The notes beneath the pieces are model-generated. The model had not been told where the DNA came from and made no database searches. It was given only the letters and a program-made list of their open reading frames with translations. The position numbers and the translations under genes are program-made. A stretch of 64,000 nucleotides of DNA from an uncultured Peptostreptococcaceae bacterium (GTDB lineage Bacteria; Bacillota; Clostridia; Peptostreptococcales; Anaerovoracaceae). Shown here one piece after another: positions 1 to 64,000 of the stretch; position 1 is the first letter of the stretch; the number at the start of each line of letters is the position of its first letter. The stretch spans positions 1 through 64,000 of the forward strand of contig CATJIF010000074.1 in NCBI GenBank assembly GCA_949740445.1. The letters run 5' to 3'.

Positions 1-337
1 CCCTTTTTAAAAACTTAAGCAGCTTCTCCATCTTTTTTTCTCTTTTGCCTCAATTTCTTATCTCTCAAATTCTCCTTTTGACCGTTTGGAAAAGTATACA
101 TTTCCAAACACCCGTTTGTGGTTTTCGCACATATGGCAAATCTGCAAGTTTCAATGGACTTGCATCTCTTCTTATCCGGCTTAGGAAGCTTCAGCTGAAT
201 CGTTGGATAATAAATACAAAACCCCCGCAGGCACTCTCCTGCGGGGGTTTTCGGTTCTTTCATCGCGCGCCGCGCTTTTCAGGCGCGTTTTTACTGCCAC
301 CTGATTGCTCTCGCTGTACTATTTTATTTTTGCTGCG
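1..337. other. Non-coding edge region
   Basis: I see no gene that I can support here. The stretch holds the intrinsic terminator at 222-247 and otherwise AT-rich sequence. An 82-codon minus-strand frame runs through it (15-263) but would have to start inside the terminator stem, so I left it out. Confidence 0.5.
222..247 (-). terminator. Intrinsic terminator after stalk-domain gene
   Basis: CCCCCGCAGG at 222-231 pairs perfectly with CCTGCGGGGG at 238-247 around a 6-base loop. Read on the minus strand it is followed by TTTTGT. It lies about 90 bases past the stop of the minus-strand gene at 338-1456; A/T runs on both sides mean it could also work on the plus strand. Confidence 0.85.
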
Positions 338-1456
338 TTATTTCGTTTCAGCATATAACTGGAGACGGGTAGCATCGTTTGCGTCGGATACTGCTGTCAT
401 TTCACAGACCTCTGCAAAGTACTCCACGGGAACATACGTCCTGCCGCCTTTGATTACAGGGGCGCAGCTCAGTTGCAGCGGCATCATCTTCCCTTTGATA
501 TAGCTGTTTTCAGCGATTTTAACGGTATAAATTCCGTCGTTCAGCAGCACAGATCTCATTGTTCCATTCCACTCTACGGTCATTCCCAGCGCTTCTGCTG
601 TCTCGCGCAGCGGCACCATCAGAATTCCATTCTCGACGTATACGCCGGCAATCTCCTTGCCTGCTGCGGACAGCTTTCTGAATGCGGAGTAATCCGGTGC
701 TGCTTCTTCCTGCAAACCCGAAAGGCCTGCTGCCGCGTTTCGGCTGGCCAGCGCCAGCTCGTTTTCACCGAGCACGACGACCTTGTCCGGAGTTGTCTGC
801 GCCGGAATGCTTCTTGTGCTGCTGGTGTAAAATACGAGAAGGTCTTTTCCGTTCAATGCGTCTGCTGCCACGGCTTTATCGTCTCTGCCGACGATGTTTA
901 CGTCTTTGCCAATGTGCAGCGCCAGCTGATTGGCGGCATTGACGAGCATGTTCTGGTCTTCGAAATACGTATCGACATCGTGGAACTTCGCCATTGCGTT
1001 TTCCCCGCTGATGATAATTACATCCGCCTGATACTGCGGCGGCATAATCAGCGGCGCGGGCGCATAGGCGTTGGTATATACGACAAGGTGCATGCCCTCC
1101 TTTAAATCGCCGGTCGTTTTTTGATTTCCATCGGTGTCATATACGAGCGTCCGGTCCGAAACGATGTAGTTGATTGTGCTTTCCATGCCTTCGGAGACTG
1201 CATCCGACAGCTTCGTTTCTAACAGGCCATCTGTAAGCTTTACCGCTGTTACGGCATTTTTGATATAGCTTGCTACAGCCTCTGGCACGACAACTCCGGC
1301 GCTTCCTGATGTCTGCATAATGTCTCCCTGGATTTCTGTCTTTATATCGGTGTTCTGCGGGGTCGTCACGTTTCCGCCGCTCACATCAGCGTATACGGCG
1401 CTTCCCGAAGCCAGCACAGCGGTCAGCGATATCATCGCAATCCATTTGTTTTTCAT
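338..1456 (-). CDS. Exported protein with copper amine oxidase N-terminal-like (stalk) domain
   Basis: A 372-residue protein of unknown job, probably secreted or cell-surface. Residues 1-23 look like a signal peptide (Lys-rich start, hydrophobic core, AVYA cleavage site). The last ~110 residues contain the pattern of the copper amine oxidase N-terminal stalk domain (VPLRETAEALGM, GRTYVPVEYFAEV), a repeat-type module common in clostridial surface proteins and not itself enzymatic. The middle has two similar segments with hydrophobic strands (LVVYTNAYAPAP, LLVFYTSSTRS). An ATG 11 codons upstream is open, but the start at 1456 has AGGAGG eight bases ahead, so it is preferred. Monocistronic, ending at the terminator 222-247. 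Confidence 0.75.
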   Translation of the reverse strand: MKNKWIAMISLTAVLASGSAVYADVSGGNVTTPQNTDIKTEIQGDIMQTSGSAGVVVPEAVASYIKNAVTAVKLTDGLLETKLSDAVSEGMESTINYIVSDRTLVYDTDGNQKTTGDLKEGMHLVVYTNAYAPAPLIMPPQYQADVIIISGENAMAKFHDVDTYFEDQNMLVNAANQLALHIGKDVNIVGRDDKAVAADALNGKDLLVFYTSSTRSIPAQTTPDKVVVLGENELALASRNAAAGLSGLQEEAAPDYSAFRKLSAAGKEIAGVYVENGILMVPLRETAEALGMTVEWNGTMRSVLLNDGIYTVKIAENSYIKGKMMPLQLSCAPVIKGGRTYVPVEYFAEVCEMTAVSDANDATRLQLYAETK

Positions 1457-1707
1457 GTTCCATCTACCTCCTGAATGTTTAAATCGCATCTCAGCTCATT
1501 CTTGTAATTTTTAGACGATGTTGCTGGCTATTAGGTTCCACGCTTTCCGCACAAATTTTTTCTATGCAGCCGCCTGAAGCAGCAATTCCGCCAGCGATTA
1601 AGGATGTGGCGCAAAATTGGTTGATGCTTTATAATAACAAAAAATCTTCAATTTTTTGTCACACGACCGATTCTCGGTTGTCTAATAGGATATAGGAGGT
1701 AAATGCC

Positions 1708-2553
1708 ATGGATAACATAGCAAATAAAGAACTACTGGCTTTCATCGAACAAGCCACCGCCGGAGACAAAGAGGCGCTGGAAACTGTCATTCTCAGCGTA
1801 CAGGATCTGGTGTTCAACCTGTCATTGCGCATGCTGGGAACATTCCCCGATGCGGAGGATGCATCGCAGGACATCCTGTTGAAAATCATCACCCATTTAT
1901 CTTTGTTTAAACAGGAAAGCTCCTTTTCCACCTGGGTATTCCGCATCGCAATCAATCATTTGAAAAATTACAAAAAGCACATGTTCGCAAAGCTTCCGCT
2001 CAGCTTTGAATTTTACGGGGATGATATCGTAAACGGAAATGTCGACGATGTCCCGGACCTGACGCAGGATGTGGAAAAATCAATTTTGGCGGAGGAGCTG
2101 AAACTGTCCTGTACCAATGTTATGCTCCAGTGCCTCGATGCGGACAGCCGGTGTATCTTTATTCTGGGCACCATGTTTAAGGTGGACAGCCGGATTGCCG
2201 GGGACATTCTGGGCATCTCTCCAGAAGCCTACCGCCAGCGCCTGTCCCGGGTACGGAAGAAAGTTGCGGAGTTTCTCTTGGAATACTGCGGCGAATATGG
2301 CAAGGGCAGCTGCCGCTGCAACCACCGTGTAAATTACGCCATTCAAAATCACCGCATTTCACCCGACCGTTTGGATTTTACCTCTGCCAGGCCCATCGAA
2401 ATCACCGCGGAAGTAAAAGAAGCGATGGAGGAAATCGACGGCTATTCCCAGCAGTTCGCCTTCTGTCAGACCTATCAGTCCCCAGAGCGAACGAAACAAT
2501 TGATTCGGGATTTTCTGAATGGGCCGGCGTTTTCTATCGTTGCGGATGCTTGA
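1708..2553 (+). CDS. ECF-like sigma-70 family factor with Cys-rich C-terminal extension
   Basis: RNA polymerase sigma subunit that should direct transcription of a specific regulon. Region 2 lies at about residues 15-90 (DAEDASQDILLKI, STWVFRIAINHLKNYK) and region 4 at about 120-180 (AGDILGISPEAYRQRLSRVRKKV, a helix-turn-helix). At 281 residues it is about 100 longer than a plain ECF sigma: the tail carries GSCRCNHRVNYAIQ and an acidic amphipathic segment that might bind metal or act as a built-in regulatory domain (inference). AGGAGG at 1694-1699 sets the start. The DUF2461 gene follows after 13 bases and is probably co-transcribed. No separate anti-sigma gene is next to it. Confidence 0.85.
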   Translation: MDNIANKELLAFIEQATAGDKEALETVILSVQDLVFNLSLRMLGTFPDAEDASQDILLKIITHLSLFKQESSFSTWVFRIAINHLKNYKKHMFAKLPLSFEFYGDDIVNGNVDDVPDLTQDVEKSILAEELKLSCTNVMLQCLDADSRCIFILGTMFKVDSRIAGDILGISPEAYRQRLSRVRKKVAEFLLEYCGEYGKGSCRCNHRVNYAIQNHRISPDRLDFTSARPIEITAEVKEAMEEIDGYSQQFAFCQTYQSPERTKQLIRDFLNGPAFSIVADA

Positions 2554-2566
2554 GGGGGTGCGGCAA

Positions 2567-3250
2567 ATGAACATGCAGTTAATGTTGGACTACCTGTCTG
2601 CGTTGAGCGCCAACAATGACCGGCAGTGGTATCACGCTCACAAGGCAGAGAACAAAGCGGCCAGCGCACAGTTTGAAGAACTCGTTGAAGCCTTGATATT
2701 CAGAATCGGCGAATTTGACAGTAGCGTCCTTGGGCACATCCCCAAGGAACTGACCTTCAAGCTGATGCGGGATACCCGCTTCAGCCACGACAAATCTCCG
2801 TATACCCCCGCATTTCGTGCGCACATTTCCGCAAAGGGAAAGCTTCCTATTCCTGTGGGCTATTACCTTATGATAAAACCGGGCGATCAAACGTTTCTCG
2901 GCGGCGGGCTATTTGCGGATATGTTCAAAGACGCGACGACTATGGTCCGGGATTATATCTCTAAAAACGGCGAGGAATGGGAGCAGATAATCCATGCCCC
3001 GGACTTTCAGAACTATTTTACGGTACAGGGGACAACGCTGAAAAATGTTCCCGCTGGCTATGAAAAACAACACCCCCAGGCCGAGTTTCTTAAATTCAAA
3101 AGCTGGTATTTGGAATACCCCATCAAAGATGCAGAACTCATTGATGCAGAAGCCTTCCTCACAAAAGCAGCTGAGCTTTTCCAGCGCATGAAACCCTTTA
3201 ATGATTATCTCAATCAGGCATTGGCGGGATTTCAAATGCCGGCAAGGTAA
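2567..3250 (+). CDS. DUF2461 family protein
   Basis: A 227-residue cytosolic protein of the DUF2461 (TIGR02453-type) family, function unknown. Family hallmarks visible are the N-terminal LSANNDRQWYHAHK (the NN-x-x-W-F motif region), then LMRDTRFSHDKSPYTPAFRA and the glycine-rich GYYLMIKPGDQTFLGGGL. Start chosen at 2567 because GAGGGGGTG lies just before it; an earlier in-frame ATG at 2519 is inside the sigma factor gene. It sits 13 bases behind the sigma gene, so the two are probably one transcript. No terminator is visible after it. Confidence 0.85.
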   Translation: MNMQLMLDYLSALSANNDRQWYHAHKAENKAASAQFEELVEALIFRIGEFDSSVLGHIPKELTFKLMRDTRFSHDKSPYTPAFRAHISAKGKLPIPVGYYLMIKPGDQTFLGGGLFADMFKDATTMVRDYISKNGEEWEQIIHAPDFQNYFTVQGTTLKNVPAGYEKQHPQAEFLKFKSWYLEYPIKDAELIDAEAFLTKAAELFQRMKPFNDYLNQALAGFQMPAR

Positions 3251-3456
3251 CGCAATCACCACTCCTTAAAGTAAAGCTGTTTTTATCTCACATCGCGCAT
3301 CTTTTATCCTGGCTCCCTCGATTGCTATTTCCGCAAAACGGGTGTATGATGAAACCGGGGATAAAACCGAAGATGAAACCCGGAACGCGGCACAGCCCCA
3401 TGTGTGGAATGTGCGGCGAAAAGAGTTCGGACATTAAAAAGAGAAGGTGTGAGAGT

Positions 3457-4803
3457 ATGAATGTTTTGTTTTCCAACCGGGATTTGAAGCGGCTGATTCT
3501 GCCGCTGATTATCGAACAGTTTTTGCAGTGCTTTGTGGGCCTGGCGGATTCGCTGATGGTTGCCACGGTGGGTGAGGCTGCGGTCTCTGCGGTATCGCTG
3601 GTCGATACGGTGTTTCTGCTGTTGATCAACGTGTTTGCCGCGCTGGCTACCGGCGGCGCGGTGGTTGCCGGACAAGCGCTGGGCCGCAAGGACGAGGAAG
3701 GCGGATGCGCTGCCGCCAACCAGTTGATTGTATTCGTCGCCCTGCTTGCCAGCCTCATTATGGCGCTGATTTACCTGGGGCGCGGGTTTCTCTTACATAC
3801 GGTGTTCGGCGACATCGCCGCTGACGTGCGCGAAAGCAGCAATCTCTATTTGCTGATCGTCGCTGCCTCCATTCCCTTTATCGCAGTCTACAATGCAGGC
3901 GCAGCGATCTTCCGCTCCATGGGAAACTCCCGGGTGTCCATGATTTCCGCCATGGTGATGAACGCCGTCAACCTGGTGGGAAACGCCCTGCTGATCTTCG
4001 GTTTTCACCGGGGAATTGAAGGCGTGGCCATCCCCACGCTGCTTTCCCGCGTTACGGCCTGTGCCATTATACTGAAGCTTCTCAGCGATCCCCAGTGGAA
4101 GCTGCATCTGCCGCGGCCTTTCTCCTTTCGCCTGAACATGGCTTCGCTGAAGCAGATTTTATACATCGGCATTCCCAACGGGCTGGAAAACGGCATGTTC
4201 CACCTGGGAAAAATCGTTATTTTAAGCCTGGTCGCCAGCTTCGGAACCGCTTCCATCGCGGCCAATGCCGTGGCGAACAACGTAACGACCTTCGCCTACC
4301 TTCCGGCGACTGCCATCGGCTACGCCATGCTCACCGTGGTGGCGCAGTGCATCGGCGCGCGGGATTACGACCAGGCCCGCCTCTATACGAAAAAACTGAT
4401 GAAGCTGACCTACCTTGCGCTGTTGATTTCCAACGGCATCGTCGTTCTCATCACGTTTCCGGTGCTGCACGCCTACCACCTGTCTGCCGAAGCCACGCAG
4501 CTGGCGCGCAACGTAATTCTCTACTACTGCCTGTGCTGCATTACCATCTATCCGCCATCCTTCAGCCTGCCCAACGCCCTGCGGGCAGCGGGCGATGTTA
4601 CCTTCGCCATGATCGCCGCCGTGGTTTCCATGTGGGTGTTCCGCATCGGCGCAAGTTACATTCTCGCCGATTGGCTGCACTGGGGCTTGTTCGGCGTGTG
4701 GGTGGCCATGACCATCGACTGGCTGTTCCGCGGCATTCTCTTCAGCTTCCGCTACCTCCGCGGCACCTGGCAGGACATCGCCGAGCGCTCGCAGCCATCG
4801 TAG
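3457..4803 (+). CDS. MATE family multidrug efflux transporter
   Basis: A 448-residue, 12-helix integral membrane protein that should export drugs or metabolites in exchange for Na+ or H+. Membrane segments run throughout; the family pattern is seen in EQFLQCFVGLADSLMVATVG near the start, and the second-half repeat begins near IGIPNGLENGMFHLGK. Start at 3457 is preceded by GAGAAGGTG. The frame stays open upstream to 3322 and encodes a Lys/Pro-rich, Cys-containing stretch (MKPGIKPKMKPG, MCGMCGEK) that is unlike any MATE N-terminus; see findings. It converges with the DUF134 gene on the shared terminator 4848-4873. Confidence 0.93.
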   Translation: MNVLFSNRDLKRLILPLIIEQFLQCFVGLADSLMVATVGEAAVSAVSLVDTVFLLLINVFAALATGGAVVAGQALGRKDEEGGCAAANQLIVFVALLASLIMALIYLGRGFLLHTVFGDIAADVRESSNLYLLIVAASIPFIAVYNAGAAIFRSMGNSRVSMISAMVMNAVNLVGNALLIFGFHRGIEGVAIPTLLSRVTACAIILKLLSDPQWKLHLPRPFSFRLNMASLKQILYIGIPNGLENGMFHLGKIVILSLVASFGTASIAANAVANNVTTFAYLPATAIGYAMLTVVAQCIGARDYDQARLYTKKLMKLTYLALLISNGIVVLITFPVLHAYHLSAEATQLARNVILYYCLCCITIYPPSFSLPNALRAAGDVTFAMIAAVVSMWVFRIGASYILADWLHWGLFGVWVAMTIDWLFRGILFSFRYLRGTWQDIAERSQPS

Positions 4804-4847
4804 CCTTGCGGCCAGCGTACACCGCTTTACGGTTTTCCGGCACACAA

Positions 4848-4873
4848 AAATGCGCCCCATCCGGGACGCATTT
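4848..4873. terminator. Bidirectional terminator between MATE and DUF134-NifX genes
   Basis: Arms AAATGCGCCCC (4848-4858) and GGGACGCATTT (4863-4873) pair with one mismatch around a 4-base loop, with A/T runs on both sides. It lies between two convergent genes and can serve both. Confidence 0.75.
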
Positions 4874-4899
4874 GCATGCGGGTTTGCGGCAGTATTTGG

Positions 4900-5652
4900 T
4901 TACCGTCCGCCGCAGTGGCCGTGACCGCAGCTATGCCCATCTCCGTGACTGTGGCCGCAGTCGTGCCCTTCTTCGTGGCCGTGGCCGTGATGGTTGCAAA
5001 CCGTATCCGGGTCGTAAGACAGACTTCCGGCCAGCAGGGATTCCACCTGCGCATCCGCATCGCCCGCCGCACCGGGATACAGCTTGATTCCGGCTTCCGC
5101 CAGGGCGTTTCTCGCTCCGCCGCCGATGCCGCCGCAGATGAGTACCTCGGCGCCCTTTTCCTTCAAAAATCCCGCCAGCGCCCCGTGGCCGCTTCCGCCG
5201 GCATCCACGATTTCGCTGCTCGCTACCTTTCCATCCTCCACCTGGTAGAGCTTAAACTGCTGCGTGTGTCCAAAGTGCTGAAAAATCATTCCGTTTTCGT
5301 AAGTGACTGCTATTTTCATTGCATTTCTTTCCTTTCTGCCGCGGCCTTCGCCGCCAGCCCTGTTTACCCTGTAATTCCCCCCTGCAATCTGCAGACGGCT
5401 CCCCTCGATTAGAAAGCGCGCCAGCTTTTTGCGCGCAGCAGCATAGAGTGCCTGCACGGTGGCCCGCCCCACCTCCATCTGCGCGGCGCACTGCTCCTGC
5501 GTCAGCCCCACGTAATCAATCAGCCGCACGGTTTCGTATTCATCTACATTTAATATAATGCGGTTTTCGGCATTCTCTGCCGTAGCTTCGGTAAAAAAAT
5601 CGAGGCAGCAGGGCATGCCGCAGACTCTCCGGCTTTTATGCGGTCTGGCCAT
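4900..5652 (-). CDS. DUF134 (UPF0251) DNA-binding domain fused to NifX/NifB-type cluster-binding domain
   Basis: A 250-residue two-domain protein. Residues 1-~95 match DUF134: RPHKSRRVCGMP, the EYETVRLIDYVGLTQEQCA start, and a sigma-like helix-turn-helix (AAQMEVGRATVQALYAAARKKLA). Residues ~112-220 match the dinitrogenase Fe-Mo cofactor biosynthesis fold (MKIAVTYENGMIFQHFGHTQQF, ICGGIGGGARNALAEAGI). The last ~30 residues are a His/Cys/Gly metal-binding tail. No nif genes are nearby, so nitrogen fixation is not implied; a metal- or Fe-S-responsive regulator is my inference. AAAGGAG precedes the ATG at 5652. An internal ATG at 5319 with GGAAAG before it could give the NifX-like domain alone. 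Confidence 0.85.
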   Translation of the reverse strand: MARPHKSRRVCGMPCCLDFFTEATAENAENRIILNVDEYETVRLIDYVGLTQEQCAAQMEVGRATVQALYAAARKKLARFLIEGSRLQIAGGNYRVNRAGGEGRGRKERNAMKIAVTYENGMIFQHFGHTQQFKLYQVEDGKVASSEIVDAGGSGHGALAGFLKEKGAEVLICGGIGGGARNALAEAGIKLYPGAAGDADAQVESLLAGSLSYDPDTVCNHHGHGHEEGHDCGHSHGDGHSCGHGHCGGR

Positions 5653-5839
5653 AGCGCGTTCTCCTTTCCGGTGGTGTTTTCTCATATTATATAGCAATTA
5701 AAAACATATGTCAATAATACACAACTCCTGTCCACCGTGTATTTTCCTGATCCACGCTATATTTTTCCGATTCGCATCTCACCTTTTTTGCTGTCGCTCA
5801 TATATTAGTGGTTGAAGCAAGCGAAAGGAGTTTTGAATT

Positions 5840-6940
5840 ATGGCAGGAAAAACGAGACATTATTTCCCAGGAAACAATACGCCCCAGGGATTTTTCTCTT
5901 ACTACCGATACATACTGGAGCAGCGCGAGGCACAAAAAATCTACTGCCTGAAGGGCGGCCCGGGCCTGGGCAAATCCACCTTTATGCGGCAGATCGGCGA
6001 AGAGCTGGTCGCCGACGGCGAGGATGTGGATTTTCTTCACTGTTCTTCCGACCCGCATTCCCTGGATGGCATTCTCCTGCGCGGTAAAAAAATCGCCATG
6101 GTGGACGGCACCTCGCCCCACATCGTCGATCCGGTGCATCCCGGCGCCGTGGATACCATCCTCCACCTCGGCGATTACTGGGATGAAGCCGGAATCCGCC
6201 AAAACCGCCAGCTGGTTCTGGACTGCGGCGATGCCCTCAAAGAGCACTATGCCCGGGCCTACGGGTATCTGGGGGCTGCCGGCAAGCTGCACGAAAGCCT
6301 GCACCACATCTACGACACCCATTTGAATACGCCGGAGCTGTATAAAAAAGCTGCCTCCATCATCAACCGGGAGCTGACGCACAAAAAACTGTCGCCAAAG
6401 CCGGGCCGCGTGCGCAAGCAGTTCGCCTCGGCCCTAACGCCGGACGGATGCGTCAACTACATCAGCAGCCTGATGGCTGATGCTGCCAAAATCTATCTGA
6501 TCGAAGAGCCCGCCGGCATGAGCGGCGACCGCCTGATCCGCCTCTTTTTGGAGAGCGCCCTGTATCGCGGCTACGACGCGGAGTGCTTTTACTGCTCCAT
6601 GGATCCCTCCGACAAGCCGGAGCACCTGTATATTCCGCAGATTAAAACCGCCTTTGTCAGCAGCAACAGCTACCATCCCTTGGATGCCTCTGATTTTAAC
6701 GGAAAGGTAACCTCTATCAACTTACACCGCATGCTTCTCATCGAAGAGGATTCTGCCGCACAGGCGCACATCGGGCACACGACAAAGCTGATGGAAGAGC
6801 TGATCGACAGCGCCTTCCGCTGCTTCCGCGAGGCCAAGGCCCAGCACGACCAGCTGGAACAGGCGTATATCCCCAACATGGACTTTTCCCGGCTTTTATC
6901 TCTGCAGCAGGATATTTTAGCGGAAATCCGAAGCCGGTAG
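5840..6940 (+). CDS. P-loop ATPase of the PRK06851-like family
   Basis: A 366-residue cytosolic ATPase of unknown role. A Walker A motif, GGPGLGKST, is at residues 39-47 and hydrophobic strands ending in acidic residues (AKIYLIEEPAG) could be Walker B. The protein looks like two related halves: the second half again has an ATPase-like segment ending in FYCSMDPSDKPEHLYIP, echoing FLHCSSDPHSLDGILL of the first half. This two-part arrangement is typical of a conserved Firmicute family usually named only as ATPase. AAAGGAG lies 12 bases upstream of the ATG. A terminator follows at 6952-6982. Residue-level function cannot be given. Confidence 0.75.
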   Translation: MAGKTRHYFPGNNTPQGFFSYYRYILEQREAQKIYCLKGGPGLGKSTFMRQIGEELVADGEDVDFLHCSSDPHSLDGILLRGKKIAMVDGTSPHIVDPVHPGAVDTILHLGDYWDEAGIRQNRQLVLDCGDALKEHYARAYGYLGAAGKLHESLHHIYDTHLNTPELYKKAASIINRELTHKKLSPKPGRVRKQFASALTPDGCVNYISSLMADAAKIYLIEEPAGMSGDRLIRLFLESALYRGYDAECFYCSMDPSDKPEHLYIPQIKTAFVSSNSYHPLDASDFNGKVTSINLHRMLLIEEDSAAQAHIGHTTKLMEELIDSAFRCFREAKAQHDQLEQAYIPNMDFSRLLSLQQDILAEIRSR

Positions 6941-6951
6941 CCGAATTTCAG

Positions 6952-6982
6952 CGCTGCCGGCAGCTGCTTGCAGCGAGTTTTT
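6952..6982 (+). terminator. Probable intrinsic terminator after ATPase
   Basis: CGCTGC (6952-6957) pairs with GCAGCG (6970-6975), followed at once by AGTTTTT. It lies just downstream of the ATPase stop and just upstream of the smsCB promoter. Confidence 0.6.
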
Positions 6983-6993
6983 CTCCGAACCCC

Positions 6994-7022
6994 TTGACAT
7001 GCGTTCCCTCATAGCCTATGAT
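6994..7022 (+). promoter_or_regulatory. Strong sigma-A-type promoter of smsCB
   Basis: TTGACA at 6994-6999 and TATGAT at 7017-7022 with exactly 17 bases between them. This is a near-consensus housekeeping promoter pointing into the SufC/SufB-like genes; the palindrome at 7023-7052 begins immediately after the -10. Confidence 0.85.
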
Positions 7023-7052
7023 AAAACATATGAACGACTGTTCATATGTTTT
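7023..7052. promoter_or_regulatory. ArsR/SmtB-type operator palindrome
   Basis: Perfect 13-base arms (AAAACATATGAAC at 7023-7035, GTTCATATGTTTT at 7040-7052) separated by GACT. The core ATATGAAC-N4-GTTCATAT has the layout of operators bound by metal-sensing ArsR/SmtB-family repressors. It covers the expected transcription start of smsCB, so a bound repressor would block initiation. No arsR-type gene is in the window. As RNA it could also fold as a hairpin followed by U's, so early termination is an alternative reading. Confidence 0.7.
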
Positions 7053-7162
7053 TTTCTGCTGCGTAACGGCAGACGTTTGCGGGTATATACGAAGCGGAAT
7101 ACCAAACTGCGGGATGTCCGGCTACCGGATCGTTCCAACGAACCACACCAAGGAGGCTCTTC

Positions 7163-7900
7163 ATGCTCAAGCTGCAGCACCTCGCCTGGGATCTCCCCGA
7201 CGGCGAAGAAATCATCAAAGACATCGACCTTACAATTCCCGACGGCAAGCTCATCGTCGTTACCGGCCCCAACGGCGGCGGAAAGACATCGCTTGCCAAA
7301 CTGATCGCCGGCATCGAAACGCCCTCTTCCGGGCGCATTATCTTCGACGGCCATGATATTACCGACTGCGACATTACGCAGCGGGCGCGGCTGGGAATTG
7401 CCTACGCCTTTCAGCAGCCGGTGCGATTTAAAGGCATAACGGTCCGCGACCTGTTAGAGCTTGCGGCCTGCGCTCCCTTATCCGAAGAGGCGCTGTGCCA
7501 TCTTCTGGGAAACGTCGGCCTGTGCGCCGACGAATACATCGACCGCGAAATGAACGCCAGCCTGTCCGGCGGCGAAATCAAGCGCATCGAAATCGCTACG
7601 GTGCTGGCGCGCAACGCCCGGCTCTCCATTTTCGACGAGCCGGAAGCCGGCATCGACCTGTGGAGCTTTTCCCGGCTGGTAGATACCTTTGAAGAGCTCC
7701 GCAAAACCCACGGCGGAACGCTTTTAATCATCTCGCACCAGGAGCGCATCCTTTCCATCGCAGACGCCATCGTCGTCGTCGCCGACGGCAGGGTGCGGCA
7801 GGCGGGGCCGCGGCAGGAAATCCTTCCCACGCTGCTGTCCGATGCCCTTTCCACGCGCTGTCCCCGCAGCCAGAACACAGGAGGTAACATCCATGAATAA
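7163..7900 (+). CDS. SufC-like ATPase of a minimal (SMS-type) Fe-S assembly system
   Basis: A 245-residue soluble ABC ATPase. It has Walker A GPNGGGKT (35-42), Q-loop AFQQP, signature LSGGEIKRIEIA, Walker B LSIFDEPEAGIDLWS and the H-loop LLIISHQERIL. It has no membrane partner; the next gene encodes a SufB-like protein, the hallmark of the two-gene SUF-like minimal system (SmsC-SmsB) described in archaea and anaerobic bacteria, which builds or carries Fe-S clusters. The EPEAGIDLWSF stretch fits that group better than classical SufC. AGGAGG precedes the ATG. It overlaps smsB by 8 bases (ATGAATAA), indicating translational coupling. Confidence 0.85.
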   Translation: MLKLQHLAWDLPDGEEIIKDIDLTIPDGKLIVVTGPNGGGKTSLAKLIAGIETPSSGRIIFDGHDITDCDITQRARLGIAYAFQQPVRFKGITVRDLLELAACAPLSEEALCHLLGNVGLCADEYIDREMNASLSGGEIKRIEIATVLARNARLSIFDEPEAGIDLWSFSRLVDTFEELRKTHGGTLLIISHQERILSIADAIVVVADGRVRQAGPRQEILPTLLSDALSTRCPRSQNTGGNIHE

Positions 7901-8810
7901 TATTACCGGCGAACTTCTGCGCACCGTCGCCGGCATCGACGGTCCCATCCAAGGCGCCTACAATATCCGCGAAGATGGCCAGTGCACCGGCCGGCAGTCC
8001 ACGGAGCACATCCGCATCGAATCGAAAATCACAGAGCCCGGCATTGATATCTACATTTCTTCGCAGGCCCAGGGCGAAACCGTCTACATCCCCGCCTGCG
8101 TCAGCCACAGCGGCGTGGACGATCTGGTCTATAACGACTTTCACGTGGCAGAAGGCGCCGATGTCGTTATCATCGCCGGATGCGGCGTTCACAGCGACGG
8201 ACAGGAAGAGGCCCGCCACAACGGCATCCACCGCTTCTTTTTAGAAAAGGAGGCCCACGTTTTATATCAGGAAAAGCACATCGGCACCGGAGGCGGCAGC
8301 GGCGCCCGGCGCATCGACCCGGTTACGGATATCTATCTGGCAGAAGGTGCGGTTTTGGAGATGGATACCATTCAGCTGTCCGGCGTCGATGCAAGCGACC
8401 GCAAAACCAGCGCCACCCTGTCTTCCCGCGCCCGCTTTGTCGTGCGCGAACGGCTTCTGACCGACGGTAAAGAGACAGCGGCCACGGATTTTACCGTGGC
8501 TCTGGATGGCGAGGATTCCGGGGTGGACCTCATCTCGCGCTCTGTGGCTAAAGGGCATTCCCGCCAGTCCTACCGCTCTACCATCATCGGCAACCACCGC
8601 TGCACCGGCCACTCCGAATGCGATGCCATCCTGTCCGAAGAAGGCTCTGTCGTCGCCCTTCCCGCACTGGAGGCAAACCATCCGGATGCCCAGCTGATCC
8701 ACGAAGCTGCGATTGGAAAAATTGCAGGAGAACAGCTCTTAAAGCTGCGCACGCTGGGCCTGACCGAACAGCAGGCAGAGGAACGCATTATCGCAGGTTT
8801 TCTCAAGTAG
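7893..8810 (+). CDS. SufB/SufD-like scaffold protein of a minimal (SMS-type) Fe-S system
   Basis: A 305-residue SufB/SufD-core protein, much shorter than SufB (about 465). The right-handed beta-helix core is recognisable from repeated short strands (EHIRIESKITEPGIDIYI, VVIIAGCGVHSDGQEEARHNGIHRFFL) and the SufB-type C-terminal part (TDGKETAATDFTVALDGEDSG, TIIGNHRCTGHSECDAILSE, HPDAQLIHEAAIGKI, LGLTEQQAEERIIAGFLK). The conserved C-terminal Cys/His/Glu residues seen here are candidates for cluster or SmsC contacts (inference). It starts inside the smsC stop with AGGAGG upstream. No cysteine desulfurase or SufU is adjacent, so sulfur must come from elsewhere. Confidence 0.83.
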   Translation: MNNITGELLRTVAGIDGPIQGAYNIREDGQCTGRQSTEHIRIESKITEPGIDIYISSQAQGETVYIPACVSHSGVDDLVYNDFHVAEGADVVIIAGCGVHSDGQEEARHNGIHRFFLEKEAHVLYQEKHIGTGGGSGARRIDPVTDIYLAEGAVLEMDTIQLSGVDASDRKTSATLSSRARFVVRERLLTDGKETAATDFTVALDGEDSGVDLISRSVAKGHSRQSYRSTIIGNHRCTGHSECDAILSEEGSVVALPALEANHPDAQLIHEAAIGKIAGEQLLKLRTLGLTEQQAEERIIAGFLK

Positions 8811-8884
8811 CAAGACGCGCAGTTTTCCCGATTCGCTTTCGTGCGCTTGCGGTTGGAGCGCAACCGGCCTGTCGGCAGATACAA

Positions 8885-8919
8885 AAAACGCCAGGGACAA
8901 TGATTGTCCGTGGCGTTTT
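8885..8919. terminator. Bidirectional terminator between smsCB and DUF975 gene
   Basis: AAAACGCCA (8885-8893) pairs with TGGCGTTTT (8111 arm is at 8111+800, i.e. 8911-8919); an inner GACAA/TTGTC stem extends it. T-run on the plus side and A-run on the other serve the two convergent genes. Confidence 0.85.
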
Positions 8920-8984
8920 CGTTATTTGTTGTCGTTTTCGCAAACACAAAGCCAAATGAGGACTTTTTCTTCGCTTGCCGCGGC

Positions 8985-9785
8985 TCAGTCGTCTGCGCCG
9001 CCATCCTGTTGCTCTCGCATATCCTGTGCATCTTGCGCTTCCTGCGATACCGCGGAGGTGCCTTCGACGCTTCTGCACACTTTCAGGTGGCCGTTTGTGA
9101 TTTCGTAAAACGCACAGGTCGCCATCATAATATACGGCATCAGAAACAGCAGGCCCAGGCCGCTTGCCAGGTTGATCAGCTCAAAGGTCAGGGGCTGCAT
9201 CGGCACGTGCATGCGCAGCTGCACGCTGAAGTATATGGGCACGCTGCACAGGGCATACCAGCCGATAAAGCTCAGCGTAAGAAAGAACAGCTGCAATTTA
9301 TTTCCCCGCATCAGCTGCCCGCTTTCGCGGATGCACTGTATTACGCTTTTCGAGGGGTCGTCTGCCAGGATGAATATCGCCGCGGAATAGCGGTAGATGG
9401 CGACCAGCCCCGGAATCAGAAACAGCAGCAGCTGCAAGAAGATCAGCATTGCCATGATCACCTCCAGCAGCACCGCTTTCAGCACAAATTCAAAGCCGTA
9501 AAAAATCTCTACCGGCTGTGCCTGCCGCCTTCGCAATACGCTTAGAAAGAACATGGCGAGGCCCAGCGCCAGCGGCGACGTAATTAAAATAGAGTATACA
9601 TTGAGCACATCCAGCATGGATTCTTTGTACCCAAATATCTCCAAAAGCAAGATCTGCGGAATATTGACAACCAGATAATACAGCAGCATGGCGGTAAAAC
9701 ACCTGCTCCAGTTTCCCTTCAGCGCCCAGCGGCTTAGCGACTTTAATTCCCTGTTGCTGAGCTCTACGATAACTCCCTGCGGCAT
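8985..9785 (-). CDS. DUF975 family integral membrane protein
   Basis: A 266-residue membrane protein of the DUF975 family, function unknown. It starts with ELSNRELKSLSRWALKGNW, the short cytosolic helix typical of the family, followed by about five to six hydrophobic segments (AMLLYYLVVNIPQILLL, SPLALGLAMFFLSVLR, VLLEVIMAMLIFLQLLLFLIPGLVAIYRY, LFFLTLSFIGWYALCSVPIYF, ASGLGLLFLMPYIMMAT) and the conserved YRYSAAIFILADDPSKSVIQCIRES box. The C-terminal tail is Ser/Asp/Gln-rich and likely cytosolic. GAAAAGGAAG precedes the ATG. Transcribed convergently with smsCB; it is not obviously linked to the lar operon next door. Confidence 0.85.
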   Translation of the reverse strand: MPQGVIVELSNRELKSLSRWALKGNWSRCFTAMLLYYLVVNIPQILLLEIFGYKESMLDVLNVYSILITSPLALGLAMFFLSVLRRRQAQPVEIFYGFEFVLKAVLLEVIMAMLIFLQLLLFLIPGLVAIYRYSAAIFILADDPSKSVIQCIRESGQLMRGNKLQLFFLTLSFIGWYALCSVPIYFSVQLRMHVPMQPLTFELINLASGLGLLFLMPYIMMATCAFYEITNGHLKVCRSVEGTSAVSQEAQDAQDMREQQDGGADD

Positions 9786-9913
9786 AGCTACGCTTCCTTT
9801 TCTCTGCCCGTTGCGCCGGCAGATACGTTCTCTTAAAATAGCGGTTGCTCTATTTTATCACTTCTCTTTGCATTTGTGAACCACCTACTTTGCGCAGAGG
9901 TTTTGCTTTTGCC

Positions 9914-10726
9914 CTACTCGTCCATGCTTCCGGAGCGAAAGCCCCGAAGATCCAGCGTAATGTGCACAAAGCCCAGTGCCTTTAGATGCGTTACGATCTC
10001 CTCTGCCATGCCGGCAGCCTTGGGTATTGCCTGGGCATCTACCTCGATGCGGGCAATATCCCCGTGCAGCCGCAGGCGGACGTTGCCGCCCAGCTGCCGG
10101 CGCAGCCACGCTTCTGCGCGGTCGATGCGCTTAAGCAGTTCATAGTCCAAATGCGCCCCGTAAGGAAGCCTTGTCGCCATGCACGGAGTCGAGGGCCTCT
10201 GCGCTACGGAAAGCCCCCTTTCCTTTGCCAGCGCCCGCACCTGCGCCTTCGAAAACCCCAGCTCCGCCAGCGGGCTTTCTATGTGCAGCTCCGCCAGCGC
10301 CTGCAGCCCCGGGCGGTACTGGCGCAGGTCGTCGGCGTTGGTTCCATCGAGGCACCACTGCGCCCCCATGCGCTCTGCGAACAGCTTCAGCCGCGCAAAC
10401 AGCGCCCGCTTGCACAAGTAGCAGCGGTTTTTCGGATTGTCCTCTATGCCCGCCTGGGCCAGCTCGTCGATGACGATGATGTGCTGCGTTACCCCAAGCT
10501 CCTCTGCAACCGCCTCTGCCGCCAGCAGGTCGGTGGCCGGATGCAGCTTTGTCTGGAAGGTGACCGCATACACGCGGTTGCCGCTGTTTTCCGCAGCCTC
10601 CACTGCCTCCGCCAGCAGGAGGCTGCTATCCACGCCGCCGGAAAACGCCACGCAGACATCCTCCTCGGCATACATCGCCATGCGCTCCCGCAGCGCCGTT
10701 ACCGCCGCGTCTCTTCCCCCGCTCAC
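9914..10726 (-). CDS. larE: ATP-dependent sacrificial sulfur transferase LarE
   Basis: Third enzyme of nickel-pincer nucleotide (NPN) synthesis: it adenylates the carboxylates of pyridinium-3,5-biscarboxylate mononucleotide and replaces them with thiocarboxylates. The 270-residue protein has the PP-loop SGGVDSS (29-35), the family box DGTNADDL and Cys182 in PSTPCMATRLPYG, the position of the sacrificial sulfur in the Lactobacillus enzyme. It also has Cys102 and Cys105 (NRCYLCK); with Cys182 these form the three-Cys set that in other LarE types holds a [4Fe-4S] cluster, which would allow catalytic rather than sacrificial turnover (known for relatives, inferred here). It starts with GTG in a GTGA overlap with larC, indicating coupled translation. 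Last gene of the nik-lar operon. Confidence 0.93.
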   Translation of the reverse strand: MSGGRDAAVTALRERMAMYAEEDVCVAFSGGVDSSLLLAEAVEAAENSGNRVYAVTFQTKLHPATDLLAAEAVAEELGVTQHIIVIDELAQAGIEDNPKNRCYLCKRALFARLKLFAERMGAQWCLDGTNADDLRQYRPGLQALAELHIESPLAELGFSKAQVRALAKERGLSVAQRPSTPCMATRLPYGAHLDYELLKRIDRAEAWLRRQLGGNVRLRLHGDIARIEVDAQAIPKAAGMAEEIVTHLKALGFVHITLDLRGFRSGSMDE

Positions 10727-12075
10727 AGCGTTTCACCGCACAGGCTGCAAATTGCCTGATACACCGCCTGATAGGATTGCCCGCTCCTGCGGCAAATGTC
10801 CGCCACATCTTCGTACTCCGGATAGCACAGCGTCTGCTGCTGGAAGCGGCAGAGCTTTACGCGGGCGCTTCCCCAGGGCGTATTCACCGTGCGCAGGCTG
10901 CGCTCAAGCACTGTGCGCTCCACGGGATAGCGGCGGATGCCGATGGTCGTCGTGTGGCGGAATATGATTTCCTCCATGGCCGCTGTCTGCTCCGGCCGGC
11001 AAAGCAGCTGCAGCTGATAGGCCGGGCGCCCCTTCTTCATATATATGGGCGCATACCACACGTCGGCGGCCCCGGCGGCCAGCAGCTGTTCCATGGCAAA
11101 GCCCAGCGCCTCGCCGCTGCAGTCGTCGATGTTGGTCTCCATCTTTACCATGCGGTCGCTTTCCCATCCACTGCTTTTCTTTCCACCGGCATCCTGGCTG
11201 GCCGGCTCCGAACCATCCTTCTTTCGCTCGCCCTCTTCTTCCTGCGCGCTCAGGAGCATCGCCCGCAGGATGTTGGCGTTGGCAAACTCCTTTTTCCCTG
11301 CGCCGATGCCGATGCGCTGAATCGTACAGGCCTTCGGAAGCGGCTGCCCGCAGTGCAGCGCCGCCGCAATCGCCGCTCCTGTCGGCGTTACCATTTCCCC
11401 TTCGTTTTCTGTAGGGATCAGCTTCAGCCCGTAGGCCGCCGCGATGTTTGCGGTCGCCGGCACGGGAACGGGCATTACGCCGTGCTGGCAGGTTACGTAG
11501 CCGCTGCCCTCCCGCAGCGGCGATACGATAATGCGATCCGGGTTCAGAAGGTCGATGCAGACAGCGGTTCCGACGATATCCACGATGGAATCCACCGCTC
11601 CCACCTCGTGAAAGTGTACTTCTTCGATGGGAAGGCCGTGGGCCTTTGCCTCGGCTTCGGCTACGATGCGAAACATCGTCTCCGCCAGCTGCTTTGCCCG
11701 GGGCGATGCATCCAGACGGCCGATGATTTCCAGGATATCAGCCAGGTTGCGGTGAACGTGGGCATGGCTGTGCCCGTGTTCGTGGTCGTGAGAGTGCTCG
11801 TGGCTGTGACTGTGCCCATGCGCATGGGAATGTTCCTGCCCGTGGACATGTCCATGCCCGTGCGGATGCGCTTCCTCTTGCAGGTGCACGTCGAAATCAA
11901 AGGCATCAATACCGCATTTCTTCACCCTCCCGAAATGCAGGTGATAGCCGTCTACCTCCAGGCTGTCCAGCGCTTTCTGAAACGCTTTCCGGTCCACTCC
12001 CAGGTCCAGCAGCGCACCGACAGTCATATCGCCGCTGATTCCGGAAGTGCATTCCAAATACAAAATCTTTTCCAT
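10723..12075 (-). CDS. larC: Nickel chelatase LarC (pyridinium-3,5-bisthiocarboxylate mononucleotide nickel insertion)
   Basis: Inserts Ni into the sulfurated pincer precursor, the last step of NPN synthesis, in a CTP-dependent reaction. It is 450 residues, with the DUF111 N-terminus LECTSGISGDMTVGALLDLG and a dense His-rich stretch at residues 70-108 (about 20 His) that fits nickel storage or delivery. Further family blocks are VHFHEVGAVDSIVDIVGTAV and MVTPTGAAIAAAL. Unlike Lactobacillus plantarum, where larC is split and needs a ribosomal frameshift, the reading frame here is continuous. A good site (GGAGG) lies before ATG 12075. It follows larB after 147 bases and overlaps larE by 4 bases. 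Confidence 0.94.
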   Translation of the reverse strand: MEKILYLECTSGISGDMTVGALLDLGVDRKAFQKALDSLEVDGYHLHFGRVKKCGIDAFDFDVHLQEEAHPHGHGHVHGQEHSHAHGHSHSHEHSHDHEHGHSHAHVHRNLADILEIIGRLDASPRAKQLAETMFRIVAEAEAKAHGLPIEEVHFHEVGAVDSIVDIVGTAVCIDLLNPDRIIVSPLREGSGYVTCQHGVMPVPVPATANIAAAYGLKLIPTENEGEMVTPTGAAIAAALHCGQPLPKACTIQRIGIGAGKKEFANANILRAMLLSAQEEEGERKKDGSEPASQDAGGKKSSGWESDRMVKMETNIDDCSGEALGFAMEQLLAAGAADVWYAPIYMKKGRPAYQLQLLCRPEQTAAMEEIIFRHTTTIGIRRYPVERTVLERSLRTVNTPWGSARVKLCRFQQQTLCYPEYEDVADICRRSGQSYQAVYQAICSLCGETL

Positions 12076-12222
12076 CGGTAGTCCTCCTTCTCTTTTTCCT
12101 TCCTTTTTATTCGCCTCCTGGCCCGCTGCGCCTTTTTATTTTTTATTTATTTCTGCAATGTGCCGATTGCCGGATGCGTTTGCCTCCTGCGCGCCTGCGG
12201 CTTGTCCTGCCGCAAATGCACT

Positions 12223-12984
12223 TTACGGTGCCGCAGATGCGGCCGGCTGCGCCATCCGGTTGATCTGCGCCGCCACATAGGCGGCCCCGTAGCCGTTATC
12301 AATGTTGACGACAGATACGCCGTTGGCGCAGGAATTCAGCATGGTCAGCAGGGCCGACAACCCTTGAAAGCTGGCGCCGTAGCCCACTGAGGTGGGAACA
12401 GCGATCACCGGCCGTTCCACCAGCCCGCCGATGACGGTGGCCAGCGCCCCCTCCATCCCGGCCACAGCGATGGTGCAGTTGGCAGCCCGGATGCGCTCTC
12501 TCTGCGACAGCAGCCGGTGAAGCCCGGCCACGCCTACGTCGTAGATGCGCTCTACGCGGCATCCGAAAAATTCCGCTGTCTGCGCCGCCTCCTCCGCCAC
12601 GGGGAGGTCGGCGGTTCCCGCACTGCACACCGCCACGCATCCTTGCTGTGGCCGCGCCTTGCGCTCTACCTTCAATATCCGGGAAAGCGCGTCGTACTGC
12701 ACATCTCCGATGGCCTGGCGCACGACCTCGTACTGGTGCTGCGAGGCCCGCGTTCCCAGTACCGCCTCGTTTTTCTTCAAAAGCCGCAGGTAGATTTCTC
12801 TCAGGTGTTCGTCTGCTTTGCCCTGGCAGAACACCGTTTCTGGAAAGCCGGAGCGCAGCGCCCGGTGATGATCCAATCTGGCAAACTGCAGATCCTCGTA
12901 GGGAAGATCTGTAAGTGCCCGCTCTGCCTGTTCTACGGACAGGCTTCCTTCTTTTACCTGCCGCAGCAGTTCCCTGATTTCCAT
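12223..12984 (-). CDS. larB: LarB, NaAD carboxylase/hydrolase (first NPN step)
   Basis: Converts nicotinic acid adenine dinucleotide to pyridinium-3,5-biscarboxylic acid mononucleotide plus AMP. It is 253 residues. The N-terminal ~110 residues are helical (LLRQVKEGSLSVEQAERAL); the C-terminal half has the AIR carboxylase (PurE)-like fold, seen in VCSAGTADLPVAEEAAQTAE, DVGVAGLHRLL, VAGMEGALATVIGGLV and PTSVGYGASFQG. An ATG 21 bases upstream is open, but 12984 has GGAAAGGAAA ahead and is preferred. It follows the last transporter ATPase after 33 bases, linking nickel uptake and cofactor synthesis in one transcript. Confidence 0.93.
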   Translation of the reverse strand: MEIRELLRQVKEGSLSVEQAERALTDLPYEDLQFARLDHHRALRSGFPETVFCQGKADEHLREIYLRLLKKNEAVLGTRASQHQYEVVRQAIGDVQYDALSRILKVERKARPQQGCVAVCSAGTADLPVAEEAAQTAEFFGCRVERIYDVGVAGLHRLLSQRERIRAANCTIAVAGMEGALATVIGGLVERPVIAVPTSVGYGASFQGLSALLTMLNSCANGVSVVNIDNGYGAAYVAAQINRMAQPAASAAP

Positions 12985-13017
12985 AGCGTTTCCTTTCCCA
13001 TCCAAAATCGTTTCTTC

Positions 13018-13728
13018 TTATTTCTGTATTTCCGGCTTCGGAGCAGTTTTTCCGCTCTCGCCGTTTTCAGTGCTCTCACCGGTTTTGTCGCCTTCGCCCG
13101 CCGCAGCGAACACCGGCTTTCCGCAAAGCGATACGATATCGCCACAAAGCTTTTGCAGCAGCGGCTGCGAATGGCTTACGACCAGAAGGCCGATCTGCCG
13201 CCTCTGGGTTTCTTCCAAAAGAAAGCTCCATATCTGGTTCTGCGTTACCAGGTCCAGCATGGCGGTCATTTCGTCGGCCAAAAGAAACCGGGTGCGCTCT
13301 CCCAGCGCCCTGGCGATACAGAAGCGCTGCAGCTCGCCGCCCGATAATTCCGCCGGATAGCGCGACATCCATTCCCTGCGGATTCCCAGGCCACAGATAA
13401 CGCGCTCTGCGATCTGGTCGCCCTCTTCTAATACGTATTTCATCGCAAGCCGCGGGTTGACGGCCTGCTCGGGATGCTGCCACAGCAGCTGTACCGGACA
13501 GTAAGCGCCCCAGTCCTGCAGGGGCTTCCCATCTAAGAGAACCCGCCCGCTGCGCGGCTTTTGGTGGCCCGAAAGCAGCTGGCACAGTGTGGTCTTTCCC
13601 AGGCCGCTGTCCGCAGACAGGCCGAGCCGCTGCCCGCTTTCCAGCCTCAGGCTGACGCCGCTTACAATATCCGGCCCGCTGCCGTATCCGAAGCTCAGCT
13701 CCTGCGCCTCCAACAGCAAGCAAATCAC
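13018..13728 (-). CDS. Nickel/peptide ABC transporter, second ATP-binding subunit (NikE/DppF-like)
   Basis: Cytosolic ATPase that should pair with the preceding NikD-like subunit to drive import. It is 236 residues, short for this family (usually 260-330). The signature LSGGELQRFCIARAL and the Walker B region (FLLADEMTAMLD) are normal, but the Walker A position reads ADSGLGKT (39-46), with Ala in place of the first Gly. The tail after residue ~205 is Glu/Gly/Lys-rich and low in complexity. GTG 13728 overlaps the nikD-like stop (GTGA), but GGGGAGG is placed better for the TTG at 13719, which may be the true start. Nickel is inferred from the lar genes downstream; the fold alone cannot separate nickel from peptide transport. 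Confidence 0.82.
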   Translation of the reverse strand: MICLLLEAQELSFGYGSGPDIVSGVSLRLESGQRLGLSADSGLGKTTLCQLLSGHQKPRSGRVLLDGKPLQDWGAYCPVQLLWQHPEQAVNPRLAMKYVLEEGDQIAERVICGLGIRREWMSRYPAELSGGELQRFCIARALGERTRFLLADEMTAMLDLVTQNQIWSFLLEETQRRQIGLLVVSHSQPLLQKLCGDIVSLCGKPVFAAAGEGDKTGESTENGESGKTAPKPEIQK

Positions 13729-14612
13729 CTCCCCTTCAGCTTCAGAAAGCCATCGTGCCCGGGCATGGCATCAAACAGCGCCTGCGAATAGGGATGCGAC
13801 AGCCCTTCTCCCGTTTGAAACGCCTCTGCCTCTACCTGCTCCACTATCGTGCCCTCGTACATGACCGCAATGCGGTCGGCTGTCTGCGCGGCAAGCTCCA
13901 GATCGTGGGTGATCAAAAGCACCGCAGCGCCTTCCTGCGAAAGCTGCCGCAGGTGCGACAGCACCCGGCGCGCCGTAACTGCCGGCAGGCCCGGCGTCGG
14001 CTCGTCGGCGATGATCAGCCGGGGCGCCTCGACCACGGCGGAGGCCATCAGAACGCGCCTTGCCATGCCGCCGGACAGCTGAAAGGGATAGAGCTTCTGC
14101 GTTTCTTCGCTCAGGCCGTAGCGCTGCAGAGCCTTTGTGCACAGCGCTTTTCTCTGCGGGCTGCGATCTCCGTTTTGCAGCTGGCGGCCTACGTTCATCA
14201 GCGGGTCCAGCCAGGAAACGCCCTGTGGAATCAGGGCGATTTCCCGCCCCCGCAGCGCTTCGATCCTCTGCGCATCCAGCGGCCCGCCGTCGAAATACAT
14301 CCGTCCAAGCACTTGCGCATTATAAGGAAGAATCCCCATAACCGCGTGGGCCAGCAGGCTTTTTCCCGAGCCGCTGGCCCCGACCACGGCAGTCATCTGC
14401 CCGCGGTCTGCGCCAAGCGTTACGTGCTGAAGCGGCGCCAGCTCTCTTCTGCGAAGCCCCCTGCCGTACTGCAAAAAGCGGATGGTAAGGTCTTCTACAG
14501 CAAGCAGCGGCTGATGGTCCTGGGCTGTTTGCACCATTGCCTCCGACGCTCCCGATGCTTCTGATGTTTTCGATGCTGCCGGCACTGCCGGTGCCTCTCT
14601 TTTGCGCCTCAC
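13725..14612 (-). CDS. Nickel/peptide ABC transporter, first ATP-binding subunit (NikD/DppD-like)
   Basis: A 295-residue ATP-binding subunit of an importer of the Opp/Dpp/Nik class. It has Walker A GASGSGKS (78-85), the LIPQGVSWLDPLMNVGRQ box typical of this class, signature FQLSGGMARRVLMASAVV, Walker B LIIADEPTPGL and H-loop LLITHDLELAAQ. The first ~35 residues are an Ala/Ser/Glu-rich extension without family resemblance. GTG start at 14612 with GGGGGAAGG before it. A gap of 100 bases separates it from the upstream permease gene, the largest inside the transporter part. Confidence 0.88.
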   Translation of the reverse strand: MRRKREAPAVPAASKTSEASGASEAMVQTAQDHQPLLAVEDLTIRFLQYGRGLRRRELAPLQHVTLGADRGQMTAVVGASGSGKSLLAHAVMGILPYNAQVLGRMYFDGGPLDAQRIEALRGREIALIPQGVSWLDPLMNVGRQLQNGDRSPQRKALCTKALQRYGLSEETQKLYPFQLSGGMARRVLMASAVVEAPRLIIADEPTPGLPAVTARRVLSHLRQLSQEGAAVLLITHDLELAAQTADRIAVMYEGTIVEQVEAEAFQTGEGLSHPYSQALFDAMPGHDGFLKLKGR

Positions 14613-14712
14613 CTATGCCTTCCCCCTTTACGAGTTCTCCTTGCAGGCTCTTCGTACAATTTCCTGTGTAAAATTTTCCCCTGCGCTTCTTTTTGTATTC
14701 TGCAATAGGGCC

Positions 14713-15576
14713 CTACAGGTGCGCCGATGCCGGGTCGAGCAGCGCGCAGACGCTTCGCCCCAGCCAGAAGAACAGCAGGATTACCAGTACTAAAAGCCCC
14801 CCGGGAAACAGTCCCAGCCACCAGTATCCCATGGACAGGTACTGCATGCTCTCCGACAGTATAATCCCTATCGCCGGCTGCTCCGGCGCCAGCCCGAACC
14901 CCAGAAACGTAATGCTGGCCTCGTGCAGCACCGCGTGGGAAAACAGCAAAATCAGCCCGGTAAACAGCTGCGGCAGAAGATGGGGCAGCATGTGGATGCG
15001 GGCAATGTAGCCCGGCCCGTGCCCCAGTTTTCGCGCCATCTGCACGAAACGGCTTTCCGCAAGCTGCAGCACCTCGCCCCGCAAAAGCCTGGCAAGGGAA
15101 GTCCAGTGCGTCAGCGCAATGCCCGCCGCCACACCGAAAAAGCCCTTTCCCAGGCCGTAGGAGATTAAAATGAGAAGCAGAATGTGCGGGATGCCTAACA
15201 TCAGGTCGATCAGCCAGCTGACCACCGCATCCGCCGCCCTTCCCAGCACTGCCGCGCCGATGCCCAGCACCGCTGCGAATGCGGCGCTGACCAGCGCGGT
15301 CAAAACGCCCAGCCGAATGCTTAAGGACAGTCCCGTTACGGTGCGCACCAGCATGTCGCGCCCCATAAAATCCGTTCCAAACCAGTGTGCGCCGCAGGGC
15401 GGCAGGTTCTTCTCAGAGAAATCCGCGACCAGAGCTTCTTCCTTCCACAGCATCCCCGCTGCGCTGATGGCGAAAAGCAAAACGCAGATGAGGACAATGC
15501 CCGCAAGCGTCTTTGCCCGGCGGTTATCCCTCTGGCAGTTGTCCCTCTGCCGCGTTTTCATCGCACCTGTACTCAT
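14713..15576 (-). CDS. Nickel/peptide ABC transporter permease (NikC/DppC-like)
   Basis: A 287-residue membrane subunit. After a short basic cytosolic start comes a first membrane helix (AGIVLICVLLFAISAAGML), then the class-typical HWFGTDFMGRDMLVRTVTG, which marks the DppC/NikC type, and about five more helices with the permease EAA-like loop RGEVLQLAESRFVQMARKLG. ATG 15576 begins five bases after the nikB-like stop; a second ATG at 15561 is also possible. The frame is open far upstream, but that part overlaps the permease gene 15582-16658 in another frame and is not coding. Confidence 0.88.
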   Translation of the reverse strand: MSTGAMKTRQRDNCQRDNRRAKTLAGIVLICVLLFAISAAGMLWKEEALVADFSEKNLPPCGAHWFGTDFMGRDMLVRTVTGLSLSIRLGVLTALVSAAFAAVLGIGAAVLGRAADAVVSWLIDLMLGIPHILLLILISYGLGKGFFGVAAGIALTHWTSLARLLRGEVLQLAESRFVQMARKLGHGPGYIARIHMLPHLLPQLFTGLILLFSHAVLHEASITFLGFGLAPEQPAIGIILSESMQYLSMGYWWLGLFPGGLLVLVILLFFWLGRSVCALLDPASAHL

Positions 15577-15581
15577 TATGC

Positions 15582-16658
15582 TCACAGCAGCCCACCTGCC
15601 TTGCGCATGCGCGGATCGACAATGCCGTACAGCACGTCCGCCATCAGATTTCCACAGAAGACCAGCGATGCGCTGGCAACGGTAATTCCCAGCAGAAGCG
15701 GCACGTCGCCGCCAAGCCCGGCCGTTACCGCCGCCTGGCCCAGCCCCGGATAGGAAAACACCTGCTCCACCAGCACAGAGCCGCCCAGGATTTCGCCCAC
15801 AGAGGCAAACTGCAGCGTCAGCGCGGGCAGCGCCACGTTGCGAAGCCCGTGCCTGACTGCGACTGCGCGCCAGCTGTCGCCCCTGGCCCGGGCAAAGAGC
15901 ACAAAATCGCTTTCCATCACCTGCAGCATCTTCTCGCGCACCTGCAAGAGGATATTGGGCATGCCGGAAAGCGACAGGCACAGCCCGGGAAGAACAGCGT
16001 GAACCAGGCGATGGCCCAGCCCCACCTGCTCTGCCGCCATGCCGATGGGCACGGAAAGCCCTACGGGAAGCCAGCCAAGCTGCACGGAAAATACGCTCAG
16101 AAGCAGCAGCGCCAAAAAGAAAGCCGGCGTTCCCGAAAGCAGCAGTGCCGCCCCTGTAATCACCCGGTCCGCCTGCGTCCCTTGTTTTGCTCCGGCGAGG
16201 GTTCCCAAGGCAAATCCCCCGGCGCCGCTGAGCAGCCACGCCGCTGCCGTAAGCCACAGGGAGTTTTTCAGCTTTTCGCCCATGACAGAGAGCACCGGAC
16301 GGCGGTAGAGAAGCGACGTTCCCAGGTCGCCGGACAGCGCCCCGCGAAGCCAGGCCGCATACCCCTGTAACGGCGGCGTGTCCGCGCCCCAATAGCTGCG
16401 CAGCCTGGCGATCTGTTCCTGGCTCATAGAACCGAGCGCCGCCTGGCCCACGTTGGTCTGCAGAGGATCTACCGGCGAAAGCGACACGAGAAAAAACGCC
16501 GCAGCGCTGACGCCGAGCAAAAGCAGAAGCAGCCGCGCGCCCTTGCGGCAAAGAAAGCCTCCGCTTCGAAGCCATCTACTGCGCCAAAGCGCTTTATCCC
16601 GCCAGAATCCCCTGCCGCTCTGCACTGTTGTTTCGCTCTCAGACATGCGCTTTCTCAC
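15582..16658 (-). CDS. Nickel/peptide ABC transporter permease (NikB/DppB-like)
   Basis: A 358-residue membrane subunit of the importer. The first helix (ARLLLLLLGVSAAAFFLVSL) is followed by the SPVDPLQTNVG periplasmic segment usual for DppB/NikB, then ALSGDLGTSLLYRRPVLSVM, four to five further helices, and the loop VREKMLQVMESDFVLFARARG that contacts the ATPases. GTG 16658 with GGAGGGGG six bases upstream. It follows the binding-protein gene after 95 bases. Confidence 0.88.
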   Translation of the reverse strand: MRKRMSESETTVQSGRGFWRDKALWRSRWLRSGGFLCRKGARLLLLLLGVSAAAFFLVSLSPVDPLQTNVGQAALGSMSQEQIARLRSYWGADTPPLQGYAAWLRGALSGDLGTSLLYRRPVLSVMGEKLKNSLWLTAAAWLLSGAGGFALGTLAGAKQGTQADRVITGAALLLSGTPAFFLALLLLSVFSVQLGWLPVGLSVPIGMAAEQVGLGHRLVHAVLPGLCLSLSGMPNILLQVREKMLQVMESDFVLFARARGDSWRAVAVRHGLRNVALPALTLQFASVGEILGGSVLVEQVFSYPGLGQAAVTAGLGGDVPLLLGITVASASLVFCGNLMADVLYGIVDPRMRKAGGLL

Positions 16659-16753
16659 GATCCCCCTCCGTTCTCCTCCGCCTGTGCTGCGCTATCAAAT
16701 TGCATCGCCGCAGGCAAGGGCCCCGCGCCCGTTGCCCTTACCCGCTGCCGCGC

Positions 16754-18541
16754 CTATTCCCAGCTCCAGCGGTCTACATTGTTGACGATGGACCAGCCGT
16801 GCCCATGGGGATGCAGCTTCTGCTCCGCTACTGCAAGCCCGTCGCGCACCCAGTAGAGGTGATCCACGTTCACAAGCCAGATCCACGGGATATCCCCCTG
16901 CTGCGTCAGGCCGGTTTTGCCGTTCCACTGTGCCTGCTTCCAGAGCGCGTTGGCTTCGTCCAGATCGGATGCTGCAAGCGCCCGGTCCATCAGATCGTCC
17001 ACTTCGGCGTTGGCATAGGGCGAATACTCTGCCATGCCGTATATGGGCAGGCTGTGATAGATGTTGTACATTTCCATAGGCGTATGCGCGCCCCATCCCC
17101 ACATGAGCGGCTGCCTCTGCGCCGCATCGTAGGCTTCATCCCAGCCCACGCCGCGGATGGCCGCCTGGATGCCTATGGCTTTTAACTGATTGGCTGTCTC
17201 GGCGCACAGCGCCTGCCGCAGCGAATCGCCGCTGGGATAGAGAAGCTCCAGCTCTGCGCGAAGCTCGCCCTTCTGCCGCACGCCGTCGGCCCCTTCGACC
17301 CATCCAGCCTCTGTCAGAAGCTGTGCGGCTGTCTGCACATCGGATTCGACCCGATTGTCTTCGCTGTACCAGGGCATTTTATCGCAGACGCTGTAAGCTG
17401 GCGAGCCGTATCCTTCCAGCACGTTTTCGATCATGGCCTGCCGGTCGAGGGCCAGGTTGATGGCGCGGCGCACGTTGACATCGCAGGTAACGTCATTTCC
17501 GACCACCGTCCCGTCGGGAAGCATGCTCTTTCGCACCGCCGGCAGGTTAAAGCCCCGGTTGTCCACGCTTTCGCAGGCCAGCAGCCGGTAGCCCTCCGGC
17601 GCCTGGACGCTGTAAGCTGCCGCCGTGTAGGCGATATCCACCTGACCGGCCTTCACGGCAGCAAAGGCAGCATCCTCCTCCATAAATACGATAACCACGC
17701 GCTCCATCTGCGGTGGCTGCCCGTAATACCGCTCGTTTGCCCGCAGGATTACCTGCTGCCCCTTATCCCACTGTTCCAGTATATAGCGCCCGGAGCCGAC
17801 GGGGTTTTGCCCGTAATCCGGGCCGTAAGCGTGCTGCGGCACGATTCCCGTAACGGCCATGGTGTAGGGCCAGATGGAATACGGGCGCTCCATATAAAAT
17901 ACGACCGTGGTTTCGTCTAAGGCGACAGCTTCGTTCAGCATGGTGAAGTCGTTGACGGAACTGGTGTTTTTCAGTGTGTTGTAGGTAAATGCCACATCCT
18001 CTGCGGTCAGGGGATGGCCGTCGCTGAATACCACATCGTCGCGGAGGTGCACCGTCCACTGCATGCCATCCTCGCTGCAGCTCATATCTAAAGCCAGATC
18101 GTAGCCGATATCCAGATTTGGCGTCGTTACTGTCAGCGTGCTTTGAATCAGCGGCTCGTGCACGTGCTCGCCTGCGCCCCACCCGTAGGCCGGATCGAAA
18201 CCAGCCTCTGGCTCTGAGCTGGCGCCCATGGCGATAACGACCTGGCCCTTTGCCGGGCCGCCCTGCGCCTGGTGATCGCCCCCGCCGCCACTAAAATCCC
18301 CTTCGGCCGCCTGCCCGCCGCACCCTGCCAGCGCTGCGCTCAGCGCCAGAAGGCAGGTCAGGCAGAAGCGGGCAGTGCAATGCCTGCTCCGTTTTTTGCT
18401 GTCTCTGCCGCCGCCGCGGACCAGGCGGCTGCCGCCGATGCTTTCGTCCGCGGTGCCCTTGCGGGTTCTCCTGGTTTTAGTTCTGCTGCTCTTACCGCAG
18501 ATTTCGATGGTTTGAGCGGTTTGTCTATCTCTCATTTTCAT
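16754..18541 (-). CDS. Nickel/peptide ABC transporter substrate-binding lipoprotein (SBP family 5)
   Basis: A 595-residue extracellular binding protein that captures the substrate for the downstream permeases. The lipobox LAGC with Cys74 would be lipid-anchored; the hydrophobic stretch FCLTCLLALSAALAG precedes it. Family 5 features include GSSEPEAGFDPAYGW-like ligand-proximal sequence, LRDDVVFSDGHPLTAEDVAFTYNTL and NPVGSGRYILEQWDKGQQ. An unusual feature is about 50 residues of Arg/Lys-rich sequence before the signal peptide; the ATG at 18541 has GGGAG before it and I see no later start. The C-terminus carries HPHGHGW, which could help bind metal. First gene of the nik-lar operon behind promoter 18825-18853. 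Confidence 0.88.
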   Translation of the reverse strand: MKMRDRQTAQTIEICGKSSRTKTRRTRKGTADESIGGSRLVRGGGRDSKKRSRHCTARFCLTCLLALSAALAGCGGQAAEGDFSGGGGDHQAQGGPAKGQVVIAMGASSEPEAGFDPAYGWGAGEHVHEPLIQSTLTVTTPNLDIGYDLALDMSCSEDGMQWTVHLRDDVVFSDGHPLTAEDVAFTYNTLKNTSSVNDFTMLNEAVALDETTVVFYMERPYSIWPYTMAVTGIVPQHAYGPDYGQNPVGSGRYILEQWDKGQQVILRANERYYGQPPQMERVVIVFMEEDAAFAAVKAGQVDIAYTAAAYSVQAPEGYRLLACESVDNRGFNLPAVRKSMLPDGTVVGNDVTCDVNVRRAINLALDRQAMIENVLEGYGSPAYSVCDKMPWYSEDNRVESDVQTAAQLLTEAGWVEGADGVRQKGELRAELELLYPSGDSLRQALCAETANQLKAIGIQAAIRGVGWDEAYDAAQRQPLMWGWGAHTPMEMYNIYHSLPIYGMAEYSPYANAEVDDLMDRALAASDLDEANALWKQAQWNGKTGLTQQGDIPWIWLVNVDHLYWVRDGLAVAEQKLHPHGHGWSIVNNVDRWSWE

Positions 18542-18824
18542 GGCTTCTCCCGATCTTCTGCAAAAAAACAGAAAGGCGAAATATCCCTTGGGGATATGCT
18601 GCACCTTCCTGGTATCGTTTTTATCTGATTATTGCCGTTTGTCGCTGCCGCTTTGAGGCCCTGCCGGCTCTGCCAGCTTGTCCGGCGCGTTTTTTTGCTA
18701 CGCGGGCGCGGTTTGCTGCTGTGCCAGCGCAGTCTGTTGCTGCTTTGGTGTGGTTTTGTTGTCCTTGCCGCTTCTGCGGCACTCCGGCAGCTTCGGCTGC
18801 CAGGGTAACGATTTCGTAGTTTCC

Positions 18825-18853
18825 ATTTTACGGAACTTTTCAGCCATTGTCAA
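18825..18853 (-). promoter_or_regulatory. Promoter of the nik-lar operon
   Basis: On the minus strand TTGACA (18853-18848) and TAAAAT (18830-18825) are separated by 17 bases. It leaves a leader of roughly 280 bases before the binding-protein gene. A second TTGACA lies 20 bases further upstream. Confidence 0.75.
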
Positions 18854-18924
18854 CCGTTTTCTTCTTCAGCTTATGTCAAAATCCTACAATCTTTTGCAAA
18901 TTTCTAATAATTCTCTATCTCCTA

Positions 18925-18953
18925 TTTACAAACAGCGCCGTTTCTGCTAAGAT
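18925..18953 (+). promoter_or_regulatory. Promoter of marR-MATE pair
   Basis: TTTACA (18925-18930) and TAAGAT (18948-18953) with 17 bases between them. Downstream TTTC-N11-GAAA symmetry around 18969-18985 could be an operator for the MarR product (weak). Confidence 0.6.
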
Positions 18954-19027
18954 GTGTCAGAAATACGATTTCGGACTTATAGAAACGGATGCAAGCTAGC
19001 AGCGATATGCGCTGTGGAGGAAGCGAT

Positions 19028-19546
19028 ATGCAAAATGCGCGGATGCGCGCCAGGCGGCTAAACCTTGCGCTCTATTATATCGACCACGTTTATTACGCCA
19101 ACGAGCAGAAAAATTCCATCAAAGATTCGGAGCTCTGCCTGATGTACGCGCTGGACGACGGCTCTGCCCATTCGCAAAAGCAGATCTGCCAGGACTGGCT
19201 GATCCCGAAAACCACGCTGAATACCATCATCAAGCAGTGGGAGCAATCCGGCTATCTCAGGCTGAGCGCCATCCCCGGAAAGCGCCGCGAGCTGACGGTA
19301 CAGCTGACAGATGCCGGAAAGGCCTATGCCAAGCCGTTTCTGGATGTGGTCTACCGTGCGGAAGACGAAGCCCTGCGGCAGACCATCGAACGGTATTCCG
19401 AACGATTTATCGAGGCGATGGAATATTACGGCGCTGCCCTGCGCGATTCCTTCGAACGCGAAGCCACTGCCGCAGAGCGCTGCCAAAGCGCTGCGGCAAG
19501 GCGGGCTAAAGCAGCGCAATCTCCCGGCAACCACCAACCCCTGTGA
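19028..19546 (+). CDS. MarR family winged-helix transcriptional regulator
   Basis: A 172-residue dimeric repressor-like protein. The winged helix lies at about residues 30-105: KDSELCLMYALDDGSAHSQKQICQDWLIPKTTLNTIIKQWEQ-type helices followed by the wing around SAIPGKRRELTVQLTDAGKAYA. The C-terminal helix (RYSERFIEAMEYYGAALRDSF) closes the dimer interface. Start at 19028 is set by GGAGG. The MATE gene begins 18 bases after its stop, so it most likely controls its own operon in response to an exported compound, the usual logic of marR-pump pairs. Confidence 0.88.
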   Translation: MQNARMRARRLNLALYYIDHVYYANEQKNSIKDSELCLMYALDDGSAHSQKQICQDWLIPKTTLNTIIKQWEQSGYLRLSAIPGKRRELTVQLTDAGKAYAKPFLDVVYRAEDEALRQTIERYSERFIEAMEYYGAALRDSFEREATAAERCQSAAARRAKAAQSPGNHQPL

Positions 19547-19564
19547 AAAGAAAGGCAGTCCCCT

Positions 19565-20965
19565 ATGAAGCTCAACCAGTTACGTCAGAAGGAATCCTTT
19601 GCCTTAATCGGCGTGATTCTCAGCCTCGCCTGGCCCACGATCATCGAACAGGTGATGCAGACCGCCGTGCAATATATTGATACGGCCATGGTCGGCGTGC
19701 TTGGCACCGAGGCCACCGCTGCCGTGGGCGCTACCAGCACCGTGGGCTGGCTGGCCTACAGCTGCATCTTCGCCTTCGGCATCGGGTTTCTTGCCATCAT
19801 CGCCCAGGCCTGCGGCGCAGGCGAAAAGGAAGCGGCGCAGCGCGCCGCCGCCCAATCTGTCCTGATCGTGCTGATCATCGGCATTGCTTCTACGGTGCTG
19901 CTCCTGTCGCTCAGCGGCATCATTCCGGTCTTTATGCAGGTAGAAAAGAGCATACAGCCGCTGGCTTCGGTCTATTTCTTTATCCTCTACCTCCCCTCTC
20001 TTCCGCGGACTGCCAGCGCTATTTTCGGCACTGTGCTGCGGGCGGCCGGCGATACCAGGACGCCGATGAAGGTAGGCATTATCGTCAATCTCATCAACAT
20101 CGTTCTAAATTGCCTGCTGATCTATCCTTCGCGCACGGTCTGCCTGGCCGGCCTCGACTTTACTCTGCCCGGCGCGGGGCTTGGCGTCGTGGGCGCGGCC
20201 ATTGCAAGCGCTGCGGCCTTTACCTGGGGAGGCCTTCACATTACCGTCGTTTTGTGGAAGCATCCGATGATTTCGCCGCGGGGCCTCAGCTTTCGCCCTG
20301 ATAAATCTATCCTGCGGCCCTGCATACGCATCGCTTTTCCCAACATGCTGCAGCGCTTCGGCACTTCCCTGGGCTTTGTCGTCTTTGCCGCTATGATCAA
20401 TTCGCTGGGCGAAATCGCTACCGCTGCGCACACCATCGCCAATACGGTGGAATCCGCCTTCTATATTCCCGGCTTCGGCATGGAAACCGCCGCCTCGACG
20501 CTGATTGGCAATGCCTACGGCGCGCGGGATGAAACGCGCATGAAATCCCTTGCGTCTATGTTTATCCCCCTCGTTATCTTCCTGATGGCGATTTCCGGCG
20601 CAGCGCTGTTTTTCTCTGCTCCTGCGCTGATGCGCCTGTTTTCTTCCAACGAAGAAGTCATATCCCTCGGCGCCGCCGTCCTGCGCATGGTCGCTGTCTC
20701 CGAACCGCTGTTCGGCTTTTCCATCATCGTGGAAGGCATGATGATGGGGGTCGGCAAGACCAGAGAGCCTTTTTTATTCAACATCGCAGGCATGTGGGGC
20801 ATACGCATTACCGGCACCTTCCTCTGCACGCAACTGCTGGGGCTGGGGCTGATTTCTGCATGGGCCTGCATGATCGCCCACAACGTGCTGCTGTTTGTGC
20901 TGTACCTGATTTACTACACGCGCGGCTCGTGGAACCCGCTTCGCTCGCAGCATCTGCCGATGTAG
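19565..20965 (+). CDS. MATE family efflux transporter
   Basis: A 466-residue, 12-helix antiporter, distinct from the MATE protein at 3457-4803. The N-terminal half begins LIGVILSLAWPTIIEQVMQTAVQYIDTAMVG, the hallmark segment of the family, and the second half starts at CIRIAFPNMLQRFGTSLGFVVF. It follows marR after 18 bases with GAAAGG as the binding site. Export of drugs or toxic metabolites under MarR control is the likely role; the substrate cannot be read from the sequence. Confidence 0.93.
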   Translation: MKLNQLRQKESFALIGVILSLAWPTIIEQVMQTAVQYIDTAMVGVLGTEATAAVGATSTVGWLAYSCIFAFGIGFLAIIAQACGAGEKEAAQRAAAQSVLIVLIIGIASTVLLLSLSGIIPVFMQVEKSIQPLASVYFFILYLPSLPRTASAIFGTVLRAAGDTRTPMKVGIIVNLINIVLNCLLIYPSRTVCLAGLDFTLPGAGLGVVGAAIASAAAFTWGGLHITVVLWKHPMISPRGLSFRPDKSILRPCIRIAFPNMLQRFGTSLGFVVFAAMINSLGEIATAAHTIANTVESAFYIPGFGMETAASTLIGNAYGARDETRMKSLASMFIPLVIFLMAISGAALFFSAPALMRLFSSNEEVISLGAAVLRMVAVSEPLFGFSIIVEGMMMGVGKTREPFLFNIAGMWGIRITGTFLCTQLLGLGLISAWACMIAHNVLLFVLYLIYYTRGSWNPLRSQHLPM

Positions 20966-21017
20966 ATGCCCGGCCACACAAAAAGCGCCTGCCCTGCGGA
21001 GCCGGTGCACATGTGCA

Positions 21018-22337
21018 TTATTCCGCAATGCGGTACTTCTGCTGTTTGCCAGAGCCCTCCTTAATCAGAAGTCCCTTTTCAACCATATCCCGTAAAATCA
21101 GAATAGCGGTCGCCTGAGATACTTTCAACTCGGCTTCCACATCTTTGCGAATGATGTATCCCTGTTGTTCAGCCAAACGGAGCAATATTTCCTGCCGGTT
21201 TGCTTTATCAGTAACCTTCAAAGGGGCTGTGGTGGTTACATGATTGCGCTCTCCTGCATAGTTGATGTTGGGCAGTGTGAGCTTAAAGGCGTTATCTGTG
21301 ACCTCAAACTGCGGCTTTACTGCGCACTCTGCGTAACTCTCATTGATTTTTAGAATACCTGTACCGTAAGCCTCAATCAACTTCAGACGGTAGAACACAT
21401 TAGCCAAATTCTGATTGCGGAGTGCAGATATACCCAGCATGATATCATCAAAGGTCAGGCCTCGAATCAGACCGCCAACGGTCACAAACTCAATGCGGTC
21501 ATCAAAGATACTGATCAGCGTGGAGCTGCTGAAGCTATAGTCGCGGTGGACAATGGCATTGAGCAGTGCTTCACGCAATGCTTCGCTGGGATAATCCCGC
21601 TTGTCGATACGATCCAGCCCTTCAAATTCTGCACGGGTATGGTTGAACTGATCAATGCAGGAATAGGCATCTTCCAACTGTGTGAGCAAAGAGCCGCTTA
21701 ACTCCTTGCGGTCACGAAACACGCTTTTCTTGCTGCCATCAAATACGGCCAGTTTAATGGTATGGATGCACTGGTCAGATAACAGCATGCCAAGATTGGT
21801 ATAAGTTCCATCAGAGCCGATAATGTTTAATGTACGCTTTTGCTGATCTCCGAAAGGCAGGTTGTGTTTAGAAAAATAGTTCTCCGCTTTTTCAAACGTC
21901 AGTTGCTGATTGATAGAACGAGCGTCTTCATAGCGGTCGCCACTGGTCTCCTTAATCATATTTAGAATCGCAGTTTCTGAAGCTGGAACAGAGGAAGCAT
22001 TCTGCCGTACATATACACCCTCTGGGCGGATACCCTTTCCGGCGAGGTAATAGGGGCGGGCGGTGCCCCTCTGCACCGTCAAAACCACAACAGGTTTTCC
22101 TTCAATCGCTTCAACAGCGCACTCGGTAAACATAGTGACATCGGGGCGAATGGAATCTCGAATCATGTTAGTAATGCGAAGCATGGTTGCGTCTGCGTTT
22201 TCTATGCCATAAACGCTTCCGTCATCACTCATACCAATATAAATTTTCCCACCCTCTGTGTTTGCAAAGGCAACTGCGGTGTATTTGATATCATCAATGT
22301 ATTCCCGCTTGAATTCCGTAATTTTATTTTCAATCAT
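21018..22337 (-). CDS. AlbA_2/Schlafen-like putative DNA-binding and ATP-binding protein
   Basis: A 439-residue protein of the group often misnamed RecG-like helicase. The N-terminal ~120 residues form the Schlafen AlbA_2 domain (ENKITEFKREYIDDIKYTAVAFANTE-type start and KIYIGMSDDGSVYGIEN). The middle has the HATPase-like block (SEALREALLNAIVHRDYSF, DRIEFVTVGGLIRGL, LIEAYGTGILKI). The C-terminal ~65 residues are a winged helix (RQEILLRLAEQQGYIIRKDV, SQATAILILRDMVEKGLL). Start 22337 has GGGAG. Roles in transcription control or defence have been proposed for relatives; none is proven here. Base composition is more AT-rich than its neighbours, suggesting acquisition. Confidence 0.85.
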   Translation of the reverse strand: MIENKITEFKREYIDDIKYTAVAFANTEGGKIYIGMSDDGSVYGIENADATMLRITNMIRDSIRPDVTMFTECAVEAIEGKPVVVLTVQRGTARPYYLAGKGIRPEGVYVRQNASSVPASETAILNMIKETSGDRYEDARSINQQLTFEKAENYFSKHNLPFGDQQKRTLNIIGSDGTYTNLGMLLSDQCIHTIKLAVFDGSKKSVFRDRKELSGSLLTQLEDAYSCIDQFNHTRAEFEGLDRIDKRDYPSEALREALLNAIVHRDYSFSSSTLISIFDDRIEFVTVGGLIRGLTFDDIMLGISALRNQNLANVFYRLKLIEAYGTGILKINESYAECAVKPQFEVTDNAFKLTLPNINYAGERNHVTTTAPLKVTDKANRQEILLRLAEQQGYIIRKDVEAELKVSQATAILILRDMVEKGLLIKEGSGKQQKYRIAE

Positions 22338-22375
22338 AAAACGACTCCCAGTTCTAACAATCATTTCTAATTATT

Positions 22376-22403
22376 ATTATAATAATTATCAGAAACAAAT
22401 CAA
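22376..22403 (-). promoter_or_regulatory. Promoter of AlbA_2 gene with overlapping inverted repeat
   Basis: On the minus strand TTGATT (22403-22398), 16 bases, then consensus TATAAT (22381-22376). An inverted repeat with outer TTCT/AGAA and an inner A/T palindrome spans about 22365-22395, covering the -10, where a repressor (perhaps the gene product itself, which has a winged helix) could bind. Confidence 0.6.
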
Positions 22404-22491
22404 GAGTGAAAAGAATATATTTTTGGACAAAGTTGTCGATTGCGATGCATTGAGCAAAAGAAATGGCGATATTGGAATTGGACACAAACGA

Positions 22492-22532
22492 AAATAACCG
22501 CAAGACTTCAAAACGATGACTTGCGGTTATTT
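22492..22532 (-). terminator. Terminator of gapA
   Basis: AAATAACCGCAAG (22492-22504) pairs perfectly with CTTGCGGTTATTT (22520-22532). T-rich sequence follows in the minus direction. It lies 130 bases past the gapA stop. Confidence 0.8.
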
Positions 22533-22661
22533 TTACTTGTTTTGTACCTGCAGTGCCGCTGAGGATTCCGTTTGTTTCCCTGTAAGGTGGAGCCCTGCGG
22601 CAAGCGCTTTTTCTTTTATGCTGTCTATGTATCCGGGCGTTTGCACCAGCTCCGTTCTTAC

Positions 22662-23681
22662 TTAAAACCGGCCGTCCTTCTGCGCCATGTGCTTGGCCAG
22701 CATGACGATTTTGCTGGAATAGCCCCACTCGTTATCATAGAAAGCGATCAGCTTAAAGAATTTGTCGTTCAACTCAATACCCTCTCTGGCATCGAAAATC
22801 GAGGTGTGTGGGTCGCCCACAAAGTCGGAGGAAACCACTTCGTCGTCGATGTATTCGATGATACCCTTCATGTAGGTTTCGGAAGCTTCCTTTACCTTTT
22901 TGCAGATATCCTCGTAACTGGCAGGCGTGCGCAGCATGACGTTTAAGTCGATTACCGAAACATCTGCCGTGGGCACGCGGTAGGAAATACCGGTCATCTT
23001 GCCCTTCAGCGAGGGGATCACCAGCGCAACTGCCTTGGCTGCTCCCGTGGAAGAGGGGATTACGTTATTGAATACGGAACGCCCGGTGCGCCAGTCCTTC
23101 AGCGAACGGCAGTCTACGACCTTCTGTTTTGCCGTAGCGGCGTGGATGGTGGACATCAGGCCCTGCTCGATGCCGAAGTTATCCTCGATCACCTTAGCCA
23201 GCGGAGCCAGGCAGTTGGTGGTACAGGACGCGTTAGATACCACCTGCATCTCCGGCGTATAGGTCTCGTGGTTTACGCCCATGACAAAGGTCGGTGTCTC
23301 TTTGTCCTTTGCAGGCGCGGAAATGATAACCTTTTTCGCTCCGGCTTCGATGTGCTTTAAGGATTTTTCCGTAGTAACGTAAGCACCTGTTGCCTCTATA
23401 ATATATTCCGCTCCGCACTCCGCCCAGGGAATGGCTACGGCATCCGACTCGCTGTAAACCGGGATTTTTACGCCATTGACCACGATGCCCTTGTCGTACT
23501 TATCCAGCGTTCCCTGAAACCGCCCGAACATGGTATCGTATTTAATCATATAGACCATGTAATCCAGATCCGCGTTTCTAACGTTGATTCCGCGTATCTC
23601 TACCTCCGGATCGTCCATCGCTACGCGAAAGGCTACACGACCGATGCGACCAAAACCGTTAATTCCTATTTTTACCGACAT
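22662..23681 (-). CDS. gap: Glyceraldehyde-3-phosphate dehydrogenase, type I
   Basis: Glycolytic enzyme oxidising glyceraldehyde 3-phosphate to 1,3-bisphosphoglycerate with NAD+ and phosphate. It is 339 residues, normal length. The Rossmann start [16 protein letters not shown], the catalytic Cys in [16 protein letters not shown], and the substrate loop and closing [15 protein letters not shown] are all present. AGGAGG lies before the ATG. It is monocistronic, with its own promoter (23755-23784) and terminator. No pgk or tpi genes follow. Confidence 0.97.
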
Positions 23682-24001
23682 GATTTCCTCCTCGCCTGAC
23701 AGGCTCTTTCCTTAAAACAGATCGCGCAACCGCTCTCTTGCGGCATCTGCTTTTATCTTATCACAAACTTATCGAAAAGTCTAAGGTAATTTGCAGAAAA
23801 ATCAATAATTATTTTTTTATCAATCTAAATTTTCAATAATAATTCCAGATAAAAATCCCCATTTTGAATCAGGGTTTTTAACAAATTCAATCAGGGAAAA
23901 TCAGCGGCCGGCGCGGGTGCAACCGCTTGCCGCCGACGGTTTCCACGTCTGCATTCCAGCACGGTTTCCCGGATATCCCAGCGCTGCGCCGGTTCTGGAA
24001 C
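23682..24001. other. Intergenic region between gap and deoA
   Basis: Contains a candidate gap promoter (23755-23784, minus: GTC-side hexamer TTAGAC, 18 bases, TAAGAT) and a possible weak terminator for deoBA at 23851-23879 (AAAAATCCC...GGGTTTTT with one unpaired base). The rest is very AT-rich near 23800-23850 and GC-rich towards deoA. No gene is seen. Confidence 0.5.
23755..23784 (-). promoter_or_regulatory. Candidate promoter of gap
   Basis: On the minus strand TTAGAC (23784-23779), an 18-base spacer and TAAGAT (23760-23755), about 75 bases upstream of the gap start codon. The -35 is a weak match, and A/T-rich sequence lies upstream. Confidence 0.45.
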
Positions 24002-25333
24002 TCAGATATTTTTTGCTTCGATCCCCTGCTCTGCCAGCACCTTTTTAATCAACTGTATTTTTTCCGGCTGTTTTTCGCTGATTTCGAACGCTTTTTCCAC
24101 TTCTGCCGCAGCAGTCTCTATTTTTTGCGGGTCATTTCCGAATACCTCCGCTATAATTTCGCCCTTCTTTACCGGATCGCCCACCTTGCGCTGCAGCAAA
24201 ATCCCCGCCGAGAGGTCGATTTTCTCTTCTTTCGTCGCCCGACCGGCCCCCGCATGCTGCGATGCCATGCCGATGGATTTCGCCGCAATCCGCCGCACAA
24301 ACCCGTCTGCCGCTGAAAGCACCTGCCTGCAGCAAGCGGGCTGCGGCAGCAGGCTGTAATCGTTAAGAATCCGACAATCCCCGCCCTGCCCTGCGATAAA
24401 GTCGCTCAACTTCTGCAGCGCAGCGCCGCTTTGCAGAGCCTCCTGCGCCATCCGTTCGCCTTCCGCCAGAGACTGCGCCTTTCCCCCGGCGCAGATCATC
24501 ATCCCCGCCAGGGCCAGCGAAAGCTGTGTAATATCCTCCGGCCCGCATCCTTTCAGCGTGTCGATGGCTTCGATTACCTCTGCACTGTTTCCCACAGCCC
24601 GTCCCAGCGGCTGGTTCATATCGGTGATGACGGCAATGGTCCGCTTGCCTGCCGCCTCCCCCATGCGCACCATCAGCCGGCCCAGCGCCTCGGCTTCTTC
24701 CTGGCGCTCCATAAACGCCCCGTCGCCGGTTTTCACATCCAGCACGATGGCATCGCTTCCGGATGCCAGCTTTTTACTCATAATGCTCGAGGCGATCAGC
24801 GGGATGCTGTCCACCGTGGCGGTTACATCCCGCATGGCGTACAGTTTTTTATCCGCTGCCGCAATGTGTGCGCTCTGACCGATAACCGAAAGCCCGGTGC
24901 GCCTGACCAGCTCCAGAAATTCCGTGGGCGCAAGGGCTGTGCGAAAGCCGGGAATGGCCTCTAATTTATCTACTGTGCCACCGGTAAAGCCCAATCCCCG
25001 GCCCGACATCTTGGCTACGGGCACGCCGCAGGCTGCTGCGATGGGCGCGACGATCAGCGTCGTCTTATCGCCCACGCCACCGGTGCTGTGCTTATCGACC
25101 TTGATTCCCTCGATGGAAGACAGGTCCGCCGTCTCTCCGGAACGCCGCATGGCATCGGTCAGGCAGAAGGTTTCTTCCTCGTCCATGCCGTTGAGGAACA
25201 CAGCCATCAGGAGTGCCGACGCCTGGTAATCCGGAATATTGCCCGCCGTATATTCCTCGATAAAGTATTCGATTTCTTCCTTCGATAATTGCTTTTGATC
25301 GCGCTTTTTCGCTATGATTTCGTACATCGTCAA
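24002..25333 (-). CDS. Pyrimidine-nucleoside (thymidine/uridine) phosphorylase
   Basis: Cleaves thymidine, deoxyuridine or uridine with phosphate to base plus (deoxy)ribose 1-phosphate. It is 443 residues in the size range of the Bacillus Pdp type. Motifs: KVDKHSTGGVGDKTTL phosphate-binding region and signature SGRGLGFTGGT. Both TTG 25333 (eight bases after AGGAGG) and ATG 25327 are possible; the TTG gives M-T-M-Y-E-I-I, matching the usual family beginning M-R-M-Y-D-I-I, so I chose it. It lies 14 bases behind deoB: the sugar phosphate made here is the substrate of DeoB, so the two form a salvage operon. Confidence 0.93.
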   Translation of the reverse strand: MTMYEIIAKKRDQKQLSKEEIEYFIEEYTAGNIPDYQASALLMAVFLNGMDEEETFCLTDAMRRSGETADLSSIEGIKVDKHSTGGVGDKTTLIVAPIAAACGVPVAKMSGRGLGFTGGTVDKLEAIPGFRTALAPTEFLELVRRTGLSVIGQSAHIAAADKKLYAMRDVTATVDSIPLIASSIMSKKLASGSDAIVLDVKTGDGAFMERQEEAEALGRLMVRMGEAAGKRTIAVITDMNQPLGRAVGNSAEVIEAIDTLKGCGPEDITQLSLALAGMMICAGGKAQSLAEGERMAQEALQSGAALQKLSDFIAGQGGDCRILNDYSLLPQPACCRQVLSAADGFVRRIAAKSIGMASQHAGAGRATKEEKIDLSAGILLQRKVGDPVKKGEIIAEVFGNDPQKIETAAAEVEKAFEISEKQPEKIQLIKKVLAEQGIEAKNI

Positions 25334-25347
25334 GGCTGCCACCTCCT

Positions 25348-26532
25348 TTACGGCCGCTTTAGAATCTGCGCAAGAAAGCTTTCTCCCGCAGGCGGTTTTC
25401 CCACGCCCAGATAGTCGCAGACTGTAGCTGCGATATCGGAAAAGGATGCCCTCGTTTTTAAGTCGATGCCCGCTGCTACCGGCTCGCCGCAGATGAGAAG
25501 CGGCACGTACTCCCGGGTGTGGTCCCATCCGCTGTGGATGGGATCGTTTCCGTGGTCGGCACAGATCATCAGGATATCCTCCGGCTGCATCGCCGAAAAA
25601 ATCTGCGGCAGCCTGGCATCGAATTCCTCGATGGCTTTTCCGTAGCCGATGGGGTCTCTCCTGTGGCCGTACAGCGAGTCGAAATCCACTAAATTAGTGA
25701 AAATCAGCCCTGCAAATTCTTCGGACAGCGCGTGCAGCGTATGATCCACGCCATCCATATTATTTTTGTTGTGCAGGCTTTCCGTAACGCCCTGGTCGTT
25801 GAAAATGTCCTGGATCTTTCCTACAGCAAACACCGTCTGCCCCTCCTGCTTTACCAGGTCGAGCATCGTAACTGCAGGCGGCGATACCGCGTAATCCCTG
25901 CGGTCTGCCGTCCTCGTGTAGACGCCGTCCTTTTCCGTAAAGGGCCTTGCGATGACGCGGCCTACCTGCAGGTCGCCCACAAGCATTTCCCTTGCGATTT
26001 CGCAGTAGCGGTAAAGCGTCGCAAGCGGCACCACCTCTACGTTGGCGGCAATCTGAAACACGCTGTCCGCCGAGGTGTAGACGATGGGCTGTTTCGTCCT
26101 CTTGTGCTCCTCTCCCAGCTCCTTTATGATTTCCGTTCCGGAAGCCGCGTAGTTTCCCAGCGTTTTCACGCCGATTCGCCGTTCGTACTCAGCGATAAAC
26201 GCATCGGGAAACCGGGCAAAGGTCTGAAAGGGCGTCTGCGTTTGCAGGCCTGCGATCTCCCAGTGGCCGGTGATGGTATCCTTGCCCTTCGACGCCTCGG
26301 AAAGCCGGGCAAAGCTTCCTTCGGGGCGCCCGGCCGGCGCTACCCGCAAGACGCCTTCAATATTCCCAAGCCCCAGCGCCTGCAGGTGGGGAATGTGCAG
26401 GCCGCCGCATTCCTCTTCCATTCGCTGTGCAATGTGGTCCAGCGTATGCGTTCCCGCATCGCCGTAACGCTTTGCATCCGGCAGCGCCCCGATGCCCAGG
26501 CTGTCCAGCACGATAACTGTAACTCTCTTCAT
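25348..26532 (-). CDS. deoB: Phosphopentomutase
   Basis: Interconverts (deoxy)ribose 1-phosphate and 5-phosphate, linking nucleoside phosphorolysis to central metabolism. It is 394 residues, usual for DeoB. Alkaline-phosphatase-fold features are VIVLDSLGIGALPDA at the start (metal-binding Asp, nucleophile region DTITGHWEIAG with Thr) and near the end CADHGNDPIHSGWDHTREYVPLL with the metal-binding Asp/His set. AAAGGAGTG precedes ATG 26532. First gene of deoB-deoA; no deoC or DeoR-type regulator is adjacent. Confidence 0.96.
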   Translation of the reverse strand: MKRVTVIVLDSLGIGALPDAKRYGDAGTHTLDHIAQRMEEECGGLHIPHLQALGLGNIEGVLRVAPAGRPEGSFARLSEASKGKDTITGHWEIAGLQTQTPFQTFARFPDAFIAEYERRIGVKTLGNYAASGTEIIKELGEEHKRTKQPIVYTSADSVFQIAANVEVVPLATLYRYCEIAREMLVGDLQVGRVIARPFTEKDGVYTRTADRRDYAVSPPAVTMLDLVKQEGQTVFAVGKIQDIFNDQGVTESLHNKNNMDGVDHTLHALSEEFAGLIFTNLVDFDSLYGHRRDPIGYGKAIEEFDARLPQIFSAMQPEDILMICADHGNDPIHSGWDHTREYVPLLICGEPVAAGIDLKTRASFSDIAATVCDYLGVGKPPAGESFLAQILKRP

Positions 26533-26709
26533 CCGTTTCACTCCTTTGCTCGCTGTGGTTTTCGATAGATAAAACGCATGCACATCTGCCAGGCGTGTGT
26601 GCGCTTGATTTTTTCCGGTCTTTGGGGTTGCAAAAGCCTTCTTCTGCGGCTGTAACCTCCTGTCGCTGCTTCCTTCTGCCGCCCGTACACGTCTTGCACT
26701 TGCGATGCT

Positions 26710-27408
26710 CTATAGCAGCAGCAGCGGCGTGCAGGAAAGCCGGTCGCAGGATGTCAGAATGTATTCCACGCCGTTTTTTATCCCCTGCAGGCCGTTTTTA
26801 TAAGCCTCTCTTCCGTGCAGGTGCCCGTACACCACCTTCGATACGCCGTATTCCTCGAACAGCTCCGTAAAGCCGCTGTCTTCCAGGCGCTCGTTGGTGG
26901 GCGGAAAGTGCATGGCGCCGATGCGCAGTTTCGTCCGCTGCGGGTCTTTGCGCTCCATATCCGCAAGGGAAAGCCGCAGGCGTAAGAGCTCTCTTTCGTA
27001 GATTTTCGCATCGTTTGCGGAAAAGCCCTCCGTTCCGGGACACAGCCACCCGCGGGAGCCCGCGATAGCGAAGGTTTCGCCTTCGTAGCTGACGTTCTGT
27101 AAAAAGTGCATGCCCGAAAATGCCTGGCTTAGTTTGGTAAGCGAGGTCCACCACAGATCGTGGTTTCCCTTTACCAGTACCTTTGTTCCCGGCAGGGCTT
27201 CGATCCAGCGAAGGTCCGCTTCGGCATCCGACAACCGCAGGCCCCAGGAGAGATCCCCGGAAAGGATGACGGTGTCCGCAGGCCCTACCAGCTCCATCCA
27301 GCGCTCCTTTACGCGGCCGGTATGGCCGACCCACGGACCGCCGTAAATGTCCATCGGTTTTCTTCCATCCAGCGACAGGTGCAGGTCGCTGATTACAAAC
27401 ACGCTCAT
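26710..27408 (-). CDS. Metallophosphoesterase
   Basis: A 232-residue calcineurin-like phosphoesterase, substrate unknown. The five metal-binding blocks are complete: SDLHL, GDLSWG, GNHDLWW, the MHFPP histidine and GHLHG. Residues SLDGRKPMDIYGGPWVGH after the first block are typical of a Firmicute subfamily. Its ATG overlaps the rmuC stop (ATGA), so translation is coupled to rmuC. A DNA-related role is suggested only by that neighbour. Confidence 0.88.
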   Translation of the reverse strand: MSVFVISDLHLSLDGRKPMDIYGGPWVGHTGRVKERWMELVGPADTVILSGDLSWGLRLSDAEADLRWIEALPGTKVLVKGNHDLWWTSLTKLSQAFSGMHFLQNVSYEGETFAIAGSRGWLCPGTEGFSANDAKIYERELLRLRLSLADMERKDPQRTKLRIGAMHFPPTNERLEDSGFTELFEEYGVSKVVYGHLHGREAYKNGLQGIKNGVEYILTSCDRLSCTPLLLL

Positions 27409-28817
27409 GGGCGTTCTTCCTCTCTTTCTGCTGCCGGGACCATGCCAAAGCGCATCGCCTCGTTTGGCGTTTGCGGCGCTTCTTGCGCTTCCGGCATCTC
27501 CATCAGCTGCTGGCTTTCCTCCGCAGGCAGGGCCGAAACGCCCCGCAGGCGGCTCTGTATCTTTCTGGTCCTGACCCCCACCAGCTTATCCAGCTCCGCG
27601 TTGGCCTGGTTCAGCCGCTGCTGCGCTGAGGCCAGCACTGTACCGAATTTGTCAAACTCCGTCTTTACCGCGCCAAGCACATCCCATACCTGGCTGGAGC
27701 GCTTCTGAATCGCCAGCGTCTGAAAGCCCATCTGCAGGCTGTTTAAAAGCGCCGCCATGGTGGTCGGCCCCGCAATATTGATTTTATATTCCCTCTGCAG
27801 CACTTCTATCATTCCCCGCCGCACCGCTTCGGCATAGATGCTTTCCACTGGTAAAAACAGGATGGCAAAGTCGGTGGTAAAGGGCGGCTCCACATATTTT
27901 TCGTGAATATCCTTCGCAAAGGATTTCAGCCTTGCTTCGAAGGTTTTCCCTGCCTCGGCAATTTTCAGGCTGTCGCCCAGCTCGTAGGCCTCTGCCAGCT
28001 TCGCATAGGCTTCGGAAGGAAATTTCGCGTCGATGGGCAGGTACACCGGCCGTTTCCCATCGCCCGGCAGCCGGACGGCAAATTCCACGCGCTCGCGGCT
28101 TGCCGGCCTCGTCGCCACATTGGTGTCGTACTGCTGCGGCGTCAATATCTGCTCCAAGATGGCGCTCAGCTGGATTTCCCCTAAAATGCCCCTCGTCTTT
28201 ACATTGGACAGCACCTTTTTTAAGTCGCCCACGCCAGCGGACAAGGCCTGCATTTCGCCAAGCCCCTTATACACCTGCTCCAGCCGCTGGCTGACCAGCT
28301 GAAAGGACTGGCCGATGCGCTCCTCCAGCGTCTTTTGCAGCTTTTCGTCCACCATATCCCGGATTTCGGCAAGTTGCCGCTGATGATCCAACTGGATTTT
28401 GGCAAGGCGGTGCTCCATGGTCTGGCGCATGTGTTCCAGCTTCTGCTCGTTTTGCATGGCGGAAGCGTTCATCTGCCGGGACAGCTCCGCCAGGCGGGCA
28501 TCCTGCTGGCTGGCGGCCTGCTTCTGCCCTGCACTTACCATCTCGCCAAGGCCGCGAAAGCTCCCTTGCACATACTGCATCAGCTCCTGCCTGTTTTTTT
28601 GCAGCTGGGCGGTGATATCTGCGTCGATGCGCAAACACTCCTGTGAAACCTGACGGCTCTCCGCCCGCAGCAGTTCTTCCAAGCGCCGGAGATCGTCTCT
28701 GCTCTGCTGCTCCTGCCGCAAAAGCTGACGCCGCAGCGAAGCAATCGACAGCAGGCACAACAGCACTGCCGCCGAGGAAACGGCGGCAAGCACCGCTGTC
28801 AAAAGAATCGGCTCCAT
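27405..28817 (-). CDS. rmuC: RmuC family DNA recombination protein
   Basis: A 470-residue protein of the RmuC family (PD-(D/E)XK-like fold), linked in E. coli to limiting inversions between short inverted repeats; the biochemical activity is not settled. Residues 4-24 form a membrane anchor (LLTAVLAAVSSAAVLLCLLS), residues ~30-200 are coiled coil (many Gln/Glu/Leu heptads), and ~205-430 hold the conserved core (LSNVKTRGILGEIQLSAILEQIL, RVEFAVRLPG, LPIDAKFPSEAYAKLAEA, DFAILFLPVESIYAEAVR). GGGAG precedes ATG 28817, and a good promoter is at 28836-28864. Confidence 0.93.
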   Translation of the reverse strand: MEPILLTAVLAAVSSAAVLLCLLSIASLRRQLLRQEQQSRDDLRRLEELLRAESRQVSQECLRIDADITAQLQKNRQELMQYVQGSFRGLGEMVSAGQKQAASQQDARLAELSRQMNASAMQNEQKLEHMRQTMEHRLAKIQLDHQRQLAEIRDMVDEKLQKTLEERIGQSFQLVSQRLEQVYKGLGEMQALSAGVGDLKKVLSNVKTRGILGEIQLSAILEQILTPQQYDTNVATRPASRERVEFAVRLPGDGKRPVYLPIDAKFPSEAYAKLAEAYELGDSLKIAEAGKTFEARLKSFAKDIHEKYVEPPFTTDFAILFLPVESIYAEAVRRGMIEVLQREYKINIAGPTTMAALLNSLQMGFQTLAIQKRSSQVWDVLGAVKTEFDKFGTVLASAQQRLNQANAELDKLVGVRTRKIQSRLRGVSALPAEESQQLMEMPEAQEAPQTPNEAMRFGMVPAAEREEERP

Positions 28818-28835
28818 AATTTCTCCCTTATTTTC

Positions 28836-28864
28836 ATCATAAGTCGAACGGATAACTCGTACAA
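28836..28864 (-). promoter_or_regulatory. Promoter of rmuC-phosphoesterase pair
   Basis: On the minus strand TTGTAC (28864-28859), 17 bases, TATGAT (28841-28836). The predicted start of transcription lies about 12 bases before the rmuC ribosome binding site. It sits in the 89-base gap shared with the divergent feoAB genes. Confidence 0.65.
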
Positions 28865-28906
28865 TTTATTATACCACACCTCCCGGTTTCACGAAAGGAG
28901 TTTCCC

Positions 28907-29188
28907 ATGTACTTATCCCAGGCCCGCAGGGGCGATGTTCTCGAAATCCTCCGCTTTCCGGACGGCAGCGCCGCACTGCAGGCCCGCCGCCTGGGACTGT
29001 CCGCAGGCGCGCAAGTCCGCTGTACCTTCGCCATCGCTGGCGGCCCGGTAGTCATATCCGCAGGCAGCCAGCAAATCGCTCTCGGGCGGCCGCTTGCGCG
29101 CAACATCAGCGTCCGCCGCGCCGGCCTTACCTGCTGGCATACAATACCTGCAGCCCGTTCCACTTCTACTTTGGGAGGCCTCCTATGA
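28907..29188 (+). CDS. feoA: FeoA family protein
   Basis: Small SH3-like partner of the FeoB ferrous iron transporter. It is 93 residues; the core is QARRGDVLEILRFPDG, LQARRLGLSAGAQVRC, GGPVVISAGSQQIALGRPLARNISV, the usual FeoA order of strands, with an extra ~20 C-terminal residues. AAAGGAG lies eight bases before the ATG. It ends in an ATGA overlap with feoB, so the two are translated together. It is thought to modulate FeoB activity from the cytosolic side (known for the family). Confidence 0.88.
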   Translation: MYLSQARRGDVLEILRFPDGSAALQARRLGLSAGAQVRCTFAIAGGPVVISAGSQQIALGRPLARNISVRRAGLTCWHTIPAARSTSTLGGLL

Positions 29189-30990
29189 ACACCGTATGTT
29201 CCGCGGTTTCCACTGCATCCGCTGCTGCCCCTGTTCGCTCTGCCGGTGCTGCTTGTCCCACCGATACTGTTTCTATCGTCGCTCTTGCCGGAAACCCCAA
29301 TGTAGGAAAATCCGTGGTGTTCCGCTGCCTGACCGGCCGCTATGCCGAGGTTTCCAATTATCCCGGAACCACCGTAGATATTGCGCGCGGCACCTGCGGC
29401 CCGCTTTTGCTCTGCGATACTCCCGGCGTCTTCGGCCTTTCGGACCTCAACGAGGAGGAAACCGTCGCCAGGCGCGCTCTGATGGACTGCGAGGCTGTCA
29501 TCAACGTAATCGACGGCACGACACTGCACCGCGATCTGTTTTTAACGCTCCAGCTGTGCGGCCTGCAAAAGCCGATGCTGGTCGTCGTCAATATGATGGA
29601 CTTAGTAGAAAAGGAACGCATCCAGCTGGATCTTCCCCGGCTTTCCGCTGCGCTGGGGCTGCCTGTCGTCGCCGTAGCTGCTGGCAGGGGAAGCGGAATC
29701 GACACCCTGCGCTCTGCCGTTTTGCAGCAAAAGTTCTGCCTGCCGCACCTGCATCCGCACATTTCCGGTACGCCCTCAGACGACAGCGAAGCTCTCGAAG
29801 CGCAGGCTCGGACCCTTGCCCGGCAGTGCAGCATTCCGCTGCCCTTCCGCCGCGCCTATATAAAATCGCCGGACAGGTATCTGCTCCATCCGCTGGGAGG
29901 TTTTCTGCTCTTCGCCTCGCTTCTGCTTTTCCTCTGGTTCTTTTTAGGACAATTCCTGTCGCAGACCGTCGTAGGCGTTACGCAGGGCGTTCTCATGGAC
30001 CAGCTGTGGTACGACGGTGTCTGCTCTCTTCTGCAGCCTCTGCTTAGCGCAGACAGCCTGGCCGGCTGCCTGCTCTACGGCGAATACGGCCTGCTGACGA
30101 TGGTTCCTTCTTATCTGCTCGGCCTTCTTCTGCCCCTAGTCGCCGGCTTTTACTTCGTGATGTCGCTTTTGGAGGACTCCGGCCTTCTGCCGCGGATGGC
30201 AGTGCTCTCCGACCGGCTGTTTTCACACTTTGGCTTAAACGGCAAAGCCGTTATTCCCATGCTGTCCGGTTTCGGCTGCGTTACCATGGCCCTGATTTCC
30301 ACCCGCATGCTGGGCTCGCGCAGAGAGCGCCTGATTGCGGCTCTGCTGCTTTGCACGGCCATCCCCTGCTCTGCGCAATGCTCGATTATCATGGCTGTCG
30401 CCGCTTCGCTGCCGCTGCGGCTGCTTCTCTTTTATCTGTGCGCGATTCTGCTTTTGTTTATTTTTACGGGCCTTCTGGCGAACGCCCTGCTTCCCGGCGA
30501 TTCCAGCCCGCTGTTTCTTTCGCTGCCGCCGCTTCGCTTTCCGCAGCTTTCCAACGTGCTGCACAAGACGCTTTTGAAATCCCGCAGCTTCCTTGCTGAT
30601 GCCGGGCCGCTGTTCTTAGCCGCCGGAGCCTTTATTTCGCTTCTCAACTACACCAGCGGCTTTTCCGTCCTCCACCGGTGGCTGCTGCCGCTGACCGACG
30701 GCATGCTCCACCTGCCGCCTCAGGCGGTAACGCTGCTTCTCATGTGCCTGATTAAGCGGGATCTGGGCGCCGCCTATCTGTTTTCGATGATCGCCCGCGG
30801 AATGCTGTCGCCTGTTCAGATTACCGTGTGCCTGATTACGACGACACTTTTCGTTCCCTGCTTCGCCTCGCTTGCCGTTTTGGCCAAAGAGCAGGGGGCT
30901 GCTGCCGCTGCTGCACTGTGGCTGTTCAGCCTGCTGCTGGCCTTTGCCGCGGGGAGCGCCGCTGCCGCGTTTTTGCCGCTGATTGCCTGA
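29185..30990 (+). CDS. feoB: Ferrous iron transporter FeoB
   Basis: GTP-dependent Fe(II) importer in the cytoplasmic membrane. It has 601 residues. The N-terminal G domain shows G1 GNPNVGKS (36-43), the G2 region SNYPGTTVDI, G3 DTPG and G4-like NMMD. The membrane part has two Gate-like repeats (GLLLPLVAGFYFVMSLLEDSGLLPRMAV with GFGC following, and LLLMCLIKRDLGAAY). It carries about 30 extra Ala/Ser/Val-rich residues before the G domain and lacks the long C-terminal tail of E. coli FeoB. The GKSVVF in place of GKTTLF fits a known anaerobe-type FeoB subgroup. The CGCGCG hairpin at 31021-31058 probably ends the transcript. Confidence 0.93.
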   Translation: MNTVCSAVSTASAAAPVRSAGAACPTDTVSIVALAGNPNVGKSVVFRCLTGRYAEVSNYPGTTVDIARGTCGPLLLCDTPGVFGLSDLNEEETVARRALMDCEAVINVIDGTTLHRDLFLTLQLCGLQKPMLVVVNMMDLVEKERIQLDLPRLSAALGLPVVAVAAGRGSGIDTLRSAVLQQKFCLPHLHPHISGTPSDDSEALEAQARTLARQCSIPLPFRRAYIKSPDRYLLHPLGGFLLFASLLLFLWFFLGQFLSQTVVGVTQGVLMDQLWYDGVCSLLQPLLSADSLAGCLLYGEYGLLTMVPSYLLGLLLPLVAGFYFVMSLLEDSGLLPRMAVLSDRLFSHFGLNGKAVIPMLSGFGCVTMALISTRMLGSRRERLIAALLLCTAIPCSAQCSIIMAVAASLPLRLLLFYLCAILLLFIFTGLLANALLPGDSSPLFLSLPPLRFPQLSNVLHKTLLKSRSFLADAGPLFLAAGAFISLLNYTSGFSVLHRWLLPLTDGMLHLPPQAVTLLLMCLIKRDLGAAYLFSMIARGMLSPVQITVCLITTTLFVPCFASLAVLAKEQGAAAAAALWLFSLLLAFAAGSAAAAFLPLIA

Positions 30991-31018
30991 AGCCTCCGCC
31001 ACGTAAAAAATACGCAAA

Positions 31019-31077
31019 AAAACGCGCGCGTGAATAATTAAACGCGCGCGCGATTTTTCGCGCGATTCCGCGCGATT
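31019..31077. repeat. CGCGCG-rich direct repeat, copy 1 (3-prime side of AlbA_2 gene)
   Basis: Identical to 32759-32817 in its first 12 bases and last 35 bases; only an 11-base middle differs. The last 35 bases (31043-31077) are built from CGCGCGATT-type units. The stop codon of the AlbA_2 gene (31076-31078) overlaps the repeat end. ACGCGCGCG at 31022-31030 can pair with CGCGCGCG at 31043-31050 to form a hairpin followed by T's on either strand, so this copy probably also acts as terminator for feoB and for the AlbA_2 gene. Confidence 0.85.
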
Positions 31078-32728
31078 ATGTTACAATGCTGTATTTCACC
31101 GCGCGTGTTCGCCCCTCTGCTTTTAATTCATTATCCAGTACCATTTTCTTCAAAAGCCTGTATGCCTGATCCTTTCCTATACTCAGCAATCGACATACAT
31201 CGTTTCTCGTTACTGTTCCTCCCTGCTTTGCAGCCAATGCCAGAATCAGCCTTCGATATATGATTTCATCGTTCTCCATTTGTCGCACATATCCAACAGT
31301 ATTATCCTGCGTTTTCGATGACTTTATGCTTAATGTATATGCGCGCACTTTTCCGCTGCTGACAGCTTTTAACAGACCGCTTTCCATTAACTTTTCCACA
31401 TTTGCTTCCGTTCGGCTTTCGCTGATATGAATGGCAGCTGCCAGTTCCGAAAGCGACATGCGACGCTGTTTCTGCAGTGCTGACAAAATGAGCAGGGAGT
31501 TGATGGGAAGGGAACGGCCCAAGCGCTCCTCTTCTTCTGAAATCATTTTTGCAAAGGCAATGTCAGCTTCTGCCCGCTGGATAAACAATTTTACATATGC
31601 CTTTGTGGATTCAGCATAATCCGGCAACGGTCTTCCATAGATGATTGAACCTTCAAAAATGCGGTCGATTCCTCTTCCTGTTTTCTCTGCCAGTCCAATC
31701 CGTTTCATGGCATCTGCAAGCGCCTGATTTCTGCCGTGAGGTTCTACTGTCAGCAGGTTATTTAAGTTCACACCTTCAATAAAACCACCGGGGCTGCTGA
31801 TCGTCAGCCCCTCATCTTCAATCGCGACTCTCACCTGCTGCAATACGGAATAATCCCGATGGCAAAAAGCATTCACCAGCCCTTCGCGAAATGCCGCTTC
31901 CGAAAACTCGGGAATAGGCACCCGGAATAAGCCGGATTCCATCTCCCGTTCCGGATTCCACGCTTTAAAGTAATTCTCAAATAACTCAAAGACGGCCAGC
32001 AGCGGCTTTGCCAACTGTTCGTTCATTCGGATTTTTGTGCCTTCAAGTACCTGAAAGCTGCATTTAGCCGTTGGCAGCAATGTCTCTATGCGTTCTTCCT
32101 TTCCAATCAGAAGCATGCCCGTAACCGTCGGCAGCAATTCACCGTTTTCTTCCTTTACAAAGCGAAGCGCTTTATCCAGTTCTTCATCGCTTATCTCTAT
32201 CAAGGATTTATCGCCGTTCCTTCTTTTTATAATATTCCTGAGCCGGACACGCTCATTCAAATCAAAATCCTCTGCAGAAGCTCCGCTCACCACCTGTGCA
32301 GAAAAATCCAACAGGCTGAGTTCAGAAAGGCGCGTATTGATTTCGTAGGGATACATTGGCACATTCTCCGGCGTACCGTCTACTTTTAATCTTCGCCTCA
32401 GAATTTTACCGTCAGAAGCGGCTACTATGGTTCTGCTCATGGGAATTTCAATTTTTAAAATATTCTTCCCCTCTTCGGCGATCAGCTCTGCCCTGACACC
32501 CACAGCTGGAACGGTTCTGTTGGCGATCAACGCTGCCACGCCTGTTTCATCCGCATGTTGAGCATGAATTCCGGTAATTTCACCATCATCCTCCACACCC
32601 AGATATAAAATACCGCCTTCTGTATTTGTTATTCCAACCACAGCGTCGATCAATTCTGCATCGCCAAGCCTTTTCCTGTCGCTTTTAAATTCGATCATAA
32701 GCGTTTCCCTTTCGGGTATTGTCCTCAT
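31076..32728 (-). CDS. AlbA_2/Schlafen-like putative DNA-binding and ATP-binding protein, repeat-flanked
   Basis: A 550-residue protein, larger than its relative at 21018-22337. The AlbA_2 domain covers ~1-130 (MIEFKSDRKRLGDAELIDAVVG, GGILYLGVEDDGEITGIH), the HATPase-like block ~270-370 (SEAAFREGLVNAFCHRDYS, EDEGLTISSPGGFIEGVN, LAEKTGRGIDRIFEG), then two winged-helix segments: ~405-460 (LSELAAAIHISESRTEANVEKL) and ~485-545 (TVTRNDVCRLLSIGKDQAYRLL). GGAGG before ATG 32728. The gene lies precisely between two near-identical CGCGCG repeats; the upstream copy overlaps its promoter, so autoregulation by its own winged helices is a strong inference. Enzymatic activity is unknown. Confidence 0.86.
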   Translation of the reverse strand: MRTIPERETLMIEFKSDRKRLGDAELIDAVVGITNTEGGILYLGVEDDGEITGIHAQHADETGVAALIANRTVPAVGVRAELIAEEGKNILKIEIPMSRTIVAASDGKILRRRLKVDGTPENVPMYPYEINTRLSELSLLDFSAQVVSGASAEDFDLNERVRLRNIIKRRNGDKSLIEISDEELDKALRFVKEENGELLPTVTGMLLIGKEERIETLLPTAKCSFQVLEGTKIRMNEQLAKPLLAVFELFENYFKAWNPEREMESGLFRVPIPEFSEAAFREGLVNAFCHRDYSVLQQVRVAIEDEGLTISSPGGFIEGVNLNNLLTVEPHGRNQALADAMKRIGLAEKTGRGIDRIFEGSIIYGRPLPDYAESTKAYVKLFIQRAEADIAFAKMISEEEERLGRSLPINSLLILSALQKQRRMSLSELAAAIHISESRTEANVEKLMESGLLKAVSSGKVRAYTLSIKSSKTQDNTVGYVRQMENDEIIYRRLILALAAKQGGTVTRNDVCRLLSIGKDQAYRLLKKMVLDNELKAEGRTRAVKYSIVT

Positions 32729-32748
32729 GCCGCACCTCCCTTGTCTGT

Positions 32749-32777
32749 AGTCTATCACAAAACGCGCGCGCGTTCAA
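32749..32777 (-). promoter_or_regulatory. Promoter of repeat-flanked AlbA_2 gene
   Basis: On the minus strand TTGAAC (32777-32772), 17 bases, TAGACT (32754-32749). The spacer is almost wholly GCGCGCGCG from the repeat at 32759-32817, so anything binding the repeat would compete with RNA polymerase. Confidence 0.7.
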
Positions 32778-32817
32778 TCATTCGCGCGCGCGATTTTTCG
32801 CGCGATTCCGCGCGATT
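32759..32817. repeat. CGCGCG-rich direct repeat, copy 2 (promoter side of AlbA_2 gene)
   Basis: Same orientation and same layout as 31019-31077, exactly 1740 bases away. On the minus strand it contains three head-to-tail AATCGCGCG units followed by GCGCGCGCG runs, an iteron- or operator-like array over and upstream of the promoter. Confidence 0.85.
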
Positions 32818-32939
32818 GCGACAAGGCAGCCAGCTTGCACATCCAACACACGCTGCACGTTTCTCGCACATTGTACATTCCTTGCACACACGTATCTCCT
32901 GCAAACCATGCGTCTTATGCGCAGCCTCTTTCTACGCAA

Positions 32940-32986
32940 AAAGCTCCTTGCCGTTTGCCGGAAACCCGGCAGCGGCAGGAGCTTTG
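32940..32986. terminator. Strong terminator after ABC-F gene
   Basis: AAGCTCCTTGCCG near 32941 pairs with CGGCAGGAGCTTT ending near 32985, with an inner GCCGG/CCGGC stem. T-runs follow on both strands (TTTTTGCG in the minus direction). It lies about 30 bases past the ABC-F stop. Confidence 0.85.
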
Positions 32987-33013
32987 TTTTTTCTTTGTTT
33001 ATCGGAAATCGCA

Positions 33014-34621
33014 CTACCGTCCGGCCAGCGCCTTTTCTCTCTGCTGGGCGATGTATTCGTCGTAAGTGCAAAGCCGGTCAATCATGGCGCCATCCACAAA
33101 TTCCACGATGCGGTTTGCTACCGTCTGAATAAATTCGTGGTCGTGAGAGGCAAACAGCAGGTTTCCCTTAAAGTCGATGAGGCCGTTGTTGACCGCCGTA
33201 ATGGATTCTAGGTCCAGGTGGTTGGTGGGCTGGTCTAAAATCAGCACATTCGAGCCGTACAGCATCATGCGCGACAGCATGCAGCGCACCTTTTCGCCGC
33301 CGGACAGTACCTTGACCGGCTTGAACACGTCGTCGCCGGAAAAGAGCATGCGTCCCAGAAATCCGCGCATAAAGGTCTCTGTCGTCTCTTCGGTAAACTG
33401 CGACAGCCACTGCACCAGATTCAGGTCGCAGTCGTTGAAAAATGCGGAATTATCCATGGGGAAATACGAGGTGGTAATGGTCGTTCCCCACTTGAAGCTG
33501 CCTTCGTCCGGCTCGATTTCCTCCATGAGGATTTTAAACAGCGTTGTGTTTGCGATTTCGTTTTCACCGACAAAGGCAATTTTATCGCCCTTATTTACCC
33601 GAAACGATACGTTATCCAGTACCTTTACGCCGTCCACGGTCTTGGAAAGACCCTCCACCGTGAGGATTTCCTTGCCTGGCTCCCTGTCCATAGTAAAGCC
33701 CACAAAGGGATAGCGCCGGGAGGATGCAGGCATTTCCTCTACCGTCAGCTTATCCAGCAGCTTGCGCCGCGAGGTCGCCTGCTTGGATTTGGATTTATTG
33801 GCGGAGAACCGCTGAATAAAGCTCTGCAGCTCTTTGATCTTCTCTTCGTTTTTCTTGTTCTGGTCGCGGATCATACGCTGGATCATCTGGCTGGATTCAT
33901 ACCAGAATTCGTAGTTTCCGACGTACATTTTAATTTTGCCGTAGTCCACATCCACGATGTTGGTGCACACGGTATTGAGGAAGTGGCGGTCGTGAGATAC
34001 TACGATGACCGTGCCCTCGTATTCCATGAGAAAATCCTCCAGCCAGTCGATGGCCTGGATGTCCAGACCGTTGGTCGGCTCGTCCAGAAGGATGATGTCG
34101 GGTTTTCCGAACAGCGCCTGAGCCAGCAGTACCTTTACCTTTTCCTTTTCCATCAGGGTATCCATGCCGCTGTAGAGGATGTCGTTGGACAGGCCCAGCC
34201 CCTGGATTAAACGGCTGACATCGGATTCTGCCTCCCATCCGTTCATCTCGGCAAATTCGCCCTCCAGCTCCGAGGCGCGGATGCCGTCCTCGTCGTTAAA
34301 GTCCTCCTTGGCGTACAGCGCATCTTTTTCCTTCATAATGTCGTACAGCCTCTGGTTGCCCATGATGACGGTATCCAGCACCGTATATTCCTCGAAGGCG
34401 AAGTGATCCTGCTTTAAAACCGACATGCGCACCTGGGGCGGAATGGACACCGTGCCTGTGGAGGGTTCCAGATCGCCGGACAATATCCGCAGGAACGTGG
34501 ACTTGCCCGCACCGTTGGCTCCGATGATGCCGTAGCAGTTGCCCGGCGTAAATTTTAAATCTACATCTTTAAATAAAGCCTGCCCGCTGAAGTTCAAACT
34601 TACATTTGTTACTGTAATCAA
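33014..34621 (-). CDS. ABC-F family ATPase (ribosome-associated type)
   Basis: A 535-residue soluble protein with two ABC domains and no membrane part; ABC-F proteins act on the ribosomal E site (translation regulation or antibiotic protection). Domain 1 has Walker A GANGAGKST and domain 2 GENEIANTT, a degenerate Walker A (GxxxxxNTT) where Lys is replaced, as also seen in the YbiT/YkpA-like group. Signatures: the MEKEKVKVLLAQALFG region in domain 1 and LSGGEKVRCMLSRMML in domain 2; Walker B ILLDEPTNGLD and LILDQPTNHLD. The linker at ~240-290 is Lys/Gln-rich (P-site tRNA-interaction motif region). The start is TTG 34621, eight bases after GGGAGG; the longer open frame upstream has no supported start. 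Confidence 0.9.
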   Translation of the reverse strand: MITVTNVSLNFSGQALFKDVDLKFTPGNCYGIIGANGAGKSTFLRILSGDLEPSTGTVSIPPQVRMSVLKQDHFAFEEYTVLDTVIMGNQRLYDIMKEKDALYAKEDFNDEDGIRASELEGEFAEMNGWEAESDVSRLIQGLGLSNDILYSGMDTLMEKEKVKVLLAQALFGKPDIILLDEPTNGLDIQAIDWLEDFLMEYEGTVIVVSHDRHFLNTVCTNIVDVDYGKIKMYVGNYEFWYESSQMIQRMIRDQNKKNEEKIKELQSFIQRFSANKSKSKQATSRRKLLDKLTVEEMPASSRRYPFVGFTMDREPGKEILTVEGLSKTVDGVKVLDNVSFRVNKGDKIAFVGENEIANTTLFKILMEEIEPDEGSFKWGTTITTSYFPMDNSAFFNDCDLNLVQWLSQFTEETTETFMRGFLGRMLFSGDDVFKPVKVLSGGEKVRCMLSRMMLYGSNVLILDQPTNHLDLESITAVNNGLIDFKGNLLFASHDHEFIQTVANRIVEFVDGAMIDRLCTYDEYIAQQREKALAGR

Positions 34622-34916
34622 GTGCTCTTCCTCCCATATCTCTTGTTCTCTTCTATCCGCAAATATAACCCCGTAAGGCCGGCATACGCGCCTGCACCTA
34701 CGTGGAAGCGAAAATGCCGCGGCCAAGCCGGAGACGCCATGCGCCAAAACGTCTGCACAGCCCCCGAGGCAGGCAACCACAGCGTACATGCGGTATTCAC
34801 CGCGTGCAAAAGCCGACCAGCGCCTACGCTTTATCGTAAAGAGCGTGCAGAAGGGTCTCTGCACGCATGTATTATACATATTAACATAAATAAAAGGGCT
34901 TCGCAAGGTTTTTTAA
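34622..34916. other. Intergenic region between ABC-F gene and lysR
   Basis: No gene is supported. GCGTGCAGA (34843-34851) pairs perfectly with TCTGCACGC (34858-34866) but lacks a U-tract, so it may be an RNA hairpin or protein-binding site rather than a terminator. Base composition drops sharply at about 34867, which marks the border of the AT-rich lysR-acd island. Confidence 0.5.
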
Positions 34917-35813
34917 TCAATCTTTCTCCGTTTTTAATATTGACTGTAATAAATTTAATGCTAAAGTCATTTGTGGACTGAGCCACTTATTTTTATGATA
35001 AACATAAATTGAATTATATATTTTTTCATCAAGTTCTGTTTTTACTGGTACTAATGCTCCATTTTTTAGTTCTTTTTCGATAGCATATGTTGGGACAATA
35101 GCAACGCCCAAATTATTCATAACACAACGTTTTACGGCTTCAATACTCTGTACTTTCATATATGGATTAAGAACAATGTCTTTTTGAACAAGATATTTAT
35201 TCAACTCTAATTGATAATATCCTTGTGGTTCATTACAAATTAGGCTGACAGGCTTCCTTTGATGTGGCGTTATAAAATCGAGCAAACTACTATCAGCAAA
35301 AGGAGAAGCGACAAGAAGAGCTTTATAAGTACCGAGCTCCTTATGAATAACAGTATCAGGATAATGGTCTTTTTCGCAATTTATACCTATATCAGCAGTG
35401 CCCTCCACAATAGATTGATTGATTTCTTCGGACTGTATCGAATTTACAATAAGTTGAATATTAGGCGCTTCATGTAAATATGCCTGTAAAAAAGGTTGCA
35501 TAGTATAAATTAAAATGGAATCTGGAATTGCTAGCTTTAACGTTCCTGTTATTTCAGACAAACTCTTTCCATAATTACTAATCTGCTCTTCTCCTTGTAA
35601 AATTGCTTTTATGCTGGGAAGAATATCCTTTCCTGCTTGTGTCAATTTCATTTGACGTCCGATTTTTTCAAACAGCTTAATAGAAAGTTCTTCCTCTAAT
35701 TGTTTTATTTGAGTAGTGACTGTTGATTGTGTGTAGTTTAATTTTGTTGCAGCTTTTTGAAAACTACCTGTTTCTAAAATAGTAATAAGAGTTGTTAAAT
35801 ATTTCGTATTCAT
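34917..35813 (-). CDS. LysR family transcriptional regulator
   Basis: A 298-residue regulator: N-terminal winged helix at residues 1-60 (MNTKYLTTLITILETGSFQKAATKLNYTQ start, STVTTQIKQLEEEL recognition helix) and a two-lobe effector-binding domain from ~90. GAGG precedes ATG 35813. It is divergent from the acyl-CoA dehydrogenase gene 129 bases away and very likely controls it, the classic LysR arrangement. Codon use is strongly AT-rich, matching the dehydrogenase and unlike the flanking GC-rich genes, so both probably arrived together. Confidence 0.92.
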   Translation of the reverse strand: MNTKYLTTLITILETGSFQKAATKLNYTQSTVTTQIKQLEEELSIKLFEKIGRQMKLTQAGKDILPSIKAILQGEEQISNYGKSLSEITGTLKLAIPDSILIYTMQPFLQAYLHEAPNIQLIVNSIQSEEINQSIVEGTADIGINCEKDHYPDTVIHKELGTYKALLVASPFADSSLLDFITPHQRKPVSLICNEPQGYYQLELNKYLVQKDIVLNPYMKVQSIEAVKRCVMNNLGVAIVPTYAIEKELKNGALVPVKTELDEKIYNSIYVYHKNKWLSPQMTLALNLLQSILKTEKD

Positions 35814-35841
35814 AACATCCTCACTACAGTTCAAAAAAATT

Positions 35842-35854
35842 GAATTTTAAATTC
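35842..35854. promoter_or_regulatory. Candidate LysR operator between lysR and acd
   Basis: GAATTT-T-AAATTC is a perfect palindrome in the divergent promoter region, just upstream of lysR. The -10-like TATAAT for the dehydrogenase gene is at 35894-35899; its -35 is poor, as expected for an activator-dependent promoter. Confidence 0.45.
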
Positions 35855-35941
35855 GTTTTTTTTGTTTTTTTAATGTTTTCTCTTTTGCTATTATATAATT
35901 GCAAAGAAAACGTTGCAAGTTAAAATGGGGAGGAAACTATT

Positions 35942-37084
35942 ATGAATTTTCACTTTACAGAAGAAGAACAGAGACTACTAAATCAAATGCATGAATTTGC
36001 AGTTAATGAGGTAGCACCATTGGCTGCTGAACTTGATGAACAGGAACGTTTTCCGGAAGAGGCCAGAAAACGACTAAGTGAAATGAGAATGATGGGAGTT
36101 TGTTATCCGAAAGAATATGGCGGTGGTGGTCATTCTTACTTAACATATATAGCCATGGTGGAAGAACTTTCCAAACACTGTGCTACAACTTCCATTATGT
36201 TTGCAGCACATCATTCTTTAGGCGCATTTGCGCTTTCTGTACTTGGGACACCTGAGCAGAAAGAAAAATTCCTTGTACCTCTTATGAAGGGCGAAAAATT
36301 AGGAGCTTTCGGTGCAACTGAACCCGATGCAGGAACTGACTTGGGAAGCCAACGTACAAGAGCTGATGATATGGGGGATTATTGGCTTCTAAATGGCTCA
36401 AAGGTCTTTATTACAAATGGATATTATGCAGATATTTATTTCATCAGTGCTGTTACAGATAGAACACAAGGAAGCAAGGGAATTTCAGCTTTTATTGTAG
36501 AAAAGGGAACTCCTGGATTTTCCTTCGGAAAAAAAGAAAATAAAATGGGTATTCGTGGCTCCGCAACTTATGAGTTAATATTTGAAGATTGTAAAATCCC
36601 AAAAGAAAATCTGCTTGGTGAATTAGGAAAAGGCTTTAAGACAGCTTTAACAACATTAGACGGCGGTAGAATTAGCGTTGCTGCACAGGCCTTAGGCATT
36701 GCACAGGGCGCAGTTGACTGCTGTAAGAAATATATAACCGAACATACATCAAACGGAAAACGACTCTCTCAACATCAATACACACAATTTCAATTAGCCG
36801 ATATGCAGACAAAAGTTGATGCAGCACGACTACTCGTGTATCGTGCTGCTCAGGCAAAACAGGATAATGAGCCTTATGCACAATACGCTTCAATGGCTAA
36901 ACTATTTGCTTCGGAAACGGCTATGGAGGTTACTCGCCATTGCATAGACTTAGTTGGCTATGATGGCATATCGAGAAAATATCCTTTTGAACGCTTCATG
37001 CGTGATGCAAAAATTACAGAAATCTATGAGGGAACAAGCGAAGTACAACGTATGGTTATTTCTTCGTGGCTGAACGTTAAATGA
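35942..37084 (+). CDS. Acyl-CoA dehydrogenase
   Basis: A flavoenzyme that introduces a 2,3-double bond in a short-chain acyl-CoA and passes electrons to ETF. It is 380 residues. Family signatures: GAFGATEPDAGTDLGSQRTRA (first ACAD signature region), KVFITNGYYADI, and the C-terminal RHCIDLVGYDGISRKYPFERFMRDAKITEIYEGTSEVQRMV with the catalytic Glu in YEGT. The sequence resembles butyryl-CoA dehydrogenases, but no etfAB, crotonase or thiolase genes are nearby, so the substrate is not certain. GGGGAGG lies before the ATG. Part of an AT-rich pair with divergent lysR. Confidence 0.93.
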   Translation: MNFHFTEEEQRLLNQMHEFAVNEVAPLAAELDEQERFPEEARKRLSEMRMMGVCYPKEYGGGGHSYLTYIAMVEELSKHCATTSIMFAAHHSLGAFALSVLGTPEQKEKFLVPLMKGEKLGAFGATEPDAGTDLGSQRTRADDMGDYWLLNGSKVFITNGYYADIYFISAVTDRTQGSKGISAFIVEKGTPGFSFGKKENKMGIRGSATYELIFEDCKIPKENLLGELGKGFKTALTTLDGGRISVAAQALGIAQGAVDCCKKYITEHTSNGKRLSQHQYTQFQLADMQTKVDAARLLVYRAAQAKQDNEPYAQYASMAKLFASETAMEVTRHCIDLVGYDGISRKYPFERFMRDAKITEIYEGTSEVQRMVISSWLNVK

Positions 37085-37117
37085 TAGATCGTATGCAAGA
37101 AATATGATCGCCAGCAA

Positions 37118-38506
37118 TCAGCGCAGAAACAGCCGCACCAGCCGTTCCTTCCGCCGCGTATAGGGCGGATAGCGCAGCGGAAGCCCGATTCCCACCGGCG
37201 TTTCCACGATGGATTTTATGTGCGAAAAGGTTTCGAAGCCCTGCCTGCCGTGATAGCTGCCCATGCCGCTTTCGCCGATGCCGCCAAACCGCAGATGCGG
37301 GCTCGCCAGATGCACGAGAGTATCGTTGAGGCAGCCGCCGCCAAAGGGCACTTTCTCTAAAAAGCGCCTCTTCATTTCTCCGTTGCGGCTGAACAGATAC
37401 AGCGCCAGCGGATTGGGATGGGCTGCGATGATCGCCTCGGCTTCTTCTGCCGTCCGGTAGCTTATCACCGGCAGGACCGGCCCAAAGATTTCCTCCTGCA
37501 TTGCGGCATCGGACAGCGTTATGCCGCGCATCAGCGCAGGCTCCATGCGCAACCCTTCCACACGCCCGCCAAAGACCAGTTTCTCCGAGTCGAGCAGCGC
37601 CTGCAACCGGTACAAATGGCGTTCGTTGACAATGGTCGGATAGTGAGGATTGTGCAGCGGGTCGCTTCCGTACTGGCTTTTTACCGCCGCAGAAAGCAGC
37701 TGTATCAGCGGTTCGCAGATGCTTTCCTGCGCCAGCACGTAATCCGGTGCCACGCAGGTCTGGCCGGCGTTGATGAACTTCCCGAAGGCGATGCGCACAG
37801 CCGCGCGCTTTAAATCAGCCGTCTCGTCTACGATGCATGGGCTCTTTCCGCCCAGTTCCAGGCTGACCGGCGTCAGCGTTTTAGCCGCCTGCTCCATCAC
37901 AAAGCGCCCTGCGGCCTTTCCTCCTGTAAAGAAGATATAATCGAATTTCTGTGAAAGCAGCGCCTGGTTTTCCTCCCGGCCTCCGGCTATCACGGCGACG
38001 TATTCTCTCGGAAACACCGAGCTCAGCAGTTTTTCCACAACCCGTGCCGCAGCCGGCGCGTCGGCGCTGACCTTTACAACTGCCGTATTTCCAGCGGCCA
38101 GAGCGTCGATCAACGGCTCGATGGAAAGCAAAAACGGATAGTTCCACGGGCTCATAATCAGCACCACTCCGTAGGGCACGGGCAGCTCGTAACTCCTCGC
38201 CGGCATGTGCGCGACAGGCGTGGGTTTTCTGCGCCTGGCCGCAAGCCCGGGCAGGTTGCGCCAGAAATAGCGAAGCTCGCTGAGAGAAAGCCCGATTTCC
38301 GTCATGTAGCTTTCCGCCCGGCTCTTTCCCAGATCCTCTTGCAGCGCTGCGGCAATCTCCGGCTCCATGCGGCGGATGACCTCAGAAAGCCGCCGCAGGT
38401 ATTCCCTGCGCCCAGCTACCGGAAGCGTGGCTCCTGTGCGGAAAAACCGGCGCTGCTCTTCGACGATGGCTGCTATGGTATGGCCCTGCTTCGCTTGTTC
38501 CTGCAT
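37118..38506 (-). CDS. Aldehyde dehydrogenase (NAD(P)-dependent, ALDH3-like)
   Basis: A 462-residue enzyme oxidising an aldehyde to the acid. Catalytic Cys251 sits in FINAGQTCVAPDYVL and the general base Glu217 in SLELGGKSPCIV; the cofactor-binding FFTGGKAAGR and the NYPFLLSIEPLIDALAAGN block are normal. The length and the C-terminal PPYTRRKERLVRLFLR (a membrane-proximal basic tail) resemble the class 3 family that acts on fatty or aromatic aldehydes. AAAGGAG precedes ATG 38506. It converges with the acyl-CoA dehydrogenase gene but is GC-rich and not part of that island. Confidence 0.93.
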   Translation of the reverse strand: MQEQAKQGHTIAAIVEEQRRFFRTGATLPVAGRREYLRRLSEVIRRMEPEIAAALQEDLGKSRAESYMTEIGLSLSELRYFWRNLPGLAARRRKPTPVAHMPARSYELPVPYGVVLIMSPWNYPFLLSIEPLIDALAAGNTAVVKVSADAPAAARVVEKLLSSVFPREYVAVIAGGREENQALLSQKFDYIFFTGGKAAGRFVMEQAAKTLTPVSLELGGKSPCIVDETADLKRAAVRIAFGKFINAGQTCVAPDYVLAQESICEPLIQLLSAAVKSQYGSDPLHNPHYPTIVNERHLYRLQALLDSEKLVFGGRVEGLRMEPALMRGITLSDAAMQEEIFGPVLPVISYRTAEEAEAIIAAHPNPLALYLFSRNGEMKRRFLEKVPFGGGCLNDTLVHLASPHLRFGGIGESGMGSYHGRQGFETFSHIKSIVETPVGIGLPLRYPPYTRRKERLVRLFLR

Positions 38507-38564
38507 ATTCTGCTCCTTTTTACTTTCTTTGCTTTCGAATGCTTACAATGAAGCACCCCTTCCA

Positions 38565-40136
38565 TCACAGTTTCCCCTCCTGCCCCTTCAGATACTTCTG
38601 CACCAGCTCCACATCCGAGGGCGTATCCACATAGCGGCTTCCCCGCTTCTGCCTAGTTTCGCGGCCCTTTCCCGTCAGCAGGATTACCGTGGCTGGCTTC
38701 GCTTCTTCGATGGCGGTTTTTATGGCCTCTTCCCTGTCGGCGATGATTTCAAAGGCGCACCCCTGCGCCTTTACGCCTGCCGCAATTTCCGCGTTGATTT
38801 CCGCAAGGGGTTCTTCCCCGGCGTCCTCCTCGGTGATATAAATTTTCGCCGCATACTTTCCGGCGACCTCCGGAAGCTCGCGCCGCCGCGCCTTCGCCTT
38901 TCCGCCAGGGCATCCGAAGATGCCGACGATGGTCTTTCCGCTGTACTCTTCGATTGCCGAGGTGTAGAGCCGCTCGAAGCTCAGTCGGTTGTGCGCGTAA
39001 TCCACAATTACCGTAACGTCGCGCCTGCGGTCGCAGAACACTTCCATGCGCCCGCTGACCCGCGCCGTCCGCAGCGCCTGCGCTATTGTCTCTACCTCGA
39101 TGCCTATGTCGGATGCGACAGCGATGGCCGCCAGGGCGTTTTCCACGTTAAAAAGCCCCGGGATTTCCATGGCAAATTCTCTCTCCCAGCCCGGCGTGCG
39201 CACGACAAAGCGGGTAAGCCCATCCTGTCTGCGGATGTGATGCGCATATACCTCCGCCTCCGGCTGCGTGCCGATGGTAATCACGCGCTCGCACCGTTCC
39301 GTACAGCACAGGATTTCGTCGATGTGATTGGAGTTCAGGTTTACTACCGCTGTCCGGCACTGGCTGAAGAGCTGCAGTTTGGATTCGAAATAATCGTCAA
39401 AGTCCCGGTGTTCTCTATCGCTGATGTGATCCTCGCCGATGTTGAGAAAGCATCCGTAGCCGAACTCTATCCCCTGCACTCTGTGATATTTCAGCGCCTG
39501 GCTGGAAACTTCCATCGTCAGGTAGCCGATGCCGCAGTCCACTGCATGGCGGAAGTGCCGCAGAAGCGGCATGGCCTCCGGCGTGGTCAGATGGGATTCG
39601 AAGCACTCCCTGCCGTCGTAGGTTTCGATGCCGCTGACCACAGCCGACAGGGGACTGCCCTGCGCGGACAGCCACCGGTCCAGAATCTGCCGCAGAAAAT
39701 AGGTGGTCGTGGATTTCCCCTTTGTTCCGGTAATGCCGACCAGGCACAGCCTGCGCCAGGGCTCGTCGTAAAAGAGATTGCCGACAGCGGCCATGGCAAG
39801 CCGCACATCCCTTACGGTGATTGCGGCGATGGCTCCGGCCTCTGCGGCCGGTGTTTCACCGCTGCCCTTTTCCCTGTACGTCTGCGCCTGCGACAGGCAG
39901 TCCGGCTCGCCCACGCAGCAGATTGCCCCGCGTTCGATTGCTTCGTTTAAGTATTGCGGCCGGAAATGTGCGCCCTTGCACACAAACAGCGTTCCCGGCT
40001 GTACTTCTTTAGAATCGAAGGTCAGCCCCTCCACCCGCTGTCCCTTCTGCGCGTCCGTCAGATGCACGTCGGTCAGAAGCATCTGACGCTTCAGCAGATT
40101 GACATAGGTTTCTATCGTATATGGTTCTCGCTTCAT
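38565..40136 (-). CDS. MurE-like UDP-N-acetylmuramyl peptide ligase
   Basis: A 523-residue Mur ligase with the three usual domains: N-terminal UDP-binding (GLTFDSKEVQPGTLFVCKG, residues 37-55), central ATPase (GITGTKGKSTTTYF, P-loop at 135-142; TTPEAMPLLRH; TMEVSSQALKYHRV) and C-terminal (VIVDYAHNRLSFERL, GCPGGKAKARR, TGKGRETRQ). It would add an amino acid to UDP-MurNAc-dipeptide. The loop that reads DNPR in diaminopimelate-adding MurE is EEDAGEEP here, so it is probably not a standard meso-DAP enzyme. The ATP-grasp ligase gene lies upstream in the same direction after 158 bases. Confidence 0.88.
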   Translation of the reverse strand: MKREPYTIETYVNLLKRQMLLTDVHLTDAQKGQRVEGLTFDSKEVQPGTLFVCKGAHFRPQYLNEAIERGAICCVGEPDCLSQAQTYREKGSGETPAAEAGAIAAITVRDVRLAMAAVGNLFYDEPWRRLCLVGITGTKGKSTTTYFLRQILDRWLSAQGSPLSAVVSGIETYDGRECFESHLTTPEAMPLLRHFRHAVDCGIGYLTMEVSSQALKYHRVQGIEFGYGCFLNIGEDHISDREHRDFDDYFESKLQLFSQCRTAVVNLNSNHIDEILCCTERCERVITIGTQPEAEVYAHHIRRQDGLTRFVVRTPGWEREFAMEIPGLFNVENALAAIAVASDIGIEVETIAQALRTARVSGRMEVFCDRRRDVTVIVDYAHNRLSFERLYTSAIEEYSGKTIVGIFGCPGGKAKARRRELPEVAGKYAAKIYITEEDAGEEPLAEINAEIAAGVKAQGCAFEIIADREEAIKTAIEEAKPATVILLTGKGRETRQKRGSRYVDTPSDVELVQKYLKGQEGKL

Positions 40137-40294
40137 GTTTGTTTTCTCCTGACGCAGAGCCGCGTTTTCGCCGGCACGACTCCGCGCATCCGTGCGTTTC
40201 CCATGGCTGGCAGACTTGCCCTGTACCTGCCAGCGTTCACGCTTGCTATCGCCCTATGGCCTGCGGCCCGCCCGCGTTTCTGCTTTGCGCTCTT

Positions 40295-41500
40295 TTACTT
40301 TCCGAGATATTTTTTATATTTTGCATAATGGCCCAGCTGGTTTTTCAGCAGGCGGATTTTCTTGGACATGCTGCTGTCCGGCGCATAAAAGAGCGGGTTG
40401 ACTGCCTTGCCTTCGCCGATCAGCCTGCGCATGTCCGCTTTTGCCGCCTCGTCCTTTACATAGCGGAAGGCCACGCCCTTGGGAACCACCATCCACAGCG
40501 ATTCTTCCTCCACTGCCCGGAAAGAAAGCTCTTCCCCCTCGATATAATCCCGCACCAGATATTCGGCGATGTTGGCCCCAGCGCCGGTAACGTAAAAATT
40601 GCTGCGCCCCTGCCGGGTGTTGATTTCAAAGACGCGGTACGTATTGTCGCGCTGGTCGTATTTGATGTCGAAGTTGGAAAAGCCCACAAAGTGCAGTTCC
40701 TCCAGCAGCCGCTTCAGCGCCTCCTCCAGCTGCGGGTTGCGCTCCGTAAGGATGACGGCGTGATTGCCGATGCCGTGAGGCGTATGCTCTTCCAGCAACA
40801 CGTGCCCCAGGCACATCATCTTTACCTTGCCGTTGCGGTCGGAATAACTGGTAAGCACCCGCATGTACGAATCGTCGCCGGGAATAAAATTCTGAATGAT
40901 GACAGAATCCCGATAGCCGGAAGCATAGATGTCGGTAAGCACCTGCGCTACCTGTTTCTCCGTTTCGACCTTGTATACTTTTTTTTGCGAAGCGTAAGGA
41001 TGCCGCCAGTATTCAATGCCGTTTGAGGGCTTAACGATAAACGGCCCGCCAAAGGGCAGGCTCAGCGTCAGGGAATCCTCCGGATGATGCACGAACGTCT
41101 GCGGATAATCCACGCCCATTTTCTCGCACAGCTGATAGAATTTCTCTTTGTGAATCAGCTCGTTCATCAGCTCGCTTCCGATGTACGGAGCGATTACATT
41201 CTCCGGCAGCCTGTCTTTATTTTCGCTGCACAGCTGCACGTAGCTGTCGCCGCATCCGATGAGCAGCACCGTCGTTTGCGCGTGCGCTTCGGCAAATTCG
41301 GTTACAAGACGCAGGAAAGTTTCTTGCTCGTCGGCTTTTTCGTTGGCAGTATAGCGGATGATTTTGCTGTTGTGGCACGGACCTGTCGGATATTTCCCGT
41401 AGCCGTAGCTGACGATGCCGTACGCCTGATGGAAGGCCCTGGCCACGCTGTATACGTTGATATCCCCGGCAAACAGTAAGGGGATGAATTTCGTTTCCAT
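40295..41500 (-). CDS. ATP-grasp carboxylate-amine ligase (D-aspartate ligase-like)
   Basis: A 401-residue ATP-grasp enzyme joining a carboxylate to an amine. The N-terminal FIPLLFAGDINVYSVARAFHQ resembles D-aspartate ligases that attach D-Asp to the peptidoglycan precursor side chain in Gram-positives. ATP-binding features are GPFIVKPSNGIEYW and VIIQNFIPGDDSYMR, and the metal-binding VFEINTRQGRSNFYVTGAG. Start 41500 with AAAGGAG; an earlier ATG at 41530 is less well placed. Its partner appears to be the MurE-like gene just downstream, suggesting joint work on cell-wall precursors (inference). A substrate other than D-Asp is possible. Confidence 0.78.
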   Translation of the reverse strand: METKFIPLLFAGDINVYSVARAFHQAYGIVSYGYGKYPTGPCHNSKIIRYTANEKADEQETFLRLVTEFAEAHAQTTVLLIGCGDSYVQLCSENKDRLPENVIAPYIGSELMNELIHKEKFYQLCEKMGVDYPQTFVHHPEDSLTLSLPFGGPFIVKPSNGIEYWRHPYASQKKVYKVETEKQVAQVLTDIYASGYRDSVIIQNFIPGDDSYMRVLTSYSDRNGKVKMMCLGHVLLEEHTPHGIGNHAVILTERNPQLEEALKRLLEELHFVGFSNFDIKYDQRDNTYRVFEINTRQGRSNFYVTGAGANIAEYLVRDYIEGEELSFRAVEEESLWMVVPKGVAFRYVKDEAAKADMRRLIGEGKAVNPLFYAPDSSMSKKIRLLKNQLGHYAKYKKYLGK

Positions 41501-41582
41501 ACTGAACTCCTTTTTTATATAGTATAGCATATCTTATTTGCCGCAAGATATACTTTTACGCGGAAATGTTGAGCGCCCGCCA

Positions 41583-42146
41583 TCATTCCTCGATAAAATA
41601 CTTCGCCGGCACCTGCCCACACAGCCACACGCCGTTTTCTGCGCGGTAGAACCTGTAGCCGTCTCTTGCCATAGCTGCCGCATCAATCGTAATGACCGCC
41701 GGCATCCCGTGGCGCTTACCCACCTGCACGGCGGTTTCAAAATCGCTGGACAGGTGCACGTGCTGCCGCTTCATCTTTTGAATGCCCCCAGTTTGAATCG
41801 CAGAAAGAAAGCGCGCCGCCGTCCCGTGATAGAGCCGCGCAGGCGGTATTTCCTGCTTTAGCTCCACATCCACTGCCAGGGAATGCCCCTGATTGGCCCG
41901 TATTTTCGTATGGTCTTCGTTATACGCATAGCGCTGCTTGTTGTTTTGCGCCACAATGCGCGCAAGCGTTTCCCTGTCGATTTGCCGCCCCGTGCGCCGC
42001 ACGCCGGCAATCAGGGCTTCCACATCTGCCCATCCGTGTTCGTCCAGCGCAATCCCCGCTGCCTGGGGATTGTGCCGCAGCACCAGGCTGAGAAACCGCC
42101 CTAACTTGATATCTCCTTCGCTTTGCCGCGTGTGTTGTTTTTCCAT
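41583..42146 (-). CDS. kptA: RNA 2'-phosphotransferase (KptA/Tpt1 family)
   Basis: Transfers a 2'-phosphate from RNA to NAD+, giving ADP-ribose 1'',2''-cyclic phosphate. It is 187 residues. The family blocks are in order: LGRFLSLVLRHNP, GWADVEALI, RYAYNEDHTKIRANQGHS, LYHGTAARF, KMKRQHVHLSSD, and NGVWLCGQVPAKYFIEE, including the Arg-His-Arg-Arg-type catalytic set positions. The ATG at 42146 follows GGAGG by nine bases; ATG 42155 is also possible. Bacteria lack the yeast-type tRNA splicing that makes 2'-phosphates, so its natural substrate is unknown. Confidence 0.92.
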   Translation of the reverse strand: MEKQHTRQSEGDIKLGRFLSLVLRHNPQAAGIALDEHGWADVEALIAGVRRTGRQIDRETLARIVAQNNKQRYAYNEDHTKIRANQGHSLAVDVELKQEIPPARLYHGTAARFLSAIQTGGIQKMKRQHVHLSSDFETAVQVGKRHGMPAVITIDAAAMARDGYRFYRAENGVWLCGQVPAKYFIEE

Positions 42147-42268
42147 GTGCTCCATCCTCCATTTCCTTCTTCATTTTGCTGCAAAATGCAGCCGTGTGGC
42201 AGGCCAGATGTTTGATAAAACCAGTTTACTATATGCGATAGACCAAAACAACCACTTTCCATCCGTTG

Positions 42269-42320
42269 CTGACAAATGGCGTCTCCCATGCTATACTGTA
42301 TAAAACTGTATAACACTGTA
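42269..42320 (+). promoter_or_regulatory. Promoter of aroE with three phased ACTGTA repeats
   Basis: CTGACA (42269-42274), 17 bases, TATACT (42292-42297). ACTGTA occurs at 42295-42300, 42305-42310 and 42315-42320, each exactly 10 bases apart, covering the -10 and the transcription start. Same-face spacing suggests a cooperative operator. The region is also upstream of the divergent kptA gene. Confidence 0.6.
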
Positions 42321-42392
42321 CAACAGGGATCGCTTTTGCACAGCGCTGGCGGTCCCCCTGTCCTCCGATGATTGCAGAAAGGAAGCAAACAC

Positions 42393-43235
42393 ATGCCGCA
42401 CTTCGGACTTTTGGGCGAACACTTAGGCCACAGCCTGTCGCCCCGCCTTCACGAGGAAATTATGAAACAGCGCGGGATTTCCGGCAGCTACACGCTGATC
42501 GAACTGCCCCGCGATACCTTTTGCGCGGAGTTTCGGTCGCTTCAGGCAACCGGCCGCTACCGCGGCCTCAATGTAACCATACCGTACAAGCAAACCGTCA
42601 TGCCCCTGCTTTCGCACATCTCCCCGCAGGCGCAGGCCATCGGTGCTGTCAATACGATTCTCTTTGCCGACGACGGCCAGGCCGTAGGGTATAACACTGA
42701 CTACTACGGCGTTTTAGCTCTGCTTTCCGAAAACCGCATCGACATCGCTGGCAAAAAAGCCCTGCTTTTCGGCGCCGGCGGTGTCGCCAGAGCTGTGGTT
42801 GCCGCCCTGAAAGACAGCGGTGCCACCGATATCCGCATCGCCAGCAGAAGCGTGCTCCCCACCGTCGAGCCATCGGCTGATCGGTCTTTCGGTCGTTCTG
42901 CCAACGCCTCTACCGAAGCTCCGCTCGGCAAACCCGCCGATTTTATGAATTGTCCGCTGATTTCCTACGAATCGCTGACCGACGGCCTTTCTGTGGATCT
43001 GATTGTCAACTGCACGCCGGTGGGCATGTGGCCCCACGAAGATGCCTCCCCCATTTCTTTAGAGGTTATGAAGGCCCTTCGCCCCTCCGCTGCCTTGGAC
43101 ATGATCTACAACCCGGAAGAGACGCTGTTTCTCCGCTTTGCCAGGGAGCTTTCCATCACCGCGGCCTGCGGCATGACCATGCTGTGGGAGCAGGCCCGCA
43201 AGGCGCAGGACATCTGGGCAGGCGCAAAGCTTTAG
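42393..43235 (+). CDS. aroE: Shikimate dehydrogenase
   Basis: NADPH-dependent reduction of 3-dehydroshikimate in aromatic amino acid synthesis. It is 280 residues. Substrate-binding block FGLLGEHLGHSLSPRLHEEI (Ser-Leu-Ser), catalytic Lys in NVTIPYKQTVMP, the cofactor loop FGAGGVARAVVAAL, and NCTPVGMWPHEDASP are all there. A 25-residue Ser/Ala/Pro-rich insert around residues 157-185 is unusual. AGGAAG precedes ATG 42393. It stands alone without other aro genes; the AT-rich restriction-modification island begins about 25 bases after its stop. Confidence 0.94.
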   Translation: MPHFGLLGEHLGHSLSPRLHEEIMKQRGISGSYTLIELPRDTFCAEFRSLQATGRYRGLNVTIPYKQTVMPLLSHISPQAQAIGAVNTILFADDGQAVGYNTDYYGVLALLSENRIDIAGKKALLFGAGGVARAVVAALKDSGATDIRIASRSVLPTVEPSADRSFGRSANASTEAPLGKPADFMNCPLISYESLTDGLSVDLIVNCTPVGMWPHEDASPISLEVMKALRPSAALDMIYNPEETLFLRFARELSITAACGMTMLWEQARKAQDIWAGAKL

Positions 43236-43259
43236 CTGGCAGGCCCTCCGAACACGTAA

Positions 43260-43391
43260 ATTTTCTGGGTATCTCTCAGGGAAGTTACAATCACATCTGT
43301 TGAAGATAAACTATATGTCACACCGGCGATTGAGGCAATTGATACCAGAAGCGGTAAAGCAGGCCGGAACAACAAAGAAAAGGAACGCTAA
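43260..43391 (+). pseudogene. Possible 3-prime remnant of an unidentified gene
   Basis: After aroE an open stretch without a start codon reads (43 codons) REVTITSVEDKLYV, TPAIEAIDTRSGKAGRNN, KEKER, stop. It looks protein-like but lacks an initiation codon and ribosome binding site; base use changes here from GC-rich to AT-rich. I cannot identify it; it may be debris from insertion of the restriction-modification genes. Chance is not excluded. Confidence 0.3.
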
Positions 43392-43447
43392 TCGTCTGCT
43401 AAAAATGCAGTGAATAGATTTGTATTCAATAGGAGGAACAAAGTACT

Positions 43448-43498
43448 ATGAATGTAGGATATTTGATAGGTGCATTTTTCCGGAGGGAAAGTGCATGA
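43448..43498 (+). CDS. 16-residue leader ORF coupled to HTH-methylase
   Basis: ATG 43448 has a perfect AGGAGG 11 bases upstream and encodes MNVGYLIGAFFRRESA. Its TGA overlaps the ATG of the methylase (ATGA at 43495-43498), and the methylase binding site GGAGGG lies inside it. This fits a leader peptide through which ribosomes must pass to open or time translation of the methylase. The product itself need have no function. Not tested; could be a chance frame. Confidence 0.5.
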   Translation: MNVGYLIGAFFRRESA

Positions 43499-45456
43499 TA
43501 TATAATTATATCCGTTTATGTAAATTATTGAAAAATCGGCATATCACAAAATCAGAGATGCGCAAAGCTACAGGAATTAGTACAAATATATTTGCCAAAA
43601 TGGGAAAGAATGAGCCCATTGCAACGAGCAGTTTATCGAATATCGCTGCTGCTTTGCAATGTGAGCTTGACAATATTGTAGAAATCGTTGACGAACAAAC
43701 TTCTGCTCATTTAGACACCGTGCGATATGGTATTTCTGATGCTACAGCAAGAAACTGGAAAAAACTCAACACAAAACCATCTGAACGGTTAACCACGCGC
43801 GCTAATAAAAGAAAATCAAAAAAGCGCATTGTTCCTTTAGAATATATCAGCGATAAGGAAAATATTGCATTTATACAGTCTATACTGGACCATATAGATG
43901 AAAATAATCTTGATATTATATCTGCTATTTTTTCTTTAGGTATTAGTCTTTTGAAAAAAGCCGGAATACACAAAAAAGAACATGTCACAGTCGCTTTAAG
44001 TGATTACTCGGATATTCCTATTATTGATAATCTTGTAGCAATTACTTTACCGAACAATGAATTTGATATTTTGGGATTGATTTATCAGGCCTTTCTGCAA
44101 GAGGGGAAGAAAAACATAATTGGCTCGTACTATACGCCACAAAAAATAGCTCACAATATAACAAAGAATTTTGATTTTTCGAATGGAGAATTGTTCTTAG
44201 ATCCCTGTTGTGGAAGTGGTTCTTTTTTGTTGAGTGTTGTAACAAATAATCCAAATCAAATTTTTGGAATCGATAATGATAAAGTTGCCGTTTTAATTTC
44301 AAAAATCAATTTGTTACTTAAATATAAGGACTTTGTTTTTTATCCGCAAGTGTATTGCTTTGATTTTTTGATGGGCCACTCAATTGCACAACAACACCCT
44401 ATTTTTGAAAAAGAGTTTGATTATATCGCCACTAACCCTCCCTGGGGTGCGATGAGTGATAATTATGAGTTCGCATATGCGATATCATCAGGGGAAACAT
44501 TTTCATACTTTTTTGTTAAGGCATATGATCAGTTGAAACATAACGGAATTATTAGATTTCTTTTTCCAGAAGCGATATTAAATGTAAAAGCTCACAAAGA
44601 TATACGAAAATTTATTCTTGATTTTGCTGGTCTTACCAGTATTACAATATATAATGAGATGTTTTCTGGCGTAACAACAAAATATGTTGATATTGAATGT
44701 GGCATTGGCATTGACAAGGAAGTATTTACTGTATATGTAAATGGAAAAAAGGAAATTGTCGATATAAGAACAGTATATGAAACAAAAAACCTTATCTTTA
44801 ACCTACTGACAGATGATGATGTATCTATCATTCGAACGGTTAAAGACAAGGGATGTTATTCCCTCCAAAATAGTATTTGGGCATTAGGCATTGTCACGGG
44901 AGATAATAAAAGAAAGCTATCTTCGGAATGCCTTGCAGGAATGGAGAAAATATATACGGGAAAAGAGATTCAACCATATGTTTTAAGTCCAGCAAAAAAC
45001 TATATTCTTTATGATAGAGATTTTTTACAGCAAGTAGCAAAAGAGGAAATCTATCGTGCGCCCGAAAAATTGGTATATAAGTTCATATCAAAGAAACTCG
45101 TCTTCGCTTATGACGATAGTTCGAGCCTCTTTTTGAATAGCGCAAACATTTTAATTCCAGTAATTCCCTTAATGAGTGTTAAAGTAGTAATGGCATTCTT
45201 GAATTCATCGTTATTTCAGTTTATGTATAAGAAACTGTTTGGAGAAGTAAAGGTATTAAAAGGCAATCTGATTGAACTTCTGTTTCCAGAAATAACCGAA
45301 GCACAAAATAACCAACTGACAATATTGGTGGATGAGGTTCTGAATGGGGATAGCTCAAAACAGGAGATTATAGAAGACTGTATATTTTCTATCTATAATT
45401 TAACTAACGATCAAATCGCATATGTAAGGAGAACCGTAAATGGAAAAACTGATTAA
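43495..45456 (+). CDS. N6-adenine DNA methyltransferase with N-terminal Cro/C1-type HTH domain
   Basis: A 653-residue modification enzyme. Residues ~1-70 form an XRE-like HTH (MIYNYIRLCKLLKNRHITKS; MRKATGISTNIFAKMGKNEP; LSNIAAALQCELDNIVEIVD), resembling controller proteins of restriction systems. The methylase core starts at ~205 (GSYYTPQKIAHNIT), with the S-adenosylmethionine motif DPCCGSGS near 235 and catalytic NPPW near 313. The C-terminal ~200 residues would be the target-recognition part (VVMAFLNSSLFQFMYKKL is typical). GGAGGG sets start 43495. It overlaps the endonuclease gene by 17 bases. The fused HTH suggests direct self-control. Strongly AT-rich, so likely acquired. Confidence 0.9.
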   Translation: MIYNYIRLCKLLKNRHITKSEMRKATGISTNIFAKMGKNEPIATSSLSNIAAALQCELDNIVEIVDEQTSAHLDTVRYGISDATARNWKKLNTKPSERLTTRANKRKSKKRIVPLEYISDKENIAFIQSILDHIDENNLDIISAIFSLGISLLKKAGIHKKEHVTVALSDYSDIPIIDNLVAITLPNNEFDILGLIYQAFLQEGKKNIIGSYYTPQKIAHNITKNFDFSNGELFLDPCCGSGSFLLSVVTNNPNQIFGIDNDKVAVLISKINLLLKYKDFVFYPQVYCFDFLMGHSIAQQHPIFEKEFDYIATNPPWGAMSDNYEFAYAISSGETFSYFFVKAYDQLKHNGIIRFLFPEAILNVKAHKDIRKFILDFAGLTSITIYNEMFSGVTTKYVDIECGIGIDKEVFTVYVNGKKEIVDIRTVYETKNLIFNLLTDDDVSIIRTVKDKGCYSLQNSIWALGIVTGDNKRKLSSECLAGMEKIYTGKEIQPYVLSPAKNYILYDRDFLQQVAKEEIYRAPEKLVYKFISKKLVFAYDDSSSLFLNSANILIPVIPLMSVKVVMAFLNSSLFQFMYKKLFGEVKVLKGNLIELLFPEITEAQNNQLTILVDEVLNGDSSKQEIIEDCIFSIYNLTNDQIAYVRRTVNGKTD

Positions 45457-46159
45457 AGAACTGAAAACCAAAATTGCTACTATGTGTAAGAACGGATGTG
45501 AGTATAATCTTTGCGATACTGTTTTGGACAGTCTCTACTCTGTTTACCCATTCAATAAATTCGAATACATAATAAGCCATTTAATTGGTACTGATACTAT
45601 CACACTTCAGCAGTACCTTGATATCCGTAACAGATATCTTGAACGCAACAAATACTTATATGTATTTGAAATTACTGCACCACGCACATTTGGAGAAACA
45701 TGGGCACAACGCCATCTCAATGAAGTTATACCAGAGTTACAACGACCGTCAGCAGCCTGTGATCCTGATTATTCTGGACAGTATGATTTTTGGTATGATG
45801 GTATACGAATTGAAGTAAAAGCATCAAGGGCCGTCCGACGTAAAAGTGGCGATTCCTTGATTATAAAAGCACTATCCAGCGATTCAAAATATGCTTTCGA
45901 TATGAACTTTCAGCAAATAAAACCTGCTTGTTGTGATGTTTTCGTTTGGATAGCTGTATGGCGTGATGTAATACGCTATTGGGTGCTTTCCAGTGATGAG
46001 GTAAAAAACAATCGCTACTACTCCTCTGGACAGCATAGAGGAAATGTTGGCGAAGGACAGCTGTGGATAAAGGATACAAATATTGATGATTTCAAGGAAT
46101 ACGAAGTTGGTGTGCGCGATATATTGTCGAACATAATTGGAAAGGGTAGACGCAAATAA
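45440..46159 (+). CDS. Type II restriction endonuclease, PD-(D/E)XK fold
   Basis: A 239-residue nuclease expected to cut unmethylated DNA at the site protected by the methylase upstream. The catalytic motif is YDFWYDGIRIEVKASRA: Asp116, Glu125 and Lys127 fit D-x8-E-x-K. N-terminal ~100 residues are helical and may form the dimer or DNA-recognition part. It starts inside the methylase 3-prime end (17-base overlap; GTAAGGAG before ATG 45440), so endonuclease synthesis depends on methylase translation. Specificity cannot be read. Confidence 0.87.
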   Translation: MEKLIKELKTKIATMCKNGCEYNLCDTVLDSLYSVYPFNKFEYIISHLIGTDTITLQQYLDIRNRYLERNKYLYVFEITAPRTFGETWAQRHLNEVIPELQRPSAACDPDYSGQYDFWYDGIRIEVKASRAVRRKSGDSLIIKALSSDSKYAFDMNFQQIKPACCDVFVWIAVWRDVIRYWVLSSDEVKNNRYYSSGQHRGNVGEGQLWIKDTNIDDFKEYEVGVRDILSNIIGKGRRK

Positions 46160-46455
46160 TCTTGCAACCTCTACTATTTTTATATTAAATTGTAGATTCG
46201 AGTGATAAATTGGGTGAATATGCTGCTATGCAGCAGCGTACACCCGCCGTTCCTTCCAGCCTTTGGCAAAAATTTCCTCGTAGGCTCTCAGGACAGCGGG
46301 TACCACCTCGATTTTTCAAACAGCGCCACAACTCGGTTTTGCTCAGTGTGCGAACTCAACTACAACCGATTTAGCCTTATCCTTCTTCTATTTTCTTCCT
46401 TCACTTTTCAACAGGTAGTGTACTCTTGCAATCGCTATTTTCTATACCTGCCGCA
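46160..46455. other. Intergenic region after the restriction-modification genes
   Basis: Composition returns to GC-rich. On the minus strand, 46315-46226 reads as a 29-codon protein-like stretch (KIEVVPAVLRAYEEIFAKGW, KERRVYAAA, stop) preceded by a TGA and without a start, possibly the end of a gene broken by the island. The same stretch contains GGTGGTACCCGC, resembling a T-box core, but no target gene lies downstream on that strand. Confidence 0.35.
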
Positions 46456-49050
46456 TCAGTTCTCCGTGCGAAAATCCAGCGCACCATCCCTTGCATCCAC
46501 AACCACCCGGTCGCCATCGGTAATCTTTCCCCGGATTAGCTCGGAAGCCAGCGCCGTCTCCACATATTTTTGCAGGTAACGCTTGACGGGCCGCGCACCG
46601 TAGGCAGGCGTATAGCTTTCTTCTGCAATCAGCTTCTTAGCCTCTTCGGTCAGGTGTAGCTCGATATTCCGCTCAGCAAGCCTGCTGGTAAGCCCGCGGA
46701 TGGCCACGTCGATAATCCGCAGGATCTGCTGCTGGGTCAGCGGCGAAAAGACCACAATATCGTCGATGCGGTTGATAAACTCCGGACGGAAGTGATGCTT
46801 CATCTCCTCTTCCACCTGCTTCTTTACCTCGTCTGCGATGGTTCCGTCCTGGCGCACCTGCTCGATCAGCAGCGGGCTTCCGATGTTGGATGTCATAATG
46901 ACGATAGTATTTTTGAAATCCACCGTGCGCCCCTGATTGTCGGTCAGCCGGCCGTCGTCCAAAAGCTGCAGCAGGATGTTGAACACATCCGGATGGGCTT
47001 TCTCAATTTCATCGAAGAGGATGACGCTGTAGGGCCTGCGGCGCACAGCCTCTGTCAGCTGGCCGCCTTCGTCGTAGCCCACATATCCCGGAGGCGCTCC
47101 CAAAAGCCGCGACACGGAGTGCTTTTCCATGTATTCGGACATGTCGATGCGGATCATGTTGCGCTCCGAATCGAACAGCGCCTCGGACAGCGCCTTGGCA
47201 AGCTCTGTCTTTCCTACGCCGGTGGGCCCTAAGAAAATAAACGAACCGATGGGCCGGTTGGCATCCGCAAGCCCTGCTCTTGAGCGCAGCACGGCTTCGG
47301 CCACCGCGGTTACTGCCTCGTTTTGTCCGATCACCCGCTGGTGCAGCGTATCTCCAAGGCGCAGCAGTTTTTCCTTCTCCGCCTCCACCAGCTTGCTGAC
47401 GGGAATCCCCGTCCATTTGGATACAATCTGCGCAATTTCTTCCTCGTCGACCTGCTCTTTCAGGAGCTTGTGCTCCTCCGCCTTCTCCGCCCGCGCCTTT
47501 TCTTCTTCCAGCTTTTTCTCCAACTGCGGCAGTGTGCCGTACTTCAGCTGGGCCAGCCGCTCCAGGTTGTAGCTGCGCTCCGCTTCTTCCATCTGATGGC
47601 GGACATCCTCGATCTCCTGCTTCACCGCCTTCAGCTGGACAATGCCCTTCTTTTCCGACTCCCACTGGGCCCGCATGGCGTCGTTTTCCGTCCGCAGCTC
47701 CGACAGCTCCTTTTCGATGTGGGAGAGTCTGCCCTGTGAACCGCTGTCGGTCTCTTTGGACAGCGCCTGCTTTTCGATTTCCAACTGCATGATCTTGCGG
47801 GAGATTTCGTCCAGCTCCGCCGGCATGCTGTCGATTTCCATGCGGATCATGGCCGCCGCTTCATCCATCAGGTCGATGGCCTTATCCGGCAAGAACCTGT
47901 CGCTGATGTAGCGGTCGGACAGCACCGCGCAGGCGATCAGCGCATTGTCGGTAATGCGCACGCCGTGGTGGATTTCAAAGCGCTCCTTTAAGCCGCGCAG
48001 GATGGAAATGGTATCCTCTACCGTGGGCTGGTCTACCAGCACCTTCTGGAAGCGCCGTTCCAGCGCCGCGTCTTTTTCGATGTACTTGCGGTATTCGTCC
48101 AGCGTGGTAGCACCAATGCAGTGCAGCTCGCCCCTGGCCAGCTTGGGCTTTAAGAGGTTTCCGGCATCCATCGAACCTTCGGTCTTTCCGGCGCCTACGA
48201 TATTGTGAATCTCGTCGATAAACAGGATGATCCTGCCTTCGGATTTTTCGATTTCGTTGAGCACTGCCTTCAGCCGCTCCTCAAATTCGCCGCGGAACTT
48301 CGCCCCCGCGATCAGGGCGCCCATATCCAGCGCATAGATGGTCTTATCCTTCAGCCCTTCGGGAACGTCGCCATTGACGATGCGCTGAGCAAGCCCTTCC
48401 ACCACCGCGGTTTTTCCCACGCCCGGCTCGCCGATGAGCACGGGGTTGTTTTTCGTGCGGCGCGACAGAATCTGCACGGTGTGGCGGATTTCCGCATCCC
48501 TGCCAATGACCGGATCGAGCTTGCCCTTCCTGGCAAGCTCCACTAAATCCCGCCCGTACTTGGCAAGCGCCTCGTAGTTATCCTCGGGGTTCTGGGAGGT
48601 AACGCGCTGGTTTCCGCGCACCTTGCTGAGCGCCTGTAAAAATTTATCTTTCGTTATTCCATGGTTGCGGAACACAGCGGCAGAGGGCGTATTCTTTTCG
48701 TCCAGCAGCGCCAGATATAGATGTTCCACACTGACGTAATCGTCCTTAAACTGCCCGGTAATCTTCTCCGCCTCTGCCAGAAGCTGCGTCATCCGGCGGC
48801 TGGCATACAGCGAACCTCCGCCGCCCTGTATCTTTGGCAGTTTGTCGAGCTCTTCCTGCACATCGGCAGCTACCCCTTCTGCGCTGACCTCCATGTACTT
48901 TAAAAGCCTGGAAATCAGCCCATCCTCTTGCGTCAGAAGCGCCAGGTGCAGGTGTTCGCCATCCAACTGCTGGTGGCCGTTGGCAACAGCGATATTCTGG
49001 GACTCCATCATAGCGTTCTGCGCTTTTTCTGTCCATTTTTCGAAATTCAT
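46456..49050 (-). CDS. clpB: ATP-dependent disaggregase ClpB
   Basis: Hexameric AAA+ chaperone that extracts proteins from aggregates together with DnaK. It is 864 residues, full length. N-domain at 1-145 ([26 protein letters not shown]), first AAA+ with GEPGVGKT and [10 protein letters not shown], the coiled-coil M domain at ~400-525 (Glu/Lys/Gln/Leu-rich), and second AAA+ with GPTGVGKT and [21 protein letters not shown] precedes ATG 49050. A CIRCE element at 49258-49284 indicates heat-shock control by HrcA. Confidence 0.97.
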
Positions 49051-49554
49051 GCGATCCCCTCCTTCGCGTCAATTTGGCTCTATCCCTCCGGCTGGCAGAG
49101 CGCGTGGGCCCCTGCAGCCGGAAACGTTGGTTTTGTTTTGCCTGTTTTTATGCTCTACATGGTTTTTTGTTTTATACATCAATGCAGCAGCCGCACAGCG
49201 TCCTTTTGCATCCATTTCTTGCAGTTTGTCGACGCTCTCGTTTGTCAGCACTTTTTGTTAGCACTCTCAATGGTTGGCTGCTAACGCTGTTTCTTAAAAA
49301 AAGACCTCTCTTTTAATTGAGCTGTCTTTTTTATCTACATATCTAATAATACCCCGGATTTCTTTCTTCAAACACAATATTTTTAGATGGAAATCCTCAG
49401 GGCTTAATGCCGCGGAAAAGCCTTGATAATCTGCACCGCCGCCCTTCCCGCGCACTGGCTTTTATCTTGCTTTCGTTCTGGTTTTATTTTACGGTGCAGG
49501 TGCCGGAATGTCAAGTGCCGCATGCAGGACTTATCGAGAAATCCTCTGCATCAG
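49051..49554. other. clpB leader and intergenic region
   Basis: Holds the clpB leader with its CIRCE element (49258-49284). Plus-strand frames here are spurious. The part from 49320 to 49554 shows no gene or clear signal other than A/T-rich stretches that may contain the clpB promoter upstream of CIRCE. Confidence 0.5.
49258..49284 (-). promoter_or_regulatory. CIRCE element (HrcA operator) of clpB
   Basis: TTAGCACTC (49258-49266), nine bases, GGCTGCTAA (49276-49284): seven of nine bases in the second arm match the CIRCE consensus GAGTGCTAA and the first arm is perfect. It lies in the 5-prime leader of clpB, as usual for HrcA targets. An extra half-site-like TCAGCACT is at 49245-49252. Confidence 0.85.
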
Positions 49555-49707
49555 TCAAATGGACTCTGCCGGCGTAATGAAAATGTTGCCCGTCACACGC
49601 GTTAGCGCATCCCCTGTGGCCCGCAGAAATAAGATGATTTCTCCTCCCGCCATGGTTTCCAGATCGACAGGGATAATTTCCATCGCACTGGCCTTTGGGG
49701 AATTTTC
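49555..49707 (-). other. In-frame coding-like extension of blaR1 beyond an amber codon
   Basis: Directly after the TAG at 49708-49710 the same frame stays open for 50 codons to TGA at 49555. It reads like a strand-rich domain end (MEIIPVDLETMAGGEIILFL, RATGDALTRVTGNIFITPAE). An ATG at 49683 could start a 42-residue protein, but only a weak AAAGG precedes it. Either BlaR1 was recently truncated by an amber mutation, the stop is read through, or this is a tiny separate gene. Confidence 0.5.
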
Positions 49708-51966
49708 CTAGTCGTTTTCATCGCCGAACAGCTCAGCCACCTCTGCATCAGTCATATAAGAAACGCCCGTAATCGTTCCATCCTCTCCGCGGAGTATCTT
49801 GATATTTACCGTTCCCGCCGGGTTCATATCCAGCGTATAAAAGGATTTGTTCGGCCGGATATCTAAAAAGATATCGACCAGCTGCCCCTGGTAGTAATAC
49901 CTCTTTCCATCCACCACAACACCGACTGCCCGGTATTCCGAAAGCTGCGCTTCAACCCATTTTTGTTCCTGTGTTTCTTTTAAATTGTCAAACTCGTCGT
50001 CCCAATCATCCCAATCGTCTTTATCTATCGCGTTAAACAGCACGGACTGAAGCGTCCAGTTTTCATCTTCCAGCGTTCTGTCCAGCCACAGCTCCAATGC
50101 CTCTTCGCGCATCTGCATCGCCAGGACAGAGAAAAAAGCGACGTTGCTGTCCTGATAGGCTTTTTCTGCATAACGCTGGACTAAGGCGCAATCCCCATCC
50201 AGCCGACTGACAACAGCTCCCCAAAACGCAATCCTCTGGTCTGCATAAATTCTATCCAGCCATTGCTCCTGCGCTTTCGCGTCCAGCCGAGAGAAGGCGA
50301 TTTGAAACAGCGGCAGGCTTCCTTCCCCATAGTACCGTTCGATCTGCGAAAACCCATCTTCATCGCGTTGACCTGCTTCTTTTTCGTAAATGAAATTATC
50401 GTAGGAGCGACACCCTCTCCCAATCGCAAGGACTGCTCCAACCGATTTCCCTAAAGCGTTTCTCCCCGCGCTTGCGATGTCATACTCCCGCATTGTAACA
50501 TTATAAATGTGAGCATTCTCCGCAACACCAAACAGTCCGATGATTTTTGCATCCGGGTCGGTCATGGTAAGCCCTGTAATTTCAAACCCATTGCCGTTAA
50601 ACGTTCCTGTAAACGGGGTATCCCATGTTCCAATGGGCACCCATTCATCCGCAGATAGCTCAATATCCGCCTGCTGCATATAGTTCTGGTCCATGCCATA
50701 CTCGCCTGTACCAATGGCTCTCAGCTGTTCCTCGCTATAGACCAGATAATATGTTGTCCCCTTCAGCGTCAGCGTCTGCATTCTCTGCGAATCGCCAGAT
50801 TGCAGTGGCAGGATGTTTTCCTGATCTGCCGAATGCGTCGCATCCGCTGCGGCTACAGGGTACACGCCGATGAAAGATGCACCGCATATAACGCCCAGCG
50901 TCAGTATGCCGGTTAAAAGGCGAGAAGCCCTCGATGGTTTCTTAAAGCTCATAATCGCACCCAACCTTTCTTTCAATAATTGCTTGTTTTCGCTCAGAGT
51001 GACAGCTCCGGGATGCTCCCTGCATTTTCCCACGGAGGCCATGGCATTCAGCAGGGTTTTGCCGTATTCCTGCGCGCTTTCTTTCCCCGCGCCTGCAAGG
51101 AGCGCCTCATCGCAGGAAAATTCGCATGCCTTTGTAATTTCCCGGCTCATGCAATGCACAAGGGGATTAAACCAATGCACGCAGACCGTAACCTGCACCA
51201 GCCATTTGTAAAGCATATCCTGCCGCCTGCAGTGCGTCAGCTCGTGCAGTGCGATATACCGAAATTCTTCTCTGGGAATATCCGCATCCGGCAGCACGAT
51301 GCGGGGATGGCGATACCCGATCAGCAGCGGCGAAGAAACCAGCGGGTTTATGCACAGCTCCACCGGCCTTTTTATGCCGGCCCGTTTTGCGGTAATGGAC
51401 AGCTGGTCTAACATTCCGATGTCAGAAACTGGAACTGATCCGGCATCGACATACCGCAGAAAGCCCTGATAGGCGGTTATCTTCCAAAGCAGCCTCCCCA
51501 GGGCGGCCACCAGCCAGAGCATCCAGCAGTAACGCATAAGAAGTAATGTCGCATCCCGAACCAAACGGCTGCCTGCCGACAGCCCTGCCCTGCCTGCCGC
51601 CCCCTGCTGGCTTTCCATGCCCGCTTCTTGTCTATATGCCGCCTCTGTCCGGTCGAGGGCCGTTCCGCCGTTTCTTTCCCGATCGCTATCAGCAAAAGCG
51701 TTTTCCGGCGTCGCCAGCCGGGACGGTGGTTGCGGCAAAGAATCGGCCTGGATGATCGCCTGCCTGGCCTCCTGATGCAGATTTCCCATCAGGCTGGTTT
51801 CCGGCCCAAAGGGAAGCAGCAGCCGCAGGATAACAATCAGCCAGATGTAATACTGCCACTGGCGGCTGATTTTATCCTTCAAAAACCGCTTTGCCAGCAA
51901 AAACACTGAAATGAGCAGGGCACCGGAGACAGACATCGACAAAACTGCACTAAAAACCAGATTCAT
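49708..51966 (-). CDS. blaR1: BlaR1 family M56 sensor peptidase
   Basis: Membrane-bound sensor that on stimulation cleaves the BlaI repressor. It is 752 residues. Four membrane helices in the first ~370 residues (LVFSAVLSMSVSGALLISVFL, WQYYIWLIVILRLLLPF, a pair near 145-165, and one near 345-365) surround the cytosolic zinc protease motif HELTH (241-245). The extracellular part from ~375 is not a penicillin-binding domain: it has a GLUG-like stretch (WVPIGTWDTPFTGTFNGNGF) followed by repeated Leu/Trp-Leu-Asp-Arg units (EQWLDRIYADQ, LELWLDRTLEDE), so the signal may not be a beta-lactam. The ATG overlaps the blaI stop (ATGA). The gene ends in TAG with open sequence beyond. Confidence 0.9.
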   Translation of the reverse strand: MNLVFSAVLSMSVSGALLISVFLLAKRFLKDKISRQWQYYIWLIVILRLLLPFGPETSLMGNLHQEARQAIIQADSLPQPPSRLATPENAFADSDRERNGGTALDRTEAAYRQEAGMESQQGAAGRAGLSAGSRLVRDATLLLMRYCWMLWLVAALGRLLWKITAYQGFLRYVDAGSVPVSDIGMLDQLSITAKRAGIKRPVELCINPLVSSPLLIGYRHPRIVLPDADIPREEFRYIALHELTHCRRQDMLYKWLVQVTVCVHWFNPLVHCMSREITKACEFSCDEALLAGAGKESAQEYGKTLLNAMASVGKCREHPGAVTLSENKQLLKERLGAIMSFKKPSRASRLLTGILTLGVICGASFIGVYPVAAADATHSADQENILPLQSGDSQRMQTLTLKGTTYYLVYSEEQLRAIGTGEYGMDQNYMQQADIELSADEWVPIGTWDTPFTGTFNGNGFEITGLTMTDPDAKIIGLFGVAENAHIYNVTMREYDIASAGRNALGKSVGAVLAIGRGCRSYDNFIYEKEAGQRDEDGFSQIERYYGEGSLPLFQIAFSRLDAKAQEQWLDRIYADQRIAFWGAVVSRLDGDCALVQRYAEKAYQDSNVAFFSVLAMQMREEALELWLDRTLEDENWTLQSVLFNAIDKDDWDDWDDEFDNLKETQEQKWVEAQLSEYRAVGVVVDGKRYYYQGQLVDIFLDIRPNKSFYTLDMNPAGTVNIKILRGEDGTITGVSYMTDAEVAELFGDEND

Positions 51967-52343
51967 TTTTCCTTCCCCTTCTCCAGCATCTGCCTCAGCT
52001 CCTCGTACTCCTCGTCTGTCAGCAAATCCCCCGAAATCAAATAAGAGACCAGCCCCTTGACGTTCCCCTCGTAAATTTTATTCAGGAAGTGTTTTGTCTG
52101 CGTCGTCTGGTATTCCGCCTCCGAAACCAGCGCGGTATATTCGTTGCGGCGCCCGACTTTCTTAGCGCTGAGAAAACCCTTGTCGACCAGCCGCGACAAC
52201 AGCACGATTAAAGTATTTTTCTGACACGCCTTTCCCCTGTCCGCCAGTCCTTCCATGATATAGGGAAATAATGTTACCGCCTCCGGATTTCCCCATATAA
52301 TTTTCATAATTTCAAGCTCGGCATCCGAGATTTGTCGCACCAT
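51963..52343 (-). CDS. blaI: BlaI/MecI family transcriptional repressor
   Basis: A 126-residue winged-helix repressor released by BlaR1 proteolysis. N-terminal DNA-binding domain: ISDAELEIMKIIWGNPEAVT, then ACQKNTLIVLLSRLVDKGFL and KVGRRNEYTALVSEAEYQ; C-terminal dimerisation helix from ~85, with the cleavage region likely near FLNKIYEGNVKGL. AAGGAG before ATG 52343; upstream in-frame ATGs to 52538 lie in the operator region. It controls its own operon via the palindromes in front of it. No beta-lactamase gene is seen, so its other targets lie outside the window. Confidence 0.93.
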   Translation of the reverse strand: MVRQISDAELEIMKIIWGNPEAVTLFPYIMEGLADRGKACQKNTLIVLLSRLVDKGFLSAKKVGRRNEYTALVSEAEYQTTQTKHFLNKIYEGNVKGLVSYLISGDLLTDEEYEELRQMLEKGKEK

Positions 52344-52368
52344 TGTTCGTTCTCCTTCCGCCCAATGT

Positions 52369-52420
52369 ATAACACGATGTTTTATATTAAAAGAATAACA
52401 TTCTGTTATACTTATGTCAA
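52369..52420 (-). promoter_or_regulatory. blaI promoter with two BlaI-type operators
   Basis: On the minus strand TTGACA (52420-52415), 17 bases, TATTCT (52397-52392). ATAACA-TTC-TGTTAT (52395-52409) is a perfect palindrome inside the spacer, and a second imperfect one, TATAACA-CGA-TGTTTTATA, spans 52368-52386 downstream. Both have the TAACA/TGTTA half-sites expected for BlaI-family binding. Confidence 0.7.
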
Positions 52421-52519
52421 GCTGTTTTTTCAGAAAAGTACAAAATACGAACTGCCGGATTATCCCCTTTTTATTGCGACAACACAGCGATGCCGTTGCA
52501 AGCTCTGCTTTATAAATAA

Positions 52520-52550
52520 AAACAACCACAGACATCATCCGTGGTTGTTT
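52520..52550 (-). terminator. Terminator after radical SAM gene
   Basis: AAACAACCAC (52520-52529) pairs perfectly with GTGGTTGTTT (52541-52550). It is about 90 bases past the stop of the minus-strand radical SAM gene and just before blaI; A/T-rich sequence follows on both sides. Confidence 0.75.
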
Positions 52551-52638
52551 GATGGTTTATAAAGCGGCAAGCCGCTCAATCTGCTGTCAGCCCGCTCTTA
52601 TTTTGAACACTGCGCTTTTTACAGCACAATGCGACTTT

Positions 52639-53511
52639 TTACAGCGCCCGGAAATACTCCGGCCGCAGTGACGACTGGTTTTGTTTCGCAGCCTGAATCT
52701 GGGCCAGCAGACGCTGTTTGTCGTCGGGCAGGTCGCCGGCCAGCGACAGGTAGTTGGAAGCGTGGTTGGAACGGAATACGCACTTGCGCGTTACGTTGAT
52801 GTTTTCGATGAGAATCCGGGTTTCTTCCAGCACCTGCGCCGGGCTTAAGAGCTGAAAGCGCCCCTGCCGGATCTCCTCGTAAATCGGGGCTGCGGGCTCT
52901 GCCATCAGCGTTAAAAGGCTGGCGTAAGAAGGCTCCATGGCGCTGATAACCCTTCCCGTTTCTTCGGCGTGCTCTTGCAGGCCATCAGGGCCTGCAAGGC
53001 CGGAGATAAACGTAACGGAAGCGGCAATCTTCGCATCTTCTGTGCGACGCACGGCGTCGATCAGCTGCGCTGCCGTTTCGCCCTTGCAAATGGCGGCAAG
53101 CACCCGGTCGCTTCCCGATTCCGCGCCAATGTAGAACATTCCCACGCCTGCCTGGCGAAGCTCTTCAAGCTCTCTTGGGCTCTTGCGCAGAATGTCGCCC
53201 GCCCGGGCGTAGACGCTCACCCTCCGGCACTCCGGAAAGAGACGGCGGATTTCGTCCAGAAGCACCATCATTTTTTCGTTGGTTAATACCAGCGCATCGC
53301 CATCGGCCAGAAAAATCTTCTCCACCCGAGGATAGAGCCTGCGGGCTTCCCGCAGATCCTCGATCACCTCTTCGGGCTTCCGCACGCGAAATCTCTTATC
53401 CTTGTACATCGAACAGAACGTGCATTTGTTGTGAGAACACCCGATCGTTACCTGGACGATCAGGCTGTAGGCCTCGCTGGGAGGCCGATAAACGCTACCT
53501 TCATAACGCAT
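52639..53511 (-). CDS. Radical SAM protein of unknown substrate
   Basis: A 290-residue radical S-adenosylmethionine enzyme. The [4Fe-4S] cluster ligands are Cys25, Cys30 and Cys33 in VTIGCSHNKCTFC, a CX4CX2C spacing rather than the usual CX3CX2C. Other barrel features are KIFLADGDALVL (SAM-contacting GGE-equivalent) and GVGMFYIGAESGSDRVLAAI. The sequence is near the Elp3/MiaB-like section of the superfamily, but no TRAM, B12 or SPASM domain is attached. GGAAG lies 12 bases before ATG 53511. It stands between blaI and argS and shows no clear operon partner. Confidence 0.85.
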   Translation of the reverse strand: MRYEGSVYRPPSEAYSLIVQVTIGCSHNKCTFCSMYKDKRFRVRKPEEVIEDLREARRLYPRVEKIFLADGDALVLTNEKMMVLLDEIRRLFPECRRVSVYARAGDILRKSPRELEELRQAGVGMFYIGAESGSDRVLAAICKGETAAQLIDAVRRTEDAKIAASVTFISGLAGPDGLQEHAEETGRVISAMEPSYASLLTLMAEPAAPIYEEIRQGRFQLLSPAQVLEETRILIENINVTRKCVFRSNHASNYLSLAGDLPDDKQRLLAQIQAAKQNQSSLRPEYFRAL

Positions 53512-53593
53512 AAATCCGTATGCTTCCTTTCTGCATTTCTGTATTCGCTCCGGCGCAAATTTGCCGCTGGCGCCGGCGCCGGTTTACCGCCTG

Positions 53594-55327
53594 CTACATC
53601 CGCTCCGGCGCTGCAATGCCCAGAAGCGCCAGCCCGTTTTTAATGGTCTGCTTCGCCGCGTAGGTGAGAAGCAGCTTCGCTCGCTTTTCCGCCTCGTCGT
53701 CTACCAAAATGTGCTCGTCGTGATAGAACTTATTAAAGCTCTGGGCGATATCTACCACGTGGCGCGTAATCACCGAGGGCTCGTACTTTTCACCGGCGTC
53801 CACCACTGCCTGCGGGAAGCGGTAGATCAGCCGCAGCAGCTGGTAGGCGCTGTCGCTTCCGATATAGCTCATGTCCGCGCCAGCGGGATCGGCCAGCACC
53901 GCCTGCAGGGATTCTTCCGCGCTGCGGAGCACCGCAGCTGCCCTGGCGTGGGTATACTGCACGTAAGGCCCGGTTTCGCCTTCGAAATTCAGCACCTTGC
54001 CCCAGGCGAATGTGTAGTCCTTAATTTTGGCGTTGGACAGCTCGTTGAACATGACGGCGCCAATGCCGACCATCTTCGCCGTTTCTTCCATTTCCTCCTC
54101 CGACAGCCGGCCCTTGGAAATGCTCTTTTCGTGGATGATCTGCCGGGTCTGCTCCACTGCCCGCTTCAGCACATCTTCCAGGAATACCACGCGGCCGTGG
54201 CGGGTGGACATGGTGCCTTCTTCCAGGCTTACAAGGCCGAAGGGCACGTGCACGCAGTCCTTTGCCCAGTCGTAGCCCATCATCTCCACCACCTTAAACC
54301 ACTGCTGGAAGTGCAAATTCTGCTGCGAAGCTACCACGTAGATGTTCTTGTGGAAGTTATAGTGCTCTTTTCTATAGATGGCGGCAGCGATATCCCGCGT
54401 AATGTACAGCGAAGAACCGTCGCTCTTGGTAATCAGCGCCGGTGGCAGCTTGTACTCTTCCAGATCTACGATCTGCGCCCCGGCGGATTCCTTTAACAGC
54501 CCCTTGTCCGACAATTCGTCCAGCACCCGCTGCATTTTGTCGGAGTAGAAGCTCTCTCCCGCATAGGAATCGAATTCGATGCCCAGCATATCGTACACCC
54601 GCATAAATTCCTTTAAGCTTTCGTCGCGGAACCACTGCCACAGCTCTTTTTCTTCTTTCTCGCCGTTTTCCAGGCGCGCGAAGGTGGCCCGCGCCTCTTC
54701 TTCAAGCGACGGGTCTTTCTCCGCTTCCTCGTGGAATTTTACATAGTAGGACAGCAGCGTCTTGATGGGTGACTGCTCCACATCCTGGCGGTTTCCCCAG
54801 CGGCGATAGGCGGTAATCATCTTTCCGAACTGCGTGCCGTAATCGCCCAGGTGGTTGATGCGCACCGTTTGATAGCCTAAAAAGTCGTATATTTTGTAGA
54901 TGGAATTGCCGATGACCGTGCTGCGGATGTGGCCGATGTGAAAGGGCTTTGCGATGTTGGGCGACGAAAACTCCACGATGGCAAGCTTTCCCTTCCCCAG
55001 GTCGCTGCGGCCGAACTCGTCCTTTTCCGCCGCCACAGCCGTCAGCGTATGGCGGCCGAACTCCCCGCGGTCCATAAACATATTGACGTAAGCGCCGACG
55101 CTCTCCACCTTGGAAAACATGGCTTCGCCCGCCACGCTCTCCGCCACCTGGGCAGCGATGGCCTGCGGCGCCTTGCGCATCAGCTTCGCCAGCCGAAAGC
55201 AGGGAAAGGCGTAGTCGCCCAGCTTTGTATCCGCGGGGATTTCCAGGATCTCCTGGATTTCGTCCGCGCTCAAACCCTCTACTGCACCGGACAGCACGCG
55301 GGCTATTTCTTTTTTAAAATCAATCAT
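53594..55327 (-). CDS. argS: Arginyl-tRNA synthetase
   Basis: Charges tRNA-Arg. It is 577 residues, class I. The N-terminal Add-1 domain (DFKKEIARVLSGAVEGLS) is followed by the HIGH motif in SSPNIAKPFHIGHIRSTVIGN, the KMSKS-equivalent MSTRHG (ArgS usually has MSTRKG or similar), and the anticodon-binding DALR domain at the end (AYQLLRLIYRFPQAVVDAGE). ATG 55327 overlaps the stop of the DUF523 gene (ATGA), with GAGGAGG upstream. No T-box is seen before it; expression depends on the mutS2-side transcript. Confidence 0.97.
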   Translation of the reverse strand: MIDFKKEIARVLSGAVEGLSADEIQEILEIPADTKLGDYAFPCFRLAKLMRKAPQAIAAQVAESVAGEAMFSKVESVGAYVNMFMDRGEFGRHTLTAVAAEKDEFGRSDLGKGKLAIVEFSSPNIAKPFHIGHIRSTVIGNSIYKIYDFLGYQTVRINHLGDYGTQFGKMITAYRRWGNRQDVEQSPIKTLLSYYVKFHEEAEKDPSLEEEARATFARLENGEKEEKELWQWFRDESLKEFMRVYDMLGIEFDSYAGESFYSDKMQRVLDELSDKGLLKESAGAQIVDLEEYKLPPALITKSDGSSLYITRDIAAAIYRKEHYNFHKNIYVVASQQNLHFQQWFKVVEMMGYDWAKDCVHVPFGLVSLEEGTMSTRHGRVVFLEDVLKRAVEQTRQIIHEKSISKGRLSEEEMEETAKMVGIGAVMFNELSNAKIKDYTFAWGKVLNFEGETGPYVQYTHARAAAVLRSAEESLQAVLADPAGADMSYIGSDSAYQLLRLIYRFPQAVVDAGEKYEPSVITRHVVDIAQSFNKFYHDEHILVDDEAEKRAKLLLTYAAKQTIKNGLALLGIAAPERM

Positions 55328-55782
55328 CGACGTTCCTCCTCTGTGTAAGCGTCTATCTCTTCTTCTGTAATCACCCGGATTCCCTTTTCTTTCAGCAGCG
55401 CGGTAAATACGCCGTCGCCCGCCGTGGTTACCCCGGCAAACGTCCCGTCGTAGATGCGGCCGCAGCCACAGGAGGGGCTTCTGGCCTTCAAAATGGCCAG
55501 GGTGATTTCCTCGCCCCGCTCTTTTGCTTTTTCCGTGGCTACCTCCCACGCCCTTTCCGCTCCCCGTCGAAAGACCTCTGTCAGATCCTCGCCGGAAGCA
55601 TTGACCACCCGGCCGCAGACGATCTCCGCCGGCGGGCGGGGCGCCAGGAGCCCCGCCATGGTCTCCGGGCACACCATGGCATAGCTTTTATCCGCCACAA
55701 AGGCTCTCACCTGTTTTGACAGGCTCGTTCCACCGTCGTATTTGCAGGGAATTCCTAAAAGACAACCGCTTACGATAATCAT
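55324..55782 (-). CDS. DUF523 family protein
   Basis: A 152-residue protein of the DUF523 family, function unknown. Conserved Cys blocks are visible: IVSGCLLGIPCKYDGG at the start, VCPETMAGLLAPRPPAEI, and the KARSPSCGCGRIYDGTF motif, which could bind a metal or cluster. The start at 55782 follows GGAGGTG; a GTG nine bases earlier overlaps that site and is less likely. It lies between mutS2 (18 bases upstream) and argS (4-base overlap) in an apparent operon. Confidence 0.9.
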   Translation of the reverse strand: MIIVSGCLLGIPCKYDGGTSLSKQVRAFVADKSYAMVCPETMAGLLAPRPPAEIVCGRVVNASGEDLTEVFRRGAERAWEVATEKAKERGEEITLAILKARSPSCGCGRIYDGTFAGVTTAGDGVFTALLKEKGIRVITEEEIDAYTEEERR

Positions 55783-55799
55783 AGTTTTCACCTCCGGCC

Positions 55800-58175
55800 C
55801 TATTTTAAGGTAACGACGGTAACGCCGTCGCCTCCCTCGCTATAGGCGCCCTTCCGATAGCTCTCCACGTGCTTGTGGCGCTTCAACATCCGCTGCAGCC
55901 CTTCCCGCAGGATGCCGGCCCCCCGTCCGTGAATCACCGAAACCTCCTTCAGCCCGGCCATAAAGGCATCGTCCAGGTATTTATCCACGATGTCCTCCGC
56001 TTCGTCCAGAGTTTTTCCTATTACATTGCAGGACATGCTGACGCTCTGCACCTTGCTGCGGTACAGTGCGCCAAAGCGCTGCTTCTGCTTTTCTTTATTC
56101 GACACGTTTTCCTGTATCTTCGCTATATTCTTCAGGTTGACGCTGAGCTTTAAAAGCCCCACCTGCACCTGCAGATCCCCCCTGGCATCGGGCAGCGTAA
56201 GGACGCTTCCCTTCTGGTCTACGGTCAGCACCCGGACCCGGTCGCCTATCTTCAGCTGGCCGGCGCTGGGAGGCTCCTGGTTTTCCACCGCTTTTACCGT
56301 GCTGCGGTACTTGCCCTGGGCCTTTCGCAGCTGGGTGCGCAGCCTCTCCTGGCTGCGGTCGATCTCCGCAAAATCCCGCTGCTTTTCCATCTGGCGCAGC
56401 TCTTTGGATACCTGCTCGAACAGCTCCTTTGCCTCGCGGATGGTATCGGCGGCCTCTTCCCTGGCCTTCTCTAAAATCTTCTCGCGCTTTTCTGCTGTCT
56501 GCGCAAGCTTTTCTTCGAGCTTTTCCCTCTCTCGGGAAAGTTGCGCTGTCAGCCGCACGGCCTCTTCCTTCTGCGCTGCCGCCTGCCTGCGGTCCTCTTC
56601 GATCTGCGTAATCACATCCTCGAACTGGATGTCGCCGCGCTTCAAAAACAACCTGGCGCGCTCCACGATATCCTCGGAAAGCCCCAGCTTCTTCGAAATC
56701 TCAAAGGCGTTGGAACGCCCGGGAACGCCCATCTGCAGCCGGTAGGTAGGCGAAAGTGTCTCCACGTTAAATTCCATCGAAGCGTTCTGCACCCCATCGG
56801 TAGAAAGCGCATACTTTTTCAGCTCCGTATAGTGGGTGGTGGCGGCTACCGTCGCCCCCAATTCCTGCAGCTTGCGCAGGATGGCGATGGCCAGCGCCGC
56901 TCCCTCGGTGGGGTCGGTCCCGGCACACAGCTCATCCAGCAGCACCAGCGTGACCGGATTGGTCTTTTTAACGATGTATACGATGTTCGTCATATGCGAG
57001 GAAAAGGTGGACAGGCTCTGCTCGATGCTCTGCTCGTCGCCGATGTCGGCAAAGATCCTCTCGTAGACAGGAAGCGTTGTTCCGCAGTCCGCCGGCAGAT
57101 GCAGCCCGCTTTGTGCCATCATGGCAAACAGGCCGAGGGTCTTTAACGTTACGGTCTTTCCTCCGGTATTCGGCCCTGTAATCATCAGTGTGTGGTATTC
57201 CCTGCCCAGCTCTACCGTCGTAGCAACCACCTTTTTGGGATCGATCAGCGGATGCCGCCCGTTTTTAATGCGCAGATAGCCATCCTCGCTGAGCTGGGGC
57301 TGGCTTCCCCGCATCTTTGCCGAAAGCTTGCCCTTGGCGAACATAAAATCCAGTTCCAGCAGGATTTTCTGGTTGTTTGCGATCTCCTGCTGCACCTCTC
57401 CCACCCGGGCGGAAAGCTCCGCCAGGATGCGCTGTACTTCTTTCTTTTCCTGAAGTTCCAGCTCTCGCAGCTCGTTGTTCATATCCACGATCACCTGGGG
57501 CTCGATAAACAGCGTGGCGCCGCTTTGCGACTGGTCGTGGACGATTCCTGCCACCCGCGCCTTGTGCTCCTGCTTTACGGGGATTACGTAGCGGCCCTGC
57601 CGCATGGTGACGATGGCATCCTGCAGCAACGCCTGGTTTTCTTGAGAGTTGATCATCCGGTTGATCCGCACGCGGATGTCCTCGTTTTGCCGCAGAATCG
57701 CCCGGCGCAGCCGCGAAAGCTCCTGGCTTGCGGTATCCGCCATCTCGTCCTCCGACAAAATGCAGCGGTCGATCTCATCCTCCAGGCTCCTGTGCACGCT
57801 GATCACCTCGGCAAGCCCCATGAGCTTGGGCAATTCGTCTTTGGGCAGGTCGCTTCGCAAAAACGCCTCGGCGTTTCTGGCCACCTGCAGGTTGTAAAGT
57901 ACCTGAAGCAGCTGCTTCATGGTCAGCGCACCGCCCTTTTTAGCGATCCGGGCAAGGCCTCCTACATCGTAAAACCCTCCCAGCGGCAGGGCCCCCTTGG
58001 CCATGATTACGGTTACGGCCTCGGTGGTCTCCTCCTGCGCCTGCCTGATCTTCCAGGCATCTGTCATCGGCCGCAGTTTCTGGATGCGCTGCCTTGTTAC
58101 GGACGATGCGCACATCTGCGACAGCAGGCCGATGATTTTATCGTATTCCAGCACTCTCTGTGCTCGCTCATTCAT
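55800..58175 (-). CDS. mutS2: MutS2 family endonuclease
   Basis: A 791-residue MutS homologue that restrains recombination and, in some Bacillota, splits collided ribosomes. The N-terminal core and clamp helices extend to ~310; the ATPase has ITGPNTGGKTVTLKTLG (Walker A), the STFSSHMTNIVYIV block and LVLLDELCAGTDPTEGAAL (Walker B). A Lys/Glu/Arg-rich coiled coil lies at ~510-620, followed by a KOW-like region (QLKIGDRVRVLTVDQKGSVL) and the C-terminal Smr nuclease domain (VSVIHGRGAGILREGLQRML). TGGAG before ATG 58175; it starts three bases after the zapA stop. Confidence 0.96.
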   Translation of the reverse strand: MNERAQRVLEYDKIIGLLSQMCASSVTRQRIQKLRPMTDAWKIRQAQEETTEAVTVIMAKGALPLGGFYDVGGLARIAKKGGALTMKQLLQVLYNLQVARNAEAFLRSDLPKDELPKLMGLAEVISVHRSLEDEIDRCILSEDEMADTASQELSRLRRAILRQNEDIRVRINRMINSQENQALLQDAIVTMRQGRYVIPVKQEHKARVAGIVHDQSQSGATLFIEPQVIVDMNNELRELELQEKKEVQRILAELSARVGEVQQEIANNQKILLELDFMFAKGKLSAKMRGSQPQLSEDGYLRIKNGRHPLIDPKKVVATTVELGREYHTLMITGPNTGGKTVTLKTLGLFAMMAQSGLHLPADCGTTLPVYERIFADIGDEQSIEQSLSTFSSHMTNIVYIVKKTNPVTLVLLDELCAGTDPTEGAALAIAILRKLQELGATVAATTHYTELKKYALSTDGVQNASMEFNVETLSPTYRLQMGVPGRSNAFEISKKLGLSEDIVERARLFLKRGDIQFEDVITQIEEDRRQAAAQKEEAVRLTAQLSREREKLEEKLAQTAEKREKILEKAREEAADTIREAKELFEQVSKELRQMEKQRDFAEIDRSQERLRTQLRKAQGKYRSTVKAVENQEPPSAGQLKIGDRVRVLTVDQKGSVLTLPDARGDLQVQVGLLKLSVNLKNIAKIQENVSNKEKQKQRFGALYRSKVQSVSMSCNVIGKTLDEAEDIVDKYLDDAFMAGLKEVSVIHGRGAGILREGLQRMLKRHKHVESYRKGAYSEGGDGVTVVTLK

Positions 58176-58178
58176 AGT

Positions 58179-58805
58179 TTACTCCATGTTTTTTCTGTAC
58201 TGATCCAGCTCTCCTTTCAGCCGAATATTTTCCATCTGGAGGTCAAAAAAGCTGCTCTCTATGTCCTTGCACCGAAGTGTCAGCTCGCGTATCTGCTCCT
58301 CGCTTTCGCTCTCCCCTCCGGAAAGTTCCTGCTTCTGCAGCTTCTGGTGCATTTCTTCGTTCTGCGACAGGAGCATCTCCTGCTGCTTTTTCAGATCCGC
58401 ATAGGCGGCGGACAGACGGGAGCATTCCACCGCTTTTTCGTTAAACAGCTTTTGCAGCTGATCCTTGTGCTCTAAGCTGCTCTGCGCATCTTCTTTATAC
58501 TGAAGGAAGTTGCGCTTGGATTCGTCCCACAGCTGCACGTAGTGGGCCGTATCCTTTTCCAGCTGGACGCACCGGGACTGAAGGGCCTGGTTTTCTTCCA
58601 ATATCGTATAGTAGTCATCCGCAGCGTTGACCGCCGACAGCACTGCCAGCGATACCGCTGTGGCCGTAGGCATTACTTTGGAAATTTCTGTCATTTTTCC
58701 ATCGACATAGTCGGCTACACGTATGATGTGCTCCCGGGACATCTCGCCGGAAATGGTGTACTCCTGCCCGTAGATCCGCACCGTAACCCGATTGACTTCT
58801 CCCAT
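58179..58805 (-). CDS. zapA: Cell division protein ZapA (long coiled-coil form)
   Basis: FtsZ-ring-associated protein. The first ~100 residues match ZapA: MGEVNRVTVRIYGQEYTIS, EHIIRVADYVDGKMTEIS and the AVSLAVLSAVNAADDYYTI helix. It is 208 residues, twice the usual length, because of a long Gln/Glu/Leu-rich coiled coil from ~85 to the end. Start 58805 is chosen because the domain begins there; GGGAAAG is about 12 bases upstream and the open frame before it overlaps pheT. It precedes mutS2 by three bases. Its partner gene ftsZ is at the end of this window. Confidence 0.9.
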   Translation of the reverse strand: MGEVNRVTVRIYGQEYTISGEMSREHIIRVADYVDGKMTEISKVMPTATAVSLAVLSAVNAADDYYTILEENQALQSRCVQLEKDTAHYVQLWDESKRNFLQYKEDAQSSLEHKDQLQKLFNEKAVECSRLSAAYADLKKQQEMLLSQNEEMHQKLQKQELSGGESESEEQIRELTLRCKDIESSFFDLQMENIRLKGELDQYRKNME

Positions 58806-58837
58806 GACTCGTCTTTCCCGTCCTTTCTGCGTCTTAT

Positions 58838-61270
58838 CTACATCTCGCGCAGCACGGCGCCGCACTGCTGTGCCAGGGCGTTTATCACCCCGCCGTGCAC
58901 TGTGCTCACTTCTTCGTCGGTCAGCGTGCGGTCCGCCGCACGGTAGGTCAGATTAAAGGCTACGCTCTTTTCCCCCGCCTTGATGGGCTTGCCCCGGTAC
59001 ACGTCGAACAGGGCCACGCTCTCCAGGATATCCTTTCCGTTCTTGCGGATGACATCCTCCAGCGAGGCGACCAGTACTTCTTCTTTTACCGTCAGCGCGA
59101 TGTCTCTCGCCACTGCCGGGTATTTGGGCAGCGGCCGGTAGCTCTTCGTGTGGTCGGCTGCCGCATACAGGGCATCGAAATTCAACTGGCAGCAGTACAC
59201 CCTCGTGCCGATGCCGTATTTTTCTGCCACGTCGGGGTGGATTTCCCCCAGAACGCCGATTTCCTCTCCCTGCCGCAGCAGCTTTGCGCAGCGGCCGGGG
59301 TGGTAGGCTCTCTCCTCGGCCTCGGGGAAGAAGCAGACCTCCTTTACCCCAAGCCCGGCCAGCAGCTGGCAGACGGCGCCCTTCAGCGTGTAGAAGCTTT
59401 CGCCCTCTCCGTAGCAGGCGATGCACAGCGCGTCGCGCTCCTCGGGCAGAGGGCCGTCGCCGCTGTGGTTGTTGATAAATGTATTTCCCAGCTCGAAGGC
59501 GCTGACCTTCGCGTTGTTTCTTGTATAGTTTCTGGCAAGCACTTCCAGCATGTTGGGCAGAAGCGTGGTGCGCATGACGCTGGTGTCTTCGCCCAGCGGG
59601 TTGAGCAGGCGGATCAGCTTGCGGCCCTCCGCGTCTTCTTTCATGCGGATGGCATCTAATCCCTTGGGGCTGACGAAGCTATAGGTCTGGATCTCGTTAA
59701 AGCCAAGGCCCAGCAGCTCTCCCTTTGCCATATCCCGTAAGAGCTGCTTTTGCGTCTTTGCCGCCTGAGTATTCCCGGCGGGCAGCGTTACCGGCAGCCT
59801 GTCGTAGCCGTACATCCTGGCGATTTCCTCCACGAAATCCACCTCTTCCAGAAGGTCCTGGCGAACCGTGGGCGGCGTTACGGTAATCACATCGCCTGCG
59901 GCCTCTGTCTGCATTTCCAGGCTGCGGAAAATCCCCTCCATTTCGGAAGCGGAAAGAGAGATGCCCAGCACCTGGTTGACCCGGCTTGCGCGCACGTAAA
60001 CCGGCTGCGCCCGATAGACTTCCGGATAGCAGTCCACCGTGCCGGAGAGCACGGTTCCCGCCCCTAAGAGCTCGATTAAGCGGCACACCCGCTCCACGGC
60101 CTGCTCGGTCAGGTTGGGGTCGATGCCTTTCTCAAAGCGCGAGGAGGCCTCGGTGCGAAGCCCCAGCTTCTTCGAGGTGCTGCGGACGTTATCGCCGTTG
60201 AAATTCGCACCCTCCACCAGAATCATGGTGGTGTCATCTTCGATTTCGGAGTTCAGCCCTCCCATGATGCCGGCCAGGGCCACGCCCCTCTCGGCGTCTT
60301 TAATCAGAAGCGAATCGGAATGCAGCGTGCGCTGGGTTCCATCCAGCGTAACGAAGCTCTCGCCTTCCGCTGCCGTGTCTACGATGATTTTGCCGCCCTT
60401 TACATTGCGGATATCGAAGGCGTGCATGGGCTGTCCGTATTCCAGCATCACGTAATTGGTGATGTCTACGATGTTGTTGATGGGGCGCATCCCCGCGGTC
60501 ATCAGCCGCTTTTGCAGCCACCAGGGCGACTGGGCGATCTTTACATCCTTTACCACCCTGCCCACGTACCTGCGGCACAGCTGCGGCTTTTTAATCTCCA
60601 CCGAAATGTAATCGCTGCTCTTTTCCTCTGCACAGGCCTTGCAGCAGATGTCCGGATAGCGCAACGGCGTGCCGAAGGTTGCCGACGCCTCTCTCGCCAT
60701 GCCGATCATGGACAGGCAGTCGGGCCGGTTGGGCGTAATCTCAAAATCCACCACCGAATCCCTCAGGTTTAACGCTTCGACGATATCCGTGCCCGGCGTA
60801 TACTCACCCTCTAAAATCCAGATGCCGTCCTTGTGCTTGACGGGCACCACCTTGTCCTCGATGCCCAGCTCCGAGCAGGAGCACAGCATGCCGTCGGAAG
60901 CCACGCCCCGCAGCTTCCCCCTCTTGATGGTAACGCCGCCGGGCTGCTTCGGCTGGCCGTGCAGGGGCCCCGGGATGTGCGAACCGTGCAGGCAGACGGG
61001 GACGTAGTCGCCCACGCTGATGTTTGCCGCTCCGGTAACGATCTGCGTCGTCTCTTCCTTTCCGGTGTCGATCTGCGTAATCACCAACTTGTCGGCATCG
61101 GGGTGCTTTTCGATGGATACGATTTTCCCTACGACAACGCCCTGGATTCCTGCGCCGAATTCCTCCACCGTCTCCAGATTCGAGCCGGACATAATCATCC
61201 GGTCGCAGAATTCTTCTGTACTTACTTTAATATCCGTATATTCCTTTAACCATTGTACTGGTACTAACAT
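58838..61270 (-). CDS. pheT: Phenylalanyl-tRNA synthetase beta subunit
   Basis: Larger subunit of the (alpha-beta)2 enzyme charging tRNA-Phe. It is 810 residues, full bacterial form: N-terminal MLVPVQWLKEYTDIKVS, the EMAP-like tRNA-binding domain (~40-150), B3/B4 editing domain (~210-390, with the GIMGGLNSEIEDDTT block), the B5 domain, the catalytic-like core, and a C-terminal FDX anticodon-binding domain (PAVARDIALTVKEEV; FDVYRGKPIKAGEKSVAFNLTYR). GGGAGG before ATG 61270. It follows pheS after 67 bases. Confidence 0.97.
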   Translation of the reverse strand: MLVPVQWLKEYTDIKVSTEEFCDRMIMSGSNLETVEEFGAGIQGVVVGKIVSIEKHPDADKLVITQIDTGKEETTQIVTGAANISVGDYVPVCLHGSHIPGPLHGQPKQPGGVTIKRGKLRGVASDGMLCSCSELGIEDKVVPVKHKDGIWILEGEYTPGTDIVEALNLRDSVVDFEITPNRPDCLSMIGMAREASATFGTPLRYPDICCKACAEEKSSDYISVEIKKPQLCRRYVGRVVKDVKIAQSPWWLQKRLMTAGMRPINNIVDITNYVMLEYGQPMHAFDIRNVKGGKIIVDTAAEGESFVTLDGTQRTLHSDSLLIKDAERGVALAGIMGGLNSEIEDDTTMILVEGANFNGDNVRSTSKKLGLRTEASSRFEKGIDPNLTEQAVERVCRLIELLGAGTVLSGTVDCYPEVYRAQPVYVRASRVNQVLGISLSASEMEGIFRSLEMQTEAAGDVITVTPPTVRQDLLEEVDFVEEIARMYGYDRLPVTLPAGNTQAAKTQKQLLRDMAKGELLGLGFNEIQTYSFVSPKGLDAIRMKEDAEGRKLIRLLNPLGEDTSVMRTTLLPNMLEVLARNYTRNNAKVSAFELGNTFINNHSGDGPLPEERDALCIACYGEGESFYTLKGAVCQLLAGLGVKEVCFFPEAEERAYHPGRCAKLLRQGEEIGVLGEIHPDVAEKYGIGTRVYCCQLNFDALYAAADHTKSYRPLPKYPAVARDIALTVKEEVLVASLEDVIRKNGKDILESVALFDVYRGKPIKAGEKSVAFNLTYRAADRTLTDEEVSTVHGGVINALAQQCGAVLREM

Positions 61271-61337
61271 TTCTATATTCCTCCCAAATCTGAAAGCTGC
61301 ACCGCCCGAGCGCCTGGCAGGCGGCGCGCTGCGCCGG

Positions 61338-62360
61338 TTATCTGAACTGCTCGATAAATCGCATGTCGTTTTCGTACAGCAGGCGGATGTCGTCGATGCC
61401 GTACTTCAGCATGGCGACGCGCTCCACGCCCATGCCAAAGGCAAAGCCCGTGTATTTCTCCGTATCGACGCCTCCCACCTGAAGCACGTGGGGATGCACC
61501 ATGCCGCAGCCTAAAATCTCGATCCAGCCGCTGCCCTTGCAGACGTTGCAGCCCGTTCCGCCGCACTTAAAGCACGAGACATCCATCTCCGCAGAAGGCT
61601 CGGTAAACGGAAAGTGATGGGGGCGGAACTTGGTTTTCGCCTCGGGGCCGAACAGCTGCTTGGCGAAGGCATCCAGCGTTCCCTTCAGGTCGGCCATGGT
61701 GATGTTTTCCCCCACGACCAGGCCCTCGATCTGGTGGAACATGGGCGAGTGGGTGGCATCCGGCGTATCGCAGCGGAAGCACCGGCCCGGCGCAATGACT
61801 TTGATGGGCGGTTTCTGCTTCATCAGCGTGCGCACCTGCACCGGAGAGGTCTGGGTTCGCAAAAGGACGTCGTCGGTGATGTAGAAGGTATCGCTCATAT
61901 CCCGCGACGGATGGTTTTTCGGCGCATTCAATGCATCGAAGTTATAGAACACGGTCTCGATTTCCGGTCCCTCTACCACGGAAAAGCCCATGCTCGTAAA
62001 CACCTGGCACACCTGGTCGATAGTGATGGAAATGGGATGCTTGGTTCCCAGCTTTCTGGACACGCCCGGCTCGGTTACGTCGATGGTCTCCGCCTGCAGG
62101 CGGGCGTTTTTCTGCATTTCCTTCAGCGCGTTCATCCGTTCCGACAGCAGGCCCTCGATCTCCGCCCTGGTGGCGTTGGCGATCATGCCCATCTGCTTTC
62201 TGTCCTCGGGGCTGAGAGAGCCCATGGAGCGCAGGATTTCAGTCATCTTTCCCTTTTTTCCTAAAAGCTTTACCCGCAGCTCCTCCGCTTCTGTTAAAGA
62301 AACCGCGTTTTTCAGCTGTTCTTTCGCTTCTTCCAATATGGTCTTCAACTGGTTTTGCAT
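61338..62360 (-). CDS. pheS: Phenylalanyl-tRNA synthetase alpha subunit
   Basis: Catalytic subunit charging tRNA-Phe. It is 340 residues: N-terminal coiled coil (~1-85), then class II core with motif 2 around APGRCFRCDTPDATHSPMFHQIEGL and motif 3 GFAFGMGVERVAMLKYGIDDIR. Two Cys pairs (SCFKCGGTGCNVCKGSGW) give a zinc-like loop common in PheS. Start 62360 has GGAGG; it is four bases after the TrmH-like stop, so the two genes are coupled. No T-box leader is seen. Confidence 0.97.
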   Translation of the reverse strand: MQNQLKTILEEAKEQLKNAVSLTEAEELRVKLLGKKGKMTEILRSMGSLSPEDRKQMGMIANATRAEIEGLLSERMNALKEMQKNARLQAETIDVTEPGVSRKLGTKHPISITIDQVCQVFTSMGFSVVEGPEIETVFYNFDALNAPKNHPSRDMSDTFYITDDVLLRTQTSPVQVRTLMKQKPPIKVIAPGRCFRCDTPDATHSPMFHQIEGLVVGENITMADLKGTLDAFAKQLFGPEAKTKFRPHHFPFTEPSAEMDVSCFKCGGTGCNVCKGSGWIEILGCGMVHPHVLQVGGVDTEKYTGFAFGMGVERVAMLKYGIDDIRLLYENDMRFIEQFR

Positions 62361-62364
62361 TTGC

Positions 62365-63186
62365 TTATTCCTCCGTGTTCTGTCCTGTATCGTTCTGTCG
62401 AAGTGACTCATATATCAAAATCCCCGCCGCCACGCCGGCGTTCAGCGATTCTGTCTTTCCCTTCATGGGGATAGTGATTTTCTGATCCGCGCCCGCAAGC
62501 AGCTCTTCGCAGATGCCGTTGCCCTCATTTCCGATGATGATGGCCGCATCCCGGCGCAGATCGCATCTAAAGTAAAATAGGCTGCTGTCCAGCGCCGTGG
62601 CAAAGATTCTCTTGCGATACCTCCGCAAAAGGCCGAGGGCCTGCTCTGGCCCCTCGCATAAAAGCACCGGCAGGCGAAACAGCGTTCCCGCTGCCGCCCG
62701 GACGGCCTTGGGCCCGTAGATGTCGCCGCATCCCTTTAAGAGCAGCGCTCCGGCAAACCCGGCGCTGTCGGCGGTGCGCAGTATTGTGGCCAGATTGCCG
62801 GGGTCCTGAATGCGGTCCAGCACCACGATGTTGCCCCCTTCCTGCGAAAAGAGCTGCGCCTCGCTCCACTGCGCCTTCTGCACCCAGGCCATCACGCCCT
62901 GGGGCGTGTCAGTGCAGGCCGCCTTTGCAAATACCTGCGGCGGCACCGTTGCAGCGAAAAGCTTTGCCGTCTCTATGCGATGCGCAAGCGCCTGAAGCTC
63001 CTTGCTCTTTGCAAGCGCCTGGGCATCGAACAGAGCCTGGCCCAGGGCTGCCTCACAGCGCAAGGCCTCCGCCAGAAGATTGGGGCCTTCGATGATATAC
63101 CGCCCCTGCCTGTCCCTGTGCTTTTTCAGGGAAAGCTCGCGGAACTGCCGTATGACAGGATTGTCGTTTGCGCGGATTTCCTTCAA
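62365..63186 (-). CDS. TrmH family (SpoU) RNA methyltransferase
   Basis: A 273-residue SPOUT methyltransferase probably acting on 2'-O-ribose of rRNA or tRNA. An N-terminal substrate-binding domain (KKHRDRQGRYIIEGPNLLAEAL) precedes the knotted core: VVLDRIQDPGNLATILRTADSAG (motif 1, catalytic Arg), IIIGNEGNGI (motif 2) and IPMKGKTESLNAGVAAGILIYE (motif 3). The start is TTG 63186 with GGGGGAAG upstream. It precedes pheS, a common clostridial order. Confidence 0.92.
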   Translation of the reverse strand: MKEIRANDNPVIRQFRELSLKKHRDRQGRYIIEGPNLLAEALRCEAALGQALFDAQALAKSKELQALAHRIETAKLFAATVPPQVFAKAACTDTPQGVMAWVQKAQWSEAQLFSQEGGNIVVLDRIQDPGNLATILRTADSAGFAGALLLKGCGDIYGPKAVRAAAGTLFRLPVLLCEGPEQALGLLRRYRKRIFATALDSSLFYFRCDLRRDAAIIIGNEGNGICEELLAGADQKITIPMKGKTESLNAGVAAGILIYESLRQNDTGQNTEE

Positions 63187-63209
63187 TTTTTACTTCCCCC
63201 TAAATACGG

Positions 63210-63238
63210 AAAAAGAAGCCGGCGTTACCACCGGCTTC
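63210..63238 (-). terminator. Terminator of ftsZ
   Basis: GAAGCCGG (63215-63222) pairs with CCGGCTTC (63231-63238), followed by TTTTT in the minus direction. It begins 17 bases past the ftsZ stop, so the trmH-like gene needs its own promoter or read-through. Confidence 0.88.
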
Positions 63239-63255
63239 GCACTGATGCCGTTTCG

Positions 63256-64000
63256 TTAAAATCTTCCGAAGCCATCCTTCTTTAAGAAGTTGGGAATGGC
63301 AAACTCCGATGTGAGCTTTTCCTGAAAGCGCTTCTCGTCCTCATCGACAACCGCAGTCTCCGAAGGCTGTGCCTCCGCCTGCTGGGCCGGCCGGGCTTCG
63401 CCTCTGCCTGTACGCTGATCCGCCGTTCCCCGCGCCACCGCGGCAGGCGCTTCCAGTTTGGCATTCCGTTCCTCAAAGCCGGTGGCGATAACGGTGATGA
63501 CGATCTCATCCTGCAGCTCTTCTTTTACAGCTGTACCGAAGATCAGGATGCAGTCCTCGTCGGCCGCCTGCTCGATCTGGCTTGCAGCCTCGTTGGCCTC
63601 CAGCATGCCCAGGTCGTAGCCGCCTGTTACATTGACCAACAGCGCCTTCGCCCCGTTGATGGAGGTCTCTAACAGCGGGCTTTCGATGGCCCCCTTGACG
63701 GCGTCGCTTACCCGGTCGTCGCCCTGGCCCCGGCCTACACCCATGTGGGCGATCCCGCGGTCGCTCATTACGGTCTTTACATCTGCAAAGTCCAGGTTAA
63801 TCATTCCCGGCTCTGCGATCAGGTCCGAAATTCCCTGTACGCCCTGCTTTAATACCTCATCTGCCATGGAAAAGGCCTGCAGCATCGTCGTGTTTTTATC
63901 CGCCACCTGCAGCAGCTTGTCGTTGGGCACGACCACTAAGGAATCCACGTAGGATTTGAGAAACTTAATTCCAAGCTCCGCGTGCTCTCTGCGCTTTTTG
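63256..64000 (-). CDS. ftsZ: Cell division protein FtsZ (partial, N-terminus outside window)
   Basis: Tubulin-like GTPase forming the division ring; the last ~248 residues are here and the frame continues past the window edge at 64000 (REHAELGIKFLKSYVDSLVV is in frame before the first internal start-like GTG). Conserved parts: VVPNDKLLQVADKNTTMLQAF, QGVQGISDLIAEPGMINLDF, ADVKTVMSDRGIAHMGVG, and the C-terminal domain DEIVITVIATGFE. The variable linker is followed by the terminal FAIPNFLKKD peptide that binds FtsA, SepF or ZapA-type partners. The terminator 63210-63238 follows. Confidence 0.95.
   Translation of the reverse strand, partial: KKRREHAELGIKFLKSYVDSLVVVPNDKLLQVADKNTTMLQAFSMADEVLKQGVQGISDLIAEPGMINLDFADVKTVMSDRGIAHMGVGRGQGDDRVSDAVKGAIESPLLETSINGAKALLVNVTGGYDLGMLEANEAASQIEQAADEDCILIFGTAVKEELQDEIVITVIATGFEERNAKLEAPAAVARGTADQRTGRGEARPAQQAEAQPSETAVVDEDEKRFQEKLTSEFAIPNFLKKDGFGRF

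Follow-up and report, generated by a model that had tools for sequence, protein, structure and literature searches.

A probable self-contained, horizontally moving one-gene Schlafen unit flanked by putative private operator arrays in an uncultured Peptostreptococcaceae bacterium

The 64,000-nt stretch of DNA analysed here (the window) contains a pair of CG-rich direct repeats enclosing a single Schlafen-type gene. The reading that we favour, with a probability of about 0.72, is that of a self-contained, horizontally moving one-gene unit whose repeats would be private binding arrays of the encoded protein and would mediate its autorepression. It builds on the repeats, the geometry of the promoter, the privacy of the sites, their covariation with the winged-helix (wHTH) domains of the protein and the unit-wise movement of the gene in relatives, all of which were computed from sequence.

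Results

The two copies of the 59-nt repeat lie at 31019-31077 (copy 1) and 32759-32817 (copy 2), spaced 1740 nt apart, and are 88% identical with 12 plus 35 identical bases, which reproduces the coordinates and identities given in a preliminary description of this DNA. No other exact direct repeat in the 64-kb window reaches the length of the 35-nt core, and first-order shuffling of the 3-kb region (300 rounds) gave at most 15 nt. As previously described, three AATCGCGCG units are present per copy on the coding (-) strand, and the copies enclose a single gene with its promoter at copy 2. Copy 2, the putative promoter operator array (- strand), combines its three AATCGCGCG half-sites with a CGCGCGCG..CGCGCGCG inverted repeat. 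It spans the -35 hexamer TTGAAC (32772-32777, - strand) and 13 of the 17 bases of the spacer; the -10 hexamer TAGACT assigned in our promoter reading (32749-32754, - strand) lies immediately outside. Based on the homolog alignment and the Shine-Dalgarno sequence GGGAGG (32735-32740, - strand), the true gene start is taken to be the ATG at 32728, the equivalent position being used by most homologs; the GTG at 32758 proposed in the open reading frame list was rejected as it would be placed upstream of the -10. Copy 1, the putative post-stop operator copy (- strand), overlaps the stop codon (31076-31078) and forms the terminator-like hairpin already noted in the preliminary description, a 10-bp CG stem with a 10-nt loop followed by a T7 tail (31015-31051, - strand).

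The gene (31076-32728, - strand; 46% GC compared to 54% for the window) encodes a protein of 550 amino acids to which Pfam, homologs and a structural model assign the order SLFN_AlbA_2, HATPase_c_4, wHTH1, wHTH2, all domains being encoded on the - strand. The SLFN_AlbA_2 domain (residues 8-112; 32393-32707) is supported by Pfam (52.7 bits, for a cutoff of 25.3) and by the homolog alignment, in which E8 is nearly invariant and E13, K15 and E46 are invariant. E8 and E13 display the E-x4-E spacing of the E205/E210 pair of rat SLFN13 (PMC5862951), and E46 and D47 are candidates for the third carboxylate. The HATPase_c_4 domain (residues 298-376; 31601-31837; 56.2 bits) was assigned by Pfam, wHTH1 (residues 405-477; 31298-31516) by Pfam, which scores HTH_24 at 32 bits in this protein, by the predicted structure and by structure comparison, and wHTH2 (residues 478-550; 31079-31297) by the predicted structure, the start of this last domain being less confident. 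An AlphaFold2 model built with 76 homologs (mean pLDDT 84) backs the two winged helices that had been proposed, wHTH2 being below wHTH1 in confidence. Foldseek and VIA-align agree on 3lmm, the sole PDB sequence relative at the default cutoff, as the nearest structure, followed by human SLFN N-domains and MarR-type winged helices. The fusion of AlbA_2, a minimal histidine-kinase-type ATPase and wHTH is that of the bacterial Schlafen (AlbA_2) type, and on these grounds the protein is probably a bacterial Schlafen-type protein, a putative RNase and anti-phage effector.

Eighty homolog loci were collected from public genomes, most of them metagenome-assembled, and organism labels and contig ends should therefore be considered with caution; about 75 homologs were compared, their flanks being inspected by eye and then measured. 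Nearly all of these ~75 homologs, the window gene included, share a sigma-70 promoter with a spacer of about 17 bp; half-sites specific to each locus lie within this spacer or next to it, and their sequence varies by subfamily at a conserved promoter position. Class A loci use TTTAACTCG/CGAGTTAAA, class B loci AAACGCACG/CGTGCGTTT and class C loci, to which the window belongs, CGCGCG types; further half-site types exist beyond these three. A 6-mer present at least four times in the 150 nt upstream of the gene was found at 79% of loci versus 3.4% of control windows. Likewise, promoter 8-mers (at least three shared) recur within 100 nt after the stop codon at 44% of loci, versus 0-7% for other 100-nt windows and 17% when promoters and 3' ends were swapped among loci. 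The post-stop copy is missing from about 56% of loci and is therefore not essential; where present, it is often inverted or palindromic relative to the promoter copy. Terminator-like copies amount to 5 of 32, and a function of the repeat as terminator only was rejected since all five detected terminators overlap copies, yet most copies are not terminator-like. The presence of a post-stop copy showed no clear dependence on the orientation of the downstream gene (13/26 convergent, 10/29 close codirectional).

The wHTH domains diverge faster than the remainder of the protein, with mean distances between homologs of 54% (wHTH1) and 53% (wHTH2) versus 35% elsewhere. With the rest of the protein partialled out, the distance between operators still correlates with that between wHTH1 domains and with that between wHTH2 domains (partial r of 0.32 and 0.38, respectively; 0 of 1000 permutations), a test from which shared ancestry is only partly removed; class-discriminating columns are found outside the wHTHs as well. 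In one pair of promoters, L017 lacks 43 nt between two half-sites compared to L012, including the -35 and the palindrome, and half-sites therefore recombine.

The preliminary description had called for a search for other genomic copies of the repeat. The window-type array was found in this genome only at the two ends of the Schlafen gene, and it was absent from 98 other relatives and from the other 296 of the 297 genomes of the order. The class B palindrome is similarly confined to the gene in the 13 class B carrier genomes with the sole exception of L131, and all six exact class A tandem matches among the 25 class A carriers map at the gene itself. Within the class, 2 of 391 genomes bear the exact class B palindrome; both are carriers of the gene, with four sites between them, one of which falls in a prophage-like region. 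The hypothesis of a wider regulon was thus rejected, as neither this genome nor the carriers show further sites except two solo sites. One of them (L131:1489-1530) is a perfect 42-bp palindrome of the post-stop type adjoining a paralogous gene remnant in a genome that also harbours a complete unit (L015), and is a candidate scar or second target. The other (L141:1501-1518) is a class B array just 5' of a phage regulator-like gene and near a small terminase gene, in a genome also bearing a Schlafen unit (L079/L143).

Near-identical units (91-97% identity in the gene, 81-94% in the promoter array) occur across different genomes. Three groups of these (L030/L032/L035/L039, L012/L015/L016 and L038/L040/L043) show no match beyond -130 and +40; homology stops at the array and at the stop codon, and units that are 91-96% identical thus lie in unrelated surroundings. 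Some flank is common to L048/L053, L064/L065 and L031/L034/L036. The last three units, ~98% identical, share upstream DNA and differ wholly in their post-stop DNA, which encodes AAA ATPase and SIR2-type genes, an arrangement that may be read from the sequence as an exchange of cargo at the 3' end. The gene is sporadic (4 of 99 relatives, this genome counted), and its best homologs (71-73%) are in other families, homologs from the same family reaching 51-58%. A single copy is present in 46 of 50 carriers and a second, diverged copy in the other four, which led us to reject a multi-copy transposon. Right ends are ragged, from 0 to +30 past the stop codon.

Flanking direct repeats of any kind, operator-type repeats counted, surround 17 of 66 units versus 7 of 174 other ORFs at the same loci. 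Operator-containing direct repeats of 70-136 nt are found at both ends of L058, L010 and L023. Several other units are surrounded by direct repeats of host sequence: L026 (146 bp, 97%), L072 (89 bp, 99%), L075 (67 bp, 97%), L019 (92 bp, 82%) and L073 (17 bp). The repeat around L026 (4725-4870 and 6837-6982) consists of a PAS-like gene segment duplicated on either side of the unit. Such long host-sequence repeats outside the operators point to a route of insertion other than operator recombination. Neither fixed ends nor a target duplication of constant length was found, the flanking repeats ranging from 17 to 146 nt. The strains with one repeat and no gene that the preliminary description had proposed to look for were not encountered either: 98 relatives, 297 genomes of the order and 29 Pseudobutyrivibrio genomes yielded no single-repeat empty site, the contigs of two genomes (G001, G002) stopping at or just past feoB. 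In a genome of the same genus (G004; L093 compared to window positions 28837-32990), the ABC-F gene is directly followed by rmuC, and feoAB and the Schlafen unit are both absent; the difference at this locus thus exceeds a one-gene insertion.

In the window, feoB and the Schlafen gene converge, and behind the latter lies the ABC-F gene. Five to seven of 20 downstream codirectional neighbours in homolog loci are of the defence type (SIR2-like, AbiEii-type AAA, Cas3, restriction-like helicase), and the remainder are housekeeping or unassigned. The want of a fixed partner among neighbours argues for a stand-alone unit; with defence genes making up about a third of the downstream neighbours, the protein may in some loci mainly regulate its neighbour. 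At L071, a second AlbA_2 gene is represented downstream (+95) by a convergent fragment.

Half-site arrays of two other subfamilies, classes A and B, are also carried by phages. The class B palindrome was found in seven viral contigs (six unrelated groups), every one of them with a third half-site, versus none for a composition-matched control palindrome. The class A tandem was found in 18 viral contigs (12 groups), 13 of which display at least three exact half-sites in one cluster, versus three contigs (two groups) with two half-sites each for a scrambled control. In all, these class A and B arrays span 18 unrelated groups, form one cluster per contig and are mostly intergenic, next to genes named by eye such as terminase-small-subunit-like, scaffold-like, endolysin and integrase genes. 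The Schlafen gene is encoded at none of the phage array loci (L144-L150, L153-L170). Neither the arrays nor the window repeat had a match among cultured phages in a BLAST search limited by low-complexity filtering. The whole viral collection holds only two relatives of the gene, both distant, which makes it improbable that the phage arrays simply remained after phages lost the gene. A relative with 40% identity (L152:6001-7656) lies on a viral contig within a BREX-like operon, between a gene for a 1503-aa ATPase-like protein and PglZ/BrxL-like genes; judged by eye from size and order, these neighbours are brxC/pglZ/brxL-like.

Discussion

The sites over the gene's own promoter at a conserved position and their covariation with the DNA-binding domains strongly support, at the level of sequence, a putative autorepressor with a private operator. 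In the mechanism that we propose, wHTH1 and wHTH2 would bind copy 2 over the -35 and the spacer, thereby repressing (rather than activating) the gene's own promoter and keeping down the level of an effector that could be toxic. The same protein would have its second array in copy 1, which here would also act as an intrinsic terminator and may stabilize repression by bridging both ends. Array and gene would be transferred together, a newcomer thereby bringing its own regulator-operator pair and needing no host factor, and the window copy itself may have arrived as such a mobile unit. The preliminary description had offered two readings of the repeats. The first, operators conferring autoregulation, is favoured by the conserved promoter position, the wHTH covariation and the absence of sites elsewhere in the genome. 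The second, ends of a movable or excisable one-gene cassette, survives in part: array and gene move as a unit between contexts, but recombination at the repeats themselves is less probable, with 56% of loci devoid of a second copy, no empty site in the genome sets searched and long host-sequence direct repeats outside the operators of several units.

That recombination, or a recombinase, would remove the gene and leave one repeat behind nevertheless has points in its favour, in that units move as such between genomes, a gene-less palindrome of the post-stop type adjoins the remnant of a gene in one carrier (L131), the gene-less phage arrays are compatible with scars, L017 has lost 43 nt between half-sites and three units bear operator-containing direct repeats at both ends. 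Given the lack of single-repeat empty sites in the three genome sets searched, the missing second copy in more than half of the units, the frequent inverted or palindromic arrangement of the copies and the lack of an accompanying recombinase, we consider excision through the repeats improbable. A transposable element generating long variable target duplications, as known for some restriction-modification genes (PMC3874152), with the operator copies being incidental, would account for the host-sequence repeats around L026, L072, L075, L019 and L073 and for the excess of flanking direct repeats around units, in which operator-type repeats are included. The ragged right ends, the absence of a DNA transposition domain and the presence of one copy per genome, which indicates no proliferation, argue against it, and the window repeat is operator rather than host sequence; we regard this explanation as rather unlikely.

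The wHTH domains and the SIR2, Cas3, AbiEii-type AAA or restriction-like genes downstream of some homologs could alternatively be suggestive of an ordinary transcriptional regulator of neighbours, be it of feoB, the ABC-F gene or a defence operon. We attach little probability to this possibility: near-identical units have unrelated, mostly housekeeping neighbours, the sites are found only at the Schlafen gene itself and the window gene is convergent with feoB with the ABC-F gene behind. Finally, the CG repeats might lack a protein partner and be low-complexity sequence arisen by chance or a structural feature such as Z-DNA or a terminator, as purines and pyrimidines alternate in the operators of classes B and C, for which a Z-DNA form is conceivable, and copy 1 makes a good terminator. 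Class A arrays (TTTAACTCG), however, are not alternating and yet occupy the same promoter position, and together with the privacy of the sites and the wHTH covariation this makes a chance origin very improbable. A Z-DNA-binding role of the protein was likewise rejected, wHTH1 matching Zalpha (Z 11.9) no better than the MarR/TtgV wHTHs and class A not being alternating.

If the protein is an autorepressor, the DNA of phages bearing the same half-site arrays might, as it replicates, draw the repressor away from its own promoter and so induce the Schlafen effector. That the operators are phage-sensing devices acting by titration or, conversely, decoys or host-controlled switches serving the phage is an unlikely but testable extension that would link host gene and phage through a private, fast-diverging DNA code. 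More generally, an odd CG-rich repeat has led to what may be a family-wide rule, whereby one-gene Schlafen units seem to carry their own regulator-operator code, private per genome and diversifying along with the protein. Dozens of natural regulator-operator pairs would thereby be available for reading wHTH specificity. The rule also hints at how a probable toxic defence RNase may stay silent once it has entered another host, and it offers a link, open to testing, with phages bearing arrays without the gene.

Comparison with known systems places the protein close to 3lmm (DIP2311 from Corynebacterium diphtheriae), an uncharacterized crystal structure that aligns over residues 1-476 (Foldseek E 7e-30; VIA Z 29.0, 421 aligned), albeit with an identity of ~20% and an overall rmsd of 14 A, indicating that the domain arrangement differs. 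With the N-domains of SLFN13 and SLFN14, it shares the AlbA_2 fold and, as regards rat SLFN13, the E-x4-E pair (PMC5862951); the match to the third carboxylate (E46 or D47) is uncertain and the wHTH pair is absent from the vertebrate proteins. As a small, self-contained, mobile entity that would regulate itself without the host, the unit resembles restriction-modification and toxin-antitoxin units (PMC3874152), from which it differs in consisting of one protein with no methyltransferase or antitoxin partner; the host-sequence repeats around some homologous units recall the long variable target duplications reported for restriction-modification units. The preliminary statement that no described system has this build was too strong as far as the protein is concerned. 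According to the part of PMC12839542 available to us, which cites a 2025 preprint by Taboada et al. for the bacterial Schlafen effector, the combination of a Schlafen RNase, a minimal histidine kinase and a wHTH is a described defence effector, an auxiliary effector of BREX found in at least 1017 taxa. Proteins of this kind are therefore known. The literature searched appears to hold no account of a mobile solo Schlafen gene with a private operator code at its two ends, nor of solo phage arrays, and that same part of PMC12839542 makes no mention of operator arrays or single-gene mobility for the BREX effector type. The window protein is like the BREX auxiliary effectors of that source in its AlbA_2/Schlafen, HATPase-type, wHTH order, and some of its homologs, L152 among them, likewise lie next to defence genes. 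Unlike those effectors, its gene stands alone, encodes two wHTHs and has putative private operator arrays at both ends.
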